Positions 1 through 64,000 of a stretch of 64,000 bases of DNA are shown piece by piece. Positions within the stretch are counted from its first letter, which is position 1. Each line of letters starts with the position of its first letter. The position numbers and the translations under genes are program-made. The DNA is from Crossiella cryophila. Lineage in GTDB: Bacteria > Actinomycetota > Actinomycetes > Mycobacteriales > Pseudonocardiaceae. The DNA lies in contig NZ_JACHMH010000001.1 in assembly GCF_014204915.1 (NCBI RefSeq), positions 1,302,001 to 1,366,000 of the forward strand, read 5' to 3'. Under the pieces are notes generated by a model. It ran no database searches. It was given only the letters and a program-made list of their open reading frames with translations, and was not told the DNA's origin.

Positions 1-2
1 TC

Positions 3-632
3 ATCGCCGAGGTAGTCGAGAACACCAGGAAGACCTTCCCCAACATCGTCTGTGTGGACGACGGCAGCGCCGACCGGTCTGCCGAGGAGATCGCCCGCAC
101 GGGCGCCCACCTCGTCCGCCACCCGGTGAACCTGGGGCAGGGCGCCGCACTGCAAACGGGGCTGTCCTACGCGCTGGGCAGGCCGGGGGCGAAGTACTTC
201 ATCACCTTCGACGCCGACGGCCAGCACCGCGTGGAGGACGCGCTGGCCATGATCGCCGAGGTGAAGTCGGGCAGCTGCGATGTCGCGCTCGGTTCCCGCT
301 TCCTCAACAAGGCGGTCACCGTTCCGTGGATCAAGCGCGTGGTGCTGCGCACCGTTGTCGCGCTGAGCCCGAAGGCGCGCAAGCTGCAGCTCACCGACGC
401 GCACAACGGCCTGCGGGTCTTCAGCCGTCCGGTGGTCGAACGCCTGCGCATCTCGATGAACGGCATGGCGCACGCCTCGGAGATCGTCTCGTTCCTCTCC
501 GTGGCCAATGTCCGGGTCAAGGAGGTGCCGGTGACGATCCTCTACACCGAGTACTCCATGTCCAAGGGACAGTCCCTGGTCAACGGGGTCAACATCCTGT
601 TCGACCTCTCGGTCAAGCAGCGGGGGAACTAG
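3..632 (+). CDS. Family 2 glycosyltransferase, 5' end outside the window
   Basis: The frame is open from the first bases, so this is the 3' part of a gene that starts before the window. Visible are VDDGS close to the left edge and FDADGQH about 50 residues later, the paired acidic motifs of GT-A fold family 2 enzymes of the polyprenyl-phosphate sugar transferase type. No membrane segments follow the catalytic domain. A DUF2304 membrane protein begins 3 bp after the stop, a frequent partner of such enzymes, so the pair probably acts at the inner face of the membrane on a lipid-linked sugar. Donor and acceptor cannot be read from the sequence. Confidence 0.85.
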   Translation: MAEVVENTRKTFPNIVCVDDGSADRSAEEIARTGAHLVRHPVNLGQGAALQTGLSYALGRPGAKYFITFDADGQHRVEDALAMIAEVKSGSCDVALGSRFLNKAVTVPWIKRVVLRTVVALSPKARKLQLTDAHNGLRVFSRPVVERLRISMNGMAHASEIVSFLSVANVRVKEVPVTILYTEYSMSKGQSLVNGVNILFDLSVKQRGN

Positions 633-635
633 GCA

Positions 636-1118
636 ATGCTCATCATCCAGCTCGTCCTCCTATTGTCCGTGGTCATCCTGCTGTTCTTCTTCACCCGGCG
701 CAGGCACAGCGTGCGGATGCAGGCAGGCAAGCGGATCGCGTTCTTCGGTTTCATCGCCTTCTGCGTGTACGCGGTGGCCCGCCCGGACGACCTCACCGTG
801 GTGTCCAAGCTGGTGGGCGTCGGTCGTGGCGCCGACCTGCTGCTGTACCTGCTGGCGGTCGCGTTCATCTTCCTGGCGTTCAACACCTACCTGCGTTTCC
901 GCGGGATCGACCAGCGCTTCACCGACCTGGCCCGCGCCATCGCGATCCGCGAGGCCGAGCTGGTCAACCGGGAGCGCGGGCTGAACGTGTTCACCGCGGC
1001 CGTGGCGCCGCAGCCGGTGCACGAACCGGCCGACACCGAGCCGACGGTCGCCGAGACCGAGGCCGCCGCGGTGGAGACGCCCGTCGCGTCCACCGAGGCC
1101 AAGGTCGTCACCGCTTAG
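636..1118 (+). CDS. DUF2304 family small membrane protein
   Basis: A 160-residue protein with an N-terminal hydrophobic segment (residues 2-19), a basic RRRHSVRMQ stretch, two more hydrophobic segments (about 33-48 and 65-88) and an acidic Ala/Glu/Thr-rich tail. This layout fits the DUF2304 family, whose members usually sit directly beside a family 2 glycosyltransferase, as here (3-bp gap). The family role is not established; membrane anchoring or assistance of the upstream enzyme is inferred from context only. Confidence 0.75.
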   Translation: MLIIQLVLLLSVVILLFFFTRRRHSVRMQAGKRIAFFGFIAFCVYAVARPDDLTVVSKLVGVGRGADLLLYLLAVAFIFLAFNTYLRFRGIDQRFTDLARAIAIREAELVNRERGLNVFTAAVAPQPVHEPADTEPTVAETEAAAVETPVASTEAKVVTA

Positions 1119-1119
1119 T

Positions 1120-2307
1120 TCACGGGAGCACGGCCGCCACCTCGTCCGCGACGTGGCGGCCGATCTCCAGTGCGCTGGTCGCCGCCGGGGACGGCGCGTT
1201 CAGCACGTGCACCTGTCGTGGTGCGCGTTCGATCAGGAAGTCATCGACCAGCGACCCGTCAGGGCGCAGTGCCTGCGCGCGCACCCCGGCCTCGGATCGC
1301 ACCAGGTCGGCCGCGGTCACCGCGGGCACCAGCCGGGCCAGGCTGGCCGCGAACCGGGCCGTGGAGAAGGACCGCAGCATCTCCTGCGCACCGGTGCGGG
1401 TGTGCTTGCGGGCCAGCCGCCAGAACCCGGGGAAGCCCAGCGTGCTCGCCAGGTCCCTGGGCGAGATGTCCCGCCACCGGTAGCCCTCGCGGCGCAGCGC
1501 GAGCACCGCGTTCGGGCCCGCGTGCACGCCGCCGTCGAGCATCCGGGTCAGGTGCACGCCCAGGAACGGGAAGCGCGGGTCCGGCACCGGGTAGATCAGC
1601 CCGCGGACCAGCTTGCGAGCCTCGGGCCGCAGCTCGTGGTACTCGCCGCGGAAGGGCACGATCCGGGCCGACGGGCGCAGTCCGGCCAGCCGGGCGATCC
1701 GGTCGCTGTGCAGCCCGGCGCAGTTGACCACCGCGTCCGCCCGCACCTCGCCGCCGGGCGTCACCAGCACCACCCCGTCCGGCCGCGCGTGCACCGCGCG
1801 CACCTCGGCCCCGGTGCGCAGGTCCGCGCCGTACTCGCCGAGCAGCCGCACCAGCGCCGCGCACACGCCCCGGTAGTCGATGATCCCGGTGGACTCCACC
1901 CGCAGCCCGGCAACGCAGCGCGCCGCGGGCTCGAACTCCCTGGCCTCGGCCTGGCTCAGCAGCCGGGCCGGCACCCCGTTGGCCGCCGCCCGCTCGCGCA
2001 GGGTGTGCAGCCGGGGCAGCTCGTCGGCCTCGGTGGCCAGCACCAGCTTGCCGCAGACCTCCATCGCCACCCCGTGCTCCTTGGCGAAGGCGGTCATCGA
2101 GGCGTTGCCCGCCACGCACATCCGCGCCTTGAAGCTGCCCGGCGCGTAGTAGAGCCCGGCGTGCACCACCCCGCTGTTGCGCCCGGTCTGGTGCTGCGCG
2201 TAGTCGTTCTCCTTCTCCAGCAAGGTGATCCGCTTACCGCGCGTGGCCAGCTCATGCGCCACGGCCAGTCCGAGGATGCCGCCGCCGACCACCGCGATAT
2301 GTGCCAT
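1120..2307 (-). CDS. lhgO: L-2-hydroxyglutarate oxidase-like FAD enzyme
   Basis: A 395-residue FAD-dependent oxidoreductase of the DAO/LhgO type, expected to oxidise L-2-hydroxyglutarate to 2-oxoglutarate. The N-terminus carries the dinucleotide-binding motif VVGGGILGLAVAHEL followed by the acidic LLEKE strand end, and the family stretch TGRNSGVVHAGLYY near residue 45. The ATG at 2307 places the FAD motif at residue 4; the frame runs 23 codons further upstream, but those residues look unlike a protein start. It stands alone on the minus strand, divergent from the membrane protein gene at 2417. Substrate assignment rests on family resemblance. Confidence 0.8.
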   Translation of the reverse strand: MAHIAVVGGGILGLAVAHELATRGKRITLLEKENDYAQHQTGRNSGVVHAGLYYAPGSFKARMCVAGNASMTAFAKEHGVAMEVCGKLVLATEADELPRLHTLRERAAANGVPARLLSQAEAREFEPAARCVAGLRVESTGIIDYRGVCAALVRLLGEYGADLRTGAEVRAVHARPDGVVLVTPGGEVRADAVVNCAGLHSDRIARLAGLRPSARIVPFRGEYHELRPEARKLVRGLIYPVPDPRFPFLGVHLTRMLDGGVHAGPNAVLALRREGYRWRDISPRDLASTLGFPGFWRLARKHTRTGAQEMLRSFSTARFAASLARLVPAVTAADLVRSEAGVRAQALRPDGSLVDDFLIERAPRQVHVLNAPSPAATSALEIGRHVADEVAAVLP

Positions 2308-2416
2308 AGCGGACACCGTACGGCTCCAAATGGGCCTGGTGCGCGGGCCGAACAGGCGGATCCGTAGGCTTGGCACGACTTGTGGCCGGGGGGACGACCG
2401 GAGAGCAAGGACAAAG

Positions 2417-4381
2417 GTGTTCTCACTGACGGGCGCGGATGTCGCGCTGGTGCTTAGTTACGCGCTGTTGCTATTCCTGCCCGGCCTGGCCATCGCGGCC
2501 GCGGCCGGTCTGCGGGGATGGCGGCTGGTCGCGGTGGCTCCGGTGCTCACCTACGGCATCGGCGGCGCGGTCGGCCCGGTGGCCAAGCAGTTCGGGTTGT
2601 CCTGGGGGCCGGTGACCCTGCTCGGCTCGGCACTCGCGCTGTTCGTGCTGATGCTGCTGATCTACCTGGTCACCGCCTGGCTGCGCGGCCGCCGCCCGGC
2701 CAAGGCGCGGCAGGAGCCGCTGCCTGCCTGGAGCAGGCGCGCGCAGTGGGGTGTGATCGGCGCGGTCGCCTTCGCCACCCTGGTCGGCGCGTTCGTGGTG
2801 CTGATCGGCCTGCGCTCGCTGGATGCCATCCACCAGGACTGGGACGCGATCTTCCACGGCGCGGTGGTCCGGTTCATCGCCGACACCGGCGACGGCACCC
2901 CGGCCGCGCTCAAGGCGATCAACAACTACAACCTGGACAGCTTCTTCTACCCCAACGGGTACCACCTGATCGCCGCGGTGGCCTACGACATCACCGGGAT
3001 GCCGATCCCGCAGGTGCTCAACGCCCAGCTCATCCTGGTGCCGCTGTTCCTGACCACCGGCCTGGTCGCGGTGCTGCGCACGATGCGCGCGCCCGCGCTG
3101 CTGGTCGGCGTGACCGCGGTGCTGAGCGCCTCCTTCTCCTCGGTGCCTTGGGACGTGCTCTGGCGCGGCCCGCTGCTGCCCTACACCACCGGCCTGGTGC
3201 TGGTGCCCGCGTTCCTGGTGCTGCTCGGCCAGGTGCTGGCCACCCGGCGGATCTGCCTGGTGCTGCTCACCGCGATCGCCGCGGTCGGCCTGGTCTCGCT
3301 GCACCCCAGCGCGGCCTTCATCGCGCTCGGCTTCGCCGTCTTCCAGATCGGCCAGCACTGGTACCGGCACCGCGCGGAGATCCTGCCAGGGGTGACCGCG
3401 CTGCTCGGCGTCGGCGCGCTGGCCGTGGTGATCGGCCTGCCGCACCTGCTCGGCGCGCTGTCCACCGCCGGTGCGGACGAGCCGGTGAACTGGGGTTCGG
3501 TCGGCTCGCCGCCCGCCGCGGTGGCCGAGCTGATCACGCTCAACCACGGTTCGCCGTTCCCGCAGTGGTTCCTGACCCCGTTCGCGCTGATCGGCCTGCT
3601 GACCATCAAGCGGCTGCGCCGGTACACCTGGTTCCTGCTCGGCTGCGGGTTCTTCGGCGTGCTGACCATGCTGGCCTACTCCTATGACCACCCGATCGTC
3701 TCGGTGCTGACCCGGCCCTGGTGGGACGACCGGTACCGGCTGGCCGCGATCGCCACCATCGGCATGATCGTGATCACCGCGAACGGCGTGCTGGTCAGCC
3801 GGGACTGGCTGCTGCACCAGCTGCGCACCAGGGATCGGCTGGCCAGGCTGCGCTTCCTGGCCCGGCCGATGGTGCTGCTGCTGGTGATGCTCAGCGTGGT
3901 CGGCGTGGCCAGCCGCGGCTTCTACGTCAGCCGCAACGCCACCCGGATGGGCTGGGGCTGGCACATCGGCGTCACGGTGACCCCCGGCGAGTGGCAGGCG
4001 CTGCAACGGATCAAGCCGATCGTCGGACCTGGCCACGTGGTGATGAACGACCCGTTCGACGGTTCGGCCTGGATGCGTGCGCTGGCCGGGCTGACCCCGG
4101 TGTTCGGGCACGTGGTCGCGCCGGAGAGCTACCAGGCGCTGGACAAGCCGCGGAAGTTGTTGCTGGAGAAGTTCAACCAGTTCGACACCAACCCGGACGT
4201 GCGCAAGGCGGCCAAGGACCTCAAGATCGAGTACGTCTACGTCAGCTTCGGCATGATCAGGGAGACCAACCGCAGGGCCAACGGCCTGCGCAACCTGGAC
4301 CTGGTGAAGTCGCTGGAGATCGTGGACGACAGCCCGTCCGACCGGCTGTACCGGATCAAGCCCGGCGCGCTGGACCGCTGA
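2417..4381 (+). CDS. Polytopic membrane protein, DUF6541-like
   Basis: A 654-residue protein with about a dozen hydrophobic segments up to residue ~500 and a soluble C-terminal part of about 130 residues. It resembles the actinobacterial DUF6541 membrane proteins, which look like GT-C type glycosyltransferases but have no proven reaction. The GTG at 2417 was chosen because AAGGA lies 6 bp upstream and the first membrane segment follows after a short polar start; the open frame otherwise extends into the divergent lhgO gene. Its location among envelope glycan genes supports a role in lipid-linked sugar transfer, but this is inference. Confidence 0.7.
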   Translation: MFSLTGADVALVLSYALLLFLPGLAIAAAAGLRGWRLVAVAPVLTYGIGGAVGPVAKQFGLSWGPVTLLGSALALFVLMLLIYLVTAWLRGRRPAKARQEPLPAWSRRAQWGVIGAVAFATLVGAFVVLIGLRSLDAIHQDWDAIFHGAVVRFIADTGDGTPAALKAINNYNLDSFFYPNGYHLIAAVAYDITGMPIPQVLNAQLILVPLFLTTGLVAVLRTMRAPALLVGVTAVLSASFSSVPWDVLWRGPLLPYTTGLVLVPAFLVLLGQVLATRRICLVLLTAIAAVGLVSLHPSAAFIALGFAVFQIGQHWYRHRAEILPGVTALLGVGALAVVIGLPHLLGALSTAGADEPVNWGSVGSPPAAVAELITLNHGSPFPQWFLTPFALIGLLTIKRLRRYTWFLLGCGFFGVLTMLAYSYDHPIVSVLTRPWWDDRYRLAAIATIGMIVITANGVLVSRDWLLHQLRTRDRLARLRFLARPMVLLLVMLSVVGVASRGFYVSRNATRMGWGWHIGVTVTPGEWQALQRIKPIVGPGHVVMNDPFDGSAWMRALAGLTPVFGHVVAPESYQALDKPRKLLLEKFNQFDTNPDVRKAAKDLKIEYVYVSFGMIRETNRRANGLRNLDLVKSLEIVDDSPSDRLYRIKPGALDR

Positions 4382-4398
4382 GTGCCCCAGGGCCGCGG

Positions 4399-6255
4399 TC
4401 AGCCGACCGCGGTCCAGGCCGGGAACGTGCCGCCCGGCGGGGCGGTGGCGACCAGCAGCCTGCCGTCCTCACCGATCGCGGTCAGCGTCACCCCGTCCGG
4501 CCCGGCCACCGCGGCCGGCTGGGTGAGCACCGGGCCGCGTAGTTCCGACCAGGTCAGGTTCGCGCCCCGGCCCACGCCCACGGTCAGTGAGCCGTCGATT
4601 CGCCTGCCGTAGAGCGTGACCAGGTCGCCGGAGACCGCGAGGCCCAGCTCGGTCAGGCCCTCGGTGCCTTGCCGCACAACGGGATCCGCCCCGGCCGCGA
4701 TGGCCAGCGCGCCGCTGCCCTCGACCGGGTAGGCCAGCAGTCCGCCGCCGGTCACCGGTGCTCCGGCCGGCCGTGGCGCGCGGATCGGCGCTTCGGCGGT
4801 GAAGCCCTCGCCCTGCTGCTTCCAGCGCAGCACCTCGGTGCGGGTGCTCGCCGCCACGGTCAGCCCCGGACCGACCGCGAGGCCGTCCTGCACGTCCGTG
4901 CCGCCCAGGTCCAGCCACGCCGTCGGCCAGCCGTCCGAAGTGGACTGACGCAGTGCGCTCACCCCGCCGCCGCCGTTCTTGACGAAGACCACCAGCGCGC
5001 CACCCGGGTCCTTGGCCGCCACCGGGGTGCCCACCGCGCGGCGCTGGCCGGGCAGCACCCGATCGTTGGGGCTGCCCAGTTTCGTCCAGGTCCAGGAGCC
5101 GGGGCTGGTGGTCACCACGTCCTCGGAATCGCGGCTGCGGGCGAAGACGTGCAGCCTGCCCCTGGCGTCGGCGGCCACGCTGAGCCCTGGGTTGAGCGGC
5201 GCTCCGCCGACCGCGGCCGGGCCGGACCAGGTGGCACCGGTGCGGCGCCAGTAGGTCAGCTCGCCGGAGCGCACCGCGAAGGCGTACAGCGAGCCGTCCT
5301 CGTCGGTACCGGCCCAGCTCGAACCGGCAGGCCAGCGCTGGTACTGGCGGCGCAGCCAGCCGTCGTAGGGCTCGCCGAGGCTCACCTCGGGGTCGTGCGG
5401 CACGTAGGCGCCGAAGACCTCCAGCTTGTCCCGCTGCACCCCGGGCGCCAGGTTCACCGGGGCGTCGGCCACGTTGTAGTTGCGGTAGTTCAGCTCCACC
5501 GCGGCGCGGCCGGAGCGCTGGTAGACGCGCACCGCCTCGCCGGTGAGCCGGGCGGCCATCACGTGGTCGGGGTGGTCGTTGAACCGGGCCCAGTTCCGCT
5601 GGTACCTCGGGTCGGGGCTGGGGTCCTGGGTGCGCACCACGGTCGGCCGGAACCGGCGGAACATCTCCACCAGCAGGTCGATCACCTCGCCGCGGCTGTA
5701 CTCGTAGCTGCGCGGCAGCTTGCCTCCGGTCGGGGTGAGCGTGTGCAGCTTCAGCGCCTCCGCGCTGTCCTGCCAGAGCCGGGTCAGCGCGTGCTTGCCG
5801 CCGTTGGCCCGCGGATCGTTGTCCTCCGGCAGGTTCACGAACACCAGCTGGACCTCGGGCCTGCCGTCCAATGTGTACAGCTCGACGCCGTGATCAGGAT
5901 CACTGTTCAGCAGTTCCGCGCGCCACCGGTCCGGCACCCCGGCCATCCGCGCGTATGCGGACCGGGTGCCAGCCTGCCGTTGCGCTGCGTAGCCATTCGC
6001 GTCGGGCTTGTCCGTTTCGCCCGCGGTCAGATACACCGCGACGGTTGGCTTCTTTGCCCGGATCCCGGCGGTCAGGTCCGGGTTCATGAAGATGAGATCG
6101 TCATCGGCGTGCGCGATGACCTGCATGAACCGCGCCTCGGCCGATTCCGGCCGCGCGGCGGGCCGCGGATCGGGATTGCTGCAGGCGATCAGGGCTACGC
6201 TCAGCACTCCGGCGAGCAGCAGGCTTCCCCAATGGGGGAACGAATCGCGGCGCAT
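4399..6255 (-). CDS. PIG-L family deacetylase lipoprotein with lectin-like C-terminal repeats
   Basis: An exported 618-residue protein. The N-terminus is a lipoprotein signal ending in the lipobox LIAC (Cys about 24). Residues ~40-290 form a PIG-L/LmbE-type zinc deacetylase domain: AHADDDLIF provides the His-Asp-Asp metal site and HPDHVMAARL the third His. The C-terminal ~320 residues contain repeats of about 45-50 residues (Y-F-A-S/W patterns such as GSLYAFAVRSG and GRLHVFARS) like a sugar-binding beta-propeller. It likely removes acetyl groups from an amino sugar on a surface glycan. The start could be the ATG at 6255 or 6273; 6255 gives a more normal lipoprotein signal. It converges on the membrane protein gene ending at 4381. 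Confidence 0.75.
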   Translation of the reverse strand: MRRDSFPHWGSLLLAGVLSVALIACSNPDPRPAARPESAEARFMQVIAHADDDLIFMNPDLTAGIRAKKPTVAVYLTAGETDKPDANGYAAQRQAGTRSAYARMAGVPDRWRAELLNSDPDHGVELYTLDGRPEVQLVFVNLPEDNDPRANGGKHALTRLWQDSAEALKLHTLTPTGGKLPRSYEYSRGEVIDLLVEMFRRFRPTVVRTQDPSPDPRYQRNWARFNDHPDHVMAARLTGEAVRVYQRSGRAAVELNYRNYNVADAPVNLAPGVQRDKLEVFGAYVPHDPEVSLGEPYDGWLRRQYQRWPAGSSWAGTDEDGSLYAFAVRSGELTYWRRTGATWSGPAAVGGAPLNPGLSVAADARGRLHVFARSRDSEDVVTTSPGSWTWTKLGSPNDRVLPGQRRAVGTPVAAKDPGGALVVFVKNGGGGVSALRQSTSDGWPTAWLDLGGTDVQDGLAVGPGLTVAASTRTEVLRWKQQGEGFTAEAPIRAPRPAGAPVTGGGLLAYPVEGSGALAIAAGADPVVRQGTEGLTELGLAVSGDLVTLYGRRIDGSLTVGVGRGANLTWSELRGPVLTQPAAVAGPDGVTLTAIGEDGRLLVATAPPGGTFPAWTAVG

Positions 6256-6333
6256 GACACCGAACGTAGCCATTTCTTGGACGAGTTCCCCATATCGGTG
6301 CAACCTGAAGCCAGCCTGAAGCGTCCCCCGAGC

Positions 6334-7365
6334 GTGACACAGACCAGAAGTCGGCGCCTGTCCGTCGTGGTGCCCTGCTTCAACGAGGAGCAGGGGCTTG
6401 CCCAACTGCACGCCACCCTCCTTGAGGTGTTACCCGCGGTGGCCGATGACTTCGAGGTGTTGCTCGTCGACGACGGCAGCAGCGACGGCACCCTGGCCGA
6501 GATGCGCCGGATCAGCGCGCTCAGCCCTCGGTTCCGCTACATCGCGCTGAGCCGCAACTTCGGCAAGGAAGCCGCCATGCTGGCCGGGCTCAGCGAAGCC
6601 TCCGGCCACGCGGTGGCGATCATGGACGCCGATCTCCAGCACCCGCCGCAACTGCTCGGCGCGATGCTGGCCAGGCTGGATGAGGGCCACGACCAGGTGG
6701 TGGCCCGGCGCACCAGGGACGGCGACGGCCGGGCCCGCACGCTGGTCTCCCGGCTGTACTACCGGCTGATCAACAAGATGGTCGAGGTGGACCTCAAGGA
6801 CGGGGTCGGCGACTTCCGGGTGCTCAGCCACCGCGCGGTGCGCGCGCTGCTCTCCCTCGGCGAGTACAACCGCTTCTCCAAGGGCCTGTTCTCCTGGATC
6901 GGCTTCGACACCGCGATCGTGGACTACGACAACGTGCAGCGGGCGCACGGCAGTTCCAAGTGGAGCTTCGGCGCGCTGCTCAACTACGGCATCGACGGCG
7001 TGGTCTCGTTCAACAACCGGCCGCTGCGGATCGCCATCTACCTCGGCGCCATGGTCACCGCGCTGGCCTTCCTCTACGCCGGGTACGTGGCCCTGGACGT
7101 GATCTTCACCGGGGTGGACGCGCCCGGCTACGCCACCCTGATGGTCGGCATCGCCGGACTCGGCGGCATCCAGCTGCTCTTCCTCGGCGTGATCGGGGAG
7201 TACCTGGGCCGGATCTACTACGAGACCAAGCGCCGCCCGCACTTCCTGGTCAAGGAGGCCAGCGAGCCGCAGCCGCCCGCGCTCACCGTGCTGGGCCCCA
7301 AGGCGGTCGAGCATTCCGAGGAGCTGCACCAGCGTGCCACCGCACCCTGGGCGGTCGGCCGGTGA
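6334..7365 (+). CDS. Membrane-bound polyprenyl-phosphate glycosyltransferase, GT2 (GtrB-like)
   Basis: About 343 residues. The GT-A domain has VVPCFNEEQG at the start, LLVDDGSSDGT and the metal-binding MDADLQHPP. Two hydrophobic segments near residues 230-290 and a short basic tail match GtrB/dolichol-phosphate sugar synthases, which load a sugar from a nucleotide donor onto polyprenyl phosphate. The start is uncertain: GTG 6334 puts the enzyme core at residue 8; GTG 6298 is an alternative, and both overlap or abut the promoter area of the divergent PIG-L gene. The stop overlaps the next start by 4 bp (GTGA), so it is translationally coupled to GtrA. Confidence 0.8.
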   Translation: MTQTRSRRLSVVVPCFNEEQGLAQLHATLLEVLPAVADDFEVLLVDDGSSDGTLAEMRRISALSPRFRYIALSRNFGKEAAMLAGLSEASGHAVAIMDADLQHPPQLLGAMLARLDEGHDQVVARRTRDGDGRARTLVSRLYYRLINKMVEVDLKDGVGDFRVLSHRAVRALLSLGEYNRFSKGLFSWIGFDTAIVDYDNVQRAHGSSKWSFGALLNYGIDGVVSFNNRPLRIAIYLGAMVTALAFLYAGYVALDVIFTGVDAPGYATLMVGIAGLGGIQLLFLGVIGEYLGRIYYETKRRPHFLVKEASEPQPPALTVLGPKAVEHSEELHQRATAPWAVGR

Positions 7366-7741
7366 TCCCTGGCCGGATCCTGCGTTTCGCGCTGGTCGGC
7401 GCGGTCAACACCGGCGTCTACTACGGCCTCTACCTGGCCCTGCACCAGGTGCTGCCGTACCTGGCCGCGCATGTGCTCGCCTTCTGCCTGGCCATGATCG
7501 GCTCGTACTTCCTCAACTGCCACTTCACCTTCCGCACCAAGCCGACGCTGAAGAAGTTCCTGCTCTTCCCGCTGTCCAACGCGGCCAACTTCGTCATCAC
7601 CTCGCTCGGGCTCTACCTGCTGGTCGACCTGGGCGGGATGAACTCCACCATCGCGCCGCTGCTGGTCGCGGTGCTGGCCATCCCGGTCACCTTCGTCGTG
7701 TCCCAGCTTGTGCTGGTGGGTAAGGAAAAGGCAGCCGTTCG

Positions 7742-7745
<4 letters not shown>
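7362..7745 (+). CDS. GtrA family membrane protein
   Basis: A 127-residue protein with four predicted membrane helices and the GtrA signatures FALVGAVNTGVYYGLY near the start and FLNCHFTFR in the middle. GtrA proteins accompany polyprenyl-phosphate glycosyltransferases and are thought to move or organise the lipid-linked sugar across the membrane; the mycobacterial member Rv3789 lies in the arabinogalactan locus. The gene overlaps the GT2 gene before it and the YfhO-like gene after it by 4 bp each, so the three are a coupled set. Confidence 0.85.
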
Positions 7746-11223
<3,478 letters not shown>

Positions 11224-11227
11224 GAAC

Positions 11228-13204
11228 GTGACGGAGCAGCAGGTTGGCGGCACCCCAGCCGTCGCAGAACACGCCCAGGACAGCAAGCTCAGCGACGTCA
11301 CCTCGTCGCGGGTGGCGCCGAAGAACGACGAGGTGCCTGCCAGCCAGATCCTGTGGCGGATCATCCTCCCGCGGGAGGACGACCCGCTGGACGTTCGGCC
11401 GCTCTACCTGGACGAGCCGGAAACGGCCGCCAACCGCTGCCTCGTCACCTCGCGCCGGTCGGTGACCGTTCCGGCCTCGGCGAAGGTGTCCTTCTCCACC
11501 TACTTCAACGCGCTGCCCGCCTCCTACTGGAAGCGGTGGACCACGGTCAACGAGACCGTGCTGCGCATGACGGTCAAGGGCGCCGGGCGGATCGACGTCT
11601 ACCGCTCCAAGGCCAACGGCGACATCGTGCACCTGCAGGGCCGGCCGGTGCGCAGCACCAAGGCCGCCACCACGCTGGAGTTCCGGGTCTCCCTGCAGCC
11701 GTTCGAGGACGGCGGCTGGATCTGGTTCGACGTCTTCACCGACGACACCGCGCTGGAGATCCGGGACGCCGCCTGGACCACCGAGCAGGAGCTGCCCACC
11801 CAGCGCACCGCGGTCGGCATCACCACCATCCGCCCGGCGGACGCGGTGATCGCCCTGCAGGCCCTCGGTGAGGACCCGGCCGTGCTGGACGTGGTCGGCA
11901 AGATCGTCGTGGTCGACCAGGGCCCGAACCAGAAGGTCAAGGACACCCCCGGCTTCGACAAGGCCGCCAAGGTGCTCGGCGACAAGCTCGAGGTCATCGA
12001 GCAGGCCAACCTGGGTGGCTCCGGCGGTTTCGCGCGGGTGTTCTACGAGTTCCTGGAGAACACCAACTGCGAGCAGGTCATGCTGCTCGACGACGACGTG
12101 CGCCTCGAGCCGGACAGTGTGCTGCGCGCCAACGCGTTCACCCGCGCGCTGATCAACCCGGTGGTCGTCGGCTCGCACATGATGAACCTGCAGGCCCGTA
12201 CCCGGCTGCACAGCATGGGCGAGGTCGTCGACCTCAAGGAGTGCTTCTGGCGGGCCGCGCCCGGCGCGATGACCGATCACGACTTCGGCACCGACTCGCT
12301 GCGCGACACCAAGGAACTGCACGCCCGCATCCACGGCACCTACAACGGCTGGTGGATGTGCTCCTTCCCGCGGCAGATCGTGGAGGAGATCGGCCTGCCG
12401 CTCCCGCTGTTCATCAAGTGGGACGACGCCGAGTACTCGCTGCGCGCGCTGGAGCACGGCTACCCGACGGTCAGCCTGCCCGGCTCGGCGATCTGGCACA
12501 TGCCGTGGACGGACAAGGACGACGCCACCGACTGGACGGCGTACTTCCACGTGCGCAACCGGCTGATCATGGCCGCGTTGCACTCCCCGTACGACGTGCG
12601 CGGAACACTGCTCAAGCAGGGCCTCAAGTCCTCGCTGCGGCACCTGTTCTCCATGGAGTACTCCACGGTGATGCTGCACCAGAAGGCCATCGAGGACTTC
12701 CTGGCGGGGCCGGACAAGCTGTTCGCGAACCTGCCCACCGCACTGGGTGAGGTGCGCGAGCTGCGCAAGGGCTACACCGACGCGCAGATCCTGCCCTCCG
12801 CCGGTGAGTTCCCGGCCCCGACCTTCGACCCGGTGAAGGCCGAGCGGCTGCTCAAGCCGCCGGTGAACCCGGTCGTGATCGCGGCTCGCGCGGCGCTCTC
12901 GCTGGCCCACCACCTGCAGGAGCCCAGCCAGGAAGCGCTGGATCGCCCGCAGATCAACGTGCCTGCCCAGGGCGCGCGGTGGTTCCTGCTCGGCGCGCTG
13001 GACAGCGCCACCGTGTCCAACGCCGACGGCAGCGGGGTCGCCTTCCGGCGGCGGGACCCGAAGGTGTTCCGCCAGCTCATGGCCCGCGCGGCGGCCAACC
13101 ACCGCCGCCTGGTCCAGGAGTGGCCGCGGCTCAAGCGCGCCTACCGCAAGGCGCTGCCCGAGCTGACCAGCCGGGACGCGTGGAAGCAGACGTTTCACGG
13201 CTGA
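11228..13204 (+). CDS. glfT2: Galactofuranosyltransferase GlfT2
   Basis: 658 residues (mycobacterial GlfT2 about 637). This bifunctional enzyme extends the galactan of arabinogalactan with alternating beta-1,5 and beta-1,6 galactofuranose. The N-terminal beta-rich domain is followed by the GT-A core: NLGGSGGFAR, the metal motif LLDDDVRLEPDS, then KWDDAEYS and AIWHMPW, which hold the catalytic acid and the conserved His. A helical C-terminal domain follows. It starts with GTG 4 bp after glf. A perfect 16-bp stem terminator lies 70 bp after its stop. Confidence 0.93.
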   Translation: MTEQQVGGTPAVAEHAQDSKLSDVTSSRVAPKNDEVPASQILWRIILPREDDPLDVRPLYLDEPETAANRCLVTSRRSVTVPASAKVSFSTYFNALPASYWKRWTTVNETVLRMTVKGAGRIDVYRSKANGDIVHLQGRPVRSTKAATTLEFRVSLQPFEDGGWIWFDVFTDDTALEIRDAAWTTEQELPTQRTAVGITTIRPADAVIALQALGEDPAVLDVVGKIVVVDQGPNQKVKDTPGFDKAAKVLGDKLEVIEQANLGGSGGFARVFYEFLENTNCEQVMLLDDDVRLEPDSVLRANAFTRALINPVVVGSHMMNLQARTRLHSMGEVVDLKECFWRAAPGAMTDHDFGTDSLRDTKELHARIHGTYNGWWMCSFPRQIVEEIGLPLPLFIKWDDAEYSLRALEHGYPTVSLPGSAIWHMPWTDKDDATDWTAYFHVRNRLIMAALHSPYDVRGTLLKQGLKSSLRHLFSMEYSTVMLHQKAIEDFLAGPDKLFANLPTALGEVRELRKGYTDAQILPSAGEFPAPTFDPVKAERLLKPPVNPVVIAARAALSLAHHLQEPSQEALDRPQINVPAQGARWFLLGALDSATVSNADGSGVAFRRRDPKVFRQLMARAAANHRRLVQEWPRLKRAYRKALPELTSRDAWKQTFHG

Positions 13205-13274
13205 TCCTGACTAGGCAGAACCACCCGATGGGCTGATCTTGTAAGCCTTGAGGTTTGTCTGAAGTGGACCGATG

Positions 13275-13317
13275 CCCAAGAGGGGGCGGCGAATTGGCCG
13301 CCCCCTCTTGGGTTTTT
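13275..13317 (+). terminator. Rho-independent terminator after glfT2
   Basis: A perfect 16-bp inverted repeat (13275-13290 with 13297-13312, loop GAATTG) followed directly by TTTTT. It stands between glfT2 and its paralogue, so most glf-glfT2 transcripts should end here and the paralogue should need its own promoter or read-through. Confidence 0.9.
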
Positions 13318-13371
13318 CTGTGTCGCGTGTGATCTCCACCCACGCCCCCGCTCCCAGACGAGGTCCCCACG

Positions 13372-15303
13372 ATGTCCAGCTCGACCACGGCGCAGCCCGT
13401 GAGCCCGCCCCAGCAGCCCGCCGCACCGCCCGGCACGTTGTTGCAGCGGATCATCCTGCCTCGGCCCGGCGACCCGCTGGACGTGCGCGCGCTCTACCTG
13501 GACGAGGACCGGACCAACCAGCGGCGGGCGAAACCGTTGTCCCGCACCGCGTTGCGCATCCCGGAACAGTCCGAGATCTCCTTCGCCACCTACTTCAACG
13601 CCTTCCCGGCCAGCTACTGGCGGCGCTGGACCACGCTGGAACAGGTCGAACTGCACCTGAGCGTGGACGGGGACTGCCGGATCGACCTGTACCGCTCCAA
13701 GGCCGACGGCACCCAGATCCACGTGGGTGGCGAGGTGCGTGAGGGCGGCTCGCGCTCGGACCTGAAGTTCGTGCTGGACCTGGCCCCGTTCGAGGACGGC
13801 GGCTGGTACTGGTTCGACATCACCACCGAGGAGGAGCACGAGGTCACCCTGCTCGCCGCGGCCTGGCACGCCGGGGTCGAACCACTGCGCGCGTCCTCGG
13901 TGGCCATCGGCATCTGCACCTTCAACCGGCCGGATGACTGCGTGGGCGCGCTGGCCGCGATCGGCGCCGACCCGCTGGTGCTGGCCGCCGTGCAGGCGGT
14001 CATCGTGGCCGACCAGGGCAGCAAGAAGGTCAGCGACGCCAACGGGTTCGAGGTCGCCGCGGCCCGGCTCGGCGAGCGGCTGCGGGTGTTCGACCAGCCG
14101 AACCTCGGCGGCTCCGGCGGGTTCGCCAGGGTCATGCACGAGGCGGTGCGCGGCACCGACTGCGAGCAGATCTTGTTGATGGACGACGACATCGTGATCG
14201 AGCCGGACTCGATCCTGCGCGCGCTGGCCTTCGCCCGCTACGCCGAGCACCCCACCCTGGTCGGCGGGCAGATGCTCAACCTGCAGGCCCGCTCGCACCT
14301 GCACTCCATGGGCGAGGTGGTGGACCGGCGCAAGTTCATGTGGCGGGCCGCGCCGAACGTGCGTTACGACCACGACTTCGCCAGGGAGTCCCTGCGCGAG
14401 GCGCACCTGCTGCACCGGCGCATCGACGTGGACTACAACGGCTGGTGGATGTGCCTGATCCCGCGGCAGGTGGTGGAGAAGATCGGGCTGCCGCTGCCGC
14501 TGTTCATCAAGTGGGACGACGCGGAGTTCGGGCTGCGGGCCGGCCGCGCGGGCTACCCGACCGCGACCCTGCCCGGGGTGGCGATCTGGCACATGCCGTG
14601 GTCGGACAAGGACGACTCCACCGACTGGCAGGCGTATTTCCACCTGCGCAACCGGCTGGTGGCGGCCGCGCTGTACAGCCCGCACCCGCGCGGTGGCGAG
14701 CTGGTCCGGCACAGCCTGCGCAGCACGCTCAAGCACCTGCTGTCCCTGGAGTACTCCACGGTCGCGCTGCAGGACATGGCCATCCGGGACTTCCTGGACG
14801 GGCCGAAGTCGTTGTTCCGCAAGCTGCCCACCGCGCTCGGCGAGATCCGCGAGCAGCGCGGCGAGTACGACGACGGGCGGGTGCTGCCCTCGGCCCGGCG
14901 GCTGCCGCTGCCCTCGATGGACGCGGTGAAGGCCGAGCGGTTCCTGCGCCCGCCGGGCACCCCGCTCACCATCGCCCGCACCGTGCTGTCCGCGATCGTG
15001 CGCAACGTGCTGCCCACCAACACCAAGCACCTGCTGCGCCCGCAGCTCAACATCCCGGCCCAGGACGCCCGCTGGTTCCTGCTGGCCCGGCTGGACGGCG
15101 CGACCGTGGCCACCGCGGACGGGCGCGGGGTGGCCTTCCGCAAGCGCGATCCGCGGATCTTCTGGCGGCTGCTCAGCCGCGCGCTGGGCAATCACCTGCG
15201 GCTGCTGCGCGAGTTCCCGCGCAGCCGCAAGGACTTCCGCCGCGCACTGCCCGACCTGACCGCGCACGAGGCGTGGCAGCGGGCCTTCGGCGGCGACCGG
15301 TGA
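13372..15303 (+). CDS. Second GlfT2-type galactofuranosyltransferase
   Basis: 643 residues, colinear with the preceding GlfT2 over its whole length. The same motifs are intact: NLGGSGGFAR, the metal site LLMDDDIVIEPDS, KWDDAEFGLR and AIWHMPW, so it should be an active family member. Differences are concentrated in the N- and C-terminal domains. It may share chain elongation, set a different linkage or chain length, or act on another acceptor; the sequence does not decide. It is separated from glfT2 by a strong terminator and overlaps the next gene by 4 bp, which ties it to the DPPR genes rather than to glf. M. tuberculosis has a single GlfT2. Confidence 0.88.
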   Translation: MSSSTTAQPVSPPQQPAAPPGTLLQRIILPRPGDPLDVRALYLDEDRTNQRRAKPLSRTALRIPEQSEISFATYFNAFPASYWRRWTTLEQVELHLSVDGDCRIDLYRSKADGTQIHVGGEVREGGSRSDLKFVLDLAPFEDGGWYWFDITTEEEHEVTLLAAAWHAGVEPLRASSVAIGICTFNRPDDCVGALAAIGADPLVLAAVQAVIVADQGSKKVSDANGFEVAAARLGERLRVFDQPNLGGSGGFARVMHEAVRGTDCEQILLMDDDIVIEPDSILRALAFARYAEHPTLVGGQMLNLQARSHLHSMGEVVDRRKFMWRAAPNVRYDHDFARESLREAHLLHRRIDVDYNGWWMCLIPRQVVEKIGLPLPLFIKWDDAEFGLRAGRAGYPTATLPGVAIWHMPWSDKDDSTDWQAYFHLRNRLVAAALYSPHPRGGELVRHSLRSTLKHLLSLEYSTVALQDMAIRDFLDGPKSLFRKLPTALGEIREQRGEYDDGRVLPSARRLPLPSMDAVKAERFLRPPGTPLTIARTVLSAIVRNVLPTNTKHLLRPQLNIPAQDARWFLLARLDGATVATADGRGVAFRKRDPRIFWRLLSRALGNHLRLLREFPRSRKDFRRALPDLTAHEAWQRAFGGDR

Positions 15304-15812
15304 AGCTGGAACGCCTTGCCGTGCAAGGCATCCAGCGCGCGCTCTCGGATCAGCGGGCGATCACCGCGGCCAGGCTGCTCTCCGGCTTCGGCGAGCACGC
15401 CGCCGGCTGGCTGGCCGTGGGCGCGGCCGGTGCGGCCCTGGACCGCCGCCGCCGTCCACAGTGGATCGCGGCCACCGCGGGGGTGGCACTGGCGCACGCG
15501 GCCTCGATCGCGGTGAAGCGGGCGGTGCGCAGGCCGCGCCCGGACCACCCGGAGATCGAGATCCGCACCGGCACCCCCAGCAAGCTCAGCTTCCCGTCCG
15601 CGCACGCCACCAGCAGCACCGCCGCCGCGGTGCTGCTGGGCGGCCTGGCCGGCAGGAACGCCACCCCGGTGCTGCTGACCGCGGTGGTGCCGCCGATGGC
15701 GCTGAGCAGGCTGGTACTCGGCGTGCACTACCCCAGCGACGTGCTGGCCGGAGCCGCCCTCGGCGCCGCGGTCGGCGCGGGCGTGCGCTCGGCCATGGGC
15801 CTGCTCCGGTGA
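15300..15812 (+). CDS. PAP2-family phosphatase, decaprenylphosphoryl-5-phosphoribose phosphatase (Rv3807c-like)
   Basis: 170 residues with the three PAP2 motifs: KRAVRRPRP (motif 1, about residue 70), FPSAHAT (motif 2) and SRLVLGVHYPSD (motif 3, catalytic His and Asp), within a few hydrophobic segments. In the arabinogalactan pathway the Rv3807c protein is the proposed phosphatase that turns DPPR into decaprenylphosphoryl ribose. Position between a GlfT2 and UbiA matches the mycobacterial order. Starts with GTG overlapping the previous stop and overlaps ubiA by 4 bp. Confidence 0.88.
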   Translation: MKLERLAVQGIQRALSDQRAITAARLLSGFGEHAAGWLAVGAAGAALDRRRRPQWIAATAGVALAHAASIAVKRAVRRPRPDHPEIEIRTGTPSKLSFPSAHATSSTAAAVLLGGLAGRNATPVLLTAVVPPMALSRLVLGVHYPSDVLAGAALGAAVGAGVRSAMGLLR

Positions 15813-16720
15813 CCGCCTCGGCGATCGCCCCGGCCCCCAGCCTGGGCCTCGGCGTCCAGCTCCGCGGCCTGGCCCGCGCGCTGCGACCCCGCCAGTGGGT
15901 GAAGAACGTGCTGGTCCTGGCCGCCCCGTTCGCCAGTGGCACGGTCGGCGACCCCAGGGTGCTGGCCGCCGCGGGCATCGCCTTCGCCGCCTTCTGCCTG
16001 GCCGGCTCGGCCATCTACCTGGTCAACGACGTCCAGGACGTCGAGGCCGACCGCGCGCACCCGGTGAAGTGCCGCCGCCCGATCGCCGCCGGCATCGTGC
16101 CGCCCCGGCTGGCCCTGGCCCTGGCCGCGGTCCTGCTGACCGCCGCCCTGGCCACCTCCACGGTGGCCTCGCTGGACCTCACCGCGGTGGTCGCGGTCTA
16201 CCTGGCCGTGCAGGTCGGCTACTGCCTGGCGCTCAAGCACCAGCCGGTGATCGACCTGTGCATCGTGGCCTCCGGCTTCCTGCTGCGCGCCATCGCGGGT
16301 GGCGCCGCCGCGGGCATCCTGCTCTCCCAGTGGTTCCTGCTGGCCGCGGCCTTCGGCTCGCTGTTCATGGTGGCAGGCAAGCGCTACGCCGAACTGCGCT
16401 ACGCCGAACGCACCGGCGCCCGCATCCGCCGCAGCCTGGACCGCTACTCCTCGTCCTACCTGCGCTTCGTCTGGGGCAGCTCGGCCACCGTCCTGATCAT
16501 GACCTACGGCCTGTGGGCCTTCGAGATCCGCGAACGCTCCCACTCGGTCTGGGCCGTCCTGTCCATGATCCCCTTCGTGATGGCCGTCCTGCGCTACGCC
16601 GTGGACGTGGACAGCGCCAACGCGGGCGCCCCCGAACACCTGATCCTCTCCGACCGCCCGCTCCAGGCCCTCGGCCTGTGCTGGCTGGCCACCCTCTCGG
16701 TCGCGGTCTACTTGAGCTGA
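15809..16720 (+). CDS. ubiA: Decaprenyl-phosphate phosphoribosyltransferase (DPPR synthase)
   Basis: 303 residues, nearly the length of Rv3806c. A UbiA-fold membrane enzyme with about nine helices. The Mg-binding motif NDVQDVEADR (about residue 70) followed by HPVKCRRPIA is typical of the DPPR synthase branch, as is KRYAELRYAE later. It transfers phosphoribose from PRPP to decaprenyl phosphate, the committed step to the arabinose donor DPA. The GTG start overlaps the phosphatase stop; it ends the plus-strand cell wall operon. Confidence 0.92.
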   Translation: MTASAIAPAPSLGLGVQLRGLARALRPRQWVKNVLVLAAPFASGTVGDPRVLAAAGIAFAAFCLAGSAIYLVNDVQDVEADRAHPVKCRRPIAAGIVPPRLALALAAVLLTAALATSTVASLDLTAVVAVYLAVQVGYCLALKHQPVIDLCIVASGFLLRAIAGGAAAGILLSQWFLLAAAFGSLFMVAGKRYAELRYAERTGARIRRSLDRYSSSYLRFVWGSSATVLIMTYGLWAFEIRERSHSVWAVLSMIPFVMAVLRYAVDVDSANAGAPEHLILSDRPLQALGLCWLATLSVAVYLS

Positions 16721-16736
16721 TCTTGGACGAAAGCAG

Positions 16737-16817
16737 TACTCGGCAGTGCATGAGATCGCTACTCAAGCGTGCATCAAACTGGTATTGATCAATGCATGAA
16801 AGTGGTACTGTGCTGCT
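16737..16817 (+). repeat. 23-bp direct repeat array at the start of the DUF4143 ATPase gene
   Basis: TA(C/T)T occurs at 16737, 16760, 16783 and 16806, exactly 23 bp apart, and TGCAT at 16747, 16770 and 16793 with the same period, giving three full units and one half unit. The unit reads roughly TACT-N6-TGCAT-N8. The last half unit overlaps TACTGT (16806-16811), a good -10 element 6 nt before the ATG at 16818, so the gene may be leaderless with repeats over its promoter. The region is markedly less GC-rich than its surroundings. Likely an operator array; no known name is claimed. Confidence 0.75.
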
Positions 16818-18062
16818 ATGGCAGGGTACCTTCCTCGACTCTGTGATCAGCTGATCGCCGAGCTGGTCGCCGAGTTCCCCGCCCTGCTGGTACTCGGCCC
16901 CCGCGGCGTCGGCAAGACGACCAGCGCGGTCGAGCACGCGAAGACGATCATCCGGCTGGACCAGCCCGCCGAGGCCGCGGCGCTGGCGGCCGATCCCGAT
17001 GTGGTGTTGCGCGGCCTGCCCGAGCCGGTGCTGCTCGACGAGTGGCAGCTGGTGCCGTCCGTGCTGGGCGCGGTCAAACGGGCGGTGGACACCGAGCGCA
17101 GGCCCGGCCGGTTCATCATCACCGGCTCGGTGCACGCCGACCTGGAGCAGCCGACCTGGCCGGGCACCGGCCGCCTGCTGCGGGTGGACATGTCCGGCCT
17201 CACCGTCCGGGAGCTGATCGGCGCCGACCTGAGCAAGCCCCCGTTCATCGACCGCGTCCTCGCGCAGGGCAGGGCCGGGCTCCGCGCCCCGTCGTCCTAT
17301 CAGGCCGACCTGCGCAACTACCTCAAGTTGGCGCTGCAGGGCGGATTCCCCGAGGCCGCGCTGCACCTGAGCGAACGCGGCCGCCGCCGCTGGGCCCGCA
17401 GCTACCTCGACCAGCTCTTCACCAGGGATCTGGCCCAGGTCGACGTGCCGAGGGACCCGGTGCGGCTGCACCGGTACTTCGAGGCGTACGCGCTGAACAC
17501 CGCCGGGCTGGTCACCGAGCAGACCCTGCTGGAAACCGCCGGGGTGAACCGGAAGACCGGCGAGGCGTACGAGCACTTGCTCACCAACCTGTTCGTGGTG
17601 GCGGCCGTGCCCGCCTGGCACTCCAACCGGCTGAAGCGACTGGTCCGCGGCCCCAAGCGATACGTGCTCGACCCCGGCCTGCTCGCCGCCGCGCTGGGCA
17701 TGGGCGAGGAGGGACTGCTCCAGGACGGCGATCTGCTCGGCCGCTTCCTGGACACCTTCGTACATGCCCAGATCCGCGCCGAACTACCGCTCAGCGAGCA
17801 CAACCCGCGGCTCTACCACCTGCGGGACCAGGGCGGCAGGCACGAGGTGGACCTGATCGTGGAGCTGCCAGGACAGCGGGTGATCGGCATCGAGATCAAG
17901 GCGAGTGCCGCGCCCGGCCCGGACTCGGCCAAGCACCTGGTCTGGCTGCGCGAGCAGCTCGGCGACAAGTTCGTGCACGGCATCGTCCTGCACACCGGCC
18001 CGCACGTCATCCCGATGGGCGACCGCATCACCGCCGCACCGATCAGCAGCATCTGGACCTAG
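16818..18062 (+). CDS. AAA ATPase with DUF4143 C-terminal domain
   Basis: 414 residues. N-terminal P-loop domain with Walker A GPRGVGKTT (residues ~32-40), Walker B-like VLLDEWQ (~75) and the sensor strand FIITGS. The C-terminal part has the DUF4143 pattern, including LFTRDL, the winged-helix segment near residue 230 and the PD-(D/E)XK-like HEVDLIVE...GIEIKAS. Function of this widespread, often laterally moved family is not settled; links to toxin-antitoxin or defence roles are debated. It separates ubiA from the emb genes, carries its own repeat array and converges on emb with a 4-bp overlap (CTAG), so it looks like an inserted single-gene cargo. Confidence 0.8.
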   Translation: MAGYLPRLCDQLIAELVAEFPALLVLGPRGVGKTTSAVEHAKTIIRLDQPAEAAALAADPDVVLRGLPEPVLLDEWQLVPSVLGAVKRAVDTERRPGRFIITGSVHADLEQPTWPGTGRLLRVDMSGLTVRELIGADLSKPPFIDRVLAQGRAGLRAPSSYQADLRNYLKLALQGGFPEAALHLSERGRRRWARSYLDQLFTRDLAQVDVPRDPVRLHRYFEAYALNTAGLVTEQTLLETAGVNRKTGEAYEHLLTNLFVVAAVPAWHSNRLKRLVRGPKRYVLDPGLLAAALGMGEEGLLQDGDLLGRFLDTFVHAQIRAELPLSEHNPRLYHLRDQGGRHEVDLIVELPGQRVIGIEIKASAAPGPDSAKHLVWLREQLGDKFVHGIVLHTGPHVIPMGDRITAAPISSIWT

Positions 18063-20968
18063 TTGTTCGCGTACTGCTCCCGCTGCTTCTCCAGCGACGG
18101 CACGATCGGCTGCCGCCACCCCCACTCCCACCCGGCCACCAACCGTTCCCGCAGCTCCAACCGGTACCCATGCCCGCCGAACGGGTAGTCGTACCGGATC
18201 AGCGCACCCCAGTCATCGCCCATCCGCCTGCTCCGCTCCGGCAGCCCGGCGAACCGGGTCGGCAGTTCCGGGCGGGCCGCGGCGGCCTGGTGGGCGGGCA
18301 GGAAGGAGCCGCCCTGGGGTTCCTCGCGGGCGATGCCCGGCACGCCGAAGGGCAGGCAGGCCGCGCCGTAGCGTTTGCAGCGGTCGCGGATGCGGGGGAC
18401 CAGGACGTACTCGGGGGCCTCGGTCAGGCCGTGGCTGACCCGGGCGGCGCGCAGGCACGGGAAGGCCAGCGAGAGTTGCCAGTCGATCATCACCGGGCGG
18501 TCCGGGCCGAGCAGGGCCAGCAGCGGGTGCGCCGAGCGCAGGCGGGGGGCGGTGGTGGCCAGCCAGCCGCCGGCGCCGACGGTGCCGTCGCGCAGCTTGA
18601 CCCGGACCTGGGTGGCCCCGGGCGGTGGGCGCAGGCCGGTCTCCCGCCAGTCGGGGGAGTCCTGCACGTCGGTGACGGTCTGCTCGGCGAGCAACTTGTC
18701 CTGGTGTCCGAAGTGGACGGACGCGGTGTTGCCGCCGTTGAGTTTCCCGGCCAGTTGCACCGAGATGTCCTGGCCAGGCCCCAGCGCGGGCAGGGGGTGC
18801 CAGGGGGTCAGCACCTCGCCGGTGAACCACTCGTGGCCGGGGCCGCCCAGCCTGCCGAAGGTGCCCCACACCGGCTGCTCCTCCGGCGGCGGCGTGGGCG
18901 CGCCGCCGGGGGAGGGGACGCTGTGTTGCGGGGTCAGCCGCTGGTAGGTCAGGGTGCTGACCTCGTCGGCCATCCCGCAGCTCTGGCCGAGGACGTGCCG
19001 GAAGTTCTCCTTGGCCATCGACCAGGAATCGCGCAGCCGCCAGGTGGCCAGCGCGAAGGTGCCAGCGGTCAGCAGCAGGCTGGTCACCAGGCCCAGCACC
19101 AGGATCAGCCGGGGCGCGGGCAGCAGGTCCCGCCAGCACCAGGCCAGCACCAGGCCGATGGCCAGCCACAGCAACGGATTGGCCAGGATCGAGGGCAGTT
19201 TCGGGTCCACCCCGAACTGGGAGTAGCCGTACCAGGTGTTCGGTCCGGCCATGGCCAGCGCGACCAGCACCGCACTGCCCGCGGTCAGCGCCAGCCCACC
19301 CCGCCAGGTGTACCCGGCCAGCCGTAGCGCGGCCGGGAGTTCGGCCAGCACCAGCGCGGTGACCACGGTGGCCAGCGCGGTCAGCGAACCGAAGTGGTGC
19401 GTCCACTTCGACGGCGCCAGCCACAGCAGGCCCAGCCCGGCGGCCAGCGCGATCCCCGGACCGGCCACCGCGGCCAGTGGCGGCAGCGTGTCGCTGACCC
19501 GGTTGCGGATGCGCAGCCGCAGCACCGGCAGCAGCAGGAGCAGCCCCAGGGCCAGCAGCACCGGGAACCGCCGGGCGAAGGAGCCCATGCTGCCCTCGTC
19601 CAGCAGGAAGAAGTACCGGACGATCTCCTCGTGCCAGGCCAGCGCCGGGCCGATCTCGCCGTGCACCCTGGTCGCCTCCAGCACCGCGCCCAGGCTGGTG
19701 TCGGCGAAGACCGCGAGCAGGCCGGTGGACGCGCAGGCCAGCACCAGCAGCCCGCCCCGCCGCGCCTTCAGCAACCGGCTCAGCGGCCGGGCCAGCCCCA
19801 GGAACGGGGTGAACGCGACCAGCCCGCTGGGGGTGATGGCCGCGCACAGCCCGGCCAGCGCGACGGCCACGCCCAGCGGGAAGGCCCGGCCGTGCGCCAG
19901 CGCGCGCAGCACCAGCGCGAGCACCGAGGCCAAGCCCAGCGCCACCCACGGCTCCGGCCGCACCCCGATGCCATAGGGCAGCAGCCAGCACAGCAGCACC
20001 GCCGCGGTCAGGATCCGCGGCTGGTGCTCGGTCAGCCGGGGCAGCACGCCGCGGCTGAGCACCAGCCAGGTGCCGAACGCGGCCACCAGCGAGGGCAGCC
20101 GCAGCCACAGCGGGGCCTGGCTGAGCTGCACCCACGGCGTGAGCAGCTCCTGCAGCAGGCTGAACGGGGCCTCGGTGACGTTGAACCAGTGGTAGTAGTT
20201 GCCCACGTACCCGGTGTCCGCGGCGGCCCGCGCCATCGCCGCGTAGAAACCGTCGTCGTCGGTCATCGGCCCGGCCACCGCCCAGGCGCCGAGCACGGTC
20301 AGCATGACCCCGTCCAGCCAGCCCGGCCGCCGCGGCAGCCAGCGTCGCCTGCGCCGGGAATCCCCGCGCCACAACAGGAACAGGCAGCCGCCGAGCAACA
20401 GCACCTGGGTGGCCAGCAGCAGGATCTTCAGCAGGGCCGGGCTGCTCTCGAACCGGGCGTCGGTGTGCGCGACCGCGCTCATCCCGCTGGCCGCGGCCGG
20501 GTCCAGCGCGGTGGCGAACGCGCTGACCTGCGGTGGATCCCGATGCGCCGCGGTCAACCGGTCGCCGTCCAGTTCCACCACGGTCTCGGTGGTGTTCGCC
20601 CTGATCCGCAGCGCGCAGTCGCCAGCGGGCGCGGCGCCCTGGTACAGCCCGGACCCGTCGGAGGTGATCCGCACGGTCCCGGCCCCGGCCAGCACGGTCA
20701 GCCCGCGCGCGGCCCCGTGCGCGTCGTCCGGGCGGTGGCTGGCGAAGACCACGGTGTCCGCCCTGGCCGGCCGCAGCGTGGTGCAGGGCAGCCGGACGTC
20801 CAGGCTCAGCGGCCGGTAGGGCACCAGCAGCGCCAGGCTGGACTCCGGCCGGTCCGGATCCTTGGGCCAGCTCAGCACCGGATCGTTGACCAGCACCGGG
20901 GCGAACGGCAGGAGCAGTCCACACAGGACGGTGCTGAGGGCGAGCGCGAGCGCGGCACGCGAGTTCAT
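18059..20968 (-). CDS. Emb-family arabinosyltransferase (first copy)
   Basis: 969 residues, GT-C fold. The N-terminal helix is followed by the family stretch VLSWPKD and a periplasmic jelly-roll domain, then about 13 helices. The first large loop has DDDGFYAAMARAAADTGY and NYYHWFNVTEAPF, holding the acidic residues expected to be catalytic and the Emb signature. The C-terminal ~320 residues form the soluble carbohydrate-binding part with IDWQLSLAFPCLR. Transfers arabinofuranose from decaprenylphosphoryl arabinose onto the galactan or arabinan. Its ATG overlaps the stop of the second Emb gene by 4 bp. Confidence 0.92.
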   Translation of the reverse strand: MNSRAALALALSTVLCGLLLPFAPVLVNDPVLSWPKDPDRPESSLALLVPYRPLSLDVRLPCTTLRPARADTVVFASHRPDDAHGAARGLTVLAGAGTVRITSDGSGLYQGAAPAGDCALRIRANTTETVVELDGDRLTAAHRDPPQVSAFATALDPAAASGMSAVAHTDARFESSPALLKILLLATQVLLLGGCLFLLWRGDSRRRRRWLPRRPGWLDGVMLTVLGAWAVAGPMTDDDGFYAAMARAAADTGYVGNYYHWFNVTEAPFSLLQELLTPWVQLSQAPLWLRLPSLVAAFGTWLVLSRGVLPRLTEHQPRILTAAVLLCWLLPYGIGVRPEPWVALGLASVLALVLRALAHGRAFPLGVAVALAGLCAAITPSGLVAFTPFLGLARPLSRLLKARRGGLLVLACASTGLLAVFADTSLGAVLEATRVHGEIGPALAWHEEIVRYFFLLDEGSMGSFARRFPVLLALGLLLLLPVLRLRIRNRVSDTLPPLAAVAGPGIALAAGLGLLWLAPSKWTHHFGSLTALATVVTALVLAELPAALRLAGYTWRGGLALTAGSAVLVALAMAGPNTWYGYSQFGVDPKLPSILANPLLWLAIGLVLAWCWRDLLPAPRLILVLGLVTSLLLTAGTFALATWRLRDSWSMAKENFRHVLGQSCGMADEVSTLTYQRLTPQHSVPSPGGAPTPPPEEQPVWGTFGRLGGPGHEWFTGEVLTPWHPLPALGPGQDISVQLAGKLNGGNTASVHFGHQDKLLAEQTVTDVQDSPDWRETGLRPPPGATQVRVKLRDGTVGAGGWLATTAPRLRSAHPLLALLGPDRPVMIDWQLSLAFPCLRAARVSHGLTEAPEYVLVPRIRDRCKRYGAACLPFGVPGIAREEPQGGSFLPAHQAAAARPELPTRFAGLPERSRRMGDDWGALIRYDYPFGGHGYRLELRERLVAGWEWGWRQPIVPSLEKQREQYANN

Positions 20969-23910
20969 CGGGGCGCCTTAGTCGGTGTGCTGCGGCCGGA
21001 ATAGTCCTTGTTCGCGATGCTGGGCCCGCGCCACCAGCCGGGCCTGGTCACGTACTCGACGCGCACCGCGTGGCCGTCGAGCCGGTAGTCGTAGGCCACG
21101 TCCACGAACCGCCCCCACGGCCGCCCTGGCAGGTGGGTGGACACACCGCGGTACTTGGCCACGGCGAGCAGGTTCGCGTACGCCCCGCCCCAGAGCGGAT
21201 CCTGGGTGATCGCGGCCATCTCGGTGTAGTCCTCATCGGTCAACAGGATCCGGGCAGGCGGCTCGGCCAGTCCGGCGGCCAGCACCGGCGGCCGGGCGCA
21301 GGGCAGCGCGAAGGAGATCGGCCAGTCCACCAGGGTCGGTCCGTCGTCAGGGCCGGTGTCGGCGGCCAGCGGGTGGGTGTGCTCCCGGCCGGGGGTGGAC
21401 ACCGCGAGCCAGCCGCCGCGGCCAATGCTGTTGTCCACGGCCGAGATCCGCACCCGGGCGGGGCCAGGAGCGGTGGCGGTGCCGAGCACGAAGTCCCGCC
21501 ACTCCGGGCTGTCCAGCTCATCGTCCAGCGACCGGGACACCGGGGCCGCGCCGGGCAGTTCGATCTCGGCGCGCAGCTGGTTGGCCTTGCCGGTCAGCCC
21601 GGCCGCCGAGACCACCAGCACGTCACCAGGGGCCACGGAAGTGGTGTGCCAGCCGGTGTTCAGCGTTCCGGTGCCGCGGTCCAGATCGGCGAAACTGCCC
21701 CACACCGGCCCGGTCCGCGGTGGTGGCGGGAACTCACCGGTGAACCCACGGCCGGGCAGGAACCCTTGCACCGCGACGGGTTCGGTGGGACGCATCGGCT
21801 CCCGGTCGGTGCGTACCCGGATGGCGTCGCCGATGCCGCAGGAACTGCGCAGCGACCAGGGCTCGCGCACCGCGGTGAACCCGAACAGCCCGATCAGCAG
21901 CAGCACCGCGAACACCATGGACACCCTGGCCAGTCCGGCGGCGGCCCAGCCGAACACCGCGATCCACCGGCCGCGCTCGTCGTTGAGCGGTCGCCGCCGG
22001 GTCATCAGCAACCCGGTCAGCAGCCCGATCACCAGCAGTACCAGCGGGCTGCCCAGCACCCCGCCGAAGAGTTCCTGCTGCCGGAACGGCATGCCGCGGT
22101 CGGAGTAGGACCACCACCAGTTCGGCCCGTGCCAGGCCACCCCGAGCAACAGCACCACCAGCAGCAGCGAACCCAGCCGCAGCAGCCAGCCTGCCCTGGC
22201 CTCGGCGAAGATCCGCGGCAGGCTGCCGAACGCGCAGGCCAGCGCCAGTGCGCCGAAGACCGCGAGCGCGCCGAAGTGCTGGGTCCACTTCGAGGGAGCC
22301 AGCGCCAGCACGCCGAAACCCAGTGCCAGCCAGGCATACGGCCAGCTCGCGGCCCCGGCCAGCGCGCCACCGCGATGCCGGGTGCGCAGCACGGCCACCA
22401 GCAGCAGCGCGGCGACGCCGAGCAGCACCGGCACCCGGCGCAGCACGTTGCCCTGCTCGCCAAGCCCGCCCAGCAGCGACTGGTACCGCTGGATTTCCAG
22501 GTACCAGGGCGAATGCGCGCCGTACCAGCCGTGCACCGCGGTCGCCTCCAGCAGGGCGCCAAGGCCGACATCGGCGAACACCAGCGGCAGCGCGACCGAG
22601 CCCGCGCCGATCAGCAACGCGCACAACGTGATCCGCTGGGAGCGTCCGGGCAGCGCGCGCAGCACCGCGGGCAGCGCCAGCAGCGGCGGCACCAGCGCGA
22701 GCAGCCCGCTGGGAGTGATGGTCACCGCGACCCCGGCCACCAGCGCGGCCAGTGCCAGCCAGGCGGGTTCCTGATCGAGCCGGGCACGCACCGCGGCGTA
22801 GGCGGTGACCGCGGTGGCCAGCGCGATCTGCGGTTCCGGCCGCACCCCCAGGTCCAGCGGCAGCCACCAGCACAGGAAGGCCGCGGCCAGCAGCCAGCCC
22901 GGCGCGTGCACCGACGGCCGCACGGCCTGGATCCGGCGCAGCACCCCGCGCAGCAGCCAGAAGCCGAGCACCCCGGCCAGCACCGCGGGCAGCCGCAGCC
23001 ACAGCGGGTGCAGCGAGATCGCGCCCCACTCGGCGTAGAACCGTTGCAGCGTGCCGAAGGGCGCCTCCGGCACGTTGAACCAGTGGTAGTAGTTGCCGAC
23101 GTAGCCCACGTTGGCCGCGTTGCGCGCCATCCACACGTAGAAGCCGTCGTCGGTGGTCATCGGCCCGATCAGCGCCCAGCCCGCGAGCACCCCCGGCACC
23201 ACCAGGTCGACCACGCCAGGCCGGGGCAGCTTTCTCGGCTGTTTCCGGCGGAATCGCACCAGCAGCGCCCCCGCGCAGGCCAGTGCCAGCAGCCCGGACA
23301 GCGCGAGCAGCAGGTACTTCACCAGCGTCGGACTGGCCTGGAAGCGGGCGTCGGCGTGCGCGGTCAGCGAGATCCGACCGGTGGCCAGTGCCGGCGGCAA
23401 CTCGGTGACGAACGCGGCCACCTGCGGCACCAGTCCATCGACCGCGGCCAGCTCGACACCGTCCCGGCGCACCGAGATCCGCCCGTCCGCCGCGGTCACC
23501 AGGTACTGGCAGGCGCCGCCGCCGACCGGACCGCCGAACACCTCGCGCCCGTTGGCCGCCACCTGCACCCGACCGTCCACAGTGGACACGTACAGCCCGG
23601 CGAGCCGCCCGTCCGCGTCCTCCGGCCGGAAGGTGGAGAACACGGTGACCTGACGTGGTTCCCGCAGCACCGCGCAGGACACGGTCAGCTCCACCCGCAG
23701 CGGCCGGTACGGCACGAACAACGCCACCGTGGACTCGGCAGGCCCGCCCGGCTTCGGCCAGCTCACCACCGGATCGGCCACCCGCACCGGCAGCAGCGGC
23801 AGCACCAGCCCGGTCAGCACCGCGGCCAGCGCAAGTGCGGTGGCCAGCGACGTTCGCCGGGGCGCTTCCGGGCCCAGCCGCCGCCTCGCCGCGTTGTCGT
23901 CGGCGGCCAT
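20965..23910 (-). CDS. Emb-family arabinosyltransferase (second copy)
   Basis: 981 residues from the ATG at 23910. Same architecture as the neighbouring Emb protein: VVSWPKPG after the first helix, TTDDGFYVWMARNAANVGY and NYYHWFNVPEAPFG in the first catalytic loop, about 13 helices, and a C-terminal carbohydrate-binding region with VDWPISFALPCAR. A start at GTG 24021 would overlap the epimerase stop by 4 bp and add 37 residues rich in Gly/Arg; the operon style favours it, while the Emb N-terminal layout fits 23910 as well. Two Emb proteins compare with three in M. tuberculosis. Confidence 0.9.
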   Translation of the reverse strand: MAADDNAARRRLGPEAPRRTSLATALALAAVLTGLVLPLLPVRVADPVVSWPKPGGPAESTVALFVPYRPLRVELTVSCAVLREPRQVTVFSTFRPEDADGRLAGLYVSTVDGRVQVAANGREVFGGPVGGGACQYLVTAADGRISVRRDGVELAAVDGLVPQVAAFVTELPPALATGRISLTAHADARFQASPTLVKYLLLALSGLLALACAGALLVRFRRKQPRKLPRPGVVDLVVPGVLAGWALIGPMTTDDGFYVWMARNAANVGYVGNYYHWFNVPEAPFGTLQRFYAEWGAISLHPLWLRLPAVLAGVLGFWLLRGVLRRIQAVRPSVHAPGWLLAAAFLCWWLPLDLGVRPEPQIALATAVTAYAAVRARLDQEPAWLALAALVAGVAVTITPSGLLALVPPLLALPAVLRALPGRSQRITLCALLIGAGSVALPLVFADVGLGALLEATAVHGWYGAHSPWYLEIQRYQSLLGGLGEQGNVLRRVPVLLGVAALLLVAVLRTRHRGGALAGAASWPYAWLALGFGVLALAPSKWTQHFGALAVFGALALACAFGSLPRIFAEARAGWLLRLGSLLLVVLLLGVAWHGPNWWWSYSDRGMPFRQQELFGGVLGSPLVLLVIGLLTGLLMTRRRPLNDERGRWIAVFGWAAAGLARVSMVFAVLLLIGLFGFTAVREPWSLRSSCGIGDAIRVRTDREPMRPTEPVAVQGFLPGRGFTGEFPPPPRTGPVWGSFADLDRGTGTLNTGWHTTSVAPGDVLVVSAAGLTGKANQLRAEIELPGAAPVSRSLDDELDSPEWRDFVLGTATAPGPARVRISAVDNSIGRGGWLAVSTPGREHTHPLAADTGPDDGPTLVDWPISFALPCARPPVLAAGLAEPPARILLTDEDYTEMAAITQDPLWGGAYANLLAVAKYRGVSTHLPGRPWGRFVDVAYDYRLDGHAVRVEYVTRPGWWRGPSIANKDYSGRSTPTKAPR

Positions 23911-24017
23911 AGAACCACTATGGCCACCTCCTCCGCCTTGCGAGGCGACGCCTGGACTCCGGAATCGCCTCAGCAACGTCGATGGCCACCGCACCAGCAA
24001 CGGCCAGCGCCTGCCCA

Positions 24018-25052
24018 TCACCGCATGATCTTCTTGAGCAGGGTCAGCGCGCCCTGCTTCGCCGGGGACCGGTGGTGTGAGGCGTTCGGGCCCGCCGGTG
24101 CGTCCCGGTTGGCCAGGAACCAGTCATAGGAGTCGGCGAACATCGCGTCCGTGGAGTACTCGGCCCGCCAGCCCAGATCCCGTTCGGCCGCCGAGGTGTC
24201 GAACCACAGCGACTTCGAGTACATGATCCAGTGGTACGGCCCGAACGGGGTCAGCCCGAGCCGGGCCGAGGCCCGCATGCCCAGCGCGGCCGGTCCGACC
24301 GGCAGCGAGCGCACCCTGGACCCGGTGCCCGCGTGCGCGCACAGGTTCTCCAGCGCCGCGCGCATGGTGCCGAACTCCCGCGCGCCGATGTTGTAGGTCG
24401 CCGGACCGGCCCGTTTCCCGGCCAGCGCACAGGCTTCGGCCAGGTCGTTGGCGTGCACGAACTGATAGACGTTGGCGCCGCTGCCGAAGACGAACACGTC
24501 CGCGCCGTCGGCGATCCAGTCGAAGAGGATGCCGAAGATGCCCAGCCGGCCGTGCCCGAGGATGGTGCGCGGCCGCACGATCGAGACGTCCAGTCCCCGG
24601 CTCACCGCGGCCCGGCACAGCAGCTCACCGGCATGCTTGGCCCGCCCGTACTCCTCGGCCGGGCGCGGCGGGGTGTCCGGGAACACCGGATTCTCCAGCG
24701 GCACCCCGAAAACCGCCGAGGAGGAGGTGTAGACGACCTTGCGCACCCCGGCGTCGGCGCAGCCGCGCAGCAGGGTCTCGGTGCCGCCGACGTTGACCGA
24801 CTCGAACAGTGCGGCGTCGCGGGCCAGCGGGACCTGCGCGACGTTGTGGTAGACCACCTCGACGTCCTCGCAGGCGTGCTCCACCGCGTTGGCGTCGCGG
24901 ATGTCCCCGCGCACGAAGTCCACATCGGAGGGTCGATCGGCGGCGTCGTTGAGGTCGAGCACCCGCACCGCGTCACCGCGTTCGCGCAGCCTGCGCACCA
25001 GCAGCGAGCCGAAGTACCCCGACCCGCCGGTCACCAGGGCGGTCTGTGCCAC
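24018..25052 (-). CDS. NAD-dependent epimerase/dehydratase (extended SDR)
   Basis: 344 residues. Rossmann motif VTGGSGYFGS at residue 6, an Asp at the end of strand 2 (LDLND) indicating NAD preference, and the catalytic YGRAK (about residue 140) after TSSSAVFG. The GTG at 25052 is chosen because AGGAG lies 7 bp upstream and the Rossmann motif follows at once. It resembles sugar epimerases and 3-beta-HSD-like enzymes; the substrate is unknown. It lies 10 bp after a related epimerase gene and ends at the second Emb gene, pointing to envelope sugar or lipid metabolism. Confidence 0.82.
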   Translation of the reverse strand: MAQTALVTGGSGYFGSLLVRRLRERGDAVRVLDLNDAADRPSDVDFVRGDIRDANAVEHACEDVEVVYHNVAQVPLARDAALFESVNVGGTETLLRGCADAGVRKVVYTSSSAVFGVPLENPVFPDTPPRPAEEYGRAKHAGELLCRAAVSRGLDVSIVRPRTILGHGRLGIFGILFDWIADGADVFVFGSGANVYQFVHANDLAEACALAGKRAGPATYNIGAREFGTMRAALENLCAHAGTGSRVRSLPVGPAALGMRASARLGLTPFGPYHWIMYSKSLWFDTSAAERDLGWRAEYSTDAMFADSYDWFLANRDAPAGPNASHHRSPAKQGALTLLKKIMR

Positions 25053-25062
25053 GGAAGTTCTC

Positions 25063-26094
25063 CTAGAGATCGATGCCGCGGGACCGGCACCAGCGGATGC
25101 TGCGCCGCATGCCATCGGCCAGCGCGACCGAGGGCCGGTAGCCCAGGTCCGCGGTGGTCGTGGCGACGTCGCAGGCGATGGTCTTGTCCAGTTCGCCGAG
25201 CACGTGCAGCTCCTGGCTGTACCGGCCGGTGGCCTGCACCAGCCGGTCCGCGCGCTCGGCCAGCGCGCCAAGCGCCAGCGGCAGCCGGACCTGGCGCTTG
25301 GAGATCGCGTAACCCTCCTCGCGCAGCACCTGCCGCACGGTGGTCACGATCTCCCGCATCGGGTACGGCCGCTCGTCGGCCACCCAGTAGCCGTTGCCTG
25401 CCGCCTTGACGTGCCGGGCGGCCAGCTCCACGCCCTGGATCAGGTTGCCCACATACGTCATCGAGCGCCGCATCGACCCGTCGCCCAGCAGCGGGAAACG
25501 GCCGTGCCTGCACAGGCTGAAGAAGGTGGTCTGCCGCGCGGGCTGCCATTCGCCGTAGAACCACGGCGGGCGGACCACGGTGGTCTCCAGGCCCTCGCCG
25601 TTGGCGGCCAGCACCGCGATCTCGGCGTGCATCTTGGACTCGCCGTAACCCAGGTAGGGCCGGTACGGCTCGCTGTGCCGGAACACCTCGTCCGGCCGCG
25701 GGTTGACCCCGAACGGCGAGTTCGAGGAGATGTGCGTCAGCCGCCGCACCCCCGCGGCCCGCGCCGCGGCCAGCAACGCCTGGGTGCCAAGCACGTTGAC
25801 CCTGGTGAACTCCGCGGTGCGGTGCGGGTGGATCACCCCGGCCGCGTGCACCAGGCTCGCGCCCTCGGCCCCGGCCAGCAGCCGCCGGGTCACCTCCGGA
25901 TCGGCGATGTCCCCGACGTGCACCGCCACCCCGGGATGCGCGGCGAGCACGGCGGGCACCTCGGCGGCGGCCGGGACCAGCACCCGGATCCGGCCCTCGG
26001 CGGTGTCCTTGAGGTGGGCCAGGTAGGCGCGGCCGAACCAGCCACTCGCCCCGGTCAGGACGGTCAGCTCAGCCGGTGGAACCAGGTCGGACAT
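25063..26094 (-). CDS. NAD-dependent epimerase/dehydratase, second extended SDR
   Basis: 343 residues with LTGASGWFGRAY at residue 13 and the catalytic YGESK near residue 150 after HISSNSPFG. It is a homologue of the next gene downstream but clearly diverged, for example PPWFYG in the substrate region, which resembles 3-beta-hydroxysteroid-dehydrogenase-like SDRs. It follows the GMC oxidoreductase by 13 bp. Two successive SDRs plus a GMC oxidoreductase suggest oxidation and epimerisation of one lipid- or sugar-type substrate, but no specific reaction can be assigned. Confidence 0.8.
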   Translation of the reverse strand: MSDLVPPAELTVLTGASGWFGRAYLAHLKDTAEGRIRVLVPAAAEVPAVLAAHPGVAVHVGDIADPEVTRRLLAGAEGASLVHAAGVIHPHRTAEFTRVNVLGTQALLAAARAAGVRRLTHISSNSPFGVNPRPDEVFRHSEPYRPYLGYGESKMHAEIAVLAANGEGLETTVVRPPWFYGEWQPARQTTFFSLCRHGRFPLLGDGSMRRSMTYVGNLIQGVELAARHVKAAGNGYWVADERPYPMREIVTTVRQVLREEGYAISKRQVRLPLALGALAERADRLVQATGRYSQELHVLGELDKTIACDVATTTADLGYRPSVALADGMRRSIRWCRSRGIDL

Positions 26095-26107
26095 GAAGAC
26101 CTTCTGC

Positions 26108-27526
26108 TCAGTCGAGGCGGCCGGTGAGGAAGCGCTGCGCGTTCCTCGCGGCGACCGCCATGATGGTGCCCTGGGGGTTGACGCCGGGTGCTGACGGCAG
26201 CAGCGAGGCGTCGTTGACGTGCACGTTCACCGTGCCGTGCACCCGGCCGTAGGAGTCGGCGCCGCAGCGGGCGAGGTCCTCGCCCATCGGCACCGTCCCG
26301 CACAGGTGCACGGTCATCAGGCTGGAGCGGGCCGGGGTCATGGCCGCGGCCGCGGCGGCGATCCCGGCGGGGTTGGCCACCACCGGGGCACCGCGGAAGG
26401 ACGGGTAGAGCACGCTGGCCCCGGCGGCCAGCAGCAGGTGCATCAGCCGGGCCAGCCCGGTGCGCAACAGCTCGTGATCACCGCGGGTGAGCCGGTAGCT
26501 GACCAGCGGATCGGCGAAGCCCGGCAGCGCCAGCACCCGGCCGCGGCCCGCGCTCTGGATCGCCGCGTAGTAGACGAACAGGTTCTCCCAGCGCCGCATG
26601 GCAGGCCCGAAGGCCGGCCAGTTCTCACTCAGCGCCAGCGCCAGCAACGAGGGCCGGGAGGCCGAGCCGCCGAAGGACAACGCCGGGCCGAACTCCTTGA
26701 CCTGGTACACCGGCACGTCACCGGGATCGTTGACCGGCTCGTCGAACTCGGCGGTCACCTTCACCGTCGGGTGCACCGACAGGTTGCCACCGATGTTGCG
26801 CCGCAACCCGGACCGCTGCAGCAACGCCGGCGTCTGGATGGCGCCCGCGCACACGAACACGTGCTCGAAGCGCACCCGCTCGGTCCGCCCGGTGGCCACA
26901 TCCCGCAGCACCGCGGACACCGCCCTCGGCCCGGCCAGCTCCAGCCGCAGTGCCCTGCTCCGCTGCCGCAGCTCCACCCCGGCCGCGATCGCCCGCGGCC
27001 AGTAGGTGACCGACATGGTCTGCCTGCGCACCCCGCGCTCATCGCAGATCGCCCACCGGGGAACCTCGAAACCCCGCCACCCCAACGCATCCGCACCCCT
27101 GGCCAGCACCTGGGAGGAGGCGGGCATGGCCCACGGCAGGGTCGAGACGGAGAGTTCCTTCTCGATCAGATCGCTGTGCGCGGACAGCTCGGGCACGCCC
27201 AGCCCGTCAATCCGCCAGTCCCGCGACCAGCCGTCGAGCAGTTCCGCCGACGGCCGGTGGTACAGCCCGGAGTTGACCTCCGACCCGCCGCCGACGCCAC
27301 GCCCCTCGGTGTAGGCCACCGACGGCCGCCCCAGCGCCGCGGTCAGCCCGCCACCCCGGTACTGCCGCCGCATCTGCTCCAGCGAGAACGGCTCGACCGA
27401 ACCAGGCTCGGTCCAGTCCCCCTCCTCGACCGCCAGCACCCGCAACCCGGCCTCGGCCAGCGCCCGCGCGGTGACCGCACCCCCCGGCCCGGTCCCGATG
27501 ACCAGCGCGTCCCACACCCGGCTCAC
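26108..27526 (-). CDS. GMC family oxidoreductase
   Basis: 472 residues. FAD-binding start ALVIGTGPGGAVTARAL with the acidic EEGDW, then GVGGGSEVNSGLYHRP, the second FAD signature near residue 80. The C-terminal part has MTVHLCGTVPMGED and NVHVNDASLLPSAPGVNPQ, which hold the His and Asn pair of GMC enzymes. Oxidises an alcohol group of an unknown, probably hydrophobic substrate. The start overlaps the small upstream gene by 4 bp, and the epimerases and emb genes follow in the same direction with very short gaps. Confidence 0.85.
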   Translation of the reverse strand: MSRVWDALVIGTGPGGAVTARALAEAGLRVLAVEEGDWTEPGSVEPFSLEQMRRQYRGGGLTAALGRPSVAYTEGRGVGGGSEVNSGLYHRPSAELLDGWSRDWRIDGLGVPELSAHSDLIEKELSVSTLPWAMPASSQVLARGADALGWRGFEVPRWAICDERGVRRQTMSVTYWPRAIAAGVELRQRSRALRLELAGPRAVSAVLRDVATGRTERVRFEHVFVCAGAIQTPALLQRSGLRRNIGGNLSVHPTVKVTAEFDEPVNDPGDVPVYQVKEFGPALSFGGSASRPSLLALALSENWPAFGPAMRRWENLFVYYAAIQSAGRGRVLALPGFADPLVSYRLTRGDHELLRTGLARLMHLLLAAGASVLYPSFRGAPVVANPAGIAAAAAAMTPARSSLMTVHLCGTVPMGEDLARCGADSYGRVHGTVNVHVNDASLLPSAPGVNPQGTIMAVAARNAQRFLTGRLD

Positions 27527-27861
27527 CGGTGTTCCCGCTCAAACGCCCCGGCCAGCCCCAGCCCCCGGGTCAGCCGCACGAACTCGGCCACCACCGGCAG
27601 ATTCAGCCGGGCCACTCCGGGCCCCAGCACCCGCCGCGCCACCAGGTACCCCACCGCGGCCACCGCCACCCCACAGCGCAGCAGATCCGGCATCCCCAGG
27701 ATCGCCCCGCGCACATGCGCCACCGCGGCCGCCCGCTGCGCCACGGAGGCCTCCGGCAGCTCCATCCGGAGCAACGCCTCGGTGACCTTCGGCGCAAGCG
27801 CCGCCGCCACCCGGCCCAGCAGGGCGGGTAGGGACAGGCTCGACGGGCGGCGAACGGACAT
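27523..27861 (-). CDS. Small protein of unknown function, coupled to the GMC oxidoreductase
   Basis: 112 residues, not recognised. The first half is amphipathic and Ala/Leu-rich (SLPALLGRVAAALAPKVTEA) and there is one weak hydrophobic segment near residues 64-80. The stop overlaps the GMC start by 4 bp, so it is very likely translated and may be a dedicated partner or membrane adaptor of that oxidoreductase, as small subunits of some GMC and sugar dehydrogenases are. That role is inference from position only. Confidence 0.6.
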   Translation of the reverse strand: MSVRRPSSLSLPALLGRVAAALAPKVTEALLRMELPEASVAQRAAAVAHVRGAILGMPDLLRCGVAVAAVGYLVARRVLGPGVARLNLPVVAEFVRLTRGLGLAGAFEREHR

Positions 27862-27909
27862 CGGGGCGGAGATTACACTCCGCGCCGGACTGGTTACCCA
27901 CAGACCCGA

Positions 27910-28185
27910 TCAGGGCGTCAGCGCGGTCTCCCGGCTGGCCGCCACCGGCGCCTTTCCGTACAACCCACCGGGTGCGTTCACCGGTCCGATATGCGCGGTG
28001 GCCACCTGCGCGAAGTTGACCACGAACTCCCCACCGTCCTCGGTGGGCACCGCCTGGGTGCTCGCGGTCTCCAGATGCCTGCGCAGCCGGGGGCCGAGGT
28101 CGGCCGCCACCTCGTCGGTCAGTGCGATCCGCACCGGCTCGCCGACCCCGGCGATGTGCAGGATGAGTGCCTGTTTCTGTGCCAT
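27910..28185 (-). CDS. Small conserved-looking protein of unknown function
   Basis: 91 residues from the ATG at 28185 (the frame extends 12 codons further but those codons lie next to a large hairpin). The sequence LILHIAGVGEPVRIALTDEVA followed by a Gly/Asp-rich patch and GEFVVNFAQVATAHI looks like a compact alpha/beta domain. No function recognised. It lies 48 bp ahead of the minus-strand GMC/emb operon and may be its first gene. Confidence 0.5.
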   Translation of the reverse strand: MAQKQALILHIAGVGEPVRIALTDEVAADLGPRLRRHLETASTQAVPTEDGGEFVVNFAQVATAHIGPVNAPGGLYGKAPVAASRETALTP

Positions 28186-28215
28186 GGGCGCAAGCTGACC
28201 ACGGAAACCCTTGGG

Positions 28216-28269
28216 GCACAACGCGAGTTCGCCCGCAGCGGATCCGCTACGGGTGAACTCGCGTTGCGC
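28216..28269. repeat. Large near-perfect palindrome (possible dispersed repeat element)
   Basis: Arms 28216-28235 and 28250-28269 pair over 20 bp with one mismatch and one G-U; the 14-base loop contains a second perfect palindrome, AGCGGATCCGCT (28237-28248). There is no T tract on either side, so it is not a classical terminator. It sits just upstream of the small minus-strand gene at 27910-28185. Size and nested symmetry suggest a REP-type repeat or a protein-binding cruciform. Confidence 0.65.
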
Positions 28270-28767
28270 TCAGGGCCTATCGAACGCGGGCGACCTAGCG
28301 CGCCGGAACTAGTGCGGCATGTTCAGGCGATGGTCGCCGACCGAGCGACTACATTGCATTGCCACGCTACACAGAACTACTTGCGGGGCTTGCCAGCGTC
28401 GCTGCGCTTCTTGCGCCACGACCCGTCGTTGTTGCGGTCACGGTCCTGTGTGCCGCCGCCCTCTGCGGGAACCTGTGGAACTGGCATCGGTTCTGCTCCT
28501 TACTTGAATTCAAGGAGCAGCGCGTCCGGCCGAGTGACGCTGCTTGCCCGGCTTCGCGGCCGAGCTTCAGGTCGGGTAGTTTCCAAGGTGCGACCCTTTG
28601 GACCCTAGTCGGAGGTGGCTGCCCCAGCTCGGGCGGTTGCCTTCGCTAGGGCCATTTTAGCTTTTGGTACCGACAACAGCGTGAATGTCGCTTTCTGAAT
28701 CGATCAGATGTTCGAAGGTGTGTCGAGGCTGTCGTCAGACCCCAAGTGAGCTGCTCATCTCAACTGA
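28270..28767. other. Gap of about 500 bp without a convincing gene
   Basis: The stretch is less GC-rich than its flanks and contains only short frames. The best is a TTG-started 96-codon frame at 28359-28649 (plus) with one hydrophobic segment (LLAPRPVVVAVTVLCAAALC) but no ribosome binding site and weak third-position GC bias. It also holds a hairpin TGCTCCTT / AAGGAGCA (28494-28501, 28512-28519). This may be the remnant of a lost or mobile gene. Confidence 0.4.
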
Positions 28768-28801
28768 AGAGGCCGCCCACGGGATGTTGTGGACGGCCTC
28801 T
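28768..28801 (-). terminator. Terminator of the wzm-wzt-glfT1 operon
   Basis: Arms 28768-28780 and 28789-28801 pair over 13 bp with one mismatch, 8-base loop, 20 bp after the glfT1 stop. On the minus strand it is followed by TTCAGTTG, a weak T-rich tail. Confidence 0.7.
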
Positions 28802-28820
28802 TACGCGTTGTTGGACTACT

Positions 28821-29744
28821 TCACTTGCGGAAGAACTTCTCCCGACGCCCCTGCAGCACGAGCTTGAGCCACTCGGCAAAGGCCTTCGGGTCCTTCTTCT
28901 GGCCCAGGAAGTACAGCCCGAACCGCACTGCCTCCAGCAGCCCCAGCTTGCGCATGCCCGGCTGGGAGAGCAGGTAGCCGCGGTTGCGGTAGGTGTAGTA
29001 GCGCTTCACCGGGTCGCCGGGGTCCTGGGCGTGGAAGCGGCCGCCGAGCATCGGCTTGAACTCGTCGGAGCCGTCCGGGTGGGCGTAGGCCACCTTCAGC
29101 GTGGTGCCGAAACGCAGGCCGCTGCGGACCACCCTGCGGTGGATCTCGACCTCGTCGCCGCGGAAGAACAGCCGGTAGTCCGGCACGCCCACCACGTCCA
29201 GGGTGGAGGCGCGGAACAGGGCGCCGTTGAAGAAGGAGGCGATGCCGGGCAGGAAGTCGGGGCTGTCCGGGCTGGACAGTTCCTCGCGGCGGCGCTTCCA
29301 GGTCAGGCCGCGGCGCAGCGGGAAGGCCAGCGTGTCCGGGTGCTCGATGTTGACCACGACCGGGCTGACCGCGGCCAGGTTGCGGCGCTTGGCCTCATCC
29401 AGCAGCACCTCCAGCACGGTGTCGTCGGCGGGGCGGCCGTCGTCGTCGCCCAGCCAGACCCAGTCCGCGCCCATGGCCAGCGCGTGCAGCATGCCAAGGG
29501 CGAAACCGCCCGCGCCACCGAGGTTGCGCTGGGACAGCAGGTAGGTGGTCGGGATCGGCGTGGCCTCGACGACCTCGCGCGCAGGCTGGTCCGGCCCGTT
29601 GTCGACCACGATGAGGTGGTCTGGTTGACGGGTCTGGGCCGCGATCACCTTCAGCGAATCGGCGAGCAGTTCCCGCCGGCGGCAGGTGACCACCACCGCG
29701 ATGACCTTGCCCTCCGGCGACTTCGACCCAGCCCGATCAGTCAT
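28821..29744 (-). CDS. glfT1: Galactofuranosyltransferase GlfT1
   Basis: 307 residues, close to Rv3782 (about 304). Adds the first two galactofuranose units to the lipid-linked rhamnosyl-GlcNAc primer of galactan. GT-A motifs: VVTCRRRELL at the start, NLGGAGGFALGML, and the metal-binding LGDDDGRPADD (about residue 100), then FFRGDEVEIHRR in the acceptor region. It is the third gene of a wzm-wzt-glfT1 set with 4-bp overlap to wzt, the same three genes as Rv3781-Rv3783. Confidence 0.92.
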   Translation of the reverse strand: MTDRAGSKSPEGKVIAVVVTCRRRELLADSLKVIAAQTRQPDHLIVVDNGPDQPAREVVEATPIPTTYLLSQRNLGGAGGFALGMLHALAMGADWVWLGDDDGRPADDTVLEVLLDEAKRRNLAAVSPVVVNIEHPDTLAFPLRRGLTWKRRREELSSPDSPDFLPGIASFFNGALFRASTLDVVGVPDYRLFFRGDEVEIHRRVVRSGLRFGTTLKVAYAHPDGSDEFKPMLGGRFHAQDPGDPVKRYYTYRNRGYLLSQPGMRKLGLLEAVRFGLYFLGQKKDPKAFAEWLKLVLQGRREKFFRK

Positions 29745-30532
29745 GGTGTGCCACCAGCTCCCACGGAAGCGTGTTCGTCGTCATTGGCGAACGGGTCCCT
29801 GCCCTTGTAATGGGTGAGCACCTCGCGCAGCGGACCGTGCTCCCTGACCTGCCCGTGGTCCACCCAGATCGCGGTGCTGCACAGGCTCTTCAGGAACTCG
29901 TCGGAGTGCGAGGCGAACACCAGCATGCCGGACCGCTTGACCAGGTCGTTGAGCCGGTCCCGCGCCTTGTCCAGGAAGGCCGCGTCGACCGCGCCGATGC
30001 CCTCGTCCAGCAGCAGGATCTCGGGGTCGATCGAGGTCACCACACCGAGGGCGAGACGCACCCGCATACCGGTGGAGTAGGTCCGCAGCGGCATCGACAG
30101 GTAGTTGCCCAGTTCGCTGAACTCGGCGATGTCGTCGATGCGGGATTCCATCTGCTTGCGGGTCATGCCCAGGAACAGCCCGCGGATGATGATGTTGTCG
30201 TAGCCGGAGATCTCCGGGTCCATGCCGACGCCGAGGTCGAAGACGGGCGCGACCTTGCCGACGATCCGCGAGGTGCCGCGGGTCGGCTCGTAGATGCCGG
30301 AGAGCAGGCGCAGCAGGGTGGACTTGCCTGCGCCGTTGTGTCCGACCAGCGCGACCCGGTCACCGTGCTGGAGCGAGATGGAGACATCCCGCAGCGCCTC
30401 GATCACCGGCACCTTGCCCTCGCCGCCGATCTTGCCGCCTGCCTTGCCGAGCACGGCCTTCTTCAGCGAGCGGGTCTTGGCGTCGAAGATGGGGAACTCG
30501 ACCCAGGCGTTCTGTACATCGATGCTGACCAT
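29741..30532 (-). CDS. wzt: Galactan precursor ABC exporter, ATP-binding subunit
   Basis: 263 residues. Walker A GHNGAGKST (about residue 68), the Wzt-type signature STGMRVRLALGV (in place of LSGGQ), Walker B ILLLDEGIGAVD and the switch His in FASHS. The N-terminal ~45 residues include the KKAVLGKAGGKIGGEGKVPV insertion typical of polysaccharide exporters; no carbohydrate-binding C-terminal domain is present. With the permease next door it exports lipid-linked galactan, as proposed for Rv3781. Confidence 0.9.
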   Translation of the reverse strand: MVSIDVQNAWVEFPIFDAKTRSLKKAVLGKAGGKIGGEGKVPVIEALRDVSISLQHGDRVALVGHNGAGKSTLLRLLSGIYEPTRGTSRIVGKVAPVFDLGVGMDPEISGYDNIIIRGLFLGMTRKQMESRIDDIAEFSELGNYLSMPLRTYSTGMRVRLALGVVTSIDPEILLLDEGIGAVDAAFLDKARDRLNDLVKRSGMLVFASHSDEFLKSLCSTAIWVDHGQVREHGPLREVLTHYKGRDPFANDDEHASVGAGGTP

Positions 30533-30547
30533 GGGAATTCAGCCCCC

Positions 30548-31408
30548 TTACACCCAGTAGGACACGCGGGCACGGTAGTTGCGCAACAGGACCAGCGCGG
30601 CGGCCCAGCCGACCACGGTGATGATGCCGACGATCATCCAGTGGTGGAACAGCTGGTCCTGGCCCAGCAGCGGCCGCCGGATGATCTCGATGAAGTGCAG
30701 GAACGGGTTGAACTGGGCCAGGTAGGCGCGATCAGCGATGAGCGGGTTCGAGTGGTTCTCCAGGATCCGGAAGTCCCACACGATCGGCGTCATGTAGAAC
30801 AGCAGCAGCACCACACTGCCGATGATCGGCGGGATGTCCCGGAACCGGGTGCTGATGATGCCGGTGAGCAGCGCGACCCAGCCGCCGTTGAGCACGATCA
30901 GCACGAAGGCCGGGATCGCGTAGACCACGGTCCACTTCAGGTCCTGCGGGAAGATCGCCAGCATGATGAAGTAGATCAGGAAGTTGTGCGCGAACAGCAG
31001 CACCTGCCGCCAGATCAGCCGGAACACGTGCGTGGTCAACGGCGAGGGGAGCTGTTTGATCAGTCCCTCGTTGGCGATGAAGACGTTCGCGCCCTCATTG
31101 ACGCAGTTGGCGATGAACGTCCAGCAGACCAGGCCGACGGTCACGTACGGCAGGAAGAAGTTGATCGGCTGGTTCTGCAGGGCGGAGAACAGGATGCCCA
31201 TCGCCAGTGCCATCACACCGGTGCTGATGGTGATCCACAGTGGACCGAGCACGGAGCGCCGATAGCCCTGTTTGATGTCCTGCCAACCGAGGTGGCCCCA
31301 GAGCGAGCGCTGGTTCCAGCCGGCGCGCAGGTCTGCGAAGGCCCGGCCCCAGCTGCGGTACGCGCGGGCAGTGTTCACCGCTGGATTTTCAAGAGTGCTG
31401 CTGGACAC
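30548..31408 (-). CDS. wzm: Galactan precursor ABC exporter, permease subunit
   Basis: 286 residues from the GTG at 31408. ABC-2 type permease with an N-terminal amphipathic stretch (YRSWGRAFADLRAGWNQRSL), LGWQDIKQGYRRSVLGPLW before the first helix, and six hydrophobic segments; NPFLHFIEIIRRPLLG near the C-terminus is typical. The frame extends 17 codons upstream, but those would enter the promoter region. No clear ribosome binding site is seen. It faces the divergent metallophore importer operon across about 210 bp. Confidence 0.88.
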   Translation of the reverse strand: MSSSTLENPAVNTARAYRSWGRAFADLRAGWNQRSLWGHLGWQDIKQGYRRSVLGPLWITISTGVMALAMGILFSALQNQPINFFLPYVTVGLVCWTFIANCVNEGANVFIANEGLIKQLPSPLTTHVFRLIWRQVLLFAHNFLIYFIMLAIFPQDLKWTVVYAIPAFVLIVLNGGWVALLTGIISTRFRDIPPIIGSVVLLLFYMTPIVWDFRILENHSNPLIADRAYLAQFNPFLHFIEIIRRPLLGQDQLFHHWMIVGIITVVGWAAALVLLRNYRARVSYWV

Positions 31409-31572
31409 GAAAGTGAGGGTACCGGCGCGACAATCCGTACTTGGCCACCGGTGGGTCATAGCGCGGTCGCGGTGCGCGATGACCGGCCGCCCGAACAGTG
31501 GATTTCACCAAGCGTGGCGTTAGGGGATCGTGACGGTGCCCACGACTTCCGGGTGACAAAACCAAGGCAAGA

Positions 31573-31587
31573 TGAAAACCGTTATCG
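31573..31587 (+). promoter_or_regulatory. Zur-like box upstream of the metallophore importer operon
   Basis: TGAAAACCGTTATCG, a 7-1-7 imperfect dyad close to actinobacterial Zur boxes (TGAAAATnATTTTCA type). TATCGT at 31583-31588 could be the -10 element. It lies 35 bp before the GTG at 31623 and inside a wider imperfect dyad (31561-31599). The same arm mismatches recur in the box at 42798. Confidence 0.6.
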
Positions 31588-31622
31588 TCTTGCTTGGTCC
31601 CGTTCCCACCTGGAGGTGCCTG

Positions 31623-32645
31623 GTGCGTCCGTCGCACGCCAAGATCGGCCTGCTCAGCCTGGTCACAGTGTCGACAGTCCTGGTTTCCGCGTGCACCGCG
31701 GCACCACCCGCGACCGCTCCCGCGAACACCTCCGGAGCCGCCGGAACCGACGTTCCGGTCAGTGCCGCACCGCTCGCGCCCTCGCTCAGCGTGACCGACC
31801 CGAACGGGCAGAACCTGACCCTGCCCAAGATCCCGGAACGCATCGTCTGCCTCACCGGATTGTGTGACGACGCGCTCACCGAACTCGGTCTGAAACCGGC
31901 GGGCAGCTCCAACGCGGTGCTGCTGACCCTGCCGCAGATCGCCGGCGAGGCAGGCAAGTCGGTGCCGGTGGTCCCCGGCAGCTTCGGTCAGGAGGACGTG
32001 GAGGCGATCGGCGCGCTCAAACCGGACCTGGTGATCGGACTTTCCGGTGTGCACGACGGACTCCGGCCCGCGGTGACCAAGTTCAATGCTCCACTGTGGA
32101 CGGTCAACCCGAACAGCTGGGAGCAGTCCGTCGGCTACCTGCGCAACCTCGGCGCGCTCACCGGCCGCACCGAGCAGGCGGTGGCCGCGGAGACCAAGTT
32201 CCGGACGAAACTGGCCAAGGCCATCGCCACCAGCAAGCAGAAGGGCCTGCACAAGCAGACCGTGCTGCTGATGTTCGGCAGCGCCGACTCGATCGGCGTG
32301 GACACCGCCGACTCGATCAACGGCAAGCTGCTGGGCCAGCTCTTCGGCTACCCGTTCCCGGCCAAGGGCACCAACGCCGAGACCGCGAACACCTACAGCG
32401 TCGAGGAGATCCTGGCCAAGCAGCCGACCGTGGTCTTCGTCTACTCCTTGATCTTCGCCGCCAGCGACAAGAAGCTGTCCGAACAGCTCGCCGCGAACCC
32501 GGTGTGGAAGCAGGTGAAGGCCGTGCAGTCCGGTCAGGTGCACGAGGTCGTGCCCAAGCTCTGGGGCTCCGGCCGGGGCACCCGCAGCCTCGGCGCGATC
32601 ATCGACGAGGCCATCGCCAAGGTGTCCGCGGCGCCTGCGGCGTGA
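31623..32645 (+). CDS. Metallophore-type ABC importer, substrate-binding lipoprotein
   Basis: 340 residues, FecB/BtuF-type cluster A binding protein. Lipoprotein signal with lipobox VSAC (about residue 24) followed by an Ala/Thr-rich linker; the domain begins with LPKIPERIVCLTG, has ALKPDLVIGLSG in the middle and TNAETANTYSVEEILAKQP later, typical of this class. It would capture a metal complex outside the membrane. The GTG at 31623 has GGAGG 6 bp upstream; the ATG at 31572 lies in the operator and is rejected. The stop overlaps the first permease gene by 4 bp. A Zur-like box precedes the gene. Confidence 0.85.
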   Translation: MRPSHAKIGLLSLVTVSTVLVSACTAAPPATAPANTSGAAGTDVPVSAAPLAPSLSVTDPNGQNLTLPKIPERIVCLTGLCDDALTELGLKPAGSSNAVLLTLPQIAGEAGKSVPVVPGSFGQEDVEAIGALKPDLVIGLSGVHDGLRPAVTKFNAPLWTVNPNSWEQSVGYLRNLGALTGRTEQAVAAETKFRTKLAKAIATSKQKGLHKQTVLLMFGSADSIGVDTADSINGKLLGQLFGYPFPAKGTNAETANTYSVEEILAKQPTVVFVYSLIFAASDKKLSEQLAANPVWKQVKAVQSGQVHEVVPKLWGSGRGTRSLGAIIDEAIAKVSAAPAA

Positions 32646-33631
32646 GCCGGTTCCGCGCGCCCCTGCTGGCCGTGCTGGCGCTGCTGGTGATCGGCACGGC
32701 CACGCTCTGCCTTGGCACCCCGCTGGTCGGCGTCAACCGGCTGCCCGCCGCGTTCGCCGGCGAGACCGACCTCGAGCACGCCGTGGTGGTGCTGCTGCGC
32801 ACGCCCCGGCTGCTGCTCGGGCTGTGCGCGGGCGCGGCACTGGGCGCGGCCGGACTCCTGTTGCAGGAGTCGCTCCGGAATCCACTGGCCGTGCCGGAAC
32901 TGCTCGGTGTCTCCAGCGGCGCCTCGGCCGCGGTGGCCATCACCGTGGTGTGGGCACTGCCGGTGCCGGGCGCGCCGCTGGTCCCGGCGTTGCTGGGCGC
33001 GGTGCTCGGCGGGCTGCTGACCCTGCTCGCCGCGCGCAAGGCGGTCGGACCGGCCGCGGTGCTGCTGATCGGCGCCGCGGTCAGTGCCGGACTGCAGGCG
33101 ATCATGTTCACCGGGCTGTCGCTGTCGGACTCCCGGGAGCAGGGCGTGCTCTTCCGCTACCTGCTCGGCTCGCTGACCGGTACCACCTGGGACACGGTCG
33201 CCTTCGCCGCGCCCGGCCTGCTCGCCGCGTTGCCGCTGGCCCTGCTCGCGGTGCCCGCGCTCGGCCTGCTGCGGCTGGGCGATGACACCGCCTCGGCACT
33301 CGGCCTGCGGGCCGACCGGGCCCGGCTGGCGGTGCTGGTGCTGGCCTGCGCGCTGGTCGCGGTCGCGGTCGGACCGGCGGGGCCGATCGCCTGGGTCGGT
33401 TTCCTCGGCCCGCAGCTGGCCCGGCGACTGCGTCCCTCGGCCGAGGCCAGGGGCTGGCTGGCCTGGTCGGCGTTGTTCGGCGCACTGCTGGTCGCGGTGG
33501 CGGATCTGTTGGCCCGCACCGTGCTCTACCCGGTCGAACTGCCGGTGGGCGGGCTGACCGCGGTGGTCGCGGTGGTGCTGGGCGCGCTGCTGATGTTCCG
33601 TCGCCGCGCGGACCGGGAGGCACTGGGATGA
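32642..33631 (+). CDS. FecCD-family metallophore permease 1
   Basis: 329 residues with about nine to ten hydrophobic segments and FecCD signatures: RTPRLLLGLCAGAALGAAGLLLQ, RNPLAVPELLGVSSGA and, late, GPIAWVGFLGPQLARRL. One half of a heterodimeric channel for metal complexes. The GTG start overlaps the binding-protein stop and the stop overlaps the second permease start, so the four importer genes form one coupled operon. Confidence 0.9.
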   Translation: MSRFRAPLLAVLALLVIGTATLCLGTPLVGVNRLPAAFAGETDLEHAVVVLLRTPRLLLGLCAGAALGAAGLLLQESLRNPLAVPELLGVSSGASAAVAITVVWALPVPGAPLVPALLGAVLGGLLTLLAARKAVGPAAVLLIGAAVSAGLQAIMFTGLSLSDSREQGVLFRYLLGSLTGTTWDTVAFAAPGLLAALPLALLAVPALGLLRLGDDTASALGLRADRARLAVLVLACALVAVAVGPAGPIAWVGFLGPQLARRLRPSAEARGWLAWSALFGALLVAVADLLARTVLYPVELPVGGLTAVVAVVLGALLMFRRRADREALG

Positions 33632-34647
33632 CCCGCGCACTCGCCCTGCCCGTGCTGGCCGTGCTGCTGGCGCTGGCCGCGCTGGCCCAGCTCTCGGTCG
33701 GCAGTGCGGTCGGCCCGCTGACCACGCTGGGCGCGTTGTTCGGCAGTGGCAGCGAACTGGAACTGACCATCGTCGGCGAACTGCGGTTGCCGCGGATGCT
33801 GGTCGCGCTGGGCACCGGCGCCTGTCTCGGCCTCGGCGGCGTGGTGCTGCAGGCCGTGCTGCGCAATCCGCTGGCCTCCCCGGAGGTCACCGGGGTCGGC
33901 TCCGGCGCGGTGCTCGGCGCGGTGACCGCCACCGTGTTCGGCCTGGCCGGGACCGCGGGCGGACTCACCGCGGCGGCCGTGCTGGGCGGGGTCCTCGGCG
34001 GCGCGGCGCTCTGGCTGATCGCCTCCAGGGCGGGCACGGATCCGTTGCGGCTGGTGGTGCTCGGCGTGCTGGTGTCCGCGGTGCTGGCCGGGCTGTCCCT
34101 GGTGCTGCTCACCGCCCGCCCGCAACTGGCCGGGGCGGCCGCCCGGTGGCTGGTCGGCTCGCTCAACGGGCGGACCTGGGAGCACTGGCACGCGCTGTGG
34201 CCCTGGCTGCTCGCGGTGGTCCTGCTGCTGGCCATGGTCGCGCCCGCGCTGGACCTGCTCGCGGTGGACGACGACCACGCCCGCGGCGTCGGCCTGGCGG
34301 TCACCCCGTGGCGCAGCCTGGCCCTGCTCGGTGCGGTGCTGGCCACCGCGGCCGCGGTCGCCGCGGTGGGCGCGGTGGCCTTCGTCGGACTGCTCGCCCC
34401 GCACGCCGCCCGGCTGCTGGCCGGGGCCGAGCACCGGTTGCTGTTGCCCGCGGCCGGGATCGCGGGCGCGGCCAGTGTGTGCGGTGCGGATTTCCTCGCG
34501 CAGGCGGTGACGCTGCTGGTCCCGGCCTCGGGCAGTCAGCGGCTGGGCGTGCCGGTCGGTGCGGTGACCGCGCTGGCGGGCGCGGTGGTGTTGATCGTGG
34601 TCGCGCGCCGGTTCTCCAGCGCGCTGGCGGGGAGGGACCAGTCATGA
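33628..34647 (+). CDS. FecCD-family metallophore permease 2
   Basis: 339 residues, the second FecCD subunit. Signatures: LRLPRMLVALGTGACLGLGG, RNPLASPEVTGVGSGA and GAVAFVGLLAPHAARLL. Ten or so hydrophobic segments. ATG overlaps the previous stop (ATGA); the ATPase gene overlaps its stop likewise. Confidence 0.9.
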   Translation: MTRALALPVLAVLLALAALAQLSVGSAVGPLTTLGALFGSGSELELTIVGELRLPRMLVALGTGACLGLGGVVLQAVLRNPLASPEVTGVGSGAVLGAVTATVFGLAGTAGGLTAAAVLGGVLGGAALWLIASRAGTDPLRLVVLGVLVSAVLAGLSLVLLTARPQLAGAAARWLVGSLNGRTWEHWHALWPWLLAVVLLLAMVAPALDLLAVDDDHARGVGLAVTPWRSLALLGAVLATAAAVAAVGAVAFVGLLAPHAARLLAGAEHRLLLPAAGIAGAASVCGADFLAQAVTLLVPASGSQRLGVPVGAVTALAGAVVLIVVARRFSSALAGRDQS

Positions 34648-35420
34648 TCAGTGGAACCGGTATCACCGTCCGGTTCGGCCTGCGCGCGGTTCTGTCCACT
34701 GTGGACATCCGGGTGGCCGCGGGGGAGTGGCTCGCGCTGGTGGGCCGCAACGGCTGCGGCAAGAGCACCCTGCTGCGCGTGCTGGCCGGGCTGCACCCAC
34801 CGGATCAGGGCACCGTGACCCTCGGCGCGGACGAGCTGAACTCGTTGTCCCGCAGGGAGATCGCCCGCCGGATCGCGGTGCTGCCACAGGCCATGCCCGC
34901 GGTGCCGGGGCTGACCGTGCGCCAGCTGGTCCGGCAGGGCCGCTACGCCGTGCGTGGCCCGCTGGGCATGCTGCGCGCCGGTGACGACGAACCGGTGCGC
35001 CGGGCGCTGGCCGAGACCGGGGTGGCCGAGTACGCCGACGCCGCGGTGGACCGGCTCTCCGGCGGCGAGCGCCAGCGGGTCCGGTTGGCCCTCGCGCTGG
35101 CCCAGGACGCGCCGGTGCTGCTGCTCGACGAACCCACCACCTACCTGGACGTCCGGCACCAGCTGGAGGTACTGGAACTGGTCGCCCGGCTGCGCGCCGA
35201 ACGCGGCCTGACCGTGGTCACCGTGCTGCACGACCTGGCCCAGGCCGCCCGGTTCGCCGACCGGGTGCTCGCGCTGCGGGACGGCGTGGTGCACGCGGAC
35301 GGCCCGGCCGCCGAGGTGGTCGACGCGGACCTGCTGGCCGGGGTCTTCGGCGTGCGTGGCCGGGTCTGGCGGGACGAGCACACCGGCCGTCCGGCCTGCT
35401 CCTACGACACGGTGCTGTAG
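34644..35420 (+). CDS. Metallophore ABC importer, ATP-binding subunit
   Basis: 258 residues, FecE/BtuD type. Walker A GRNGCGKST (about residue 35), Q-loop VLPQAMP, signature LSGGERQRVRLA, Walker B VLLLDEPTTYLD and switch His in VLHDLAQAARFAD. GGAGGG lies 7 bp upstream of the ATG. The 3' end overlaps the convergent MFS gene by 19 bp. Together with the three upstream genes it forms a complete importer. Confidence 0.9.
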   Translation: MISGTGITVRFGLRAVLSTVDIRVAAGEWLALVGRNGCGKSTLLRVLAGLHPPDQGTVTLGADELNSLSRREIARRIAVLPQAMPAVPGLTVRQLVRQGRYAVRGPLGMLRAGDDEPVRRALAETGVAEYADAAVDRLSGGERQRVRLALALAQDAPVLLLDEPTTYLDVRHQLEVLELVARLRAERGLTVVTVLHDLAQAARFADRVLALRDGVVHADGPAAEVVDADLLAGVFGVRGRVWRDEHTGRPACSYDTVL

Positions 35421-36661
35421 ACCGGCTCCGGCTTCGCCTCGGTGCGCAACGGCGAGCACCAGGCGAGCACCACGCCGATCGCGAGCACGCCGACCACGGC
35501 GGCGAGTCCGGCACTCGGGCTCGCCGCCACCGCGACCGCGCCCGCCAGCGTCGCGCCCAGCGGCTGACCGAGTCCCCAGGACAGCATCCTGGCCGTGGTG
35601 TTGACCCGTCCCTGCAGCTCAACCGGGGTGACCTGCTGCCGGAAGGTGATCGCGTTGATCACCACCGTGGTGTAGGCGGTGCCCCAGGCGATCGCGGCCA
35701 GCGCGCCCAGCAGCCAGTGCGAGCTGAACACCACCGCCAGCCCGGACAGCAGCGAGGCAGGCAGCGCCCGCAAGGCCAGCCGCGCCGGTCCCAGCCGACG
35801 GCTCAGCACCGGCACCAGCTTGGCCGCGATCAGCCCGCCAACGCCCCAGCAGCTCATCAGCACCGCCAGCCGGGCATCGCCGCTGGGTGGCACGCCGAGC
35901 GAGCGGTCCGCCCACGGCACCACCATCGCCACCCAGGCCCCGCCGGCGGCCGAGTGGGTCGCGCCGACCAGGGTCAGCGTGCGCACGGTCGGCTGCCGCC
36001 ACAGGAAGCCAAGCCCGGCCCGGACATCGGCCCTGATGTCGGCCATCGAGCGCGGTCGCCCTGCCCGGTCGGCCGCGGACAGCGGGCGGGTGATGGCCCG
36101 GATCAGCAGTGCGGAGATGCCGTAGCTGAGCGCGTCCAGGGCCAGCATCGGCGCGGGGGAGAAGATCGTCACGGCCAGCGTGGCCAGCGGCGGCACCACC
36201 ATCTCCACCACCGTGGTCACCCCGAACACGGTGGAGTAGGCCGAGGTGGTCCGGTCCTTGCCGACCAGCGTGGGCAGCGCGCCGAAGTTGGCCGAGTCGA
36301 AGACCACGAACAGCGTCTGGGACAGGAACCCGACCGCCACCACGTGCACCGCGCTGAGCCCGTCCAGCGCCCACGCGATCGGCACGCTGGCCAGCAGCAG
36401 CGCGTTGAGCAGGTCCACCGTCACCATCAGCGCGCGCCGGTCCAGCCGGTCCGCCAGCGCGCCGGCGAGCAGGCCGAACAGCAGGTAGGGCAATGCCTCC
36501 GCGGCGGCAACGGCCGCGGTCCAGGCCGCCGAACCGGTCAATCGGTACACCAGGATCGGCAGCGCGACCACGGTGACCAGCGAACCGGCCACGGAGACCA
36601 CCCTGGCGGCCAGGTACCGGCGGAAGTCCGGGTCCCGCCGGAGGGCTACGACGTTCGTCAC
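35402..36661 (-). CDS. MFS transporter, EntS-like exporter candidate
   Basis: 419 residues, 12 hydrophobic segments. The MFS-type loop GALADRLDRRALM after helix 2 and DIRADVRAGLGFLWRQP before helix 7 are typical of the enterobactin-exporter (EntS)-like and related macrolide-efflux MFS families. It starts with GTG at 36661, divergent from the precursor peptide gene, with a Zur-like box 20 bp upstream. In this context it most likely exports the peptide product, but drug efflux cannot be excluded from the sequence. Confidence 0.8.
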   Translation of the reverse strand: MTNVVALRRDPDFRRYLAARVVSVAGSLVTVVALPILVYRLTGSAAWTAAVAAAEALPYLLFGLLAGALADRLDRRALMVTVDLLNALLLASVPIAWALDGLSAVHVVAVGFLSQTLFVVFDSANFGALPTLVGKDRTTSAYSTVFGVTTVVEMVVPPLATLAVTIFSPAPMLALDALSYGISALLIRAITRPLSAADRAGRPRSMADIRADVRAGLGFLWRQPTVRTLTLVGATHSAAGGAWVAMVVPWADRSLGVPPSGDARLAVLMSCWGVGGLIAAKLVPVLSRRLGPARLALRALPASLLSGLAVVFSSHWLLGALAAIAWGTAYTTVVINAITFRQQVTPVELQGRVNTTARMLSWGLGQPLGATLAGAVAVAASPSAGLAAVVGVLAIGVVLAWCSPLRTEAKPEPVYSTVS

Positions 36662-36680
36662 CCGAGCACACTAACACTAT

Positions 36681-36695
36681 TGGTAATGACTTTCA
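36681..36695 (-). promoter_or_regulatory. Zur-like box between the exporter and the RiPP precursor operon
   Basis: On the minus strand TGAAAGTCATTACCA, a 7-1-7 arrangement, the weakest of the three boxes in the island. It lies 20 bp before the MFS start and 56 bp before the precursor ATG, so one site could control both divergent transcripts. Confidence 0.5.
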
Positions 36696-36750
36696 TTTGT
36701 GATAGGCATGAGGAGGTTGAAGGTCAACCGCGATCTGGAGGAGGTACGAG

Positions 36751-36855
36751 ATGGACAAGGTCTTCGTGCGCGTCGAGGCCGAGCGCGAGCTGCCGCACAA
36801 CTCGGCTAGCCACAGCAACGCCCTGGTCGAGAACCCGTTCGCCGACCAGGACTGA
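36751..36855 (+). CDS. RiPP precursor peptide, Ser/His-rich core (34 aa)
   Basis: A 34-codon gene with a perfect GGAGGAGG (36737-36744) 6 bp before its ATG. The first 15 residues are a charged leader (VRVEAERELP); residues 16-23 read HNSASHSN and are followed by ALVENPFADQD. The only residues a YcaO cyclodehydratase could cyclise are Ser18, Ser20 and Ser22; there is no Cys or Thr. It directly precedes a leader-binding partner, an S15-type hydrolase, YcaO and a SagB-type dehydrogenase, all on the same strand. I infer Asn-, Ala- and His-linked oxazoles, a good N-donor set for zinc. Identification as precursor rests on position, size and composition. Confidence 0.72.
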   Translation: MDKVFVRVEAERELPHNSASHSNALVENPFADQD

Positions 36856-36872
36856 TTCCGGTCTGACCTCAA

Positions 36873-36908
36873 GGTGGCCCGTCGTACCCCGGGGTGCGGC
36901 GGGCCACC
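36873..36908 (+). terminator. Hairpin between precursor and modification genes (attenuator candidate)
   Basis: GGTGGCCCG (36873-36881) pairs with CGGGCCACC (36900-36908), and the interior continues the pairing with one G-U down to CCCCGGGG, giving an almost continuous 17-bp stem. No T tract follows. It lies 17 bp after the precursor stop and 19 bp before the next start; such hairpins often keep precursor mRNA in excess over the enzymes. Confidence 0.6.
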
Positions 36909-36927
36909 GCTGGTGGTGGAGGTGCGC

Positions 36928-37716
36928 ATGAGCAAGCTGACGCCGGGCGCCGTGCTCTTCGGGCTGCCCGCGGACCGGACCGCGTTGCGCTCGCCCGAGG
37001 GCGAGGTGCTCGACATCGCGCTGCCGCCGGAGGTCCTCGCCGCCGTGCGGGCCACCCTGTCCGGCAGTGCGCAGGCCCCGCCGGAGCTGGCCGCCTTCGC
37101 CGCGTCCGGCTTCCTGGGCCGGCGCCGGAGCTGGCCGACCGAACGCGCGACCGTCGGCATCCTGGCCGCCGACGACCTGGCCGAGTCCTACGCCGACCTG
37201 CTGCGCGGCCACGGCGCCCAGCCCCGCCTGCTGACCGGCACCGACTCCCTGGACGGCCTGGCCGCGGTCTGCGCCCTGCACGACGGCCCAGCCCCCGAGT
37301 GGTGGACCGAACTGGACGAGCTGCCCGATCGCGGCATCGCCTGGCAGCGGATCAGCCGCGAGGGCAGGCACGCCCTGCTGGAACCGGTCGCCGCCACCGC
37401 GGCCGACGTCCGGCACCGCGACGTCCGGCTGCGCCGCCTGGCCGCCGCGGGTTCCGGGCACGAGCACCTGAGCGCGTACTGGGCCCAGCGGGATGTCCTC
37501 ACCGGCGCGGAGCAGTTCGACCCCGCCGACCTGAACCTGGTGCTCGCCGCCGCCGCCCTGGATCTCCGCGTCTGGGCGACCGACCAGCCCACCCGCACCG
37601 CCGGATCCCTGGTGACCAGCGAACTCCCCGCCAACCGGCGGCTGCGGGTCCTCGACCTGGACACCGGTGCGATCACCGACCACCCGGTACTCCGGGTCCC
37701 GGACTGCGCCCCGTGA
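36928..37716 (+). CDS. Azole-RiPP cyclodehydratase partner / leader-binding protein (ocin-ThiF-like)
   Basis: 262 residues. The first ~75 residues (TPGAVLFGLPADRTALRSPE and the following helices) resemble the RiPP recognition element, a small winged-helix domain that holds the leader peptide. The remainder looks like the degenerate E1/ThiF-like fold of thiazole/oxazole-modified microcin systems, with HALLEPVAATAADVRHRDVRLRRLAA near residue 150, but without the Cys pairs of true E1 enzymes. It would present the precursor to YcaO. The ATG at 36928 has GGAGG 5 bp upstream; a GTG at 36874 lies inside the hairpin and is rejected. Overlaps the next gene by 4 bp. Confidence 0.7.
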   Translation: MSKLTPGAVLFGLPADRTALRSPEGEVLDIALPPEVLAAVRATLSGSAQAPPELAAFAASGFLGRRRSWPTERATVGILAADDLAESYADLLRGHGAQPRLLTGTDSLDGLAAVCALHDGPAPEWWTELDELPDRGIAWQRISREGRHALLEPVAATAADVRHRDVRLRRLAAAGSGHEHLSAYWAQRDVLTGAEQFDPADLNLVLAAAALDLRVWATDQPTRTAGSLVTSELPANRRLRVLDLDTGAITDHPVLRVPDCAP

Positions 37717-39143
37717 GCGCAGAAGTAGAGGGGCACCTCGTCCCCGCCGCGGACGAGGTGCCCCTCGCTACCACCGTGTTTCGCTCTCCCGAGCGTGAGC
37801 GATCTCCGGTGGTACTTCTTCGTTCCCCCTACGATCAGCGGCTAAACCACGCCGAGGCAAAAAGTTGGGCGAGCCGGGGTTTTGCCTGCGTAACGGCTGA
37901 TACCCGGGGCAGATTCGGCTCCGGCGGCACCTTCCTGCCGTACGCGCACGAACGCTCCGACGGGGCCACCCTGCTCGACTGGGTACACGCCCAGGACTTC
38001 TGCGACGGCCGGGTCCTGCTCGCCGGCGCCTCCTACGGTGCCTACTGCGCCCTGGTCACCGCCGCCGCCCGCACCGCCCCGGTAGCCGGGGTGATCGCCG
38101 CCGTCCCGGCCATGGGCCCCGGCGAAACCGCCCGCGACCCCGGCGGCGCGGCCAGGCTGGCCTGCCGCGCGGGCTGGTGGTCCGAACACGGCGGCACCGG
38201 CCGGCCCCGCCCACCGGCCGACCTCGACCTCACCCACCTGCCCGTCCGCGACCTGGTCGACCAGCCCGGCTGGCCCGAACTCTGGTCCGCCCCCCGCCGC
38301 GGCCCACTCTGGTCCGAACTCCCGCACTGCGAGGTCCCCCTGCTCGCCATCGGCGGCGTGCACGACCCCTTCGCCGCCGACACCGCCGAACTGGCCGCGA
38401 CCTGGGGCGGCCCGTCCCGCCTGGTCCTGGGCCCTTGGGGCCACCTCCTGGACAGCCACGCCCCGGGCGCCGCCCTGGCAGGTAAACGGATCGGCGCGCT
38501 CTACCTGGCCTTCGCCCACGCCGCCCTCGCCGACACCCAGACCGGTCACCGCGCCTGGATCGCCACCGGCGACCACTGGTCCCACTGGCCCACCGGCACC
38601 GGCCCCACCCACCAGCTGTCCGTGGCCCGCGGCGTGTTCACCGCCGACCCCACGAACCCGTTCCCCTCCCGCGCCCCCGCCGCCGACCTGGGCATCGACG
38701 CCAACCGCCCGGACCGTGCCCTGCTGCACTCCGCCCCGCTGCCCGGCGGCGTGCTGCGTGGCCGGATCGGCGTCCGGCTGCGGCTGCGCGCGGACACCCC
38801 GGACAACGACTGGCTGCTCCGACTGTCCACAGTGGAGGACAACCGGCAGCTCGCGCACGTGATCTTCCGCGACACCGCCCCACCCGGCCACCCGGTCGAG
38901 CGCACCGCCGAGCTGGGCCCACTCGGCGTCGAGCTGCCGCCGGGAACCCGGCTGCGGCTGGAGATCGCCGGCCACCACTGGCCCCGGCACGCCCGCAACC
39001 CGCACACCGGCGTGGACCCGGTCGACGCGATCGAGCTGCGCCCCAGCCGCCGCGAGGTCCTGGCAGCCGAGTTCACCCTGCCCCTGGCCACGGCCACCGA
39101 CGCGGTGGCCGCGGCGAACCTGATCGAGGAGGTGGTCCGGTGA
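37713..39143 (+). CDS. S15/CocE-NonD family alpha/beta hydrolase, possible leader peptidase
   Basis: 476 residues. Alpha/beta hydrolase core with nucleophile elbow GASYGAY (about residue 110), the acid in IGGVHDPF and the catalytic His in GPWGHLLDSH; the C-terminal ~170 residues form the jelly-roll domain of Xaa-Pro dipeptidyl-peptidase/CocE proteins. The catalytic triad is intact. In the operon it sits between the leader-binding protein and YcaO, with 4-bp overlaps on both sides. The precursor has Leu-Pro immediately before HNSASHSN, so removal of a Leu-Pro dipeptide or cleavage after Pro is an attractive role; an esterase or amidase role is also possible. Confidence 0.75.
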   Translation: MSAEVEGHLVPAADEVPLATTVFRSPERERSPVVLLRSPYDQRLNHAEAKSWASRGFACVTADTRGRFGSGGTFLPYAHERSDGATLLDWVHAQDFCDGRVLLAGASYGAYCALVTAAARTAPVAGVIAAVPAMGPGETARDPGGAARLACRAGWWSEHGGTGRPRPPADLDLTHLPVRDLVDQPGWPELWSAPRRGPLWSELPHCEVPLLAIGGVHDPFAADTAELAATWGGPSRLVLGPWGHLLDSHAPGAALAGKRIGALYLAFAHAALADTQTGHRAWIATGDHWSHWPTGTGPTHQLSVARGVFTADPTNPFPSRAPAADLGIDANRPDRALLHSAPLPGGVLRGRIGVRLRLRADTPDNDWLLRLSTVEDNRQLAHVIFRDTAPPGHPVERTAELGPLGVELPPGTRLRLEIAGHHWPRHARNPHTGVDPVDAIELRPSRREVLAAEFTLPLATATDAVAAANLIEEVVR

Positions 39144-40507
39144 GCCTGCCGCCGGAGACCATGGTCGACCCGCTCACCGGCATCGTGCGCCGGTTCGTCG
39201 ACGTCGCGCCGGTGCCCGGACTGCCGCACCGCTACCGCGGCGTCACCGCCGAGGTCTCCGACGCCCGCCGCCTGGGCGCCTGGCCCGCGGACCGGGTCAG
39301 CCTGGGCACCACCTTCGGCGACGTCGAAGGCGCCAGGGTCGCCGCCCTTGGCGAGGCCGTCGAACGCTACTGCGGCAACCGCCTGCCCCCACTCGACGAT
39401 CCCCGCCTGCGCCGCACCACCGCGGCCACCCTGGCCGCCGAGGGCCACCGCCACTTCGGCCCCGCCGACTTGCCGTTCTTCGCCCCCTGGCAACACCGCG
39501 AACCCGGCTTCCCGTACCAGGAATTCACCCCGGACACCGAGCTGCTGTGGACCCGCGGCGAGGAGGACGGCGACCCCTGCTGGCTGCCCGCCTCCTGGGT
39601 CTACCTCAACTACTTCACCGGCGAACGCAGGCGGGAACCCCGCCTGCACCACCTCAACTACGCAGGCATCGCCACCGGCGCGGACGCCCCCGACGCCCAC
39701 CGCCGCGGCCTGCTCGAACTCCTGGAACGCGACGCCCTGGAACTCTGGTGGCACCTGGACGCCCCCAGCAGAGGCATCGCCCTGGACTCGGTCCCCGGCC
39801 TGCGAGCCGACCTCGCCGGCACCCGCCTCAAGATCCACCTGGTCGAACTCCCCACCGAACACCCGGTCGCCTGCGTCGCCGCGGTGGCCATCGACGAGGA
39901 GACCGGCATCGTCGCCGGCGGCGGCGCGGCCCGCTTCGACCCGGCCGAGGCCTGCGCCAAGGCCGCCATGGAAGCCATCCACACCTGGGTCTTCACCCTG
40001 GGCCTGCTCGAACCCGACGGCTGGGTCTTCGACACGATCAAAGCCGGCATCCTGGCCAAGGGCCTGTACCTGGACCACCGCGCCGACCGCCACTACCGCG
40101 ACAACGCCGGCCCCCACTTCGCCCGAGTCCGCGACCTGGGCGCCCAACCCCAGATCTGGCTCGACCCCAGAACCCAGGAATCCCTGCTCCACCGCTTCAC
40201 CAACCCCGGCACCCACATCACCGCCGCCGACCTCCCCGTCGGCACCTTCCCCGAACTCCAGGAAAGCCTCCGCGCCCAAGGCTGCCGGGTGGCCACCGTC
40301 GACCTGACCACCCCGGACGTCGCGGAAACCCCGTGGCGAGTCCTCCGGGTCGCCGCCACCGGCCTGGTCCCCAACGCCCCGGCGGCCTTCCGCTACCTCG
40401 GCCTGCCCCGCTGGCGCGAGGTACAGCGCGCCCGCGGCTGGGCCCCGGCAGCCAGTCCACTGGCCGGTCCGGAGGGCCTGGTCCTGGACCCGCCCCCGTT
40501 CCTGTGA
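39140..40507 (+). CDS. YcaO-domain cyclodehydratase
   Basis: 455 residues. ATP/Mg-binding residues typical of YcaO are visible: ALGEAVERYCGN (about residue 73), ELLERDALELWWH (about 190) and EACAKAAMEAIHTWVF (about 270). The C-terminus ends in DPPPFL, the proline-rich tail characteristic of azoline-forming YcaO enzymes. It would phosphorylate backbone amides of the precursor and form oxazolines from Ser. It is a stand-alone D protein, its C-type partner being the protein encoded at 36928. ATG overlaps the hydrolase stop, and its stop overlaps the dehydrogenase start. Confidence 0.88.
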   Translation: MSLPPETMVDPLTGIVRRFVDVAPVPGLPHRYRGVTAEVSDARRLGAWPADRVSLGTTFGDVEGARVAALGEAVERYCGNRLPPLDDPRLRRTTAATLAAEGHRHFGPADLPFFAPWQHREPGFPYQEFTPDTELLWTRGEEDGDPCWLPASWVYLNYFTGERRREPRLHHLNYAGIATGADAPDAHRRGLLELLERDALELWWHLDAPSRGIALDSVPGLRADLAGTRLKIHLVELPTEHPVACVAAVAIDEETGIVAGGGAARFDPAEACAKAAMEAIHTWVFTLGLLEPDGWVFDTIKAGILAKGLYLDHRADRHYRDNAGPHFARVRDLGAQPQIWLDPRTQESLLHRFTNPGTHITAADLPVGTFPELQESLRAQGCRVATVDLTTPDVAETPWRVLRVAATGLVPNAPAAFRYLGLPRWREVQRARGWAPAASPLAGPEGLVLDPPPFL

Positions 40508-41478
40508 CCGCGATCGAACAGGCTCTCACCGCAGCCTGGACCGGCGCCGACCCCGGCCCCACCATCCTGGAGAACTGGCCACCCAGCCGCCGCCGCTTCC
40601 CACCAGGCCCGGCCCAGGACCTCCCACGCCACCCCACCCCCGGCCTCGGCGCGCTACTCGACCTCTCCCTGGCAGGCGACCCGGCACGCAAGGTCGGCGG
40701 CGTCCGCCTCCGCCGGGTCCCCTCAGCGGGCGGCCGCTACCCCGTCAACGCCTACCTGGGCCCCGCCTACTACGACCCCATCACCCACACCCTGCACGGC
40801 CCCCCGGCCAACACCATCACCCTTGCCCTGCAACCACAACGCACCACCTGGCGCTACGGCCCCCGCGCCCTCCCCGTCCTCCTGCTAGACCTCGGCCACG
40901 CCCTCGCCGCCATCCTCACCGCCGCCCACACCCTCGGCATCCCCGCCAAAGCCACCTTCACCCCACAACCCCCACGCCACGGCGAATACCCACTCGCAAC
41001 AGTCCACTTAGGACTGTCCACAGGCGAGCAACCCGAAAGCCCAACCCCGGCCCCCCTCCCGGACCCACCCGCCCTGCCCCTGATCGAAGCCGCCCTCACC
41101 GAACTGAGCACCCACCCAGCCACCCCCTTGCCCTGGCAACCCCCCGCCGTCACCCCGGAAACCCTGCGCACCCGCCACACCGCCCCCTGGCCAACCCGCG
41201 GCCCGATCTCCTTGCCGGAGCACGGACTCATCGCGATCCGGCCAACCGCGGAACTGGCTGGCAGCTCGTGCGGGCAACCGGAACTCGCCAAGGCCGAACT
41301 CCTGCTCCTGGCCACCGGCGAGCCCGAACCGCTGAACTTCGTGCGGGCGGGGATGGCTGTGCATCGGGCCTGGTTGCTGGCCACCGCCGCGGGGTTGTCG
41401 GTCCGGCCGGTGGGGTGCTGGATCCGGGCCTGGCACGGAGGCCAGCGCGTGTTGCACGCGCTGGCCGTCGGGCCTTAG
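40504..41478 (+). CDS. SagB-type azoline dehydrogenase (nitroreductase fold)
   Basis: 324 residues. The FMN-binding SAGGRYPVNAYLG near residue 78 is the signature of SagB/McbC-type dehydrogenases, and the N-terminal RHPTPGLGALLDLSLA fits the family; a second, more diverged half of the fold follows (GEPEPLNFVRAGMAVHRAWLLATAAGL). It would oxidise azolines to azoles with FMN, so the final product should be oxazole- rather than oxazoline-bearing. The Pro-rich middle (residues ~175-205) may be a linker. GTG start overlaps the YcaO stop. It ends convergently with the AztD-like gene, 4-bp overlap. Confidence 0.78.
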   Translation: MTAIEQALTAAWTGADPGPTILENWPPSRRRFPPGPAQDLPRHPTPGLGALLDLSLAGDPARKVGGVRLRRVPSAGGRYPVNAYLGPAYYDPITHTLHGPPANTITLALQPQRTTWRYGPRALPVLLLDLGHALAAILTAAHTLGIPAKATFTPQPPRHGEYPLATVHLGLSTGEQPESPTPAPLPDPPALPLIEAALTELSTHPATPLPWQPPAVTPETLRTRHTAPWPTRGPISLPEHGLIAIRPTAELAGSSCGQPELAKAELLLLATGEPEPLNFVRAGMAVHRAWLLATAAGLSVRPVGCWIRAWHGGQRVLHALAVGP

Positions 41479-42761
41479 CGACCCACCAGGTCCGCGTGCC
41501 GGACCCCGGGCTCCCACACCGCCACCGACCCGCCGCCGGTCAGCGCGGTGGGCAGCTTCAGCGTGCCGCGGATCCGCCTGCCCGCGGTGTCCACCACATC
41601 CACCCGCCCCTGACCGCCCGCGGTCACGAACGCCCGCCCGCCGTCATCGGTCAGCGCGACCCGCCGTCCCTGCGCGCTGAACGGCTCCGTACCGCCCTGC
41701 GGCCCACCCGGCAGCGTCCCCAGGTCGACCCGCCCGGTCACCTTCGCGGTGCCCAGGTCCACCAGCACCAGTTCATCGGTGCGGCCGCCCTGCACCACGT
41801 ACCCGGCCAGGCTGTCGGACAGGCCGAAGCGGTACAGGTAGCCGGTGCCAAGGGGGATCCGGTGGGCTTCGCCGGTGGTCGCGTTGGTCAGGTAGGCGTC
41901 CTCGGTCCACTGGGTCCAGTCGGTGGCGCGGTCGTCGCGGACGTAGCTGGCCACGGTGCGGCTGTCGTCGGCCAGGCGCAGGTAGAAGGCGCGGCCGCCG
42001 GTGCGGCCGGAGATGTTCCATGGCACCGTGCGGGCGGGGCCGAAGGTGCCGTCGGGGTGGGTGGGCAGCAGGTCGAGGCCGCGTTCGGTGGCGGCGGCGA
42101 TCACCCGGTGCCGGGCGGAGAACGCCTCGCCGTGGCCGTGCGCGCCGATCTCGGCCGAGCGGGCGGGGGACAGCGGCGCCTCGCCGGTGTGCGCCAGCAG
42201 GGCGCGGCGGGGGAAGGCCTGGACCGCGGCGGGGTCGTCGTTGCGCAGCAGGACCGAGTCGGTGGCGGCGTCGATGAGCACCCCCGGCTCACCGGCGGCC
42301 ACCGGGACCTCCTTGGTCTGCCAGGTCCGCAGGTCCACCACGGTGAGGTGGGCGCCCTCCGCGTGCGGGGCGGCCGGTTCCTCGTGTTCGTGGTGGGCGG
42401 CGCTGCTGACCACCGCGTAGCCGCCTGCCGGGTCCACGGTCAGGTGTGCGACCTCGCCGTCCACCGGCGCGGTGCCCAGCACCTTCGGCGTGCCGCTGAG
42501 CTGCAGCACCACCAGGGCGTGGTTGCGGTCGTCGACGAAGATCGCGCGGCCGTCCGGCAGGGTCACCACGCCCGCGTGGTCGTTGAGCACCCGGTCGGGC
42601 AGTGAGCCGGTCACCCGACCGGTGGCCGGGTCGAGCACGTGCACGGTGGCCGCGTGCTGGTCGGCCACCAGCACCCGGGCCCCGGACGGGGCCGCGACCG
42701 CGGGTGCGGCTGACGCGGTCATGGCTAACGCCGCCGCCACCGCGGTGAGGGATTTCAGCAT
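41475..42761 (-). CDS. aztD: AztD-like zinc metallochaperone, exported beta-propeller
   Basis: 428 residues. Sec signal peptide at the N-terminus (cleavage near AVAA-PSG). The mature part is built of about seven repeats of the type G-A-x-V-x-V-x-D-L, a beta-propeller. A His/Glu-rich loop, AAHHEHEEPAAPHAEGAH (about residue 120), is a likely zinc site as in the AztD chaperones that pass zinc to AztC binding proteins. No AztABC genes are visible; the FecB-type importer is the nearest uptake system. A Zur-like box overlaps its predicted promoter. Other secreted propellers are the alternative, but the His loop plus the box make AztD the best call. Confidence 0.72.
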   Translation of the reverse strand: MLKSLTAVAAALAMTASAAPAVAAPSGARVLVADQHAATVHVLDPATGRVTGSLPDRVLNDHAGVVTLPDGRAIFVDDRNHALVVLQLSGTPKVLGTAPVDGEVAHLTVDPAGGYAVVSSAAHHEHEEPAAPHAEGAHLTVVDLRTWQTKEVPVAAGEPGVLIDAATDSVLLRNDDPAAVQAFPRRALLAHTGEAPLSPARSAEIGAHGHGEAFSARHRVIAAATERGLDLLPTHPDGTFGPARTVPWNISGRTGGRAFYLRLADDSRTVASYVRDDRATDWTQWTEDAYLTNATTGEAHRIPLGTGYLYRFGLSDSLAGYVVQGGRTDELVLVDLGTAKVTGRVDLGTLPGGPQGGTEPFSAQGRRVALTDDGGRAFVTAGGQGRVDVVDTAGRRIRGTLKLPTALTGGGSVAVWEPGVRHADLVGR

Positions 42762-42770
42762 GTCGTCCTA

Positions 42771-42794
42771 CCTCCTGAAGGTCACTTCAGGAGG
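42771..42794 (-). promoter_or_regulatory. Hairpin enclosing the aztD ribosome binding site
   Basis: A perfect 10-bp inverted repeat (42771-42780 and 42785-42794, 4-base loop). On the minus strand its downstream arm ends in AGGAGG, the ribosome binding site, 9 nt before the ATG. The upstream arm is an exact anti-SD sequence. If transcription starts near 42790, as the predicted promoter implies, only about 6 bp of the stem would be present in the RNA. Confidence 0.65.
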
Positions 42795-42796
42795 GG

Positions 42797-42825
42797 ACGA
42801 TAATCATTTTCAATTAGCCTGACAA
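42797..42825 (-). promoter_or_regulatory. aztD promoter with overlapping Zur-like box
   Basis: On the minus strand: -35 TTGTCA (42820-42825), 17-bp spacer, -10 TATCGT (42797-42802). The box TGAAAATGATTATCG (42798-42812) occupies the spacer and -10, so a bound repressor would block polymerase. It is the best match of the three boxes to the Zur consensus; only two of seven arm positions are asymmetric. Confidence 0.68.
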
Positions 42826-42829
42826 TGGG

Positions 42830-43381
42830 TCAGAGATACTGCCCACCGCCGCCGCCGAGGTGCCCGCCCTCGGTCTCGCCGCCCTTGCCCGGCGGCAGCG
42901 CGCCCCTGCGCATCTGCTCCAGCTGCACCCGCGCGGCCATCTGCTGGGCGAACAACGCGGTCTGGATGCCGTGGAAGAGCCCCTCCAGCCAGCCGACCAG
43001 CTGGGCCTGGGCGATCCGCAGCTCCGCGTCCGATGGCGTCACGTCGTCGTTGAACGGCAGCGACAGCCGCTCCAGCTCGTCCCGCAGTTCGGGCGCCAGG
43101 CCCTGCTCCAGCTCGGTGATCGAGGACTTGTGGATCTCCCGCAGGCGGTTGCGGCTCGCCTCGTCCAGCGGCGCGGCCCGCACCTCCTCGAGCAGCTGCT
43201 TGATCATGGTGCCGATCCGCATGACCTTGGCAGGCTGCTCGACCATGTCACTCACATCGTTCCCCGGCTGCTCCCCGTCACCGTCGGTGACCGAGGCGCC
43301 GAACGGGAGCGCGGTGCCGATGGGCGTGCCGTCCGGTCCGATGACCACGACCTGCTGCTCGCTGTCGTTGGGCTGGTTCAT
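42830..43381 (-). CDS. bpa: Bacterial proteasome activator Bpa (Rv3780-like)
   Basis: 183 residues, close to Rv3780. Helical core (VSDMVEQPAKVMRIGTMIKQ and the following long helices) and the C-terminal GQYL motif that docks into the 20S proteasome alpha ring and opens it without ATP. The ATG at 43381 follows GAGG by 7 nt; the open frame runs 62 codons upstream but into the promoter region of the divergent gene. In M. tuberculosis bpa borders the Wzt/GlfT1/Wzm genes; here the metallophore island separates them. Confidence 0.92.
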   Translation of the reverse strand: MNQPNDSEQQVVVIGPDGTPIGTALPFGASVTDGDGEQPGNDVSDMVEQPAKVMRIGTMIKQLLEEVRAAPLDEASRNRLREIHKSSITELEQGLAPELRDELERLSLPFNDDVTPSDAELRIAQAQLVGWLEGLFHGIQTALFAQQMAARVQLEQMRRGALPPGKGGETEGGHLGGGGGQYL

Positions 43382-43504
43382 GTGCACATCCTCGCTCGCC
43401 TTGGTGGCCGAATGCGACCCGGATACCCCGAACCGTCGCCTACCCGCGGTCACCAGGTAACCCCGGGGTTCAGGCGATTTGGCGTCCTCCGTACGGTGTC
43501 TTTC

Positions 43505-44704
43505 ATGGCGTACGACGTCGCTCGGGTACGGGGCTTGTTCCCCGCGCTGGGCGACGGGTGGGTCCACCTCGATTCACCAGCGGGTATGCAGGTACCCGAA
43601 CAGGTGGCGACCGCGGTATCCACCGCGTTGCGCGCCCCGGTGTCCGGGCCGGGCGGAATATTTCCGGCCTCACAGCGGGCAGAGGCGATCGTGGACGCGG
43701 CCCGTCGCTCCGTAGCCGACCTGGTCGGCTGCGACCCGGCCGGCGTGGTCCTCGGACCCAGTTCCGCCGTCCTGCTGCAACGCCTCGCCGACGCCCTCGG
43801 CGAAGCCTGGATGCTCGGCGACGAAGTGGTCGTCTCCCGGCTCGACCACCCCGGCAACGTCTCACCCTGGGTACGCGCCGCACAGCGCGCGGGCGGCAGC
43901 GTGCGCTGGGGCGAGATCGACATCGAGACCTGCGAACTGCCCGCCTGGCAGTACGACGGACTGATCACCGGCAGCACCAAGGCGGTGGCCATCACCGCCG
44001 CCTCCGGCGCCGTCGGCACCCGCCCTGACGTCCGGCACGTGGCCAACGCGGCCCGCAAACACGGCGCCCTGGTCGTGGTCGACGCCTCCTCCGCCGCCCC
44101 GTTCGTGCCGCTGGACGTGCTGTCCATGGGCGCGGACGTGGTCGCCGTGTCCGCCTCCGCCTGGGGCGGCCCGCCGGTGGGCGCACTCGCCTTCCGGGAC
44201 GCCAGCCTGCTCGACCGGCTGCCCTCGGCCGCCCTCGAACACGGCGCCCGCGGCCCGGAACGCCTCGAACTCGGCCCGCACGCCTACCCGCTGCTGGCCG
44301 GACTCGTCTCCTCAGTGGACTACCTGGCCGGACTCGACGACGCCGCCATCGGCCCGCGCCGGGAACGCCTGCTCACCTCACTCGGCTCGGTCAAGGCATA
44401 CCAGGCCGGCCTGCTGGCCAACCTGATCAACGAGCTGCGCTCGATGCGGCACGTCATGGTCATCGGCGACGCCATGCGCAGGGTGCCCTCCCTCGCCTTC
44501 ACCATCACCGGCGCCAAAGCCTGGGAGGCGGTGGAACATCTGGCCGAACGCGGGGTGTGCGCCTTCCACGACTCCGGGCACAATGGCGTCTTCGCCGCAC
44601 TCGGGGTCGGCGAGGTCGGTGGCGCGATCCGGGTCGGTCTGGCCCACTACACCAACGCGGCCGAGGTTGATCAGTTGGTGCGCGCGGTCGCCGAACTGCG
44701 CTGA
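43505..44704 (+). CDS. Cysteine-desulfurase-like (aminotransferase class V fold) protein lacking the PLP lysine
   Basis: 399 residues, Rv3778c-like in type and location. The fold type I outline is clear: LDSPAGMQVPEQV at the start, GPSSAVLLQRLA, VVDASSAAPFVPLDV with the cofactor Asp, then VSASAWGGPPVGALAF. In active relatives this last motif is S-A-H-K-x-x-G-P; here the His-Lys pair reads Ser-Ala, so the Schiff-base lysine is absent. It may be a non-PLP or non-catalytic member. A -10-like TACGGT lies 7 nt before the ATG, suggesting a leaderless transcript. Divergent from bpa. Confidence 0.75.
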   Translation: MAYDVARVRGLFPALGDGWVHLDSPAGMQVPEQVATAVSTALRAPVSGPGGIFPASQRAEAIVDAARRSVADLVGCDPAGVVLGPSSAVLLQRLADALGEAWMLGDEVVVSRLDHPGNVSPWVRAAQRAGGSVRWGEIDIETCELPAWQYDGLITGSTKAVAITAASGAVGTRPDVRHVANAARKHGALVVVDASSAAPFVPLDVLSMGADVVAVSASAWGGPPVGALAFRDASLLDRLPSAALEHGARGPERLELGPHAYPLLAGLVSSVDYLAGLDDAAIGPRRERLLTSLGSVKAYQAGLLANLINELRSMRHVMVIGDAMRRVPSLAFTITGAKAWEAVEHLAERGVCAFHDSGHNGVFAALGVGEVGGAIRVGLAHYTNAAEVDQLVRAVAELR

Positions 44705-44725
44705 GCCGGGCCGCATGGAGGCTGG

Positions 44726-45388
44726 TTGAACGACTCGCTCGCGCGGGCCATGGGCGACCTGGCCGCCTGGCACAAGCTCGCGCCGCTGCTCACCGAGTAC
44801 CTGCCCTTCGGCGACGCCTCACTGCGCCCGTCCGGGCTGACCGCCGTGCTGGACGAGGCCATGATCGGCAACCGGACCGTGCTGCTGGAATGCGGCAGCG
44901 GCTCCTCCTCGGTGGTGGTGGCCCGGATGCTGGCCCGCCGCGGCTTCGGCCACCTGCTCTCGCTCGAACACGACGAGCGCTGGGCCGCCTTCGTCAACAC
45001 CCAGCTCCGCCGGGAGGGCCTGCACCAGATCGCCAGGGTGGTGCACACCCCGCTCAGCGGTCACCCGGCCGCGGTCGGCGCACTGCACTGGTACACCCCG
45101 CAGCTCGTGCACGACGAGGTGATGGCCTACGTCGACCGCTTCGGCCTGGTGGACCTGCTGCTGGTGGACGGCCCGCCTGCCTTCGAACCGGGCAAGGACC
45201 TGGCTCGCTACCCGGCGCTGCCGGTGCTGCGCTGGGCCCTCGCCCCCGGCGCGACCATCCTGCTCGACGACGTCGACCGGCCAGGCGAGCTGACCGTGCT
45301 CACCCGCTGGCAGGAGCAGTTCGGGCTGCGCTTCCGCGCCGACCCGACCGGCTCCCGCCTGGCCATCGGCGTGATGGACCCCGGCTAG
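44726..45388 (+). CDS. Class I SAM-dependent methyltransferase-like protein
   Basis: 220 residues starting with TTG, with GGAGG 4 bp upstream. Motif I LLECGSGSSSVVVARML (about residue 53), the acidic LSLEHDE at the end of strand 2, LLLVDGPPA at motif IV and ILLDDVDRPGE. The arrangement resembles O-methyltransferase-like proteins acting on small molecules or sugars. Substrate unknown. It follows the PLP-fold gene by 21 bp in the same direction and meets the SDR gene tail to tail with a 4-bp overlap. Confidence 0.72.
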   Translation: MNDSLARAMGDLAAWHKLAPLLTEYLPFGDASLRPSGLTAVLDEAMIGNRTVLLECGSGSSSVVVARMLARRGFGHLLSLEHDERWAAFVNTQLRREGLHQIARVVHTPLSGHPAAVGALHWYTPQLVHDEVMAYVDRFGLVDLLLVDGPPAFEPGKDLARYPALPVLRWALAPGATILLDDVDRPGELTVLTRWQEQFGLRFRADPTGSRLAIGVMDPG

Positions 45389-46218
45389 GCCGGGAAATCG
45401 GTGGACCGGCTGACCTGCGCCCACGCCTGCGCCTCGGCCATCTGCCGCTCATTCGCCGTCACAGTGACCGTCAGCGCGTCCGAACCCAGCAGCAGCCGCC
45501 GCGGCGGATCAGGGTGCTCGATGAGGTCCGCGATCACCTGGCCGGCCCTGGCCGGATCGCCCGGCTCCCGGCCCGCCCGCTGCTCGCGGTAGTCGGTCAT
45601 CATCCGCAGCGTCTCCGCGTAGTCCGGTCCCGGCTCGGCGATCCGCATCGACGGTCCGGCCCAGTCGGTGCGGAAACCACCCGGCTCCACCACGGTCACC
45701 TTCACCCCCAGCGGCGCCAGCTCGTTGATCAGCACCTCGGAGAAGCCCGCCACCCCGAACTTGGCCGTCTGGTACGCCGAAAGCCCAGGTGAACCGCCGA
45801 CCCGGCCGCCGACCGAGGAGATCTGCACGATGTGCCCGGACCGCTGCCCGCGCAGCACCGGCAACGCCGCCCTGGTCACGTTGACCACGCCGAACAGGTT
45901 GGTCTCCACCTGGGCCCGGAAGTCATCCTCCGGGGTCTCCTCGAAGGCCGCGCTGTTGGCGTAGCCGGCGTTGTTGACCACCACGTCCAGGCCGCCGAAC
46001 TCGCGCACGGCCAGCTCGACCGCGGCCCGTGCCGCGGCGGGGTCGGTGACATCCAGCGAGGTGGCGCGCACCGCGTCGCCGTAGGTCTCGGTGAACTCGG
46101 CCAGGTCCTCAGGTCGTCGCGCGGTGGCGACCACCCGGTTGCCGCGGGCCAGCGCGGCCCTGGTGATCTCCCGCCCGAGACCGCGGGAGCTGCCGGTGAC
46201 AAGCCAGATTCTGCTCAT
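45385..46218 (-). CDS. Short-chain dehydrogenase/reductase (classical SDR)
   Basis: 277 residues from the ATG at 46218. Cofactor motif TGSSRGLGREI (residue 7), an Arg pair after strand 2 (TARRPED) indicating NADPH use, NNAGYAN, QISSVGG with the catalytic Ser and YQTAKFG. This subgroup is commonly annotated as an oxidoreductase of unknown substrate. A palindromic operator lies about 35 bp upstream of its start. Confidence 0.85.
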   Translation of the reverse strand: MSRIWLVTGSSRGLGREITRAALARGNRVVATARRPEDLAEFTETYGDAVRATSLDVTDPAAARAAVELAVREFGGLDVVVNNAGYANSAAFEETPEDDFRAQVETNLFGVVNVTRAALPVLRGQRSGHIVQISSVGGRVGGSPGLSAYQTAKFGVAGFSEVLINELAPLGVKVTVVEPGGFRTDWAGPSMRIAEPGPDYAETLRMMTDYREQRAGREPGDPARAGQVIADLIEHPDPPRRLLLGSDALTVTVTANERQMAEAQAWAQVSRSTDFPA

Positions 46219-46251
46219 GCCACCAGGGAACACCCGCGGTCCACGGCTGTC

Positions 46252-46267
46252 AACCAACTAGTTAGTT
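46252..46267. promoter_or_regulatory. TetR-type palindrome upstream of the SDR gene
   Basis: AACCAACTAGTTAGTT, a 16-bp dyad with one mismatch centred on ACTAGT. Such A+T-rich ACTAGT-centred dyads are typical TetR-family operators. No TetR gene is present nearby, so the regulator would be encoded elsewhere. Confidence 0.5.
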
Positions 46268-46294
46268 ACATCGCACCGATGGGCAGGTTTCCGT

Positions 46295-47284
46295 TCACCC
46301 GCGCACGAGCAGGATCTTGCCGACCACGCCGCCGGCCTCCAGCAGCCGGTGCGCCTCGCCTGCCTCCTGCATCGGCACCCTGGCGTGCTCGACCACGGTG
46401 ACCTTGCCCTCCTCGACCAGCGGCCACAGGCGCTCACGCACGTCCGCGACCACCTCGGCCTTGCTGCCCGGCCCGTCCACCGGACGGCCGCGCAGCCCGG
46501 TCGCGGCCACGCTGGCCCGCTTGGCCAGCAGCTTGCTCAGGTCCAGCTCGGCCTTGCGGCCGCCCTGCATGCCGATCACGACGAGCCGACCGCCCGCCGC
46601 CAGCACGTCGATGTTGCGCGCCAGGTAGGAGGCGCCCATGTTGTCCAGCACCACGTCCGCGCCCTTGCCACCGGTGGCTTCCTTGACCACCTCGACGAAG
46701 TCCTGCTCGCGGTAGTTCACCGTGATGTCCGCGCCCAGACGGGCGCATTCGGCCAGGCCCTCGGGCGTCCCGGCGGTCACCGCGACCGTCGCGCCCAGCG
46801 CCTTGCCGATCTGGATCGCGCAGGTCCCGATGCCACCGGCACCGCCGTGCGCGAGGAAGGTGTCCCCGGCGGCCAGCCCGGCCAGCATCACCACGTTGGA
46901 CCAGACCGTGCAGGTCACCTCGGGCAGCCCGGCCGCGGTCACCAGGTCGACGCCCTTGGGCGCGGGCAGCACCTGCACCGCGGGCACCGCCACGCGCTCG
47001 GCGTAACCGCCACCGGCCAGCAGCGCGCACACCTCATCGCCGACCTGCCACTGCGTCACACCCTTGCCGACCTTGGCGATCCGGCCGGAGCACTCCAGCC
47101 CCGGCACGGTGGTCACCCCGGGCGGCGGCGGGTAGAAGCCCTGACGCTGCAACAGGTCGGCCCGGTTCACCGCGGCCGCGACGATGTCGATGACGACCTC
47201 GCCCTGACCCGGCTCCGGATCGGGCCTCGGCGCCCAGCGCAACACCTCTGGACCACCGGGCTCGCGGATACTGATCGCGTACAT
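46295..47284 (-). CDS. NAD(P)H quinone oxidoreductase, zinc-less MDR type (Rv3777-like)
   Basis: 329 residues. MDR superfamily: NRADLLQRQGFYPPPPG near residue 40, GLECSGRIAKVG, and the cofactor motif AHGGAGGIGTCAIQIG (about residue 145). It belongs to the PIG3/quinone oxidoreductase group, which reduces quinones with NADPH. The neighbour set Rv3777-Rv3778c-Rv3780 of M. tuberculosis is kept here with two inserted genes. Confidence 0.87.
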   Translation of the reverse strand: MYAISIREPGGPEVLRWAPRPDPEPGQGEVVIDIVAAAVNRADLLQRQGFYPPPPGVTTVPGLECSGRIAKVGKGVTQWQVGDEVCALLAGGGYAERVAVPAVQVLPAPKGVDLVTAAGLPEVTCTVWSNVVMLAGLAAGDTFLAHGGAGGIGTCAIQIGKALGATVAVTAGTPEGLAECARLGADITVNYREQDFVEVVKEATGGKGADVVLDNMGASYLARNIDVLAAGGRLVVIGMQGGRKAELDLSKLLAKRASVAATGLRGRPVDGPGSKAEVVADVRERLWPLVEEGKVTVVEHARVPMQEAGEAHRLLEAGGVVGKILLVRG

Positions 47285-47343
47285 GCCCTGAAGCTAGACC
47301 CAATTCGGTGGCGGGGCAGTCCGCCATCCCGGACGATCCGGGC

Positions 47344-47976
47344 ATGGACCCCTGGCCGTTCCGCCACCTGGTACTGCGCACCCCGCGCCTGGAGCTGCGC
47401 CCGGATGACGACGCCGGAATGCTGGAGCTGCTCGAGGTGGCCCGCCGGGGTGTGCACCGGCCGGAGGAGATGCCCTTCTCCATGCCGTGGACGGATCTGC
47501 CGCACGCGGAGATGAGCCTGGGCGCGCTGCAGCAGCGCTGGCGGCTGCGCGCCGGGCACACCGCGGCGAGCTGGGACCTCGGCTTCCTGGTCCGGCACCG
47601 GGGCCGGGTGATCGGCACCCAGAGCCTGATGGCGCAGGACTTCGCCGAGCTGCGCGAGGTGAGCTGCGGCTGCTGGTACGGCCTGGAACACCAGGGTCAG
47701 GGCTTCGGCACCGAGGCCTGGGCCGCGGTGCTGGCCTTCGCCTTCGACCACCTCGGCGCCACGCACGCGCACGCCGCGGCCTTCGTGAACAACGCCGGAT
47801 CCCGCGCGGTCAGCCGCAAGCTCGGCTACCGGGACAACGGCACCCGTCGCGTCCTGCAACGGGACAAGATCGCCCTCCAGGTCGACCAGCGCCTGACCCC
47901 GGCGGAGTTCCGCCGGCCGGACTGGATACTCCAGGTCGAGGGCCTGGAGGCCTGCCGAGAACTGTTGGGAGCCTGA
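47344..47976 (+). CDS. GNAT acetyltransferase, first of a tandem pair
   Basis: 210 residues, RimJ/RimL type GNAT. Start MDPWPFRHLVLRTPRLELRP; acetyl-CoA binding motif A spans YGLEHQGQGFGTEAWAAVLA (Q/R-x-x-G-x-G/A form HQGQGFG), followed by NNAGSRAVSRKLGYRDNG. Acceptor unknown. The ATG at 47344 is preferred because the tandem copy starts with the same MDPWP. One base separates its stop from the second copy's ATG. Confidence 0.85.
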   Translation: MDPWPFRHLVLRTPRLELRPDDDAGMLELLEVARRGVHRPEEMPFSMPWTDLPHAEMSLGALQQRWRLRAGHTAASWDLGFLVRHRGRVIGTQSLMAQDFAELREVSCGCWYGLEHQGQGFGTEAWAAVLAFAFDHLGATHAHAAAFVNNAGSRAVSRKLGYRDNGTRRVLQRDKIALQVDQRLTPAEFRRPDWILQVEGLEACRELLGA

Positions 47977-47977
47977 C

Positions 47978-48610
47978 ATGGACCCGTGGCCACTACGCAG
48001 GCTGGTGCTGCGCACCCCGCGCCTGGAACTGCGCCCCGATGACGACGCCGGCCTGCTGGAACTGGCCGAGCTGGCCGGTCGCGGCATCCACCCGCCCGGC
48101 GACATGCCCTTCATCGTCCCGTTCACCGACAAGGCGCCGGGCGAGCTGGAACTGGGCGTGGTCCAGTACAACTGGCGGCAGCGCGCCGAACTCGGCCCGG
48201 CCAAGTGGACGATCAGCTTCCTGGTCCGGCACCAGGGCCGGGTGATCGGCACCCAAGGCCTGACCGGCGAGGAGTTCGCGATCACCCGCGAGGTGCGCAC
48301 CGGCTCCTGGCTCGGCCAGGACCACCAGGGCCAGGGCCTGGGCACCGAGATGCGCGCGGCCGTGCTGGCCTTCGCCTTCGACCACCTGGGCGCGGTGCAG
48401 GCCCAATCGGAGGCGTTCGCGGACAACGCCGCCTCGCGCGCGGTCAGCCGTCGGCTCGGCTACCGGGAGAACGGCACCAAGCTGGTGGCCCGGCGCGGTC
48501 AGCAGGCCACCGAGATCGGCCTGCGGCTGCCCGCCGCCGAGTTCGTCCGGCCGGACTGGACACTCGAGGTCGAGGGCCTGGACGCCTGCCGGGAGCTGCT
48601 CGGCGCCTAA
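47978..48610 (+). CDS. GNAT acetyltransferase, second of a tandem pair
   Basis: 210 residues, exactly the length of the previous protein and alike throughout (MDPWPLRRLVLRTPRLELRP; HQGQGLGTEMRAAVLAFAFD; a C-terminus ending in CRELLGA in both). The acetyl-CoA motif is intact. Differences cluster around residues 35-80, where GNATs bind the acceptor, so the copies may have split substrates. It meets the metallopeptidase gene tail to tail with a 4-bp overlap. Confidence 0.85.
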   Translation: MDPWPLRRLVLRTPRLELRPDDDAGLLELAELAGRGIHPPGDMPFIVPFTDKAPGELELGVVQYNWRQRAELGPAKWTISFLVRHQGRVIGTQGLTGEEFAITREVRTGSWLGQDHQGQGLGTEMRAAVLAFAFDHLGAVQAQSEAFADNAASRAVSRRLGYRENGTKLVARRGQQATEIGLRLPAAEFVRPDWTLEVEGLDACRELLGA

Positions 48611-49542
48611 CCCAGGTCCACATTGCGGTCGAAGGTGTTGCAGGAGGTCGGGTTGCCGGTGCGCAGGCCGGTGGTGAACCACTTCTGCCGCTGCTTGGAG
48701 CTGCCGTGGCTGAACTGGCTCGGATCCGGCTTGCGCCCGTTGAGCTGGGACTGGATGAAGTCGTCACCGATCCGCGCGGCCGCGTCCAGGGCCCGCTTGA
48801 CGTCGTCGTCGGTGATCTCGGCGATCAGCGGTTTGCCGGAGGCGGTGGCCACCGTCTTGGCGTGGTTGGCCCAGGCCCCGGCGTAGCAGTCGGCCTGCAG
48901 CTCCAGCCGCACCGAACCCGAGGTCGGCCCGGTGGCGTTGCCGCGCACCTGGGCCGAGGTGCCCAGCAGGTTCTGCACGTGGTGGCCGTACTCGTGCGCC
49001 AGCACGTATGCCTCGACGAAGGTGCCGCCCGCCGCGCCGAAGCGGTCCCGCAGCTCCTGGAAGAAGCTCAGGTCGATGTAGACCTCGCTGTCGCCGGGGC
49101 AGTAGAACGGGCCGACCGAGGAGTCCGCGTTGCCGCAGCGGGTGCTCACCGCGCCGTTGAAGAAGTTCGTGGTGGCCCTGCGGTAGGTGCGGCCGGAACG
49201 GGCGAACACGTCGGTCCAGTAGCCCTGGATCGAGTTGATCGAGGCGATGGCCGCGCAATCCTGGTTGCGGTTGGCGTCCGCGCCCGTCTTGCACTTCTCC
49301 GCGAGCTTGGTGTTGTTGATCATCCCGCCGCGCGGCACGGTGTCCCGGTCCGCCGCGCCACCCGGCGCCGCGGGCAGCACACCACCGCCGAACTGGGACA
49401 ACAGGAACCAGATCAGCACACCGAGCACGCCGAGGCCGCCACCGCCGATCGCCACCCGCCCGCCGATACCACCCCCGCCGGACCCGCCTAGGTCCTCGAC
49501 CTGGGACACATCCAGTTCGGCGTCCTCGTTGAAACGCACCAC
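48607..49542 (-). CDS. Neutral zinc metallopeptidase (YpfJ-like), membrane anchored
   Basis: 311 residues. A Gly-rich N-terminal segment precedes one transmembrane helix (about residues 36-52); the rest is exported. HEYGHH (about residue 183) supplies two zinc ligands and ELQADCYAGAWA the third region, typical of the YpfJ neutral zinc metallopeptidase family. Cys pairs such as EKCKTG...NQDC and TRCG...FYCPG suggest disulfides. Substrate unknown. Confidence 0.85.
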   Translation of the reverse strand: MVRFNEDAELDVSQVEDLGGSGGGGIGGRVAIGGGGLGVLGVLIWFLLSQFGGGVLPAAPGGAADRDTVPRGGMINNTKLAEKCKTGADANRNQDCAAIASINSIQGYWTDVFARSGRTYRRATTNFFNGAVSTRCGNADSSVGPFYCPGDSEVYIDLSFFQELRDRFGAAGGTFVEAYVLAHEYGHHVQNLLGTSAQVRGNATGPTSGSVRLELQADCYAGAWANHAKTVATASGKPLIAEITDDDVKRALDAAARIGDDFIQSQLNGRKPDPSQFSHGSSKQRQKWFTTGLRTGNPTSCNTFDRNVDLG

Positions 49543-49645
49543 AACTCCCGCTCGTCGCCGAAGATAGGCCAGCTGGTGTTCATCCTGCGCTCAACCACCG
49601 GTCGTTCGCGAGTGGAAGGGTGCCCCATCGGAAAGGGAGGTGTCC

Positions 49646-50830
49646 GTGATCCGGATGCGTCGACTGCTCGTGCTGGCGGCAACGCTGGCCGTGGCGACCG
49701 GTGTGCTCGCGCCAACCGCGCAGGCCACGCAGGACCGTGCCCACATCCCCGGCGCGGTCCGCTTCGCCACGTTCAACGCCTCGCTCAACCGCAACGCCGA
49801 CGGCGAGCTGCTCGCGCACCTGGCCACCCCGGACAACCCGCAGGCCCGCAAGGCCGCCGAGGTGATCCAGCGGGTGCGGCCGGACGTGCTGCTGATCAAC
49901 GAGTTCGACTACGTCAGCGGCAACCGCGCGGTTGAGTTGTTCCGCCGCAACTACCTCGCGGTCGGCCAGCAGGGCGCGCGCCCGATCGACTACCCGCACG
50001 CCTACACCGCGCCGGTCAACACCGGCGTCCCGTCCGGGTTCGACCTGAACAACGACGGCAAGGTCGGCGGCGGGGACGACGCCTTCGGCTTCGGGCTCTT
50101 CCCCGGCCAGTACGGCATGGTGGTGCTCTCGAAGTACCCGATCGACACCGCCGCGGTGCGCACCTTCCAGAACTTCCGCTGGCAGGACATGCCGGGCGCG
50201 GTGCTGCCCGAGGGCTGGTACTCCCCTGAGGAGCTGGGCGTGTTCCGGCTCTCCTCCAAATCGCACTGGGACCTGCCGATCCGGATCGGGCGAAAGACCA
50301 CGCACTTCCTGGTCTCGCACCCGACCCCGCCCACCTTCGACGGCCCCGAGGACCGCAACGGCCGTCGCAACCACGACGAGATCCGGCTCTGGGCCGACTA
50401 CGTCACCCCTGGCAAGGGTGGCTACCTCTACGACGACGCGGGCAAGCGCGGCGGGCTGAAGCCGGGGGAGCGGTTCGTGATCGCGGGCGACCAGAACGCG
50501 GACCCGGTCGACGGCGACAGCTACCAGAACGCGATCCGGCAGATCCTCAACGCGCCCAAGGTGATCGACCCGAAGCCGGGCAGCCTGGGCGCGATCGAGG
50601 CGGCCAGGGACCAGGGCGGCGCGAACGTCGGTCAGCGCGGTCCGTCCTGGCTGGACAGCGGGGACTTCAACGACAAGGCCCCCGGCAACCTGCGGATCGA
50701 CTACGTGCTGCCCTCCCGGCCGCTGTTCCCGCTGGCCGCGGGTGTTTTCTGGCCGACCGCGCGCTCACCGCTGGCCCGCCTGAACGACACCTCCGACCAC
50801 CACCTGGTCTGGGTCGACCTGCTCGCCTGA
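49646..50830 (+). CDS. Secreted endonuclease/exonuclease/phosphatase family protein
   Basis: 394 residues with a Sec signal peptide (cleavage near AQA-T). EEP-fold residues: ATFNAS, LINEFDY with the metal-binding Glu, AGDQNADPVDGD and the C-terminal SDHHLVW with Asp-His. An insertion DLNNDGKVGGGDDAFG resembles an EF-hand or dockerin calcium loop. GTG 49646 is chosen over GTG 49640 because GGGAGG sits 5 bp before it. May be a secreted phosphodiesterase or nuclease. Its last 130 bp overlap the convergent EamA frame. Confidence 0.8.
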   Translation: MIRMRRLLVLAATLAVATGVLAPTAQATQDRAHIPGAVRFATFNASLNRNADGELLAHLATPDNPQARKAAEVIQRVRPDVLLINEFDYVSGNRAVELFRRNYLAVGQQGARPIDYPHAYTAPVNTGVPSGFDLNNDGKVGGGDDAFGFGLFPGQYGMVVLSKYPIDTAAVRTFQNFRWQDMPGAVLPEGWYSPEELGVFRLSSKSHWDLPIRIGRKTTHFLVSHPTPPTFDGPEDRNGRRNHDEIRLWADYVTPGKGGYLYDDAGKRGGLKPGERFVIAGDQNADPVDGDSYQNAIRQILNAPKVIDPKPGSLGAIEAARDQGGANVGQRGPSWLDSGDFNDKAPGNLRIDYVLPSRPLFPLAAGVFWPTARSPLARLNDTSDHHLVWVDLLA

Positions 50831-51654
50831 CCCAGCAGCACCGAGCCGAGGACCAGCGCCGCGCCGAGCAGTTGCAGGCCGGTCAGGCGCTGGTCCAGCA
50901 CGGCCCAGCCGAGCAGGGTCGCGGTCAGCGGGGTGAGCAGGCTGATCAGCGCCACCGCGCCGGCCGGGATCCGGCGCAGCCCGGCGAAGTAGAGCGAGTG
51001 CGCCAGCGCGGTTGCCACCAGCGACAACCACAGCAGCCCGCCAAGCGCCTCGCCGTCCAGCGCGGGCGGAGCGCCCTCGACCAGCAGCGCCACCGGCAGC
51101 AGGATCACCACGCCACCGAGCAGTTGCCAGGCGGTCAACGTCAGTCCGCTGACTCCCGGCGGCAGGCCCCACCGGCGGCTCAGCACGATCCCGCAGGACA
51201 CGCTGACCGCGCCGCCGAGTCCGGCCAGCACGCCGAGAAGGTCCAGCCCCGCCTCGTCGTTGAGCACCAGCAGTGCCACCCCGCCGATCCCGGTCAGCGC
51301 GGCCAGCAACTGCGCCGCCCGCACCGGCTCGGCCAGCACCAGCGCGGCCAGGCCGATGACCAGCACCGTCTGCACCGAGCCGAGCGTGCCCGCCACCCCG
51401 CCGGGCAGCCGCTGCGCCGCGACGAACAGCAGCGTGAAGAACACCCCGATGTGCAGTGCGCCCAGCACCAGCGCCCGCCACCACCAGTCCCCGCGCGGCA
51501 GGCCCGGCCGCAGCGCGAGCAGCACCAGCCCGGCGGGCAGCGCGCGGAACAACGCGTTCCACAGCGGACTCGCCGGCAGCAGTTCGGCGGCCACCAGGAA
51601 GGTGGTGCCCCACAGCACCGGCGCGATCGCGGTCCTGGCCAGCAGTGCGGACAT
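50701..51654 (-). CDS. EamA/DMT-family transporter
   Basis: 317 residues with ten hydrophobic segments in two five-helix halves and a polar tail of about 45 residues. Each half has the EamA pattern (APVLWGTTFLVAAELLP early; LTAWQLLGG and LISLLTPLTATLLGW late). Exports a small metabolite or drug. The natural domain ends near the EEP stop at 50830; the tail is encoded by 130 bp antisense to that gene. Divergent from a MarR gene across three operator copies, so it is probably the regulated target. Confidence 0.82.
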   Translation of the reverse strand: MSALLARTAIAPVLWGTTFLVAAELLPASPLWNALFRALPAGLVLLALRPGLPRGDWWWRALVLGALHIGVFFTLLFVAAQRLPGGVAGTLGSVQTVLVIGLAALVLAEPVRAAQLLAALTGIGGVALLVLNDEAGLDLLGVLAGLGGAVSVSCGIVLSRRWGLPPGVSGLTLTAWQLLGGVVILLPVALLVEGAPPALDGEALGGLLWLSLVATALAHSLYFAGLRRIPAGAVALISLLTPLTATLLGWAVLDQRLTGLQLLGAALVLGSVLLGQASRSTQTRWWSEVSFRRASGERAVGQKTPAASGNSGREGST

Positions 51655-51666
51655 GCGGACCCCAGG

Positions 51667-51729
51667 TATCTCGACGTCAAGTATCTCGACGTCGAGATTT
51701 GTACGGCAGCAGGTGTCTCGACGTCAAGA
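51667..51729. promoter_or_regulatory. Three MarR-type operator copies between eamA and marR genes
   Basis: TCTCGACGTCAAG at 51669, the perfect 16-bp palindrome ATCTCGACGTCGAGAT at 51683-51698 and TCTCGACGTCAAGA at 51716. The third copy lies directly upstream of TAGAAT (51730-51735), the likely -10 of the MarR gene, which starts 7 nt later. Confidence 0.8.
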
Positions 51730-51742
51730 TAGAATCCCGGGG

Positions 51743-52246
51743 ATGCGGGATGCGGTGGACGTGATCATCGAGCAGTGGGCGCGGGAAAAACCGGGCTTCG
51801 ACGTCAGCCCGGTCGGCATCGTCGGTCGCACCGCGCGGCTGCACGCCTTGCTGGACAAGGGGATCGGCGCCAACTTCGCCCGGTTCGGGCTGGCCCACTG
51901 GGAGTACGACGTGCTCGCCTCGCTGCGCAGGGCCGGTGCGCCCTACCGGCTCACCGTGGGGCAGCTCATGGCCTCGATGATGATCAGCTCAGGGGCGATG
52001 ACCAACCGGATCGACCGGATGGCCGCGCGCGGACTGCTCACCCGCGAGCCCGATCCGGCCGACCGGCGGGGCGTGCTGGTGCGGCTCACCGAGGCCGGGG
52101 TGACCATGGCCGAGCAGGTGCTGGTGCCGCACATGGAGACCGAGCGGGACCTGCTGTCCGGGCTCTCGGCCAAGGAACAGCAGCAGCTCGCGGCGTTGCT
52201 GCGCAAGGCCCTCCTGTCGCTGGAAGGCCCTGCGCCGCAACAGTGA
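51743..52246 (+). CDS. MarR family regulator of the EamA transporter
   Basis: 167 residues. Winged helix with LTVGQLMASMMISSGAMTNRIDRMAARGLLTREPDPADRRGVLVRLT (DxRxxxV wing), dimerisation helices on both sides. TAGAAT lies 7 nt before the ATG and no Shine-Dalgarno sequence is visible, so translation is probably leaderless. The three operator copies upstream argue for autoregulation and control of the divergent transporter. The ligand is unknown. Confidence 0.87.
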   Translation: MRDAVDVIIEQWAREKPGFDVSPVGIVGRTARLHALLDKGIGANFARFGLAHWEYDVLASLRRAGAPYRLTVGQLMASMMISSGAMTNRIDRMAARGLLTREPDPADRRGVLVRLTEAGVTMAEQVLVPHMETERDLLSGLSAKEQQQLAALLRKALLSLEGPAPQQ

Positions 52247-53965
52247 TCAGGGCTTGGCGGTGATCCGGTCGGTGGCCGGCGGCGCCAGGTTCGGGTGCGC
52301 GCCCAGGTAGCCGGTGAAGGCGTCCAGGTCGATCGCGCCGCCGACGAGTTCGGTGCCCTTGGTCAGCTCGGTGAAGCCGTCGCCACCGCCGCCGAGGAAG
52401 TTGTTCACCGTCACCCGGTACTTGGCCGCCGGGTCCACCGGCTGCCCGGCCACCGTGATGCCGGAGACCTTGTTGCCCAGTGCCGCACCGGCCGACCAGG
52501 AGTACTTCAGCGTGCTGGAGGGCTGGAGCACCCTGGTCACGATCCCGGCCGGGCCCTGCTGCCACTGCTGTTCCAGCACCGCCTTGAGCTGTGCGCCGGT
52601 CAGCGAGATGGTCTGCAGGATGTTGCCGAAGGGCTGCACCGCGTATGCCTCGCCGTAGGTGACCACGCCGTTGCCCTCACCCGCCGCGGAGGAGGTGAAG
52701 GTCAGGTCGGTGCGCACACCGCCAGGGTTCATCAGCGCGAGCTGCGCCCCGGCCACCTTCGACGCCTCCAGCTGGGAGTCCGCGATCAGGTTGCCGAGCT
52801 GGGACTCGCCGGAGGCCACCCCGATCCGGGTGACGTCGGCGGTGATCGAGCCGATCGGCCGGTTCGCGATCGGCGCCGCCTTGGCCTTGGCCTCGTCCAC
52901 CAGCGCCTTGGTCTTGGCATCCTCGGGCACGTCCCGGGTCACCACGGTGTTGAACGCCTTGACCGAGGACCGCACGATGTCCCTGGTGCGCCAGTCGATC
53001 CGGGCGTCCACCGCGGAGAGGATCCGCCCGAACGAGGCGCCCTGCAGCACCGGCCGCGGGTTGCCAGCCGGGTCGTTGATCGAGCAGACGTACTGCTGGT
53101 GGCTGTGCCCGGTGAAGATCGCGTCCACCTTGGCCGAGGCCTTCTGCGCGATCTCCCGCGCCGGGCCGGGGGTGGTGCGGCAGTCGTTGGGGCCGCCGCC
53201 CTCGGTGTTGTCGCCCTGGTGCAGCAGCACCACGATCGCCTTGACCCCGAAGCGGTCCAGCGTGTTCGCGGTCCGGTTGATCGCCTCGACCTCATCGCCG
53301 AACTTCAGGCCCTTGATCGCCTCGGCGGAGACCACACTGGGCAGGTCCTCCAGCGGCACCCCGATCACGCCGACCGGCAAACCACCGGCCCAGGTGATGG
53401 TGAACGGCAGCGCGGCGGGCCGGTTGTCCTTCTCGAAGGTCATGTTCGCGGCCAGGATCGGGAACCGGGCGCCGCGGAAGCGATCGCGGAACTGGCAGCC
53501 GTCGGTGGGGTGGCAGCCACCGCGCTGCATGCGCTGCAGCTCGGCGTAGCCCTCGTCCAGCTCGTGGTTGCCCACCGCGCTGGCGGCCACCCCGATGTTG
53601 TTCATGAACTCGATGGTCGGCTCGTCGTGGAAGAGCGCCGAGGTGGTGGGCGAGGCGCCCACGTTGTCCCCGGCGGAGAGCAGCACCGAGTTGCGGGCCT
53701 GCGCGCGCAGCGCCTTGAGGTGGCTGGCGAAGTAGGCCGCGCCACCGGCCTCCACCTGCTTGCCGTCGGACAGGGTGATCCGCCCTGATGACCCGGCCGG
53801 TGGCTCCAGGTTGCCGTGGAAGTCGTTGAAGGCGATCAACCGGACGTCCGTGCCGCCCCAGTTCGCCGGCGTCGCCGCCGCGGTGCCCGCGGTGAGTCCG
53901 GCCACGGCCAGCACGGCCACGGCCAGGATCCCCGCCCGGCGCGGCAGCCGGGTTGGATTGCTCAT
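52247..53965 (-). CDS. Secreted 5'-nucleotidase / metallophosphoesterase
   Basis: 572 residues with a Sec signal peptide (about residues 1-32). The N-terminal metallophosphoesterase domain has FNDFHGNLEP, SAGDNVG, GNHELDEG and FTGHSHQQY, the dimetal site of UshA-type 5'-nucleotidases; the C-terminal substrate-binding domain has PIGSITADVTR, NLIADS, MNPGGVRTDL and YAVQPFGN. Hydrolyses extracellular nucleotides. Start at ATG 53965 with GGAGGAGGG about 10 bp upstream; the frame upstream is spurious. Confidence 0.9.
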   Translation of the reverse strand: MSNPTRLPRRAGILAVAVLAVAGLTAGTAAATPANWGGTDVRLIAFNDFHGNLEPPAGSSGRITLSDGKQVEAGGAAYFASHLKALRAQARNSVLLSAGDNVGASPTTSALFHDEPTIEFMNNIGVAASAVGNHELDEGYAELQRMQRGGCHPTDGCQFRDRFRGARFPILAANMTFEKDNRPAALPFTITWAGGLPVGVIGVPLEDLPSVVSAEAIKGLKFGDEVEAINRTANTLDRFGVKAIVVLLHQGDNTEGGGPNDCRTTPGPAREIAQKASAKVDAIFTGHSHQQYVCSINDPAGNPRPVLQGASFGRILSAVDARIDWRTRDIVRSSVKAFNTVVTRDVPEDAKTKALVDEAKAKAAPIANRPIGSITADVTRIGVASGESQLGNLIADSQLEASKVAGAQLALMNPGGVRTDLTFTSSAAGEGNGVVTYGEAYAVQPFGNILQTISLTGAQLKAVLEQQWQQGPAGIVTRVLQPSSTLKYSWSAGAALGNKVSGITVAGQPVDPAAKYRVTVNNFLGGGGDGFTELTKGTELVGGAIDLDAFTGYLGAHPNLAPPATDRITAKP

Positions 53966-54104
53966 GTGTCGCTGTCCCTCCTCCGGGCGGCCGCGCGGTG
54001 CGAAGCCCGGCCGAGGAGTCTGCCTCGTGTCAAGGGCGGTACACCAGTGGTGTGGTCGCGTCGTGATGAACAGCGCGCGGCCGGGAAACCAATAGCCTGG
54101 ACCG

Positions 54105-54578
54105 GTGACCCCCGAGCCGCACGCCGAACCAAGGTGGCTGAGCACCCCGGAGATGCGGGCCTGGCGCACCTACATCATCGGCAGCCAGCTGCTGGCCTAC
54201 CAGCTCAACCGCGAACTCCAGGACGGGCACGGCCTGACCCTGGCCGACTACGAGATCCTGGTCCGCCTCTCCGAACAGCCCGAACACCGGATGCGGATGA
54301 GCCAGCTCGCCGGCGACGTGGCCAGCTCCAAGAGCCGCCTCTCCCACCAGATCACCCGCCTGGAACGCGCGGGCCTGGTGACCAGGACGGAGTGTCCCAG
54401 CGACGGCCGCGGCGTGTTCGCCCAGCTCACCGAGCCCGGCATGGACCGCCTGCGCACCGCGGCCCCCACCCACGTCGACGGCGTCCGCGCGCACCTGATC
54501 GACCTGCTCACCCCCACCGAACAGGCCGCGCTGGCCAGGGTCTTCGAGAAGGTCCAGGCCCACCTGTCCGGTCAGTAG
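54105..54578 (+). CDS. MarR family transcriptional regulator
   Basis: 157 residues starting with GTG. Helix-turn-helix RMSQLAGDVASSKSRLSHQITRLERAGLV and wing TRTECPSDGRGVFAQLT are typical. TAGCCT (54093-54098) lies 6 nt before the start with no ribosome binding site, so a leaderless mRNA is likely. No structural gene is obviously under its control; the 5'-nucleotidase is divergent across 139 bp. Confidence 0.85.
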   Translation: MTPEPHAEPRWLSTPEMRAWRTYIIGSQLLAYQLNRELQDGHGLTLADYEILVRLSEQPEHRMRMSQLAGDVASSKSRLSHQITRLERAGLVTRTECPSDGRGVFAQLTEPGMDRLRTAAPTHVDGVRAHLIDLLTPTEQAALARVFEKVQAHLSGQ

Positions 54579-54614
54579 CACGCCCTCGACCAGGACCGAC
54601 TAATCTCTCCTCTC

Positions 54615-54702
54615 GGAAGCGTGGCAGAGCGGCCGAATGCACCCGCCTTGAAAGCGGGAGACCTTAACGGGTCCGGGGGTTCAAATCCCTCCGCTTCCGC
54701 CA
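54615..54702 (+). tRNA. tRNA-Ser(UGA), CCA encoded
   Basis: Acceptor arms GGAAGCG (54615) and CGCTTCC (54692-54698) pair fully; discriminator G and encoded CCA follow. The anticodon stem CCCGC/GCGGG closes the loop CTTGAAA with anticodon TGA. A long variable arm and GGTTCAAAT T-loop fit serine class II tRNA. Confidence 0.97.
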
Positions 54703-54704
54703 GC

Positions 54705-54738
54705 CCGGCGGGCCCCCTGACCAGGGACGGCCCGCCGG
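54705..54738. terminator. Hairpin after tRNA-Ser
   Basis: CCGGCGGGCC (54705-54714) and GGCCCGCCGG (54729-54738) form a perfect 10-bp stem with a 14-base loop. There is no clear T tract. It lies between the tRNA and the end of the convergent membrane protein gene, so it may serve both. Confidence 0.6.
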
Positions 54739-54744
54739 AGTTCG

Positions 54745-55554
54745 TTACCGGTACAGCCCGAGCCCGGTGAGCACCATGAGCACGATGCCGGTCACCGCGG
54801 CCGCCAGCAGCCCGAGGCAGAGCACCCCGCTGAACATGCCTGCCAGCAGGTGGCCGATCGCGGGCTGGCCCGTGGCCAGCTTGGGGTTCTCCGGGTCGTA
54901 GGTGATGTCCGCCGGGCCCGGCCGCCGCCGCAGGAAGACGAAGGCCGCCGACTCGACCTCCATCGACCGGCCGGTGGCGGTGACGAACCGCAGCTTGGCG
55001 TACTTGGTCTGGTCGCTGGAACTGTGCCGGTAGCCGGTGATCTCGCCGGCCACCGTGACCCCGCGCCTGCGCAGCACCCAGAGGTCGCGCAGCAGCCAGC
55101 GCCACACCCCGCGCAGGCCGAAGAGCGCCACCGTGGCCAGCCCGCAGAGCACACCGAAGCCGGCCGCGATGATCAGCCCGTTCTGCAGTCCCGCCCACCA
55201 CACCAGCAACAGCACCGCCACGCCCGCGCCCAGCGCCACCTTGGCCGCCCAGTGCATTGGCCTGCCTGGCTTGGTGGTGCTGGTGACGGCGGCCGCCGGA
55301 TCGTGCTCGACCCGGCGCATCGCCCGCTCCAGCGCCTCGGTGAAGGCCGTCACCGACGCGTCGTTGCCGCCGTGTACTTCGTAGGTCTCCGTCGCCGTGG
55401 TCAGCACCACGCTCCGCCCGGACCGCTGATGACCGGTCAGCGCGGCCAGTGGCACCCGCTTGCTCAGTCCGCCGCGGAAGACCTCGATCTCCGACTTCCC
55501 CAGTCGGAAAGTCCCGCCCCGGCCCTTGAGGACCACGATCGCGTTACTCGCCAT
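54745..55554 (-). CDS. Membrane protein with PH-like N-terminus and DUF3592-type region
   Basis: 269 residues. Residues 1-85 form a beta-rich domain (VVLKGRGGTFRLGKSEIEVF) resembling small PH-like or DUF4429-type domains. Hydrophobic segments lie near residues 100-155 and 235-265; the soluble part between (GVTVAGEITGYR, ADITYDPENPKLA) matches DUF3592. Function unknown. It stands alone, transcribed towards the tRNA. Confidence 0.65.
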   Translation of the reverse strand: MASNAIVVLKGRGGTFRLGKSEIEVFRGGLSKRVPLAALTGHQRSGRSVVLTTATETYEVHGGNDASVTAFTEALERAMRRVEHDPAAAVTSTTKPGRPMHWAAKVALGAGVAVLLLVWWAGLQNGLIIAAGFGVLCGLATVALFGLRGVWRWLLRDLWVLRRRGVTVAGEITGYRHSSSDQTKYAKLRFVTATGRSMEVESAAFVFLRRRPGPADITYDPENPKLATGQPAIGHLLAGMFSGVLCLGLLAAAVTGIVLMVLTGLGLYR

Positions 55555-55648
55555 GCGGCGGACGTTAGGGCAGCGCGGCCTGCCGGATCAGCGCAATCGC
55601 GGAACTTCAGGTGCCGCCCCGGACCGGGCGTCCACAGTGGACTGACGG

Positions 55649-56092
55649 TCAGCCGCTGATGTCCGGTGCGGTCAGCACCGCCGAGCAGCGGGCCAGCAGG
55701 GCGCGCAGGGTGTCGCGTTCGGTGTCGGTGAATTCGGCGGCCAGGCGGCGTTCGACTGCGCTGGCGTGCTTGTCGGCCTGCTCGAAGGCGGTGCGGCCGG
55801 CCTCGGTGAGCCGGGTCTCCAGCACGTTGCGGTGCAGTTCGTGCGGGGCGCGCTCGATCAGCGCCGCCGACTCCAGGTTCCGCAGGATGGTGGTCATGGT
55901 CTGCGGGGTGACCCGGCAGCGGCGGGCCAGTTCGGCCGCGGAGATGCCGGGGCGTTCGGAGAGCACCAGCAGGGCCGCGTACTGCGCCACGGTCAGGCCG
56001 ACCGGCCGGATGACCGCCTGCTTGACGCCCATCAGCTCGTGCTCGACGCGCTTGATGTCGCCGCCAAGGCGCTCGTCCATCGGCATGCCCAT
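55649..56092 (-). CDS. MarR family transcriptional regulator
   Basis: 147 residues from the ATG at 56092 (ATGs at 56086 and 56080 are possible). Winged helix: ISAAELARRCRVTPQTMTTILRNLESAALIERAPH, then LETRLTEAG. No ribosome binding site is visible. The divergent exported SMP-30-like gene begins 100 bp away, and CATCAGG/CCTGATG half sites (around 56138 and 56166) lie between them, so this protein likely controls that gene. Confidence 0.82.
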   Translation of the reverse strand: MGMPMDERLGGDIKRVEHELMGVKQAVIRPVGLTVAQYAALLVLSERPGISAAELARRCRVTPQTMTTILRNLESAALIERAPHELHRNVLETRLTEAGRTAFEQADKHASAVERRLAAEFTDTERDTLRALLARCSAVLTAPDISG

Positions 56093-56192
56093 GCGCTGAT
56101 GGTACGTCCATCGAATATCTGTTCGCCTGTTGACGAGCATCAGGGTACTGATTACATTCCGAGTCCTGATGAAGAACAGTGGACGGAGCAAC

Positions 56193-57182
56193 ATGAGCAA
56201 GCTGATGATCGGGCGACGGGCACTGCTGACCCTGGCCGTGGCCACCGGATCGGTGCTGGTCCTGCCCGCGCAGGCCGGTGCGACGCAGGCAGGCTTACCC
56301 GCGGTGATCTCCGCCAGTGCCGCCCAACTGCACCCCGAGGGCGTGGCCTGGGACCCGCTGCGGCGGTCCTTCCTGGTCAGCTCACTGCGCCACGGCACCG
56401 TGTCGGTGGTCCGCCCGGACGGCAAGGTGCGCACCCTGGCCGCGGACCCGCGGATGATCTCCACCTTCGGCGTGCACGTGGACGCGGCCCGCGGCCGGGT
56501 GCTGACCGCCTACGGCGACTTCGGCCTCGGCGTGCGCTCCACCCCGGAGACGATCAAGAAGTCCTCCGGCATCGGCGTCTTCGACCTGCGCACCGGCCGC
56601 CTGCTGCACCTGGTCGACCTGGCCATCGGCGCCGGTGACCACGCCGCCAACGACCTGGCCATCGACCAGGCGGGCAACGCCTACGTCACCGACCCGTTCA
56701 GCGACGCGATCTACCGGGTGGACGTGCACGGCCGGGCCTCGGTGCTGGTGCGCGATCCGCGCCTGCTCACCAACGGCATCGGCATGAACGGCATTGTCTG
56801 GCACCCGCGCGGCCACCTGCTCGCGGTCAACTACGCCACCGGCGAGCTGTGGAAGATCCCGCTGACCAACCCGGCCGCGCTCACCCAGGTCACCCTGCCC
56901 GAACCCCTGGTCGGCGGCGACGGCCTCGACCTGCGCCCGGACGGCTCGCTCACCGTGGTCACCAACAAGCTCTCCGCCCCCGGCCGGGTCGCGGTCCGGA
57001 CCCTGCGCTCCACCGACGGCTGGCGCTCGGCCCAGGTCACCCGCCGCGCCGAGCCGTGGGCCGACACCGAGCCGACCACCGTCGCGGGCACCCCGCACGG
57101 CAGCTACGTGCTCGACGGCCGCCTCGGCACCCTGCTCGCAGGTAAGCCCGTGGACACCTTCACCCTGCGCCGCCTCGGCTAG
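56193..57182 (+). CDS. Exported SMP-30/gluconolactonase-like beta-propeller protein
   Basis: 329 residues. Signal peptide with a GRRALLTL start, Tat-like, and cleavage near AGA-T. The mature part is a six-bladed propeller of the SMP-30/strictosidine-synthase-like type: HPEGVAWDP, NDLAIDQAGNAYVTDPFSDAIYRV and GMNGIVWHPRGHLLAV. Acidic metal-binding positions (Glu in HPEG, Asn-Asp in NDLAID) are present. May hydrolyse a lactone outside the cell. Start at ATG 56193 with GGAG 4 nt upstream. Confidence 0.75.
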   Translation: MSKLMIGRRALLTLAVATGSVLVLPAQAGATQAGLPAVISASAAQLHPEGVAWDPLRRSFLVSSLRHGTVSVVRPDGKVRTLAADPRMISTFGVHVDAARGRVLTAYGDFGLGVRSTPETIKKSSGIGVFDLRTGRLLHLVDLAIGAGDHAANDLAIDQAGNAYVTDPFSDAIYRVDVHGRASVLVRDPRLLTNGIGMNGIVWHPRGHLLAVNYATGELWKIPLTNPAALTQVTLPEPLVGGDGLDLRPDGSLTVVTNKLSAPGRVAVRTLRSTDGWRSAQVTRRAEPWADTEPTTVAGTPHGSYVLDGRLGTLLAGKPVDTFTLRRLG

Positions 57183-57622
57183 AACCGCCTGCGGGACCGG
57201 GAGATCACCCTGGCCCGGCGGCACAGGTCGTCCACGATCTGGGTCTCCGCGGTCGGGGTGGTCCCGGTGCTGGGATCGCAGCAACTCGGCTTGGTGCGCT
57301 TGGTGCTGTCCGAGGGCCGCACCCCGGCCAGCCGGTAGAGCAGCTCGTAGACGTCCTGGTCCGGATCGGTGTCGTGCGGGCCGACCAGCAGCACGTAGGC
57401 GGAGTCGGCGTCGTTGAAGGCGACCACCACCCGGTCCGCGCCCCACAGATGCCGCACGCACAACCGTGGCAACGGCTCCGGCCCGGTCACCCGGTAGGAC
57501 AGCGCGGCGCAGGCGCGGTGGCTCAGCTCGTCCAGGAAATGCTCGTAGGCCCGCTTGGACGGACCACGCAGCGCGGCCACCTGGGCAACGGCGACCGGCG
57601 TCTCGATGACGGTGATGGGCAT
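57179..57622 (-). CDS. RelE/ParE-type toxin candidate
   Basis: 147 residues. The core GPSKRAYEHFLDELSHRACAAL, RLCVRHLWGADRVVVAFND and AYVLLVGPHDTDPDQDVYELL resembles HigB/RelE-like folds, which fix a short helix pair before a beta sheet. The Lys/Arg/Cys-rich tail (TKRTKPSCCDP; ISRSRRRF at the end) is extra. It follows an HTH protein gene by 13 bp, the order antitoxin-then-toxin. Confident toxin residues are not identifiable; the call rests on fold resemblance and gene order. Confidence 0.5.
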   Translation of the reverse strand: MPITVIETPVAVAQVAALRGPSKRAYEHFLDELSHRACAALSYRVTGPEPLPRLCVRHLWGADRVVVAFNDADSAYVLLVGPHDTDPDQDVYELLYRLAGVRPSDSTKRTKPSCCDPSTGTTPTAETQIVDDLCRRARVISRSRRRF

Positions 57623-57635
57623 GGGTTCCGGGTGG

Positions 57636-58082
57636 TCACACCCGCCGCACGACGCGTCCCTCGCCGCGGTCCATCTGGGCCAGGCTCTCGGCCAGGTCCA
57701 GCCGGTCCAGCAACGCCTGATCGCTGAGCCGCCGGTGCACCTCCTCCAGCAACCCCCGGCTACGCCCGGCCTGCCGCAGATCCTCCACCAGCAACCGCAC
57801 CTGGTGCAGCCGCCGCACATCGATCCGCAACGTCGGATCCACCTGCGCGATGGTCAGCACGCCCTCACTCGCCCAGGCCCGCACGGTCTTCTCGGTCAGC
57901 TCCAGCAGCTCCCCGGCCACCGCAGGCCGCACCGGCAACGCCCCTGCCAGCCGCTTCTCGGCGAGGCTGAGCAGTCGCAATCGCCGATCATCGTTGCGCG
58001 GCAACGTCTCGGCGACCTCCTCGATCACCTCGATCTCGGCGAAGAGGTCCCGCAACTGCTGGGTCTCGGTCACGATCGACAT
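57636..58082 (-). CDS. HTH antitoxin-like protein paired with the RelE-type protein
   Basis: 148 residues. Helical N-terminus with acidic EIEVIEEVAETLP, then a MerR-like helix-turn-helix, VAGELLELTEKTVRAWASEGVLTI (about 57-80), and a helical C-terminus. It is transcribed from a strong-looking promoter whose start lies about 18 nt upstream of the ATG, with an inverted repeat over the -10, the layout of autoregulated toxin-antitoxin operons. Confidence 0.6.
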   Translation of the reverse strand: MSIVTETQQLRDLFAEIEVIEEVAETLPRNDDRRLRLLSLAEKRLAGALPVRPAVAGELLELTEKTVRAWASEGVLTIAQVDPTLRIDVRRLHQVRLLVEDLRQAGRSRGLLEEVHRRLSDQALLDRLDLAESLAQMDRGEGRVVRRV

Positions 58083-58101
58083 GGCCCACCCCTTCCCGTG
58101 G

Positions 58102-58137
58102 CTACCGATTATTCAACCTGTTTCCGGTAGTCGTCAA
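58102..58137 (-). promoter_or_regulatory. Promoter with overlapping inverted repeat for the TA-like pair
   Basis: On the minus strand: -35 TTGACG (58132-58137), 18-bp spacer, -10 AATAAT (58108-58113). Half sites CTACCG (58102-58107) and CGGTAG (58125-58130) flank the -10, a likely autoregulatory operator. It is one of the best sigma-70-like promoters in the window and unusually A+T-rich. Confidence 0.7.
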
Positions 58138-58766
58138 TAGCCTAGCCGCACGCACGCGGGCACGGACTGGAAGGTGGCCGGGAGCAGACCGAGCCGGGAG
58201 CGGATGAAGGCCCGGCCCCGCACGAGGTTCGCCTGGTCCGCGGCCCGGACCCGTTCCTCCGCCGTCGTGATCGCCCGCCACGTCGCCCCGACACCGGTGG
58301 CCTGCGCGGATTCCAGGATGGCCAGCGCGTCCCGCAGCGCCGTCAGCTGCGCCTCGTGCTGGTTGAGCAGGTGCTCCCGGAACTCCACCACGCCCGTCGT
58401 CACCCGCTCGGTGGACCGGCGGTGCGCCCGCCACACCGTGTCGTGCCAGCCGGCCAGGTCGCGATAGAACCCGGCCAGCTGCCGCCGGAGCGGCTCGGCC
58501 CCGCCCGCCCGGTCGATCTCCTTGGCACGCTGGGCCCGCAGGTCGACGATGGTCGCGCTCATCCCGCACGCCTGGCCGAGCCAGCCCGCCAGGACCTGGT
58601 CCACCGGACCGCCCGAGTAGCCCCGGAGGGGCTTGTCCATCTCGCCGCGCGGTGGCCGCGGATTGTGGTTGAAGGCCACCGCACCCAGCACACCCAGCGT
58701 GAGGCTCACCAGGACGAGCAGGATGGCCTGCCACCCGTACCGGCGGGTCAGCCGAGTTTCTTGCAT
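58134..58766 (-). CDS. Membrane-anchored exported protein of unknown function (pair member 2)
   Basis: 210 residues. One N-terminal transmembrane helix (about 14-33) and an extracytoplasmic, mostly helical domain. It shares with the upstream lipoprotein the pattern L-x-x-x-C (LGQACGMS), a heptad-like RAQRAKEID, AGWHDTVWRAH and the C-terminal SVPACVRLG, so the two arose by duplication. The conserved Cys pair (about residues 64 and 205) probably forms a disulfide. Its start lies 19 bp inside the upstream gene. Function not recognised. Confidence 0.65.
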   Translation of the reverse strand: MQETRLTRRYGWQAILLVLVSLTLGVLGAVAFNHNPRPPRGEMDKPLRGYSGGPVDQVLAGWLGQACGMSATIVDLRAQRAKEIDRAGGAEPLRRQLAGFYRDLAGWHDTVWRAHRRSTERVTTGVVEFREHLLNQHEAQLTALRDALAILESAQATGVGATWRAITTAEERVRAADQANLVRGRAFIRSRLGLLPATFQSVPACVRLGY

Positions 58767-59320
58767 GCCGGCACCGTGTGGAAGGCGGCCACGAATCCCG
58801 GTGGCAACTCGCGGCTCAGCTGACGGTTGCGCTGGACCCGCCCCTTTTCGCTGCGGTCGATGATCGCGTCCACATCCGTCCGCACGAGCTTCAGATCCGC
58901 CTCGGCCGTGATCTTCGCGCGCTCCAGCATCGGGGCCACTTCGGTGAGCACCCGCTGGTTCTCCTCGTGCAGGGCGATCCAGTGCAGCCGGAACGGCGCC
59001 GAACCGTCCGGGCCCGGCTCGATGAAGTCCAGGTGGGCCTTGCGCGCGGTCTCGTGCCAGCCCGCCATGTCGCGGTACAACCGGGCGAACTGCCGGGCGC
59101 GTTCCTCCGGCAGCGCCGACTCGTCCAGTTCCTTTACCCGCTGCTGCTTCTGCGAAACCACCGGAAGGCTCAGCGCGCAGGACTTGGCCAGCCAGGTCGC
59201 CGCGGCCGGATCCGGTGCCGCCGTCGGGGTGATTTCCGTTGTGCTGGTGTAGAAGCGCACCGTGCACGCGCTCGTACCCAGCAGTAACAGCGTGGCGAGG
59301 GCAAACAGCCTGACCTTCAT
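58748..59320 (-). CDS. Lipoprotein of unknown function (pair member 1)
   Basis: 190 residues with a lipoprotein signal and lipobox GTSAC (Cys19), a Thr/Ala/Pro linker, then a helical domain. Shared with the next protein: LAKSCALS, QRVKELD, AGWHETARKAH and the C-terminal TVPACKKLG. One copy is lipid-anchored, the other helix-anchored. No family recognised. Confidence 0.65.
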   Translation of the reverse strand: MKVRLFALATLLLLGTSACTVRFYTSTTEITPTAAPDPAAATWLAKSCALSLPVVSQKQQRVKELDESALPEERARQFARLYRDMAGWHETARKAHLDFIEPGPDGSAPFRLHWIALHEENQRVLTEVAPMLERAKITAEADLKLVRTDVDAIIDRSEKGRVQRNRQLSRELPPGFVAAFHTVPACKKLG

Positions 59321-59466
59321 GAATCCCCCACTTGGTCGTTGCCTAACTGGGGGACACCGCTGGTCCAGGGAAAGTTGTCACCTGGTGAACACGCGGGCTC
59401 GCCGGAATTGCTCCGTATGGTTGGTCACGTTGACTGCTGTTCACCCTCGCGTGATTGGGTGAGTCC

Positions 59467-60174
59467 ATGACGCAGACCCGCACCGAGACGCTGCTGCTCA
59501 CCGACGGCAGCGAACTGCGCTGCACCGTGGCCGAGCCGGACGGGGTGGTGCGGGGTGGACTGGTGCTGCTGCACGAGGCCAGGGGCGTCACCGACGCGGT
59601 CCGCGGGCTGGCCGCCAGCCTGGCCGAGGAGGGCTGGCTGACCGTCGCCCCACACCTCTACCACCGTGACGGCGACGACGAGCAGATCGACTCCGAGGAC
59701 GACGACCGGGTGGCGGACAAGGTGAGCAGGCTCTCTGGCGAGTCCGTGCTGGCCGACACCGACGCCGCCTTCTCCTGGCTGGCCCAGCGGCAGGTGGCCG
59801 TCGACCGGATGGGCATCGTCGGCTTCGGCCTCGGCGGCTCGGCCGCACTGGTGGTCGCGGCCAGCCGCACCCTGGGCGCGGCGGTGACCATCAACGGCGG
59901 CGGCATCATCGCGCCGCTCTCGGACGGGCTGCCCTCGCTGGTCGAGGTGGCCGGTGAACTGACCTGTCCGTGGCTGGGCATCTACAGCGAGGCGGGCACC
60001 GGTATCCCGGCCGAGGACGTGGCCAAGCTGCGCGATGCCGCCGCCGAGGCCGAGGTGGCCACCGACGTGGTGCGCTACCCCGGGCCGGTCGAGGACAGCG
60101 GGGCCAAGGACCCGGCCGCGGTCGCCGACGCCTGGCAGCGCACCCTCAACTGGTTCGACGCGCACCTGCGCTGA
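59467..60174 (+). CDS. Dienelactone-hydrolase-fold protein with degenerate active site
   Basis: 235 residues. Alpha/beta hydrolase fold of the dienelactone hydrolase family: VLLHEARGVTD early and IVGFGLGGSAALV at the nucleophile elbow. In active enzymes this elbow is G-F-C-x-G-G; here Gly replaces the Cys nucleophile. The region that should carry the catalytic His (after VVRYPGPVEDSGAKD) has none. Either non-catalytic or using other residues. ATG 59467 is chosen; a TTG 12 bp upstream is possible. Confidence 0.7.
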   Translation: MTQTRTETLLLTDGSELRCTVAEPDGVVRGGLVLLHEARGVTDAVRGLAASLAEEGWLTVAPHLYHRDGDDEQIDSEDDDRVADKVSRLSGESVLADTDAAFSWLAQRQVAVDRMGIVGFGLGGSAALVVAASRTLGAAVTINGGGIIAPLSDGLPSLVEVAGELTCPWLGIYSEAGTGIPAEDVAKLRDAAAEAEVATDVVRYPGPVEDSGAKDPAAVADAWQRTLNWFDAHLR

Positions 60175-60338
60175 CCCCCGTTCCGGGTGTCCTCACCCTG
60201 TGTGAACACTGGTTTTTCCGGGTGACGAATTTCCCGGGAACCGCACAGGCCCCCCAGTGCGTCTGACACGATGTCGGCGGGTTCCCACTCCGAGGGGCTC
60301 CCGGATACCACTGAACAGGTCGTAAGGGGAGAGCGCAC

Positions 60339-60644
60339 ATGAGTTACGGCGCTTCACTGGAGGAGATGCGGCGCGCCGCCCAGGACGTCCGCAAGGTCAA
60401 CGGCGATGTGGACAACCAGCTGCGCATGCTGCGCCAGGCCGTCCAGGACGTGAAGTCGTTCTGGCGTGGTGACGCGGCCAAGGCGTTCGACGGGCTCATG
60501 GACCAGTGGGACCAGGACGCCCTCAAGCTGAACCTCGCGCTGAATGACATCGCGTCCAATCTGGACAACATGCACCGGGGCTACGCCCAGCAGGAAGAGA
60601 CGCAGTCTGCGGGCTTGAGCAAGATCCAGAACGAGCTGGGCTGA
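60339..60644 (+). CDS. WXG100 (Esx) family protein, CFP-10/ESAT-6-like 1
   Basis: 101 residues, two helices joined by the WXG turn SFWRGDAAKAF (residues ~41-51). The C-terminal half ends with GYAQQE, the YxxxE secretion signal of type VII substrates. Ribosome binding site AAGGGGAG lies 8 nt upstream. It pairs with the next gene 25 bp downstream; such pairs form heterodimers. No EccC, membrane component, PE/PPE or mycosin gene is in the window. Confidence 0.9.
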   Translation: MSYGASLEEMRRAAQDVRKVNGDVDNQLRMLRQAVQDVKSFWRGDAAKAFDGLMDQWDQDALKLNLALNDIASNLDNMHRGYAQQEETQSAGLSKIQNELG

Positions 60645-60669
60645 GCGCGGGAAAACGGGAGCGAAGACG

Positions 60670-60960
60670 ATGAGCGGCGAAATCGAAGTCAGTTTCGAGC
60701 AGCTGGGCAACACCGCCGAGAAGGTGCGCGCCACCACCACCGAGCTGGAGCGCCTGCTGGGTGACCTCAAGGCCAACCTGGCCCCCACCGCGGCCACCTG
60801 GTCCGGCAAGGCCTCCGAGGCGTGGCAGGTGCACCAGCAGCGCTGGGACTCCTCCTACGGCGACCTCAAGGGTGTGCTCGGCCAGATCGGCCGGGCGCTG
60901 GAGAGCGCCAACCAGAACTACCAGGACGCGGAATCCCGCAACGTCAAGCGCTGGGGCTGA
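60670..60960 (+). CDS. WXG100 (Esx) family protein, CFP-10/ESAT-6-like 2
   Basis: 96 residues. WXG turn ATWSGKASEAW in the centre, second helix WQVHQQRWDSSYGDLKGVL and a C-terminal NYQDAE, again YxxxE type. Both members of the pair therefore carry the signal. ATG with GGGAGCG about 9 nt upstream. A hairpin terminator follows 20 bp after the stop. Confidence 0.9.
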   Translation: MSGEIEVSFEQLGNTAEKVRATTTELERLLGDLKANLAPTAATWSGKASEAWQVHQQRWDSSYGDLKGVLGQIGRALESANQNYQDAESRNVKRWG

Positions 60961-60980
60961 CCCCTTCGCGCTGAGCCTCG

Positions 60981-61012
60981 CGACCCCGGCCGGAACACGC
61001 GGTGCGGGGTCG
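60981..61012 (+). terminator. Hairpin after the esx pair
   Basis: CGACCCCG (60981-60988) pairs with CGGGGTCG (61005-61012), 8 bp, followed by TTCGGCGTTC. Moderately convincing terminator between the esx pair and the acetoacetyl-CoA synthetase gene. Confidence 0.5.
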
Positions 61013-61079
61013 TTCGGCGTTCTGGGACGCTGCTCACCACACCTGGCCTGATCGGCGGCGATCAGCTAGGAACTCAGAC

Positions 61080-63089
61080 ATGACCGACTCCACGCCCGGC
61101 AACGATGCCGGAGTGCCGGAACTGCTGTGGCAACCCCAACCAGGCCGGGTCGGCGCCAGCCGGATGGCGGCCTTCCGCGGCTGGCTGCGCACCCAGCACG
61201 GACTGGACCTGGCCGACTACCCGGCACTGTGGCAGTGGTCCACCAGCGACCTGCCCGCGTTCTGGGGCGCACTGGCGGACTTCCTCGACGTCACCTTCCA
61301 CCAGCGGCCGAGGGCGGTGCTGGGCTCGAGCGCGATGCCCGGCGCCGAATGGTTCCCCGGCAGCACCCTCAACTACGCCGAGCACGCGCTGCGCCCCGGC
61401 CCCGGCAAGGGCGAGGCGGACCCGGCGGTGGAGTTCGTCCGCGAGGACGGCCTCAGCGCCCGGCTGACCTACGGCGAACTGCGGGCCAGGGTGGCCGCGG
61501 CCAGGGCAGGCCTGCGTGAGCTTGGCGTGCGCCAGGGCGACCGGGTGGCCGCGCTGGTGCCCAACTCGCCGGACACCCTGATCGCCTTCCTGGCCGCGGC
61601 CAGCCTGGGCGCGGTGTGGTCCTCCTGCTCGCCGGACTTCGGCGCGCGGGCCATCTCCGACCGGTTCACCCAGATCGAGCCGACCGTGCTGATCGCGGTC
61701 AACGGCTACGTCTACAACGGACGGTCCTTCGACACCAGGCCCACCGTGGAGCGGCTGCGCGGGGAGATCCCTGGGCTGCGCGCCACCGTGCTGGTGGACT
61801 ACCTGGGCAACGGCGCCACCCAGCCGGGCACCCAGGACTGGACCGAACTGCTCGAGAAGCACCGGGACGCGCAGCCGGGCTTCGACCCGGTGCCCTTCGA
61901 CCACCCGCTGTGGATCCTCTACTCCTCCGGCACCACCGGCCTGCCGAAGGGCATCGTGCACGGCCACGGCGGCATCGTGCTGGAGCACCTCAAATCCCTT
62001 GCCCTGCACGCGGATCTGGGCCCGGGTGATCGCTTCCTGTGGTTCACCACCACCGGCTGGATGATGTGGAACTACCTCGTCTCCGGCCTGCTGGTGGGCT
62101 GCACCGTGGTGCTCTTCGACGGCAGCCCCGCCTATCCCGACCTGGGCGCGCTGTGGCGGGTGGTGGAGCGGCTCAAGGTCACCTACTTCGGCACCTCCGC
62201 GCCGTACGTGCAGTCCTGCCTCAAGCGCGGCCTGCGCCCGGCCGAGCAGTACGACCTGTCCGCGCTGCGGGTGATCGGCTCCACCGGCGCCCCGCTGAGC
62301 CCGGAGGGCTTCGGCTGGCTGGCCGAGCACGTTGGCGAGCACATCCAGATCGCCAGCGTCTCCGGCGGCACCGACCTGTGCACCGCCTTCGTCGGCGCGG
62401 CCCCTGACGTGCCGGTGTGGCTGGGCGAGATCTCCTGCCGGATGCTCGGCGCGGCGGTGGCCGCCTACGACGAGGCAGGCAACCCGGTGGCCGACGAGGT
62501 CGGCGAACTGGTGATCACCGCACCGATGCCGTCCATGCCGGTGTTCTTCTGGCGGGACGCCGACGGCAGCAGGCTGCGGGAGGCATATTTCGAGACCTAC
62601 CCGGGTATCTGGCGGCACGGCGACTGGATCCGGATCACCCCGCGCGGGTCCTGCGTGATCTACGGCCGGAGTGATTCCACTCTCAATCGCGGTGGCGTGC
62701 GGATGGGCACCAGCGAGTTCTACCGGGTGGTGGAGGGCTTCGAGGAGGTGCTGGACTCGCTGGTCATCGACACCTCGGGGGCCGGCCAGAGCGACGGTGA
62801 GCTGCTCTGTTTCCTGGTGCTGGCGCCGGGGATCGAGCTGGCCGAGGTGGAGCCGCGGCTGCGCACCGAGCTGCGCGGGGCGCTCTCGCCGCGGCACGTG
62901 CCGAACCGGTTCCTGGCCATCACCGACGTGCCGCGCACGCTCAACGGGAAGAAGTGCGAGGTGCCGGTGAAGAAGATCCTGGCCGGCATGCCGCCGGAGC
63001 GGGCGGTCAGCCGGGACGCGCTGACCAACCCGGAGGCCCTGCGGCCGTTCGAGGAGCTGGCCGCGAGGGCCGCCGGAACCAGGCCGTGA
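61080..63089 (+). CDS. Acetoacetyl-CoA synthetase
   Basis: 669 residues, the usual length for this enzyme. Activates acetoacetate to acetoacetyl-CoA via an adenylate. N-terminal ELLWQPQPGRV and WQWSTSDLPAFW are typical; the P-loop YSSGTTGLPKG (about residue 282), the adenylate-binding GSTGAPLSPEGF, WRHGDWIRI and the C-terminal catalytic Lys in LNGKKCEVPVKKIL are all intact. It allows ketone bodies or PHB-derived acetoacetate to be used. Confidence 0.9.
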   Translation: MTDSTPGNDAGVPELLWQPQPGRVGASRMAAFRGWLRTQHGLDLADYPALWQWSTSDLPAFWGALADFLDVTFHQRPRAVLGSSAMPGAEWFPGSTLNYAEHALRPGPGKGEADPAVEFVREDGLSARLTYGELRARVAAARAGLRELGVRQGDRVAALVPNSPDTLIAFLAAASLGAVWSSCSPDFGARAISDRFTQIEPTVLIAVNGYVYNGRSFDTRPTVERLRGEIPGLRATVLVDYLGNGATQPGTQDWTELLEKHRDAQPGFDPVPFDHPLWILYSSGTTGLPKGIVHGHGGIVLEHLKSLALHADLGPGDRFLWFTTTGWMMWNYLVSGLLVGCTVVLFDGSPAYPDLGALWRVVERLKVTYFGTSAPYVQSCLKRGLRPAEQYDLSALRVIGSTGAPLSPEGFGWLAEHVGEHIQIASVSGGTDLCTAFVGAAPDVPVWLGEISCRMLGAAVAAYDEAGNPVADEVGELVITAPMPSMPVFFWRDADGSRLREAYFETYPGIWRHGDWIRITPRGSCVIYGRSDSTLNRGGVRMGTSEFYRVVEGFEEVLDSLVIDTSGAGQSDGELLCFLVLAPGIELAEVEPRLRTELRGALSPRHVPNRFLAITDVPRTLNGKKCEVPVKKILAGMPPERAVSRDALTNPEALRPFEELAARAAGTRP

Positions 63090-63315
63090 CGTGCGGAGAC
63101 GTTTTCGGTAAGGGAATTACCGAAGTGTCATCCGATCGAGTGTTGCCAAGCTTGTGCGACGGGTGAAACCGTCTGCCCGTGTCCACCGGACGTGGGACTG
63201 AGTGGACGCAGGGGATGATCCGGACGGACGGGTCGTTCGCGATCATGGGAAACCGTGATGGACAGTCGGGGCAGGGCGGTAAACGCCCTGCTCCGGCCCC
63301 TGATGACCCCCCGTT

Positions 63316-63344
63316 TTGGCGGATCCTCCGGGGATGTGTAAAGT
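63316..63344 (+). promoter_or_regulatory. Promoter of the tRNA-Ser(GCU)/tRNA-Arg cluster
   Basis: -35 TTGGCG (63316-63321), 17-bp spacer, -10 TAAAGT (63339-63344); predicted start near 63351, 22 bp before the tRNA. The preceding intergenic part (63090-63315) holds only a hairpin at 63268-63294 (11-bp stem, one mismatch), which may end the acetoacetyl-CoA synthetase transcript. Confidence 0.6.
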
Positions 63345-63372
63345 ACTGATCCGGCGGCCCCACAAGGCCCCG

Positions 63373-63463
63373 GGAGGCTTCGCCTAGTCTGGTCTATGGC
63401 GCCGCACTGCTAATGCGGTTGGGGGCTTCAACCCCCTCCCGGGTTCAAATCCCGGAGCCTCCG
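63373..63463 (+). tRNA. tRNA-Ser(GCU)
   Basis: Acceptor GGAGGCT pairs with AGCCTCC (63456-63462), discriminator G. Anticodon stem CCGCA/TGCGG closes CTGCTAA with anticodon GCT. A long variable arm (TTGGGGGCTTCAACCCCC) confirms class II. CCA is not encoded. Confidence 0.96.
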
Positions 63464-63501
63464 CAGTGTCTGGCCTCGGCCAGGCCACAACTGAAGATGA
63501 T

Positions 63502-63577
63502 GCGCTCGTAGCTCAACGGATAGAGCACTTGACTACGGATCAAGAGGTTGCAGGTTCGAATCCTGCCGAGCGCGCCA
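63502..63577 (+). tRNA. tRNA-Arg(ACG), CCA encoded
   Basis: Acceptor GCGCTCG pairs with CGAGCGC (63567-63573), discriminator G, CCA encoded. Anticodon stem CTTGA/TCAAG closes CTACGGA with anticodon ACG. D-loop AGCTCAACGGATAGAGC and T-arm GGTTCGAATCC are standard. Lies 38 bp after tRNA-Ser and shares its transcript. Confidence 0.97.
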
Positions 63578-63580
63578 CCC

Positions 63581-63609
63581 AAAGAACTGCCGCTTGTCGG
63601 CAGTTCTTT
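63581..63609 (+). terminator. Terminator after tRNA-Arg
   Basis: Perfect 12-bp stem AAAGAACTGCCG / CGGCAGTTCTTT with a 5-base loop; a T-rich tail GCTTTCTG follows. It separates the tRNAs from the cold-shock gene. Confidence 0.9.
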
Positions 63610-63803
63610 GCTTTCTGTGCTAGACTGGTCCCATCAGTTGGATGCAGTCATCTTTTCCTCGAACGTTGTGAAGCGCCCGCAGGAATTTTGACCGGCGGGC
63701 TCGCGCGTTCGGGAGGACATCTCCCTTCATCGCACCGGCCTGCCTGCGGCAGCTGGTGGCCTGCGAGGTGCAGGTCGCGAAGAGTGCAACCAGGGAGAAT
63801 CAG

Positions 63804-64000
63804 ATGGCTAAGGGCACTGTGAAGTGGTTCAACGGCGAGAAGGGCTTCGGCTTCATCGCCCAGGCTGACGGCGGTCCGGACGTCTTCGTCCACTTCAGTG
63901 CTATCCAGGGCAACGGTTACCGCACCCTGGAAGAGAACCAGCCGGTCGAGTTCGAGATCAGCCAGGGCCCCAAGGGCCCGCAGGCGGAGCAGGTGCGCGC
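63804..64000 (+). CDS. cspA: Cold-shock protein, 3' end outside the window
   Basis: The first 65 residues of a CspA-type protein that is normally about 67 residues, so only the last codons are missing. Both RNA-binding motifs are present: KGFGFI (RNP1) and VFVHF (RNP2), in the usual [18 protein letters not shown] context. Binds single-stranded RNA/DNA as a chaperone. GGGAG lies 6 nt before the ATG. A long leader of about 170 nt is likely, given TAGACT (63621-63626) as -10, which matches the long structured leaders of cold-shock genes. Confidence 0.95.

Follow-up and report, generated by a model that had tools for sequence, protein, structure and literature searches.

A putative Zur-repressed island for a ribosomally made azole zincophore in Crossiella cryophila

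Linear azol(in)e-containing RiPPs (TOMM/LAP) are characterised by a YcaO cyclodehydratase, an E1-like partner, a SagB-type dehydrogenase and a short Ser/Thr/Cys precursor. Coelibactin, the yersiniabactin-like NRPS metallophores and C. diphtheriae sidAB are Zur-controlled clusters with a predicted secreted chelator and their own transporters, according to the portions available of PMC6711530 and PMC6103462. The bacterial small-molecule zincophores of the literature examined, available in part, are nonribosomal products, opine-type compounds or EDDS; metallophores of ribosomal origin are either copper peptides or zinc-binding proteins that carry no modification.

An island of C. cryophila brings elements of these systems together. 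It is probably (about 70%) a Zur-repressed RiPP zincophore system. The importer, exporter, precursor, modification genes and propeller of the first-pass annotation are all present in place. The features are listed by position in the window, which is the whole 64-kb stretch of DNA analysed.

31573-31587: Zur-like box TGAAAACCGTTATCG, upstream of the importer operon, 3 mismatches to TGANAATNATTNTCA
31623-32645, plus strand: FecB-type substrate-binding lipoprotein (PF01497, 1.3e-21)
32642-33631, plus strand: FecCD permease 1 (PF01032, 6.4e-63)
33628-34647, plus strand: FecCD permease 2 (PF01032, 7.9e-72)
34644-35420, plus strand: importer ATPase, FecE-like (PF00005, 1.5e-33; best NCBIfam model FecE, under cut-off)
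35402-36661, minus strand: predicted MFS exporter (PF07690/PF05977)
36681-36695: Zur-like box TGGTAATGACTTTCA, between the exporter and the precursor operon, 2 mismatches to TGANAATNATTNTCA
36751-36855, plus strand: 34-aa precursor MDKVFVRVEAERELPHNSASHSNALVENPFADQD, with a GGAGG ribosome-binding site
36928-37716, plus strand: E1-like, leader-binding-type partner of YcaO
37713-39143, plus strand: S15/CocE-type serine hydrolase, candidate leader/tail peptidase (PF02129, 4.1e-31)
39140-40507, plus strand: YcaO cyclodehydratase (PF02624, 1.3e-44)
40504-41478, plus strand: SagB-like FMN dehydrogenase, putative azoline oxidase (PF00881, 1.7e-7)
41475-42761, minus strand: beta-propeller with AztD-like fold, signal-like N-terminus and His-rich loop
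42798-42812: Zur-like box CGATAATCATTTTCA, upstream of the propeller gene, 1 mismatch to TGANAATNATTNTCA

The start of FecB is placed at GTG 31623 rather than ATG 31572 because GGAGG precedes the GTG and the ATG overlaps the box. Pfam scans of the ten island proteins gave no match to an MNIO (DUF692) enzyme, an NRPS or any peptidase other than S15/CocE.

The earlier proposal that a ribosomal peptide serves as a secreted zinc carrier is supported by the conserved importer and the boxes; its chemistry, export and dealings with zinc would run as follows. When zinc is scarce, Zur would leave the three boxes and the island would be expressed. The E1-like partner would bind the 34-residue precursor and hand it to YcaO which, judging by the enzyme families, would cyclise the Ser (Thr, Cys) residues of the core to oxazolines; SagB would convert these to oxazoles, and azolines may remain where it is missing. 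The leader, and perhaps the tail, would be trimmed by the S15/CocE hydrolase. The product would be exported by the MFS protein, or in Streptomyces by two ABC exporters, and may bind Zn(II) outside the cell through two conserved His and azole nitrogens. FecB would capture the zinc complex for import by FecCDE, and the AztD-like propeller, where present, may take up or release zinc.

Modification enzymes and precursor

YcaO relatives at E <= 1e-3 number 380 loci, of which the best 80 were examined. Among 100 relatives, 15 do not have a NALV-type precursor and are left out of counts on 85; these are seven loci on 3.5 to 11.4 kb stretches, plus L068, L069 and L071-L076, which are variant or distant. 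Locus counts are not counts of independent species, since the same genome occurs twice in L058/L087, L060/L094 and L062/L139. The gene set is conserved in Streptomyces, Pseudonocardiaceae, Nocardiopsis, Williamsia, Nocardioides and others.

The genome has three YcaO matches, the island protein among them. As in TOMM/LAP systems, that protein matches PF02624 above cut-off; its score for TIGR03604 (SagD-family) is 211 bits, just under the cut-off of 219. The E1-like leader-binding partner typical of these systems is also present, and its best structural matches are synthetases of known azol(in)e RiPP systems. The SagB-type dehydrogenase had been named from a protein that matches weakly standing alone (TIGR03605, 27 bits, cut-off 78.4); the assignment becomes firmer solely through the family alignment, whose profile finds the putative nitroreductase 3eo7 (2.6e-12) and SagB-type/CyaGox structures (7e-4), the latter agreeing with the TOMM/LAP dehydrogenase. 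SagB occurs in 64 of the 85 precursor-bearing relatives, three of these being weak matches to a separate gene. It was not found in the other 21 precursor loci, three of which end just after YcaO; at loci without SagB the product may therefore be azoline. Of 83 sequences, 81 keep S107, 81 keep D218 and 82 keep H244 of the S15/CocE triad.

The precursor is found in 86 of 101 sequences. Its 70 distinct forms are short, as TOMM/LAP precursors are, and carry a near-invariant Ser/Thr/Cys core, H-N-S-A-S-H-S-N, with two conserved His and a conserved ALVENPF tail; the core also recurs in Rhodococcus relatives. A plasmid search with the precursor gave no match. Alignment position -8, which in the window directly precedes the core His, holds Ala or Pro in 66/70 precursors and would suit an X-Pro/X-Ala type peptidase. 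With assumed cleavage sites, the computed [M+H]+ for HNSASHSNALVENPFADQD is 2052.901 for the linear peptide, 1998.869 with three oxazolines and 1992.822 with three oxazoles; for the bare window core HNSASHSN the corresponding values are 853.355, 799.323 and 793.276.

Importer, exporter and Zur-like boxes

The Peripla_BP_2 binder, two FecCD permeases and ATPase together make up a siderophore-type (FecBCD) ABC importer. The closest solved relatives of FecB are iron-siderophore-type binders (best YfiY, 1.4e-14); a lipobox-like VSAC was read by eye. The best NCBIfam model for the MFS protein is 2A0121 (186 bits), and the EntS model matches at 2.6e-21, both under cut-off. An MFS or further ABC-type match lies on 80 of the 85 precursor loci; the other five are on 10.4-13.4 kb stretches.

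In the comparative search that the first-pass annotation had proposed, 76 of the 85 precursor-bearing relatives (65/72 of stretches of at least 18 kb) have the full set of four Fec genes together on one stretch, and a box lies within 300 bp of 79 of the 85 precursors. Nine loci have an incomplete Fec set on the available stretch. Homologous clusters devoid of both boxes and importer were sought among the 85 relatives and none was found. Across 397 genomes the importer is present in 16 and YcaO in 19; they share 12 genomes against 0.77 expected (P 3e-15).

Some strains appear to keep the putatively Zur-controlled importer (and exporter) without biosynthesis genes. Boxes at <=2 mismatches lie on three of the four importer stretches without YcaO. 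At L172 the importer and a divergent CobW/COG0523-type GTPase share one box region; such GTPases are listed among Zur targets in the part available of PMC6103462.

Many azole RiPPs are antimicrobial. The peptide might accordingly be a zinc-starvation weapon or signal, with FecBCDE importing zinc on other chelators and common Zur control as the sole tie. The importer can have a separate job, as 4 of the 16 genomes that carry it have no YcaO. However, the near-invariant core in 70 distinct precursors is unlike a diversifying weapon, and importer and YcaO keep company far beyond chance; we consider a weapon or signal unlikely.

The hypothesis that the importer corresponds to S. coelicolor SCO0472-SCO0476, which are Zur targets, led nowhere. 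In the portions available of the sources, SCO0472 is described both as a lipoprotein and as a predicted binding protein (PMC6593405), SCO0475 is under Zur regulation (PMC4726154) and a putative Zur site lies at the start of SCO0476 (PMC10320115).

The 7-1-7 Zur-like boxes claimed for all three promoters are present, and pattern, matrix and simulation place them beyond chance. They fit the 7-1-7 promoter Zur box of Actinobacteria, the published ChIP motif being tGaNNatSatNNtCa (PMC5472717, available in part). Mismatches to the pattern TGANAATNATTNTCA were counted over the 10.06-Mb genome: at <=2 mismatches it occurs in 20 places, two of them in the island, against 4 for a control pattern. Places with a single mismatch number just two, one of which is in the island. 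When the two Crossiella loci are kept out of the matrix training, the island boxes still rank as the top three sites of the window, with CGATAATCATTTTCA first, TGAAAACCGTTATCG second and TGGTAATGACTTTCA third. No site in 3 Mb of simulated sequence matched their scores; in a longer simulation, sites scoring >=20.8 arose at 2 per 10 Mb. Chance boxes are ruled out by these counts, rankings and simulations. The TGAAAACCGTTATCG box is identical in L077, L078, L079, L080 and L057, and the TGGTAATGACTTTCA box is at the same place in L077 and L078.

Among relatives, the six precursors without a nearby box have a weaker site at 57-83 bp, the right distance; five score 17.2-21.7 (3 mismatches) and L059 only 11.3 (4 mismatches). 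A box lies upstream of 48/48 propeller homologues of precursor-bearing loci, and only 52/75 FecB genes have one at two mismatches. Boxes are absent from L069 and L072-L076, which are distant YcaO loci. In 80 named loci there are 150 Zur-like sites at <=2 mismatches against a mean of 8.7 for 60 permuted palindromes; since five of these gave 40 to 113, this test is not relied on and the reversed control and matrix are used instead. Several of these five resemble, in our judgement, the true motif in a shifted or overlapping form.

The other 1-mismatch place in the genome precedes a thiazolinyl imide reductase/NRPS/Nik-Opp-Cnt-like-binder cluster separate from the island (G000:C1:4906000-4925000). 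Clusters of this kind are under Zur control elsewhere, so the box is plausibly Zur's. A ZnuA-type gene in the same genome has a weaker site (15.7) ending 39 bp upstream of the ATG, 18 sites per 10 Mb being expected by chance at a score of 15.6; at L157, the second ZnuA-type locus, no site scores above 8.4.

The genome has four Fur-family genes, and a ribosomal metallophore for copper, nickel, cobalt or iron could be governed by a Fur-family repressor that reads this box. FecB relatives are siderophore-type binders, the RiPP metallophores of the literature examined are copper-linked (PMC13097082, available in part), and the NRPS cluster also has an iron-box-like stretch. Against this, the box resembles the Zur motif, an iron-box consensus with up to 4 mismatches allowed occurs in only 4 places of the 80 loci against the 150 Zur-like sites, and the CobW/COG0523-type GTPase and AztD-like fold point to zinc. 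Another metal is thus quite improbable.

The propeller

The label of AztD-like zinc chaperone stands for the fold and fails for the sequence. In a second look at Foldseek's best 1000, AztD structures take the first three places among 965 aligned chains, at least 3.4 Z above the next. The curated NCBIfam AztD model NF038015 has no match in the genome (E <= 0.001) or in hmmscan of the window propeller; it matches in 111/397 genomes of the order, 91 over cut-off. AztD proper was rejected on this ground and later partly reinstated by fold. Profile comparison with the order's AztD proteins gives a weak match over part of the length (probability 63%, E 7e-5, 112 columns). H62, H106 and H210 are invariant in 13/13 propellers; AztD zinc site 1 has three pore His as ligands (PMC6689063, available in part), and of the propeller residues H210 alone falls exactly on a conserved AztD His, H62 and H106 being off by 3 and 1 residues. 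The adjoining binder is FecB-type (PF01497), not an AztC-type cluster A-I protein. In a survey of the 48 propellers less L149 (start misplaced), most homologues look cytosolic, without a signal-like N-terminus. Since the propeller is also found in only 48/100 relatives and 3/397 genomes of the order, it is not an obligate chaperone.

The cytosolic look of these homologues and the lone S15/CocE peptidase would also suit a peptide kept in or on the cell as zinc buffer or propeller ligand, the MFS/ABC transporters serving something else, but the exporter-type gene on 80/85 precursor loci and the siderophore-type importer, which implies an extracellular ligand, make this very improbable.

Comparison with known systems

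Among the papers listed, searches of the open-licence PMC literature gave no description of a YcaO-made zincophore or Zur-linked RiPP, although a paper elsewhere may exist, and no mention of the core letters NALVENPF, SNALVEN or ALVENPF. The portions available of PMC12161575, PMC12710340, PMC5719810, PMC7794033, PMC12230676, PMC3123327 and PMC10957091 do not describe the island. We lean towards seeing in it the first representative of ribosomal His-azole zincophores, a family widespread in actinobacteria whose product is exported as a public good and has its own importer; importer-only strains may use the product of others. If the zincophore reading is true, azole RiPPs would be tied to nutrient uptake via a gene-encoded azole zincophore, an orphan YcaO group would gain a function, and a zinc chelator that can be edited genetically, and whose short core can be assayed, would be available. 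Regulator, importer and knock-out predictions are testable directly in ordinary Streptomyces.

The island shares its modification machinery with TOMM/LAP systems; unlike known members, it has Zur-like boxes, a siderophore-type importer, an AztD-like propeller, an S15/CocE hydrolase, and a precursor with a near-invariant His-containing core and conserved ALVENPF tail. Unlike the coelibactin and yersiniabactin-like NRPS clusters, it has a ribosomal precursor and a FecBCDE importer. Its propeller differs from PdAztD and CkAztD in identity (12-17%), in its FecB-type neighbour and in not matching NF038015. Captophorins/bufferins and methanobactin are, as the island product would be, ribosomally made metal-binding peptides; unlike the island, they are copper-linked, captophorins being made via MNIO enzymes and thiooxazole chemistry (PMC13097082, as far as available). 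The protein zincophores, fungal Pra1/Aspf2 and cyanobacterial ZepA (PMC10957091, available in part), are likewise ribosomal and secreted with a role in zinc uptake; these are unmodified proteins, whereas the island would supply a short azole peptide together with a siderophore-type importer.

Layout of the island and its boxes

The genome around the window is a single contig of 10.06 Mb. The island contains the genes and boxes named in the first-pass annotation, and they run in this order: a 7-1-7 palindromic box, FecB-FecC-FecD-FecE (+ strand), the MFS gene (-), a box, then precursor, partner, S15/CocE hydrolase, YcaO and SagB-like genes (+), the propeller (-) and a box. Successive Fec genes overlap by a few bases, as do the genes from the partner through SagB. 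All island genes except the partner are named by Pfam and NCBIfam models, the propeller solely by NCBIfam beta-propeller repeat models. The YcaO is 96% identical to one from Crossiella sp. S99.2, which suggests Crossiella or a near relative as the source. On the opposite strand (window 28821-31459), genes judged from sequence to be glycosyltransferase-like and for a polysaccharide-type ABC exporter end just upstream of the island.

The published Streptomyces coelicolor Zur ChIP motif is a 7-1-7 palindrome, tGaNNatSatNNtCa (PMC5472717). The pattern TGANAATNATTNTCA, at up to two mismatches, occurs at 20 places in the genome versus 4 for a control pattern; two of the 20 are inside the island. A matrix built from 171 such sites (89 distinct) in relatives, the two Crossiella loci excluded, gives the three claimed boxes the highest scores of the window's 64 kb (28.2, 21.8 and 20.9; next site 8.8). 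Sites as good as these were absent from 3 Mb of simulated sequence, and a longer simulation gave 2 per 10 Mb. The importer box has the same sequence in five loci (L057, L077-L080).

Conservation among relatives

At E <= 1e-3 the genome-collection scan found a relative encoded at 380 loci. The 80 with the best matches, together with 20 stretches from genomes of the order, make up the 100 relatives. The precursor is present in 85, together with S15 (85), the partner (84), all four Fec genes (76) and SagB (64). MFS is found on 36 of the 85; another 44 lack it and have an additional ABC-type match in the 7 kb that follow YcaO (two such matches in 39), and the five with neither lie on stretches of 10.4-13.4 kb.

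The 86 precursors in 101 sequences (window included) comprise 70 distinct ones, which were aligned on NALV and counted by position. Tail Ala, Leu, Val and Phe are each found in 70/70. Ser directly precedes Asn/His in 68, with His before that Ser in 66; the core Ala is present in 67 and the first core Ser in 66. In 59 precursors a second His stands at position -7, and in 7 at -6. At -8 there is Ala in 43, Pro in 23 and Ser in 4. The N-terminal region differs from clade to clade. Three loci (L065, L066, L067) have Cys-bearing cores. A locus with five Zur-like boxes encodes a two-repeat precursor (L070:7058-7300; EPVVMSALQGxGTNALVxNPFA). Two YcaO/S15/partner-type loci with a strong box have a different conserved small ORF with core VHTSNHATLRNASVAWRKR (L068:8862-9150 and L071:16837-17120); in these genomes the importer is located elsewhere (L172, L173). 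In L172 it is divergent from a CobW/COG0523-type GTPase gene (PF02492, 2.3e-54), with a box between.

Across the relatives (1.853 Mb), the TGANAATNATTNTCA pattern occurs at 174 places versus 1 for a reversed control. A box lies within 300 bp of the precursor start in 79 of 85 loci (median 62 bp); in the other six a weaker site precedes the start by 57 to 83 bp, with three mismatches in L063, L096, L129, L134 and L148 (17.2 to 21.7) and four in L059 (11.3). All 48 propeller homologues in precursor-bearing loci have a box. At two mismatches only 52 of 75 FecB genes do, a lower bound because the Crossiella-type FecB box has three mismatches. No box was found in the distant YcaO loci L069 and L072-L076, nor in the 4-kb stretches around this genome's two further YcaO genes.

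Among 397 genomes of the order, scored by their best candidates, 16 have FecB (E <= 1e-35) and 19 have YcaO (E <= 1e-50). Both occur together in 12, versus 0.77 expected (hypergeometric P 3e-15, which is optimistic because genomes share ancestry). The four stretches from genomes with FecB and no YcaO at those limits (L168-L171) each contain FecBCDE, with MFS in L168 and L169; three carry a box at up to two mismatches, and the site in L171 has three mismatches and scores 20.9. Neither YcaO nor an NALV-type precursor was seen on these stretches. These strains are possibly users of a product made by others.

Zur as the probable regulator

The genome's other one-mismatch place, at G000:C1:4922335, precedes the gene of a thiazolinyl imide reductase (TIGR01761, 300.9 bits, cut-off 188.8), in the following locus:

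L159:660-16350, in G000:C1:4906000-4925000: NRPS locus with a 1813-aa NRPS, thiazolinyl imide reductase, two ABC-exporter-like genes and a Gsi/Nik/Opp/Cnt-like binder

One of the two ABC-exporter-like genes was scanned and is MsbA-like. The locus contains two Zur-like sites, which overlap each other; between them and the reductase gene is an iron-box-like stretch. L159 is a putative second zinc metallophore locus of this genome. It resembles metallophore clusters which are Zur-controlled elsewhere, as described in PMC6711530 and PMC6103462.

At a ZnuA-type gene (L158), the best site in its 12 kb (15.7) ends 39 bp before the ATG; 18 sites per 10 Mb are expected at scores of 15.6 or more. A second ZnuA-type locus (L157) has no site above 8.4. 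There are four Fur-family matches in the genome. The 8-kb stretch with the best of these also contains a site scoring 15.7, which ends about 22 bp before a gene judged by eye to be membrane-protein-like (L161:382-1447); this gene is a possible further Zur target.

Proposed working and comparison with known systems

Gene content, conserved boxes, conserved core and importer-YcaO linkage are established at the level of sequence; the partner and propeller folds are model predictions. In the favoured reading, a Zur-repressed zinc carrier, azoles would form on the precursor, and the peptide would be trimmed and exported. The product would bind zinc, be taken up again and then release the metal, and the island would respond to zinc. 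With two His and as many as three azoles in eight residues, the predicted ligand is N-rich and would suit Zn(II).

No description of such a system was found in the open PMC literature, the only literature searched. There is precedent for azole RiPPs, for Zur-controlled chelators and for RiPP copper metallophores; what is new is their combination here.
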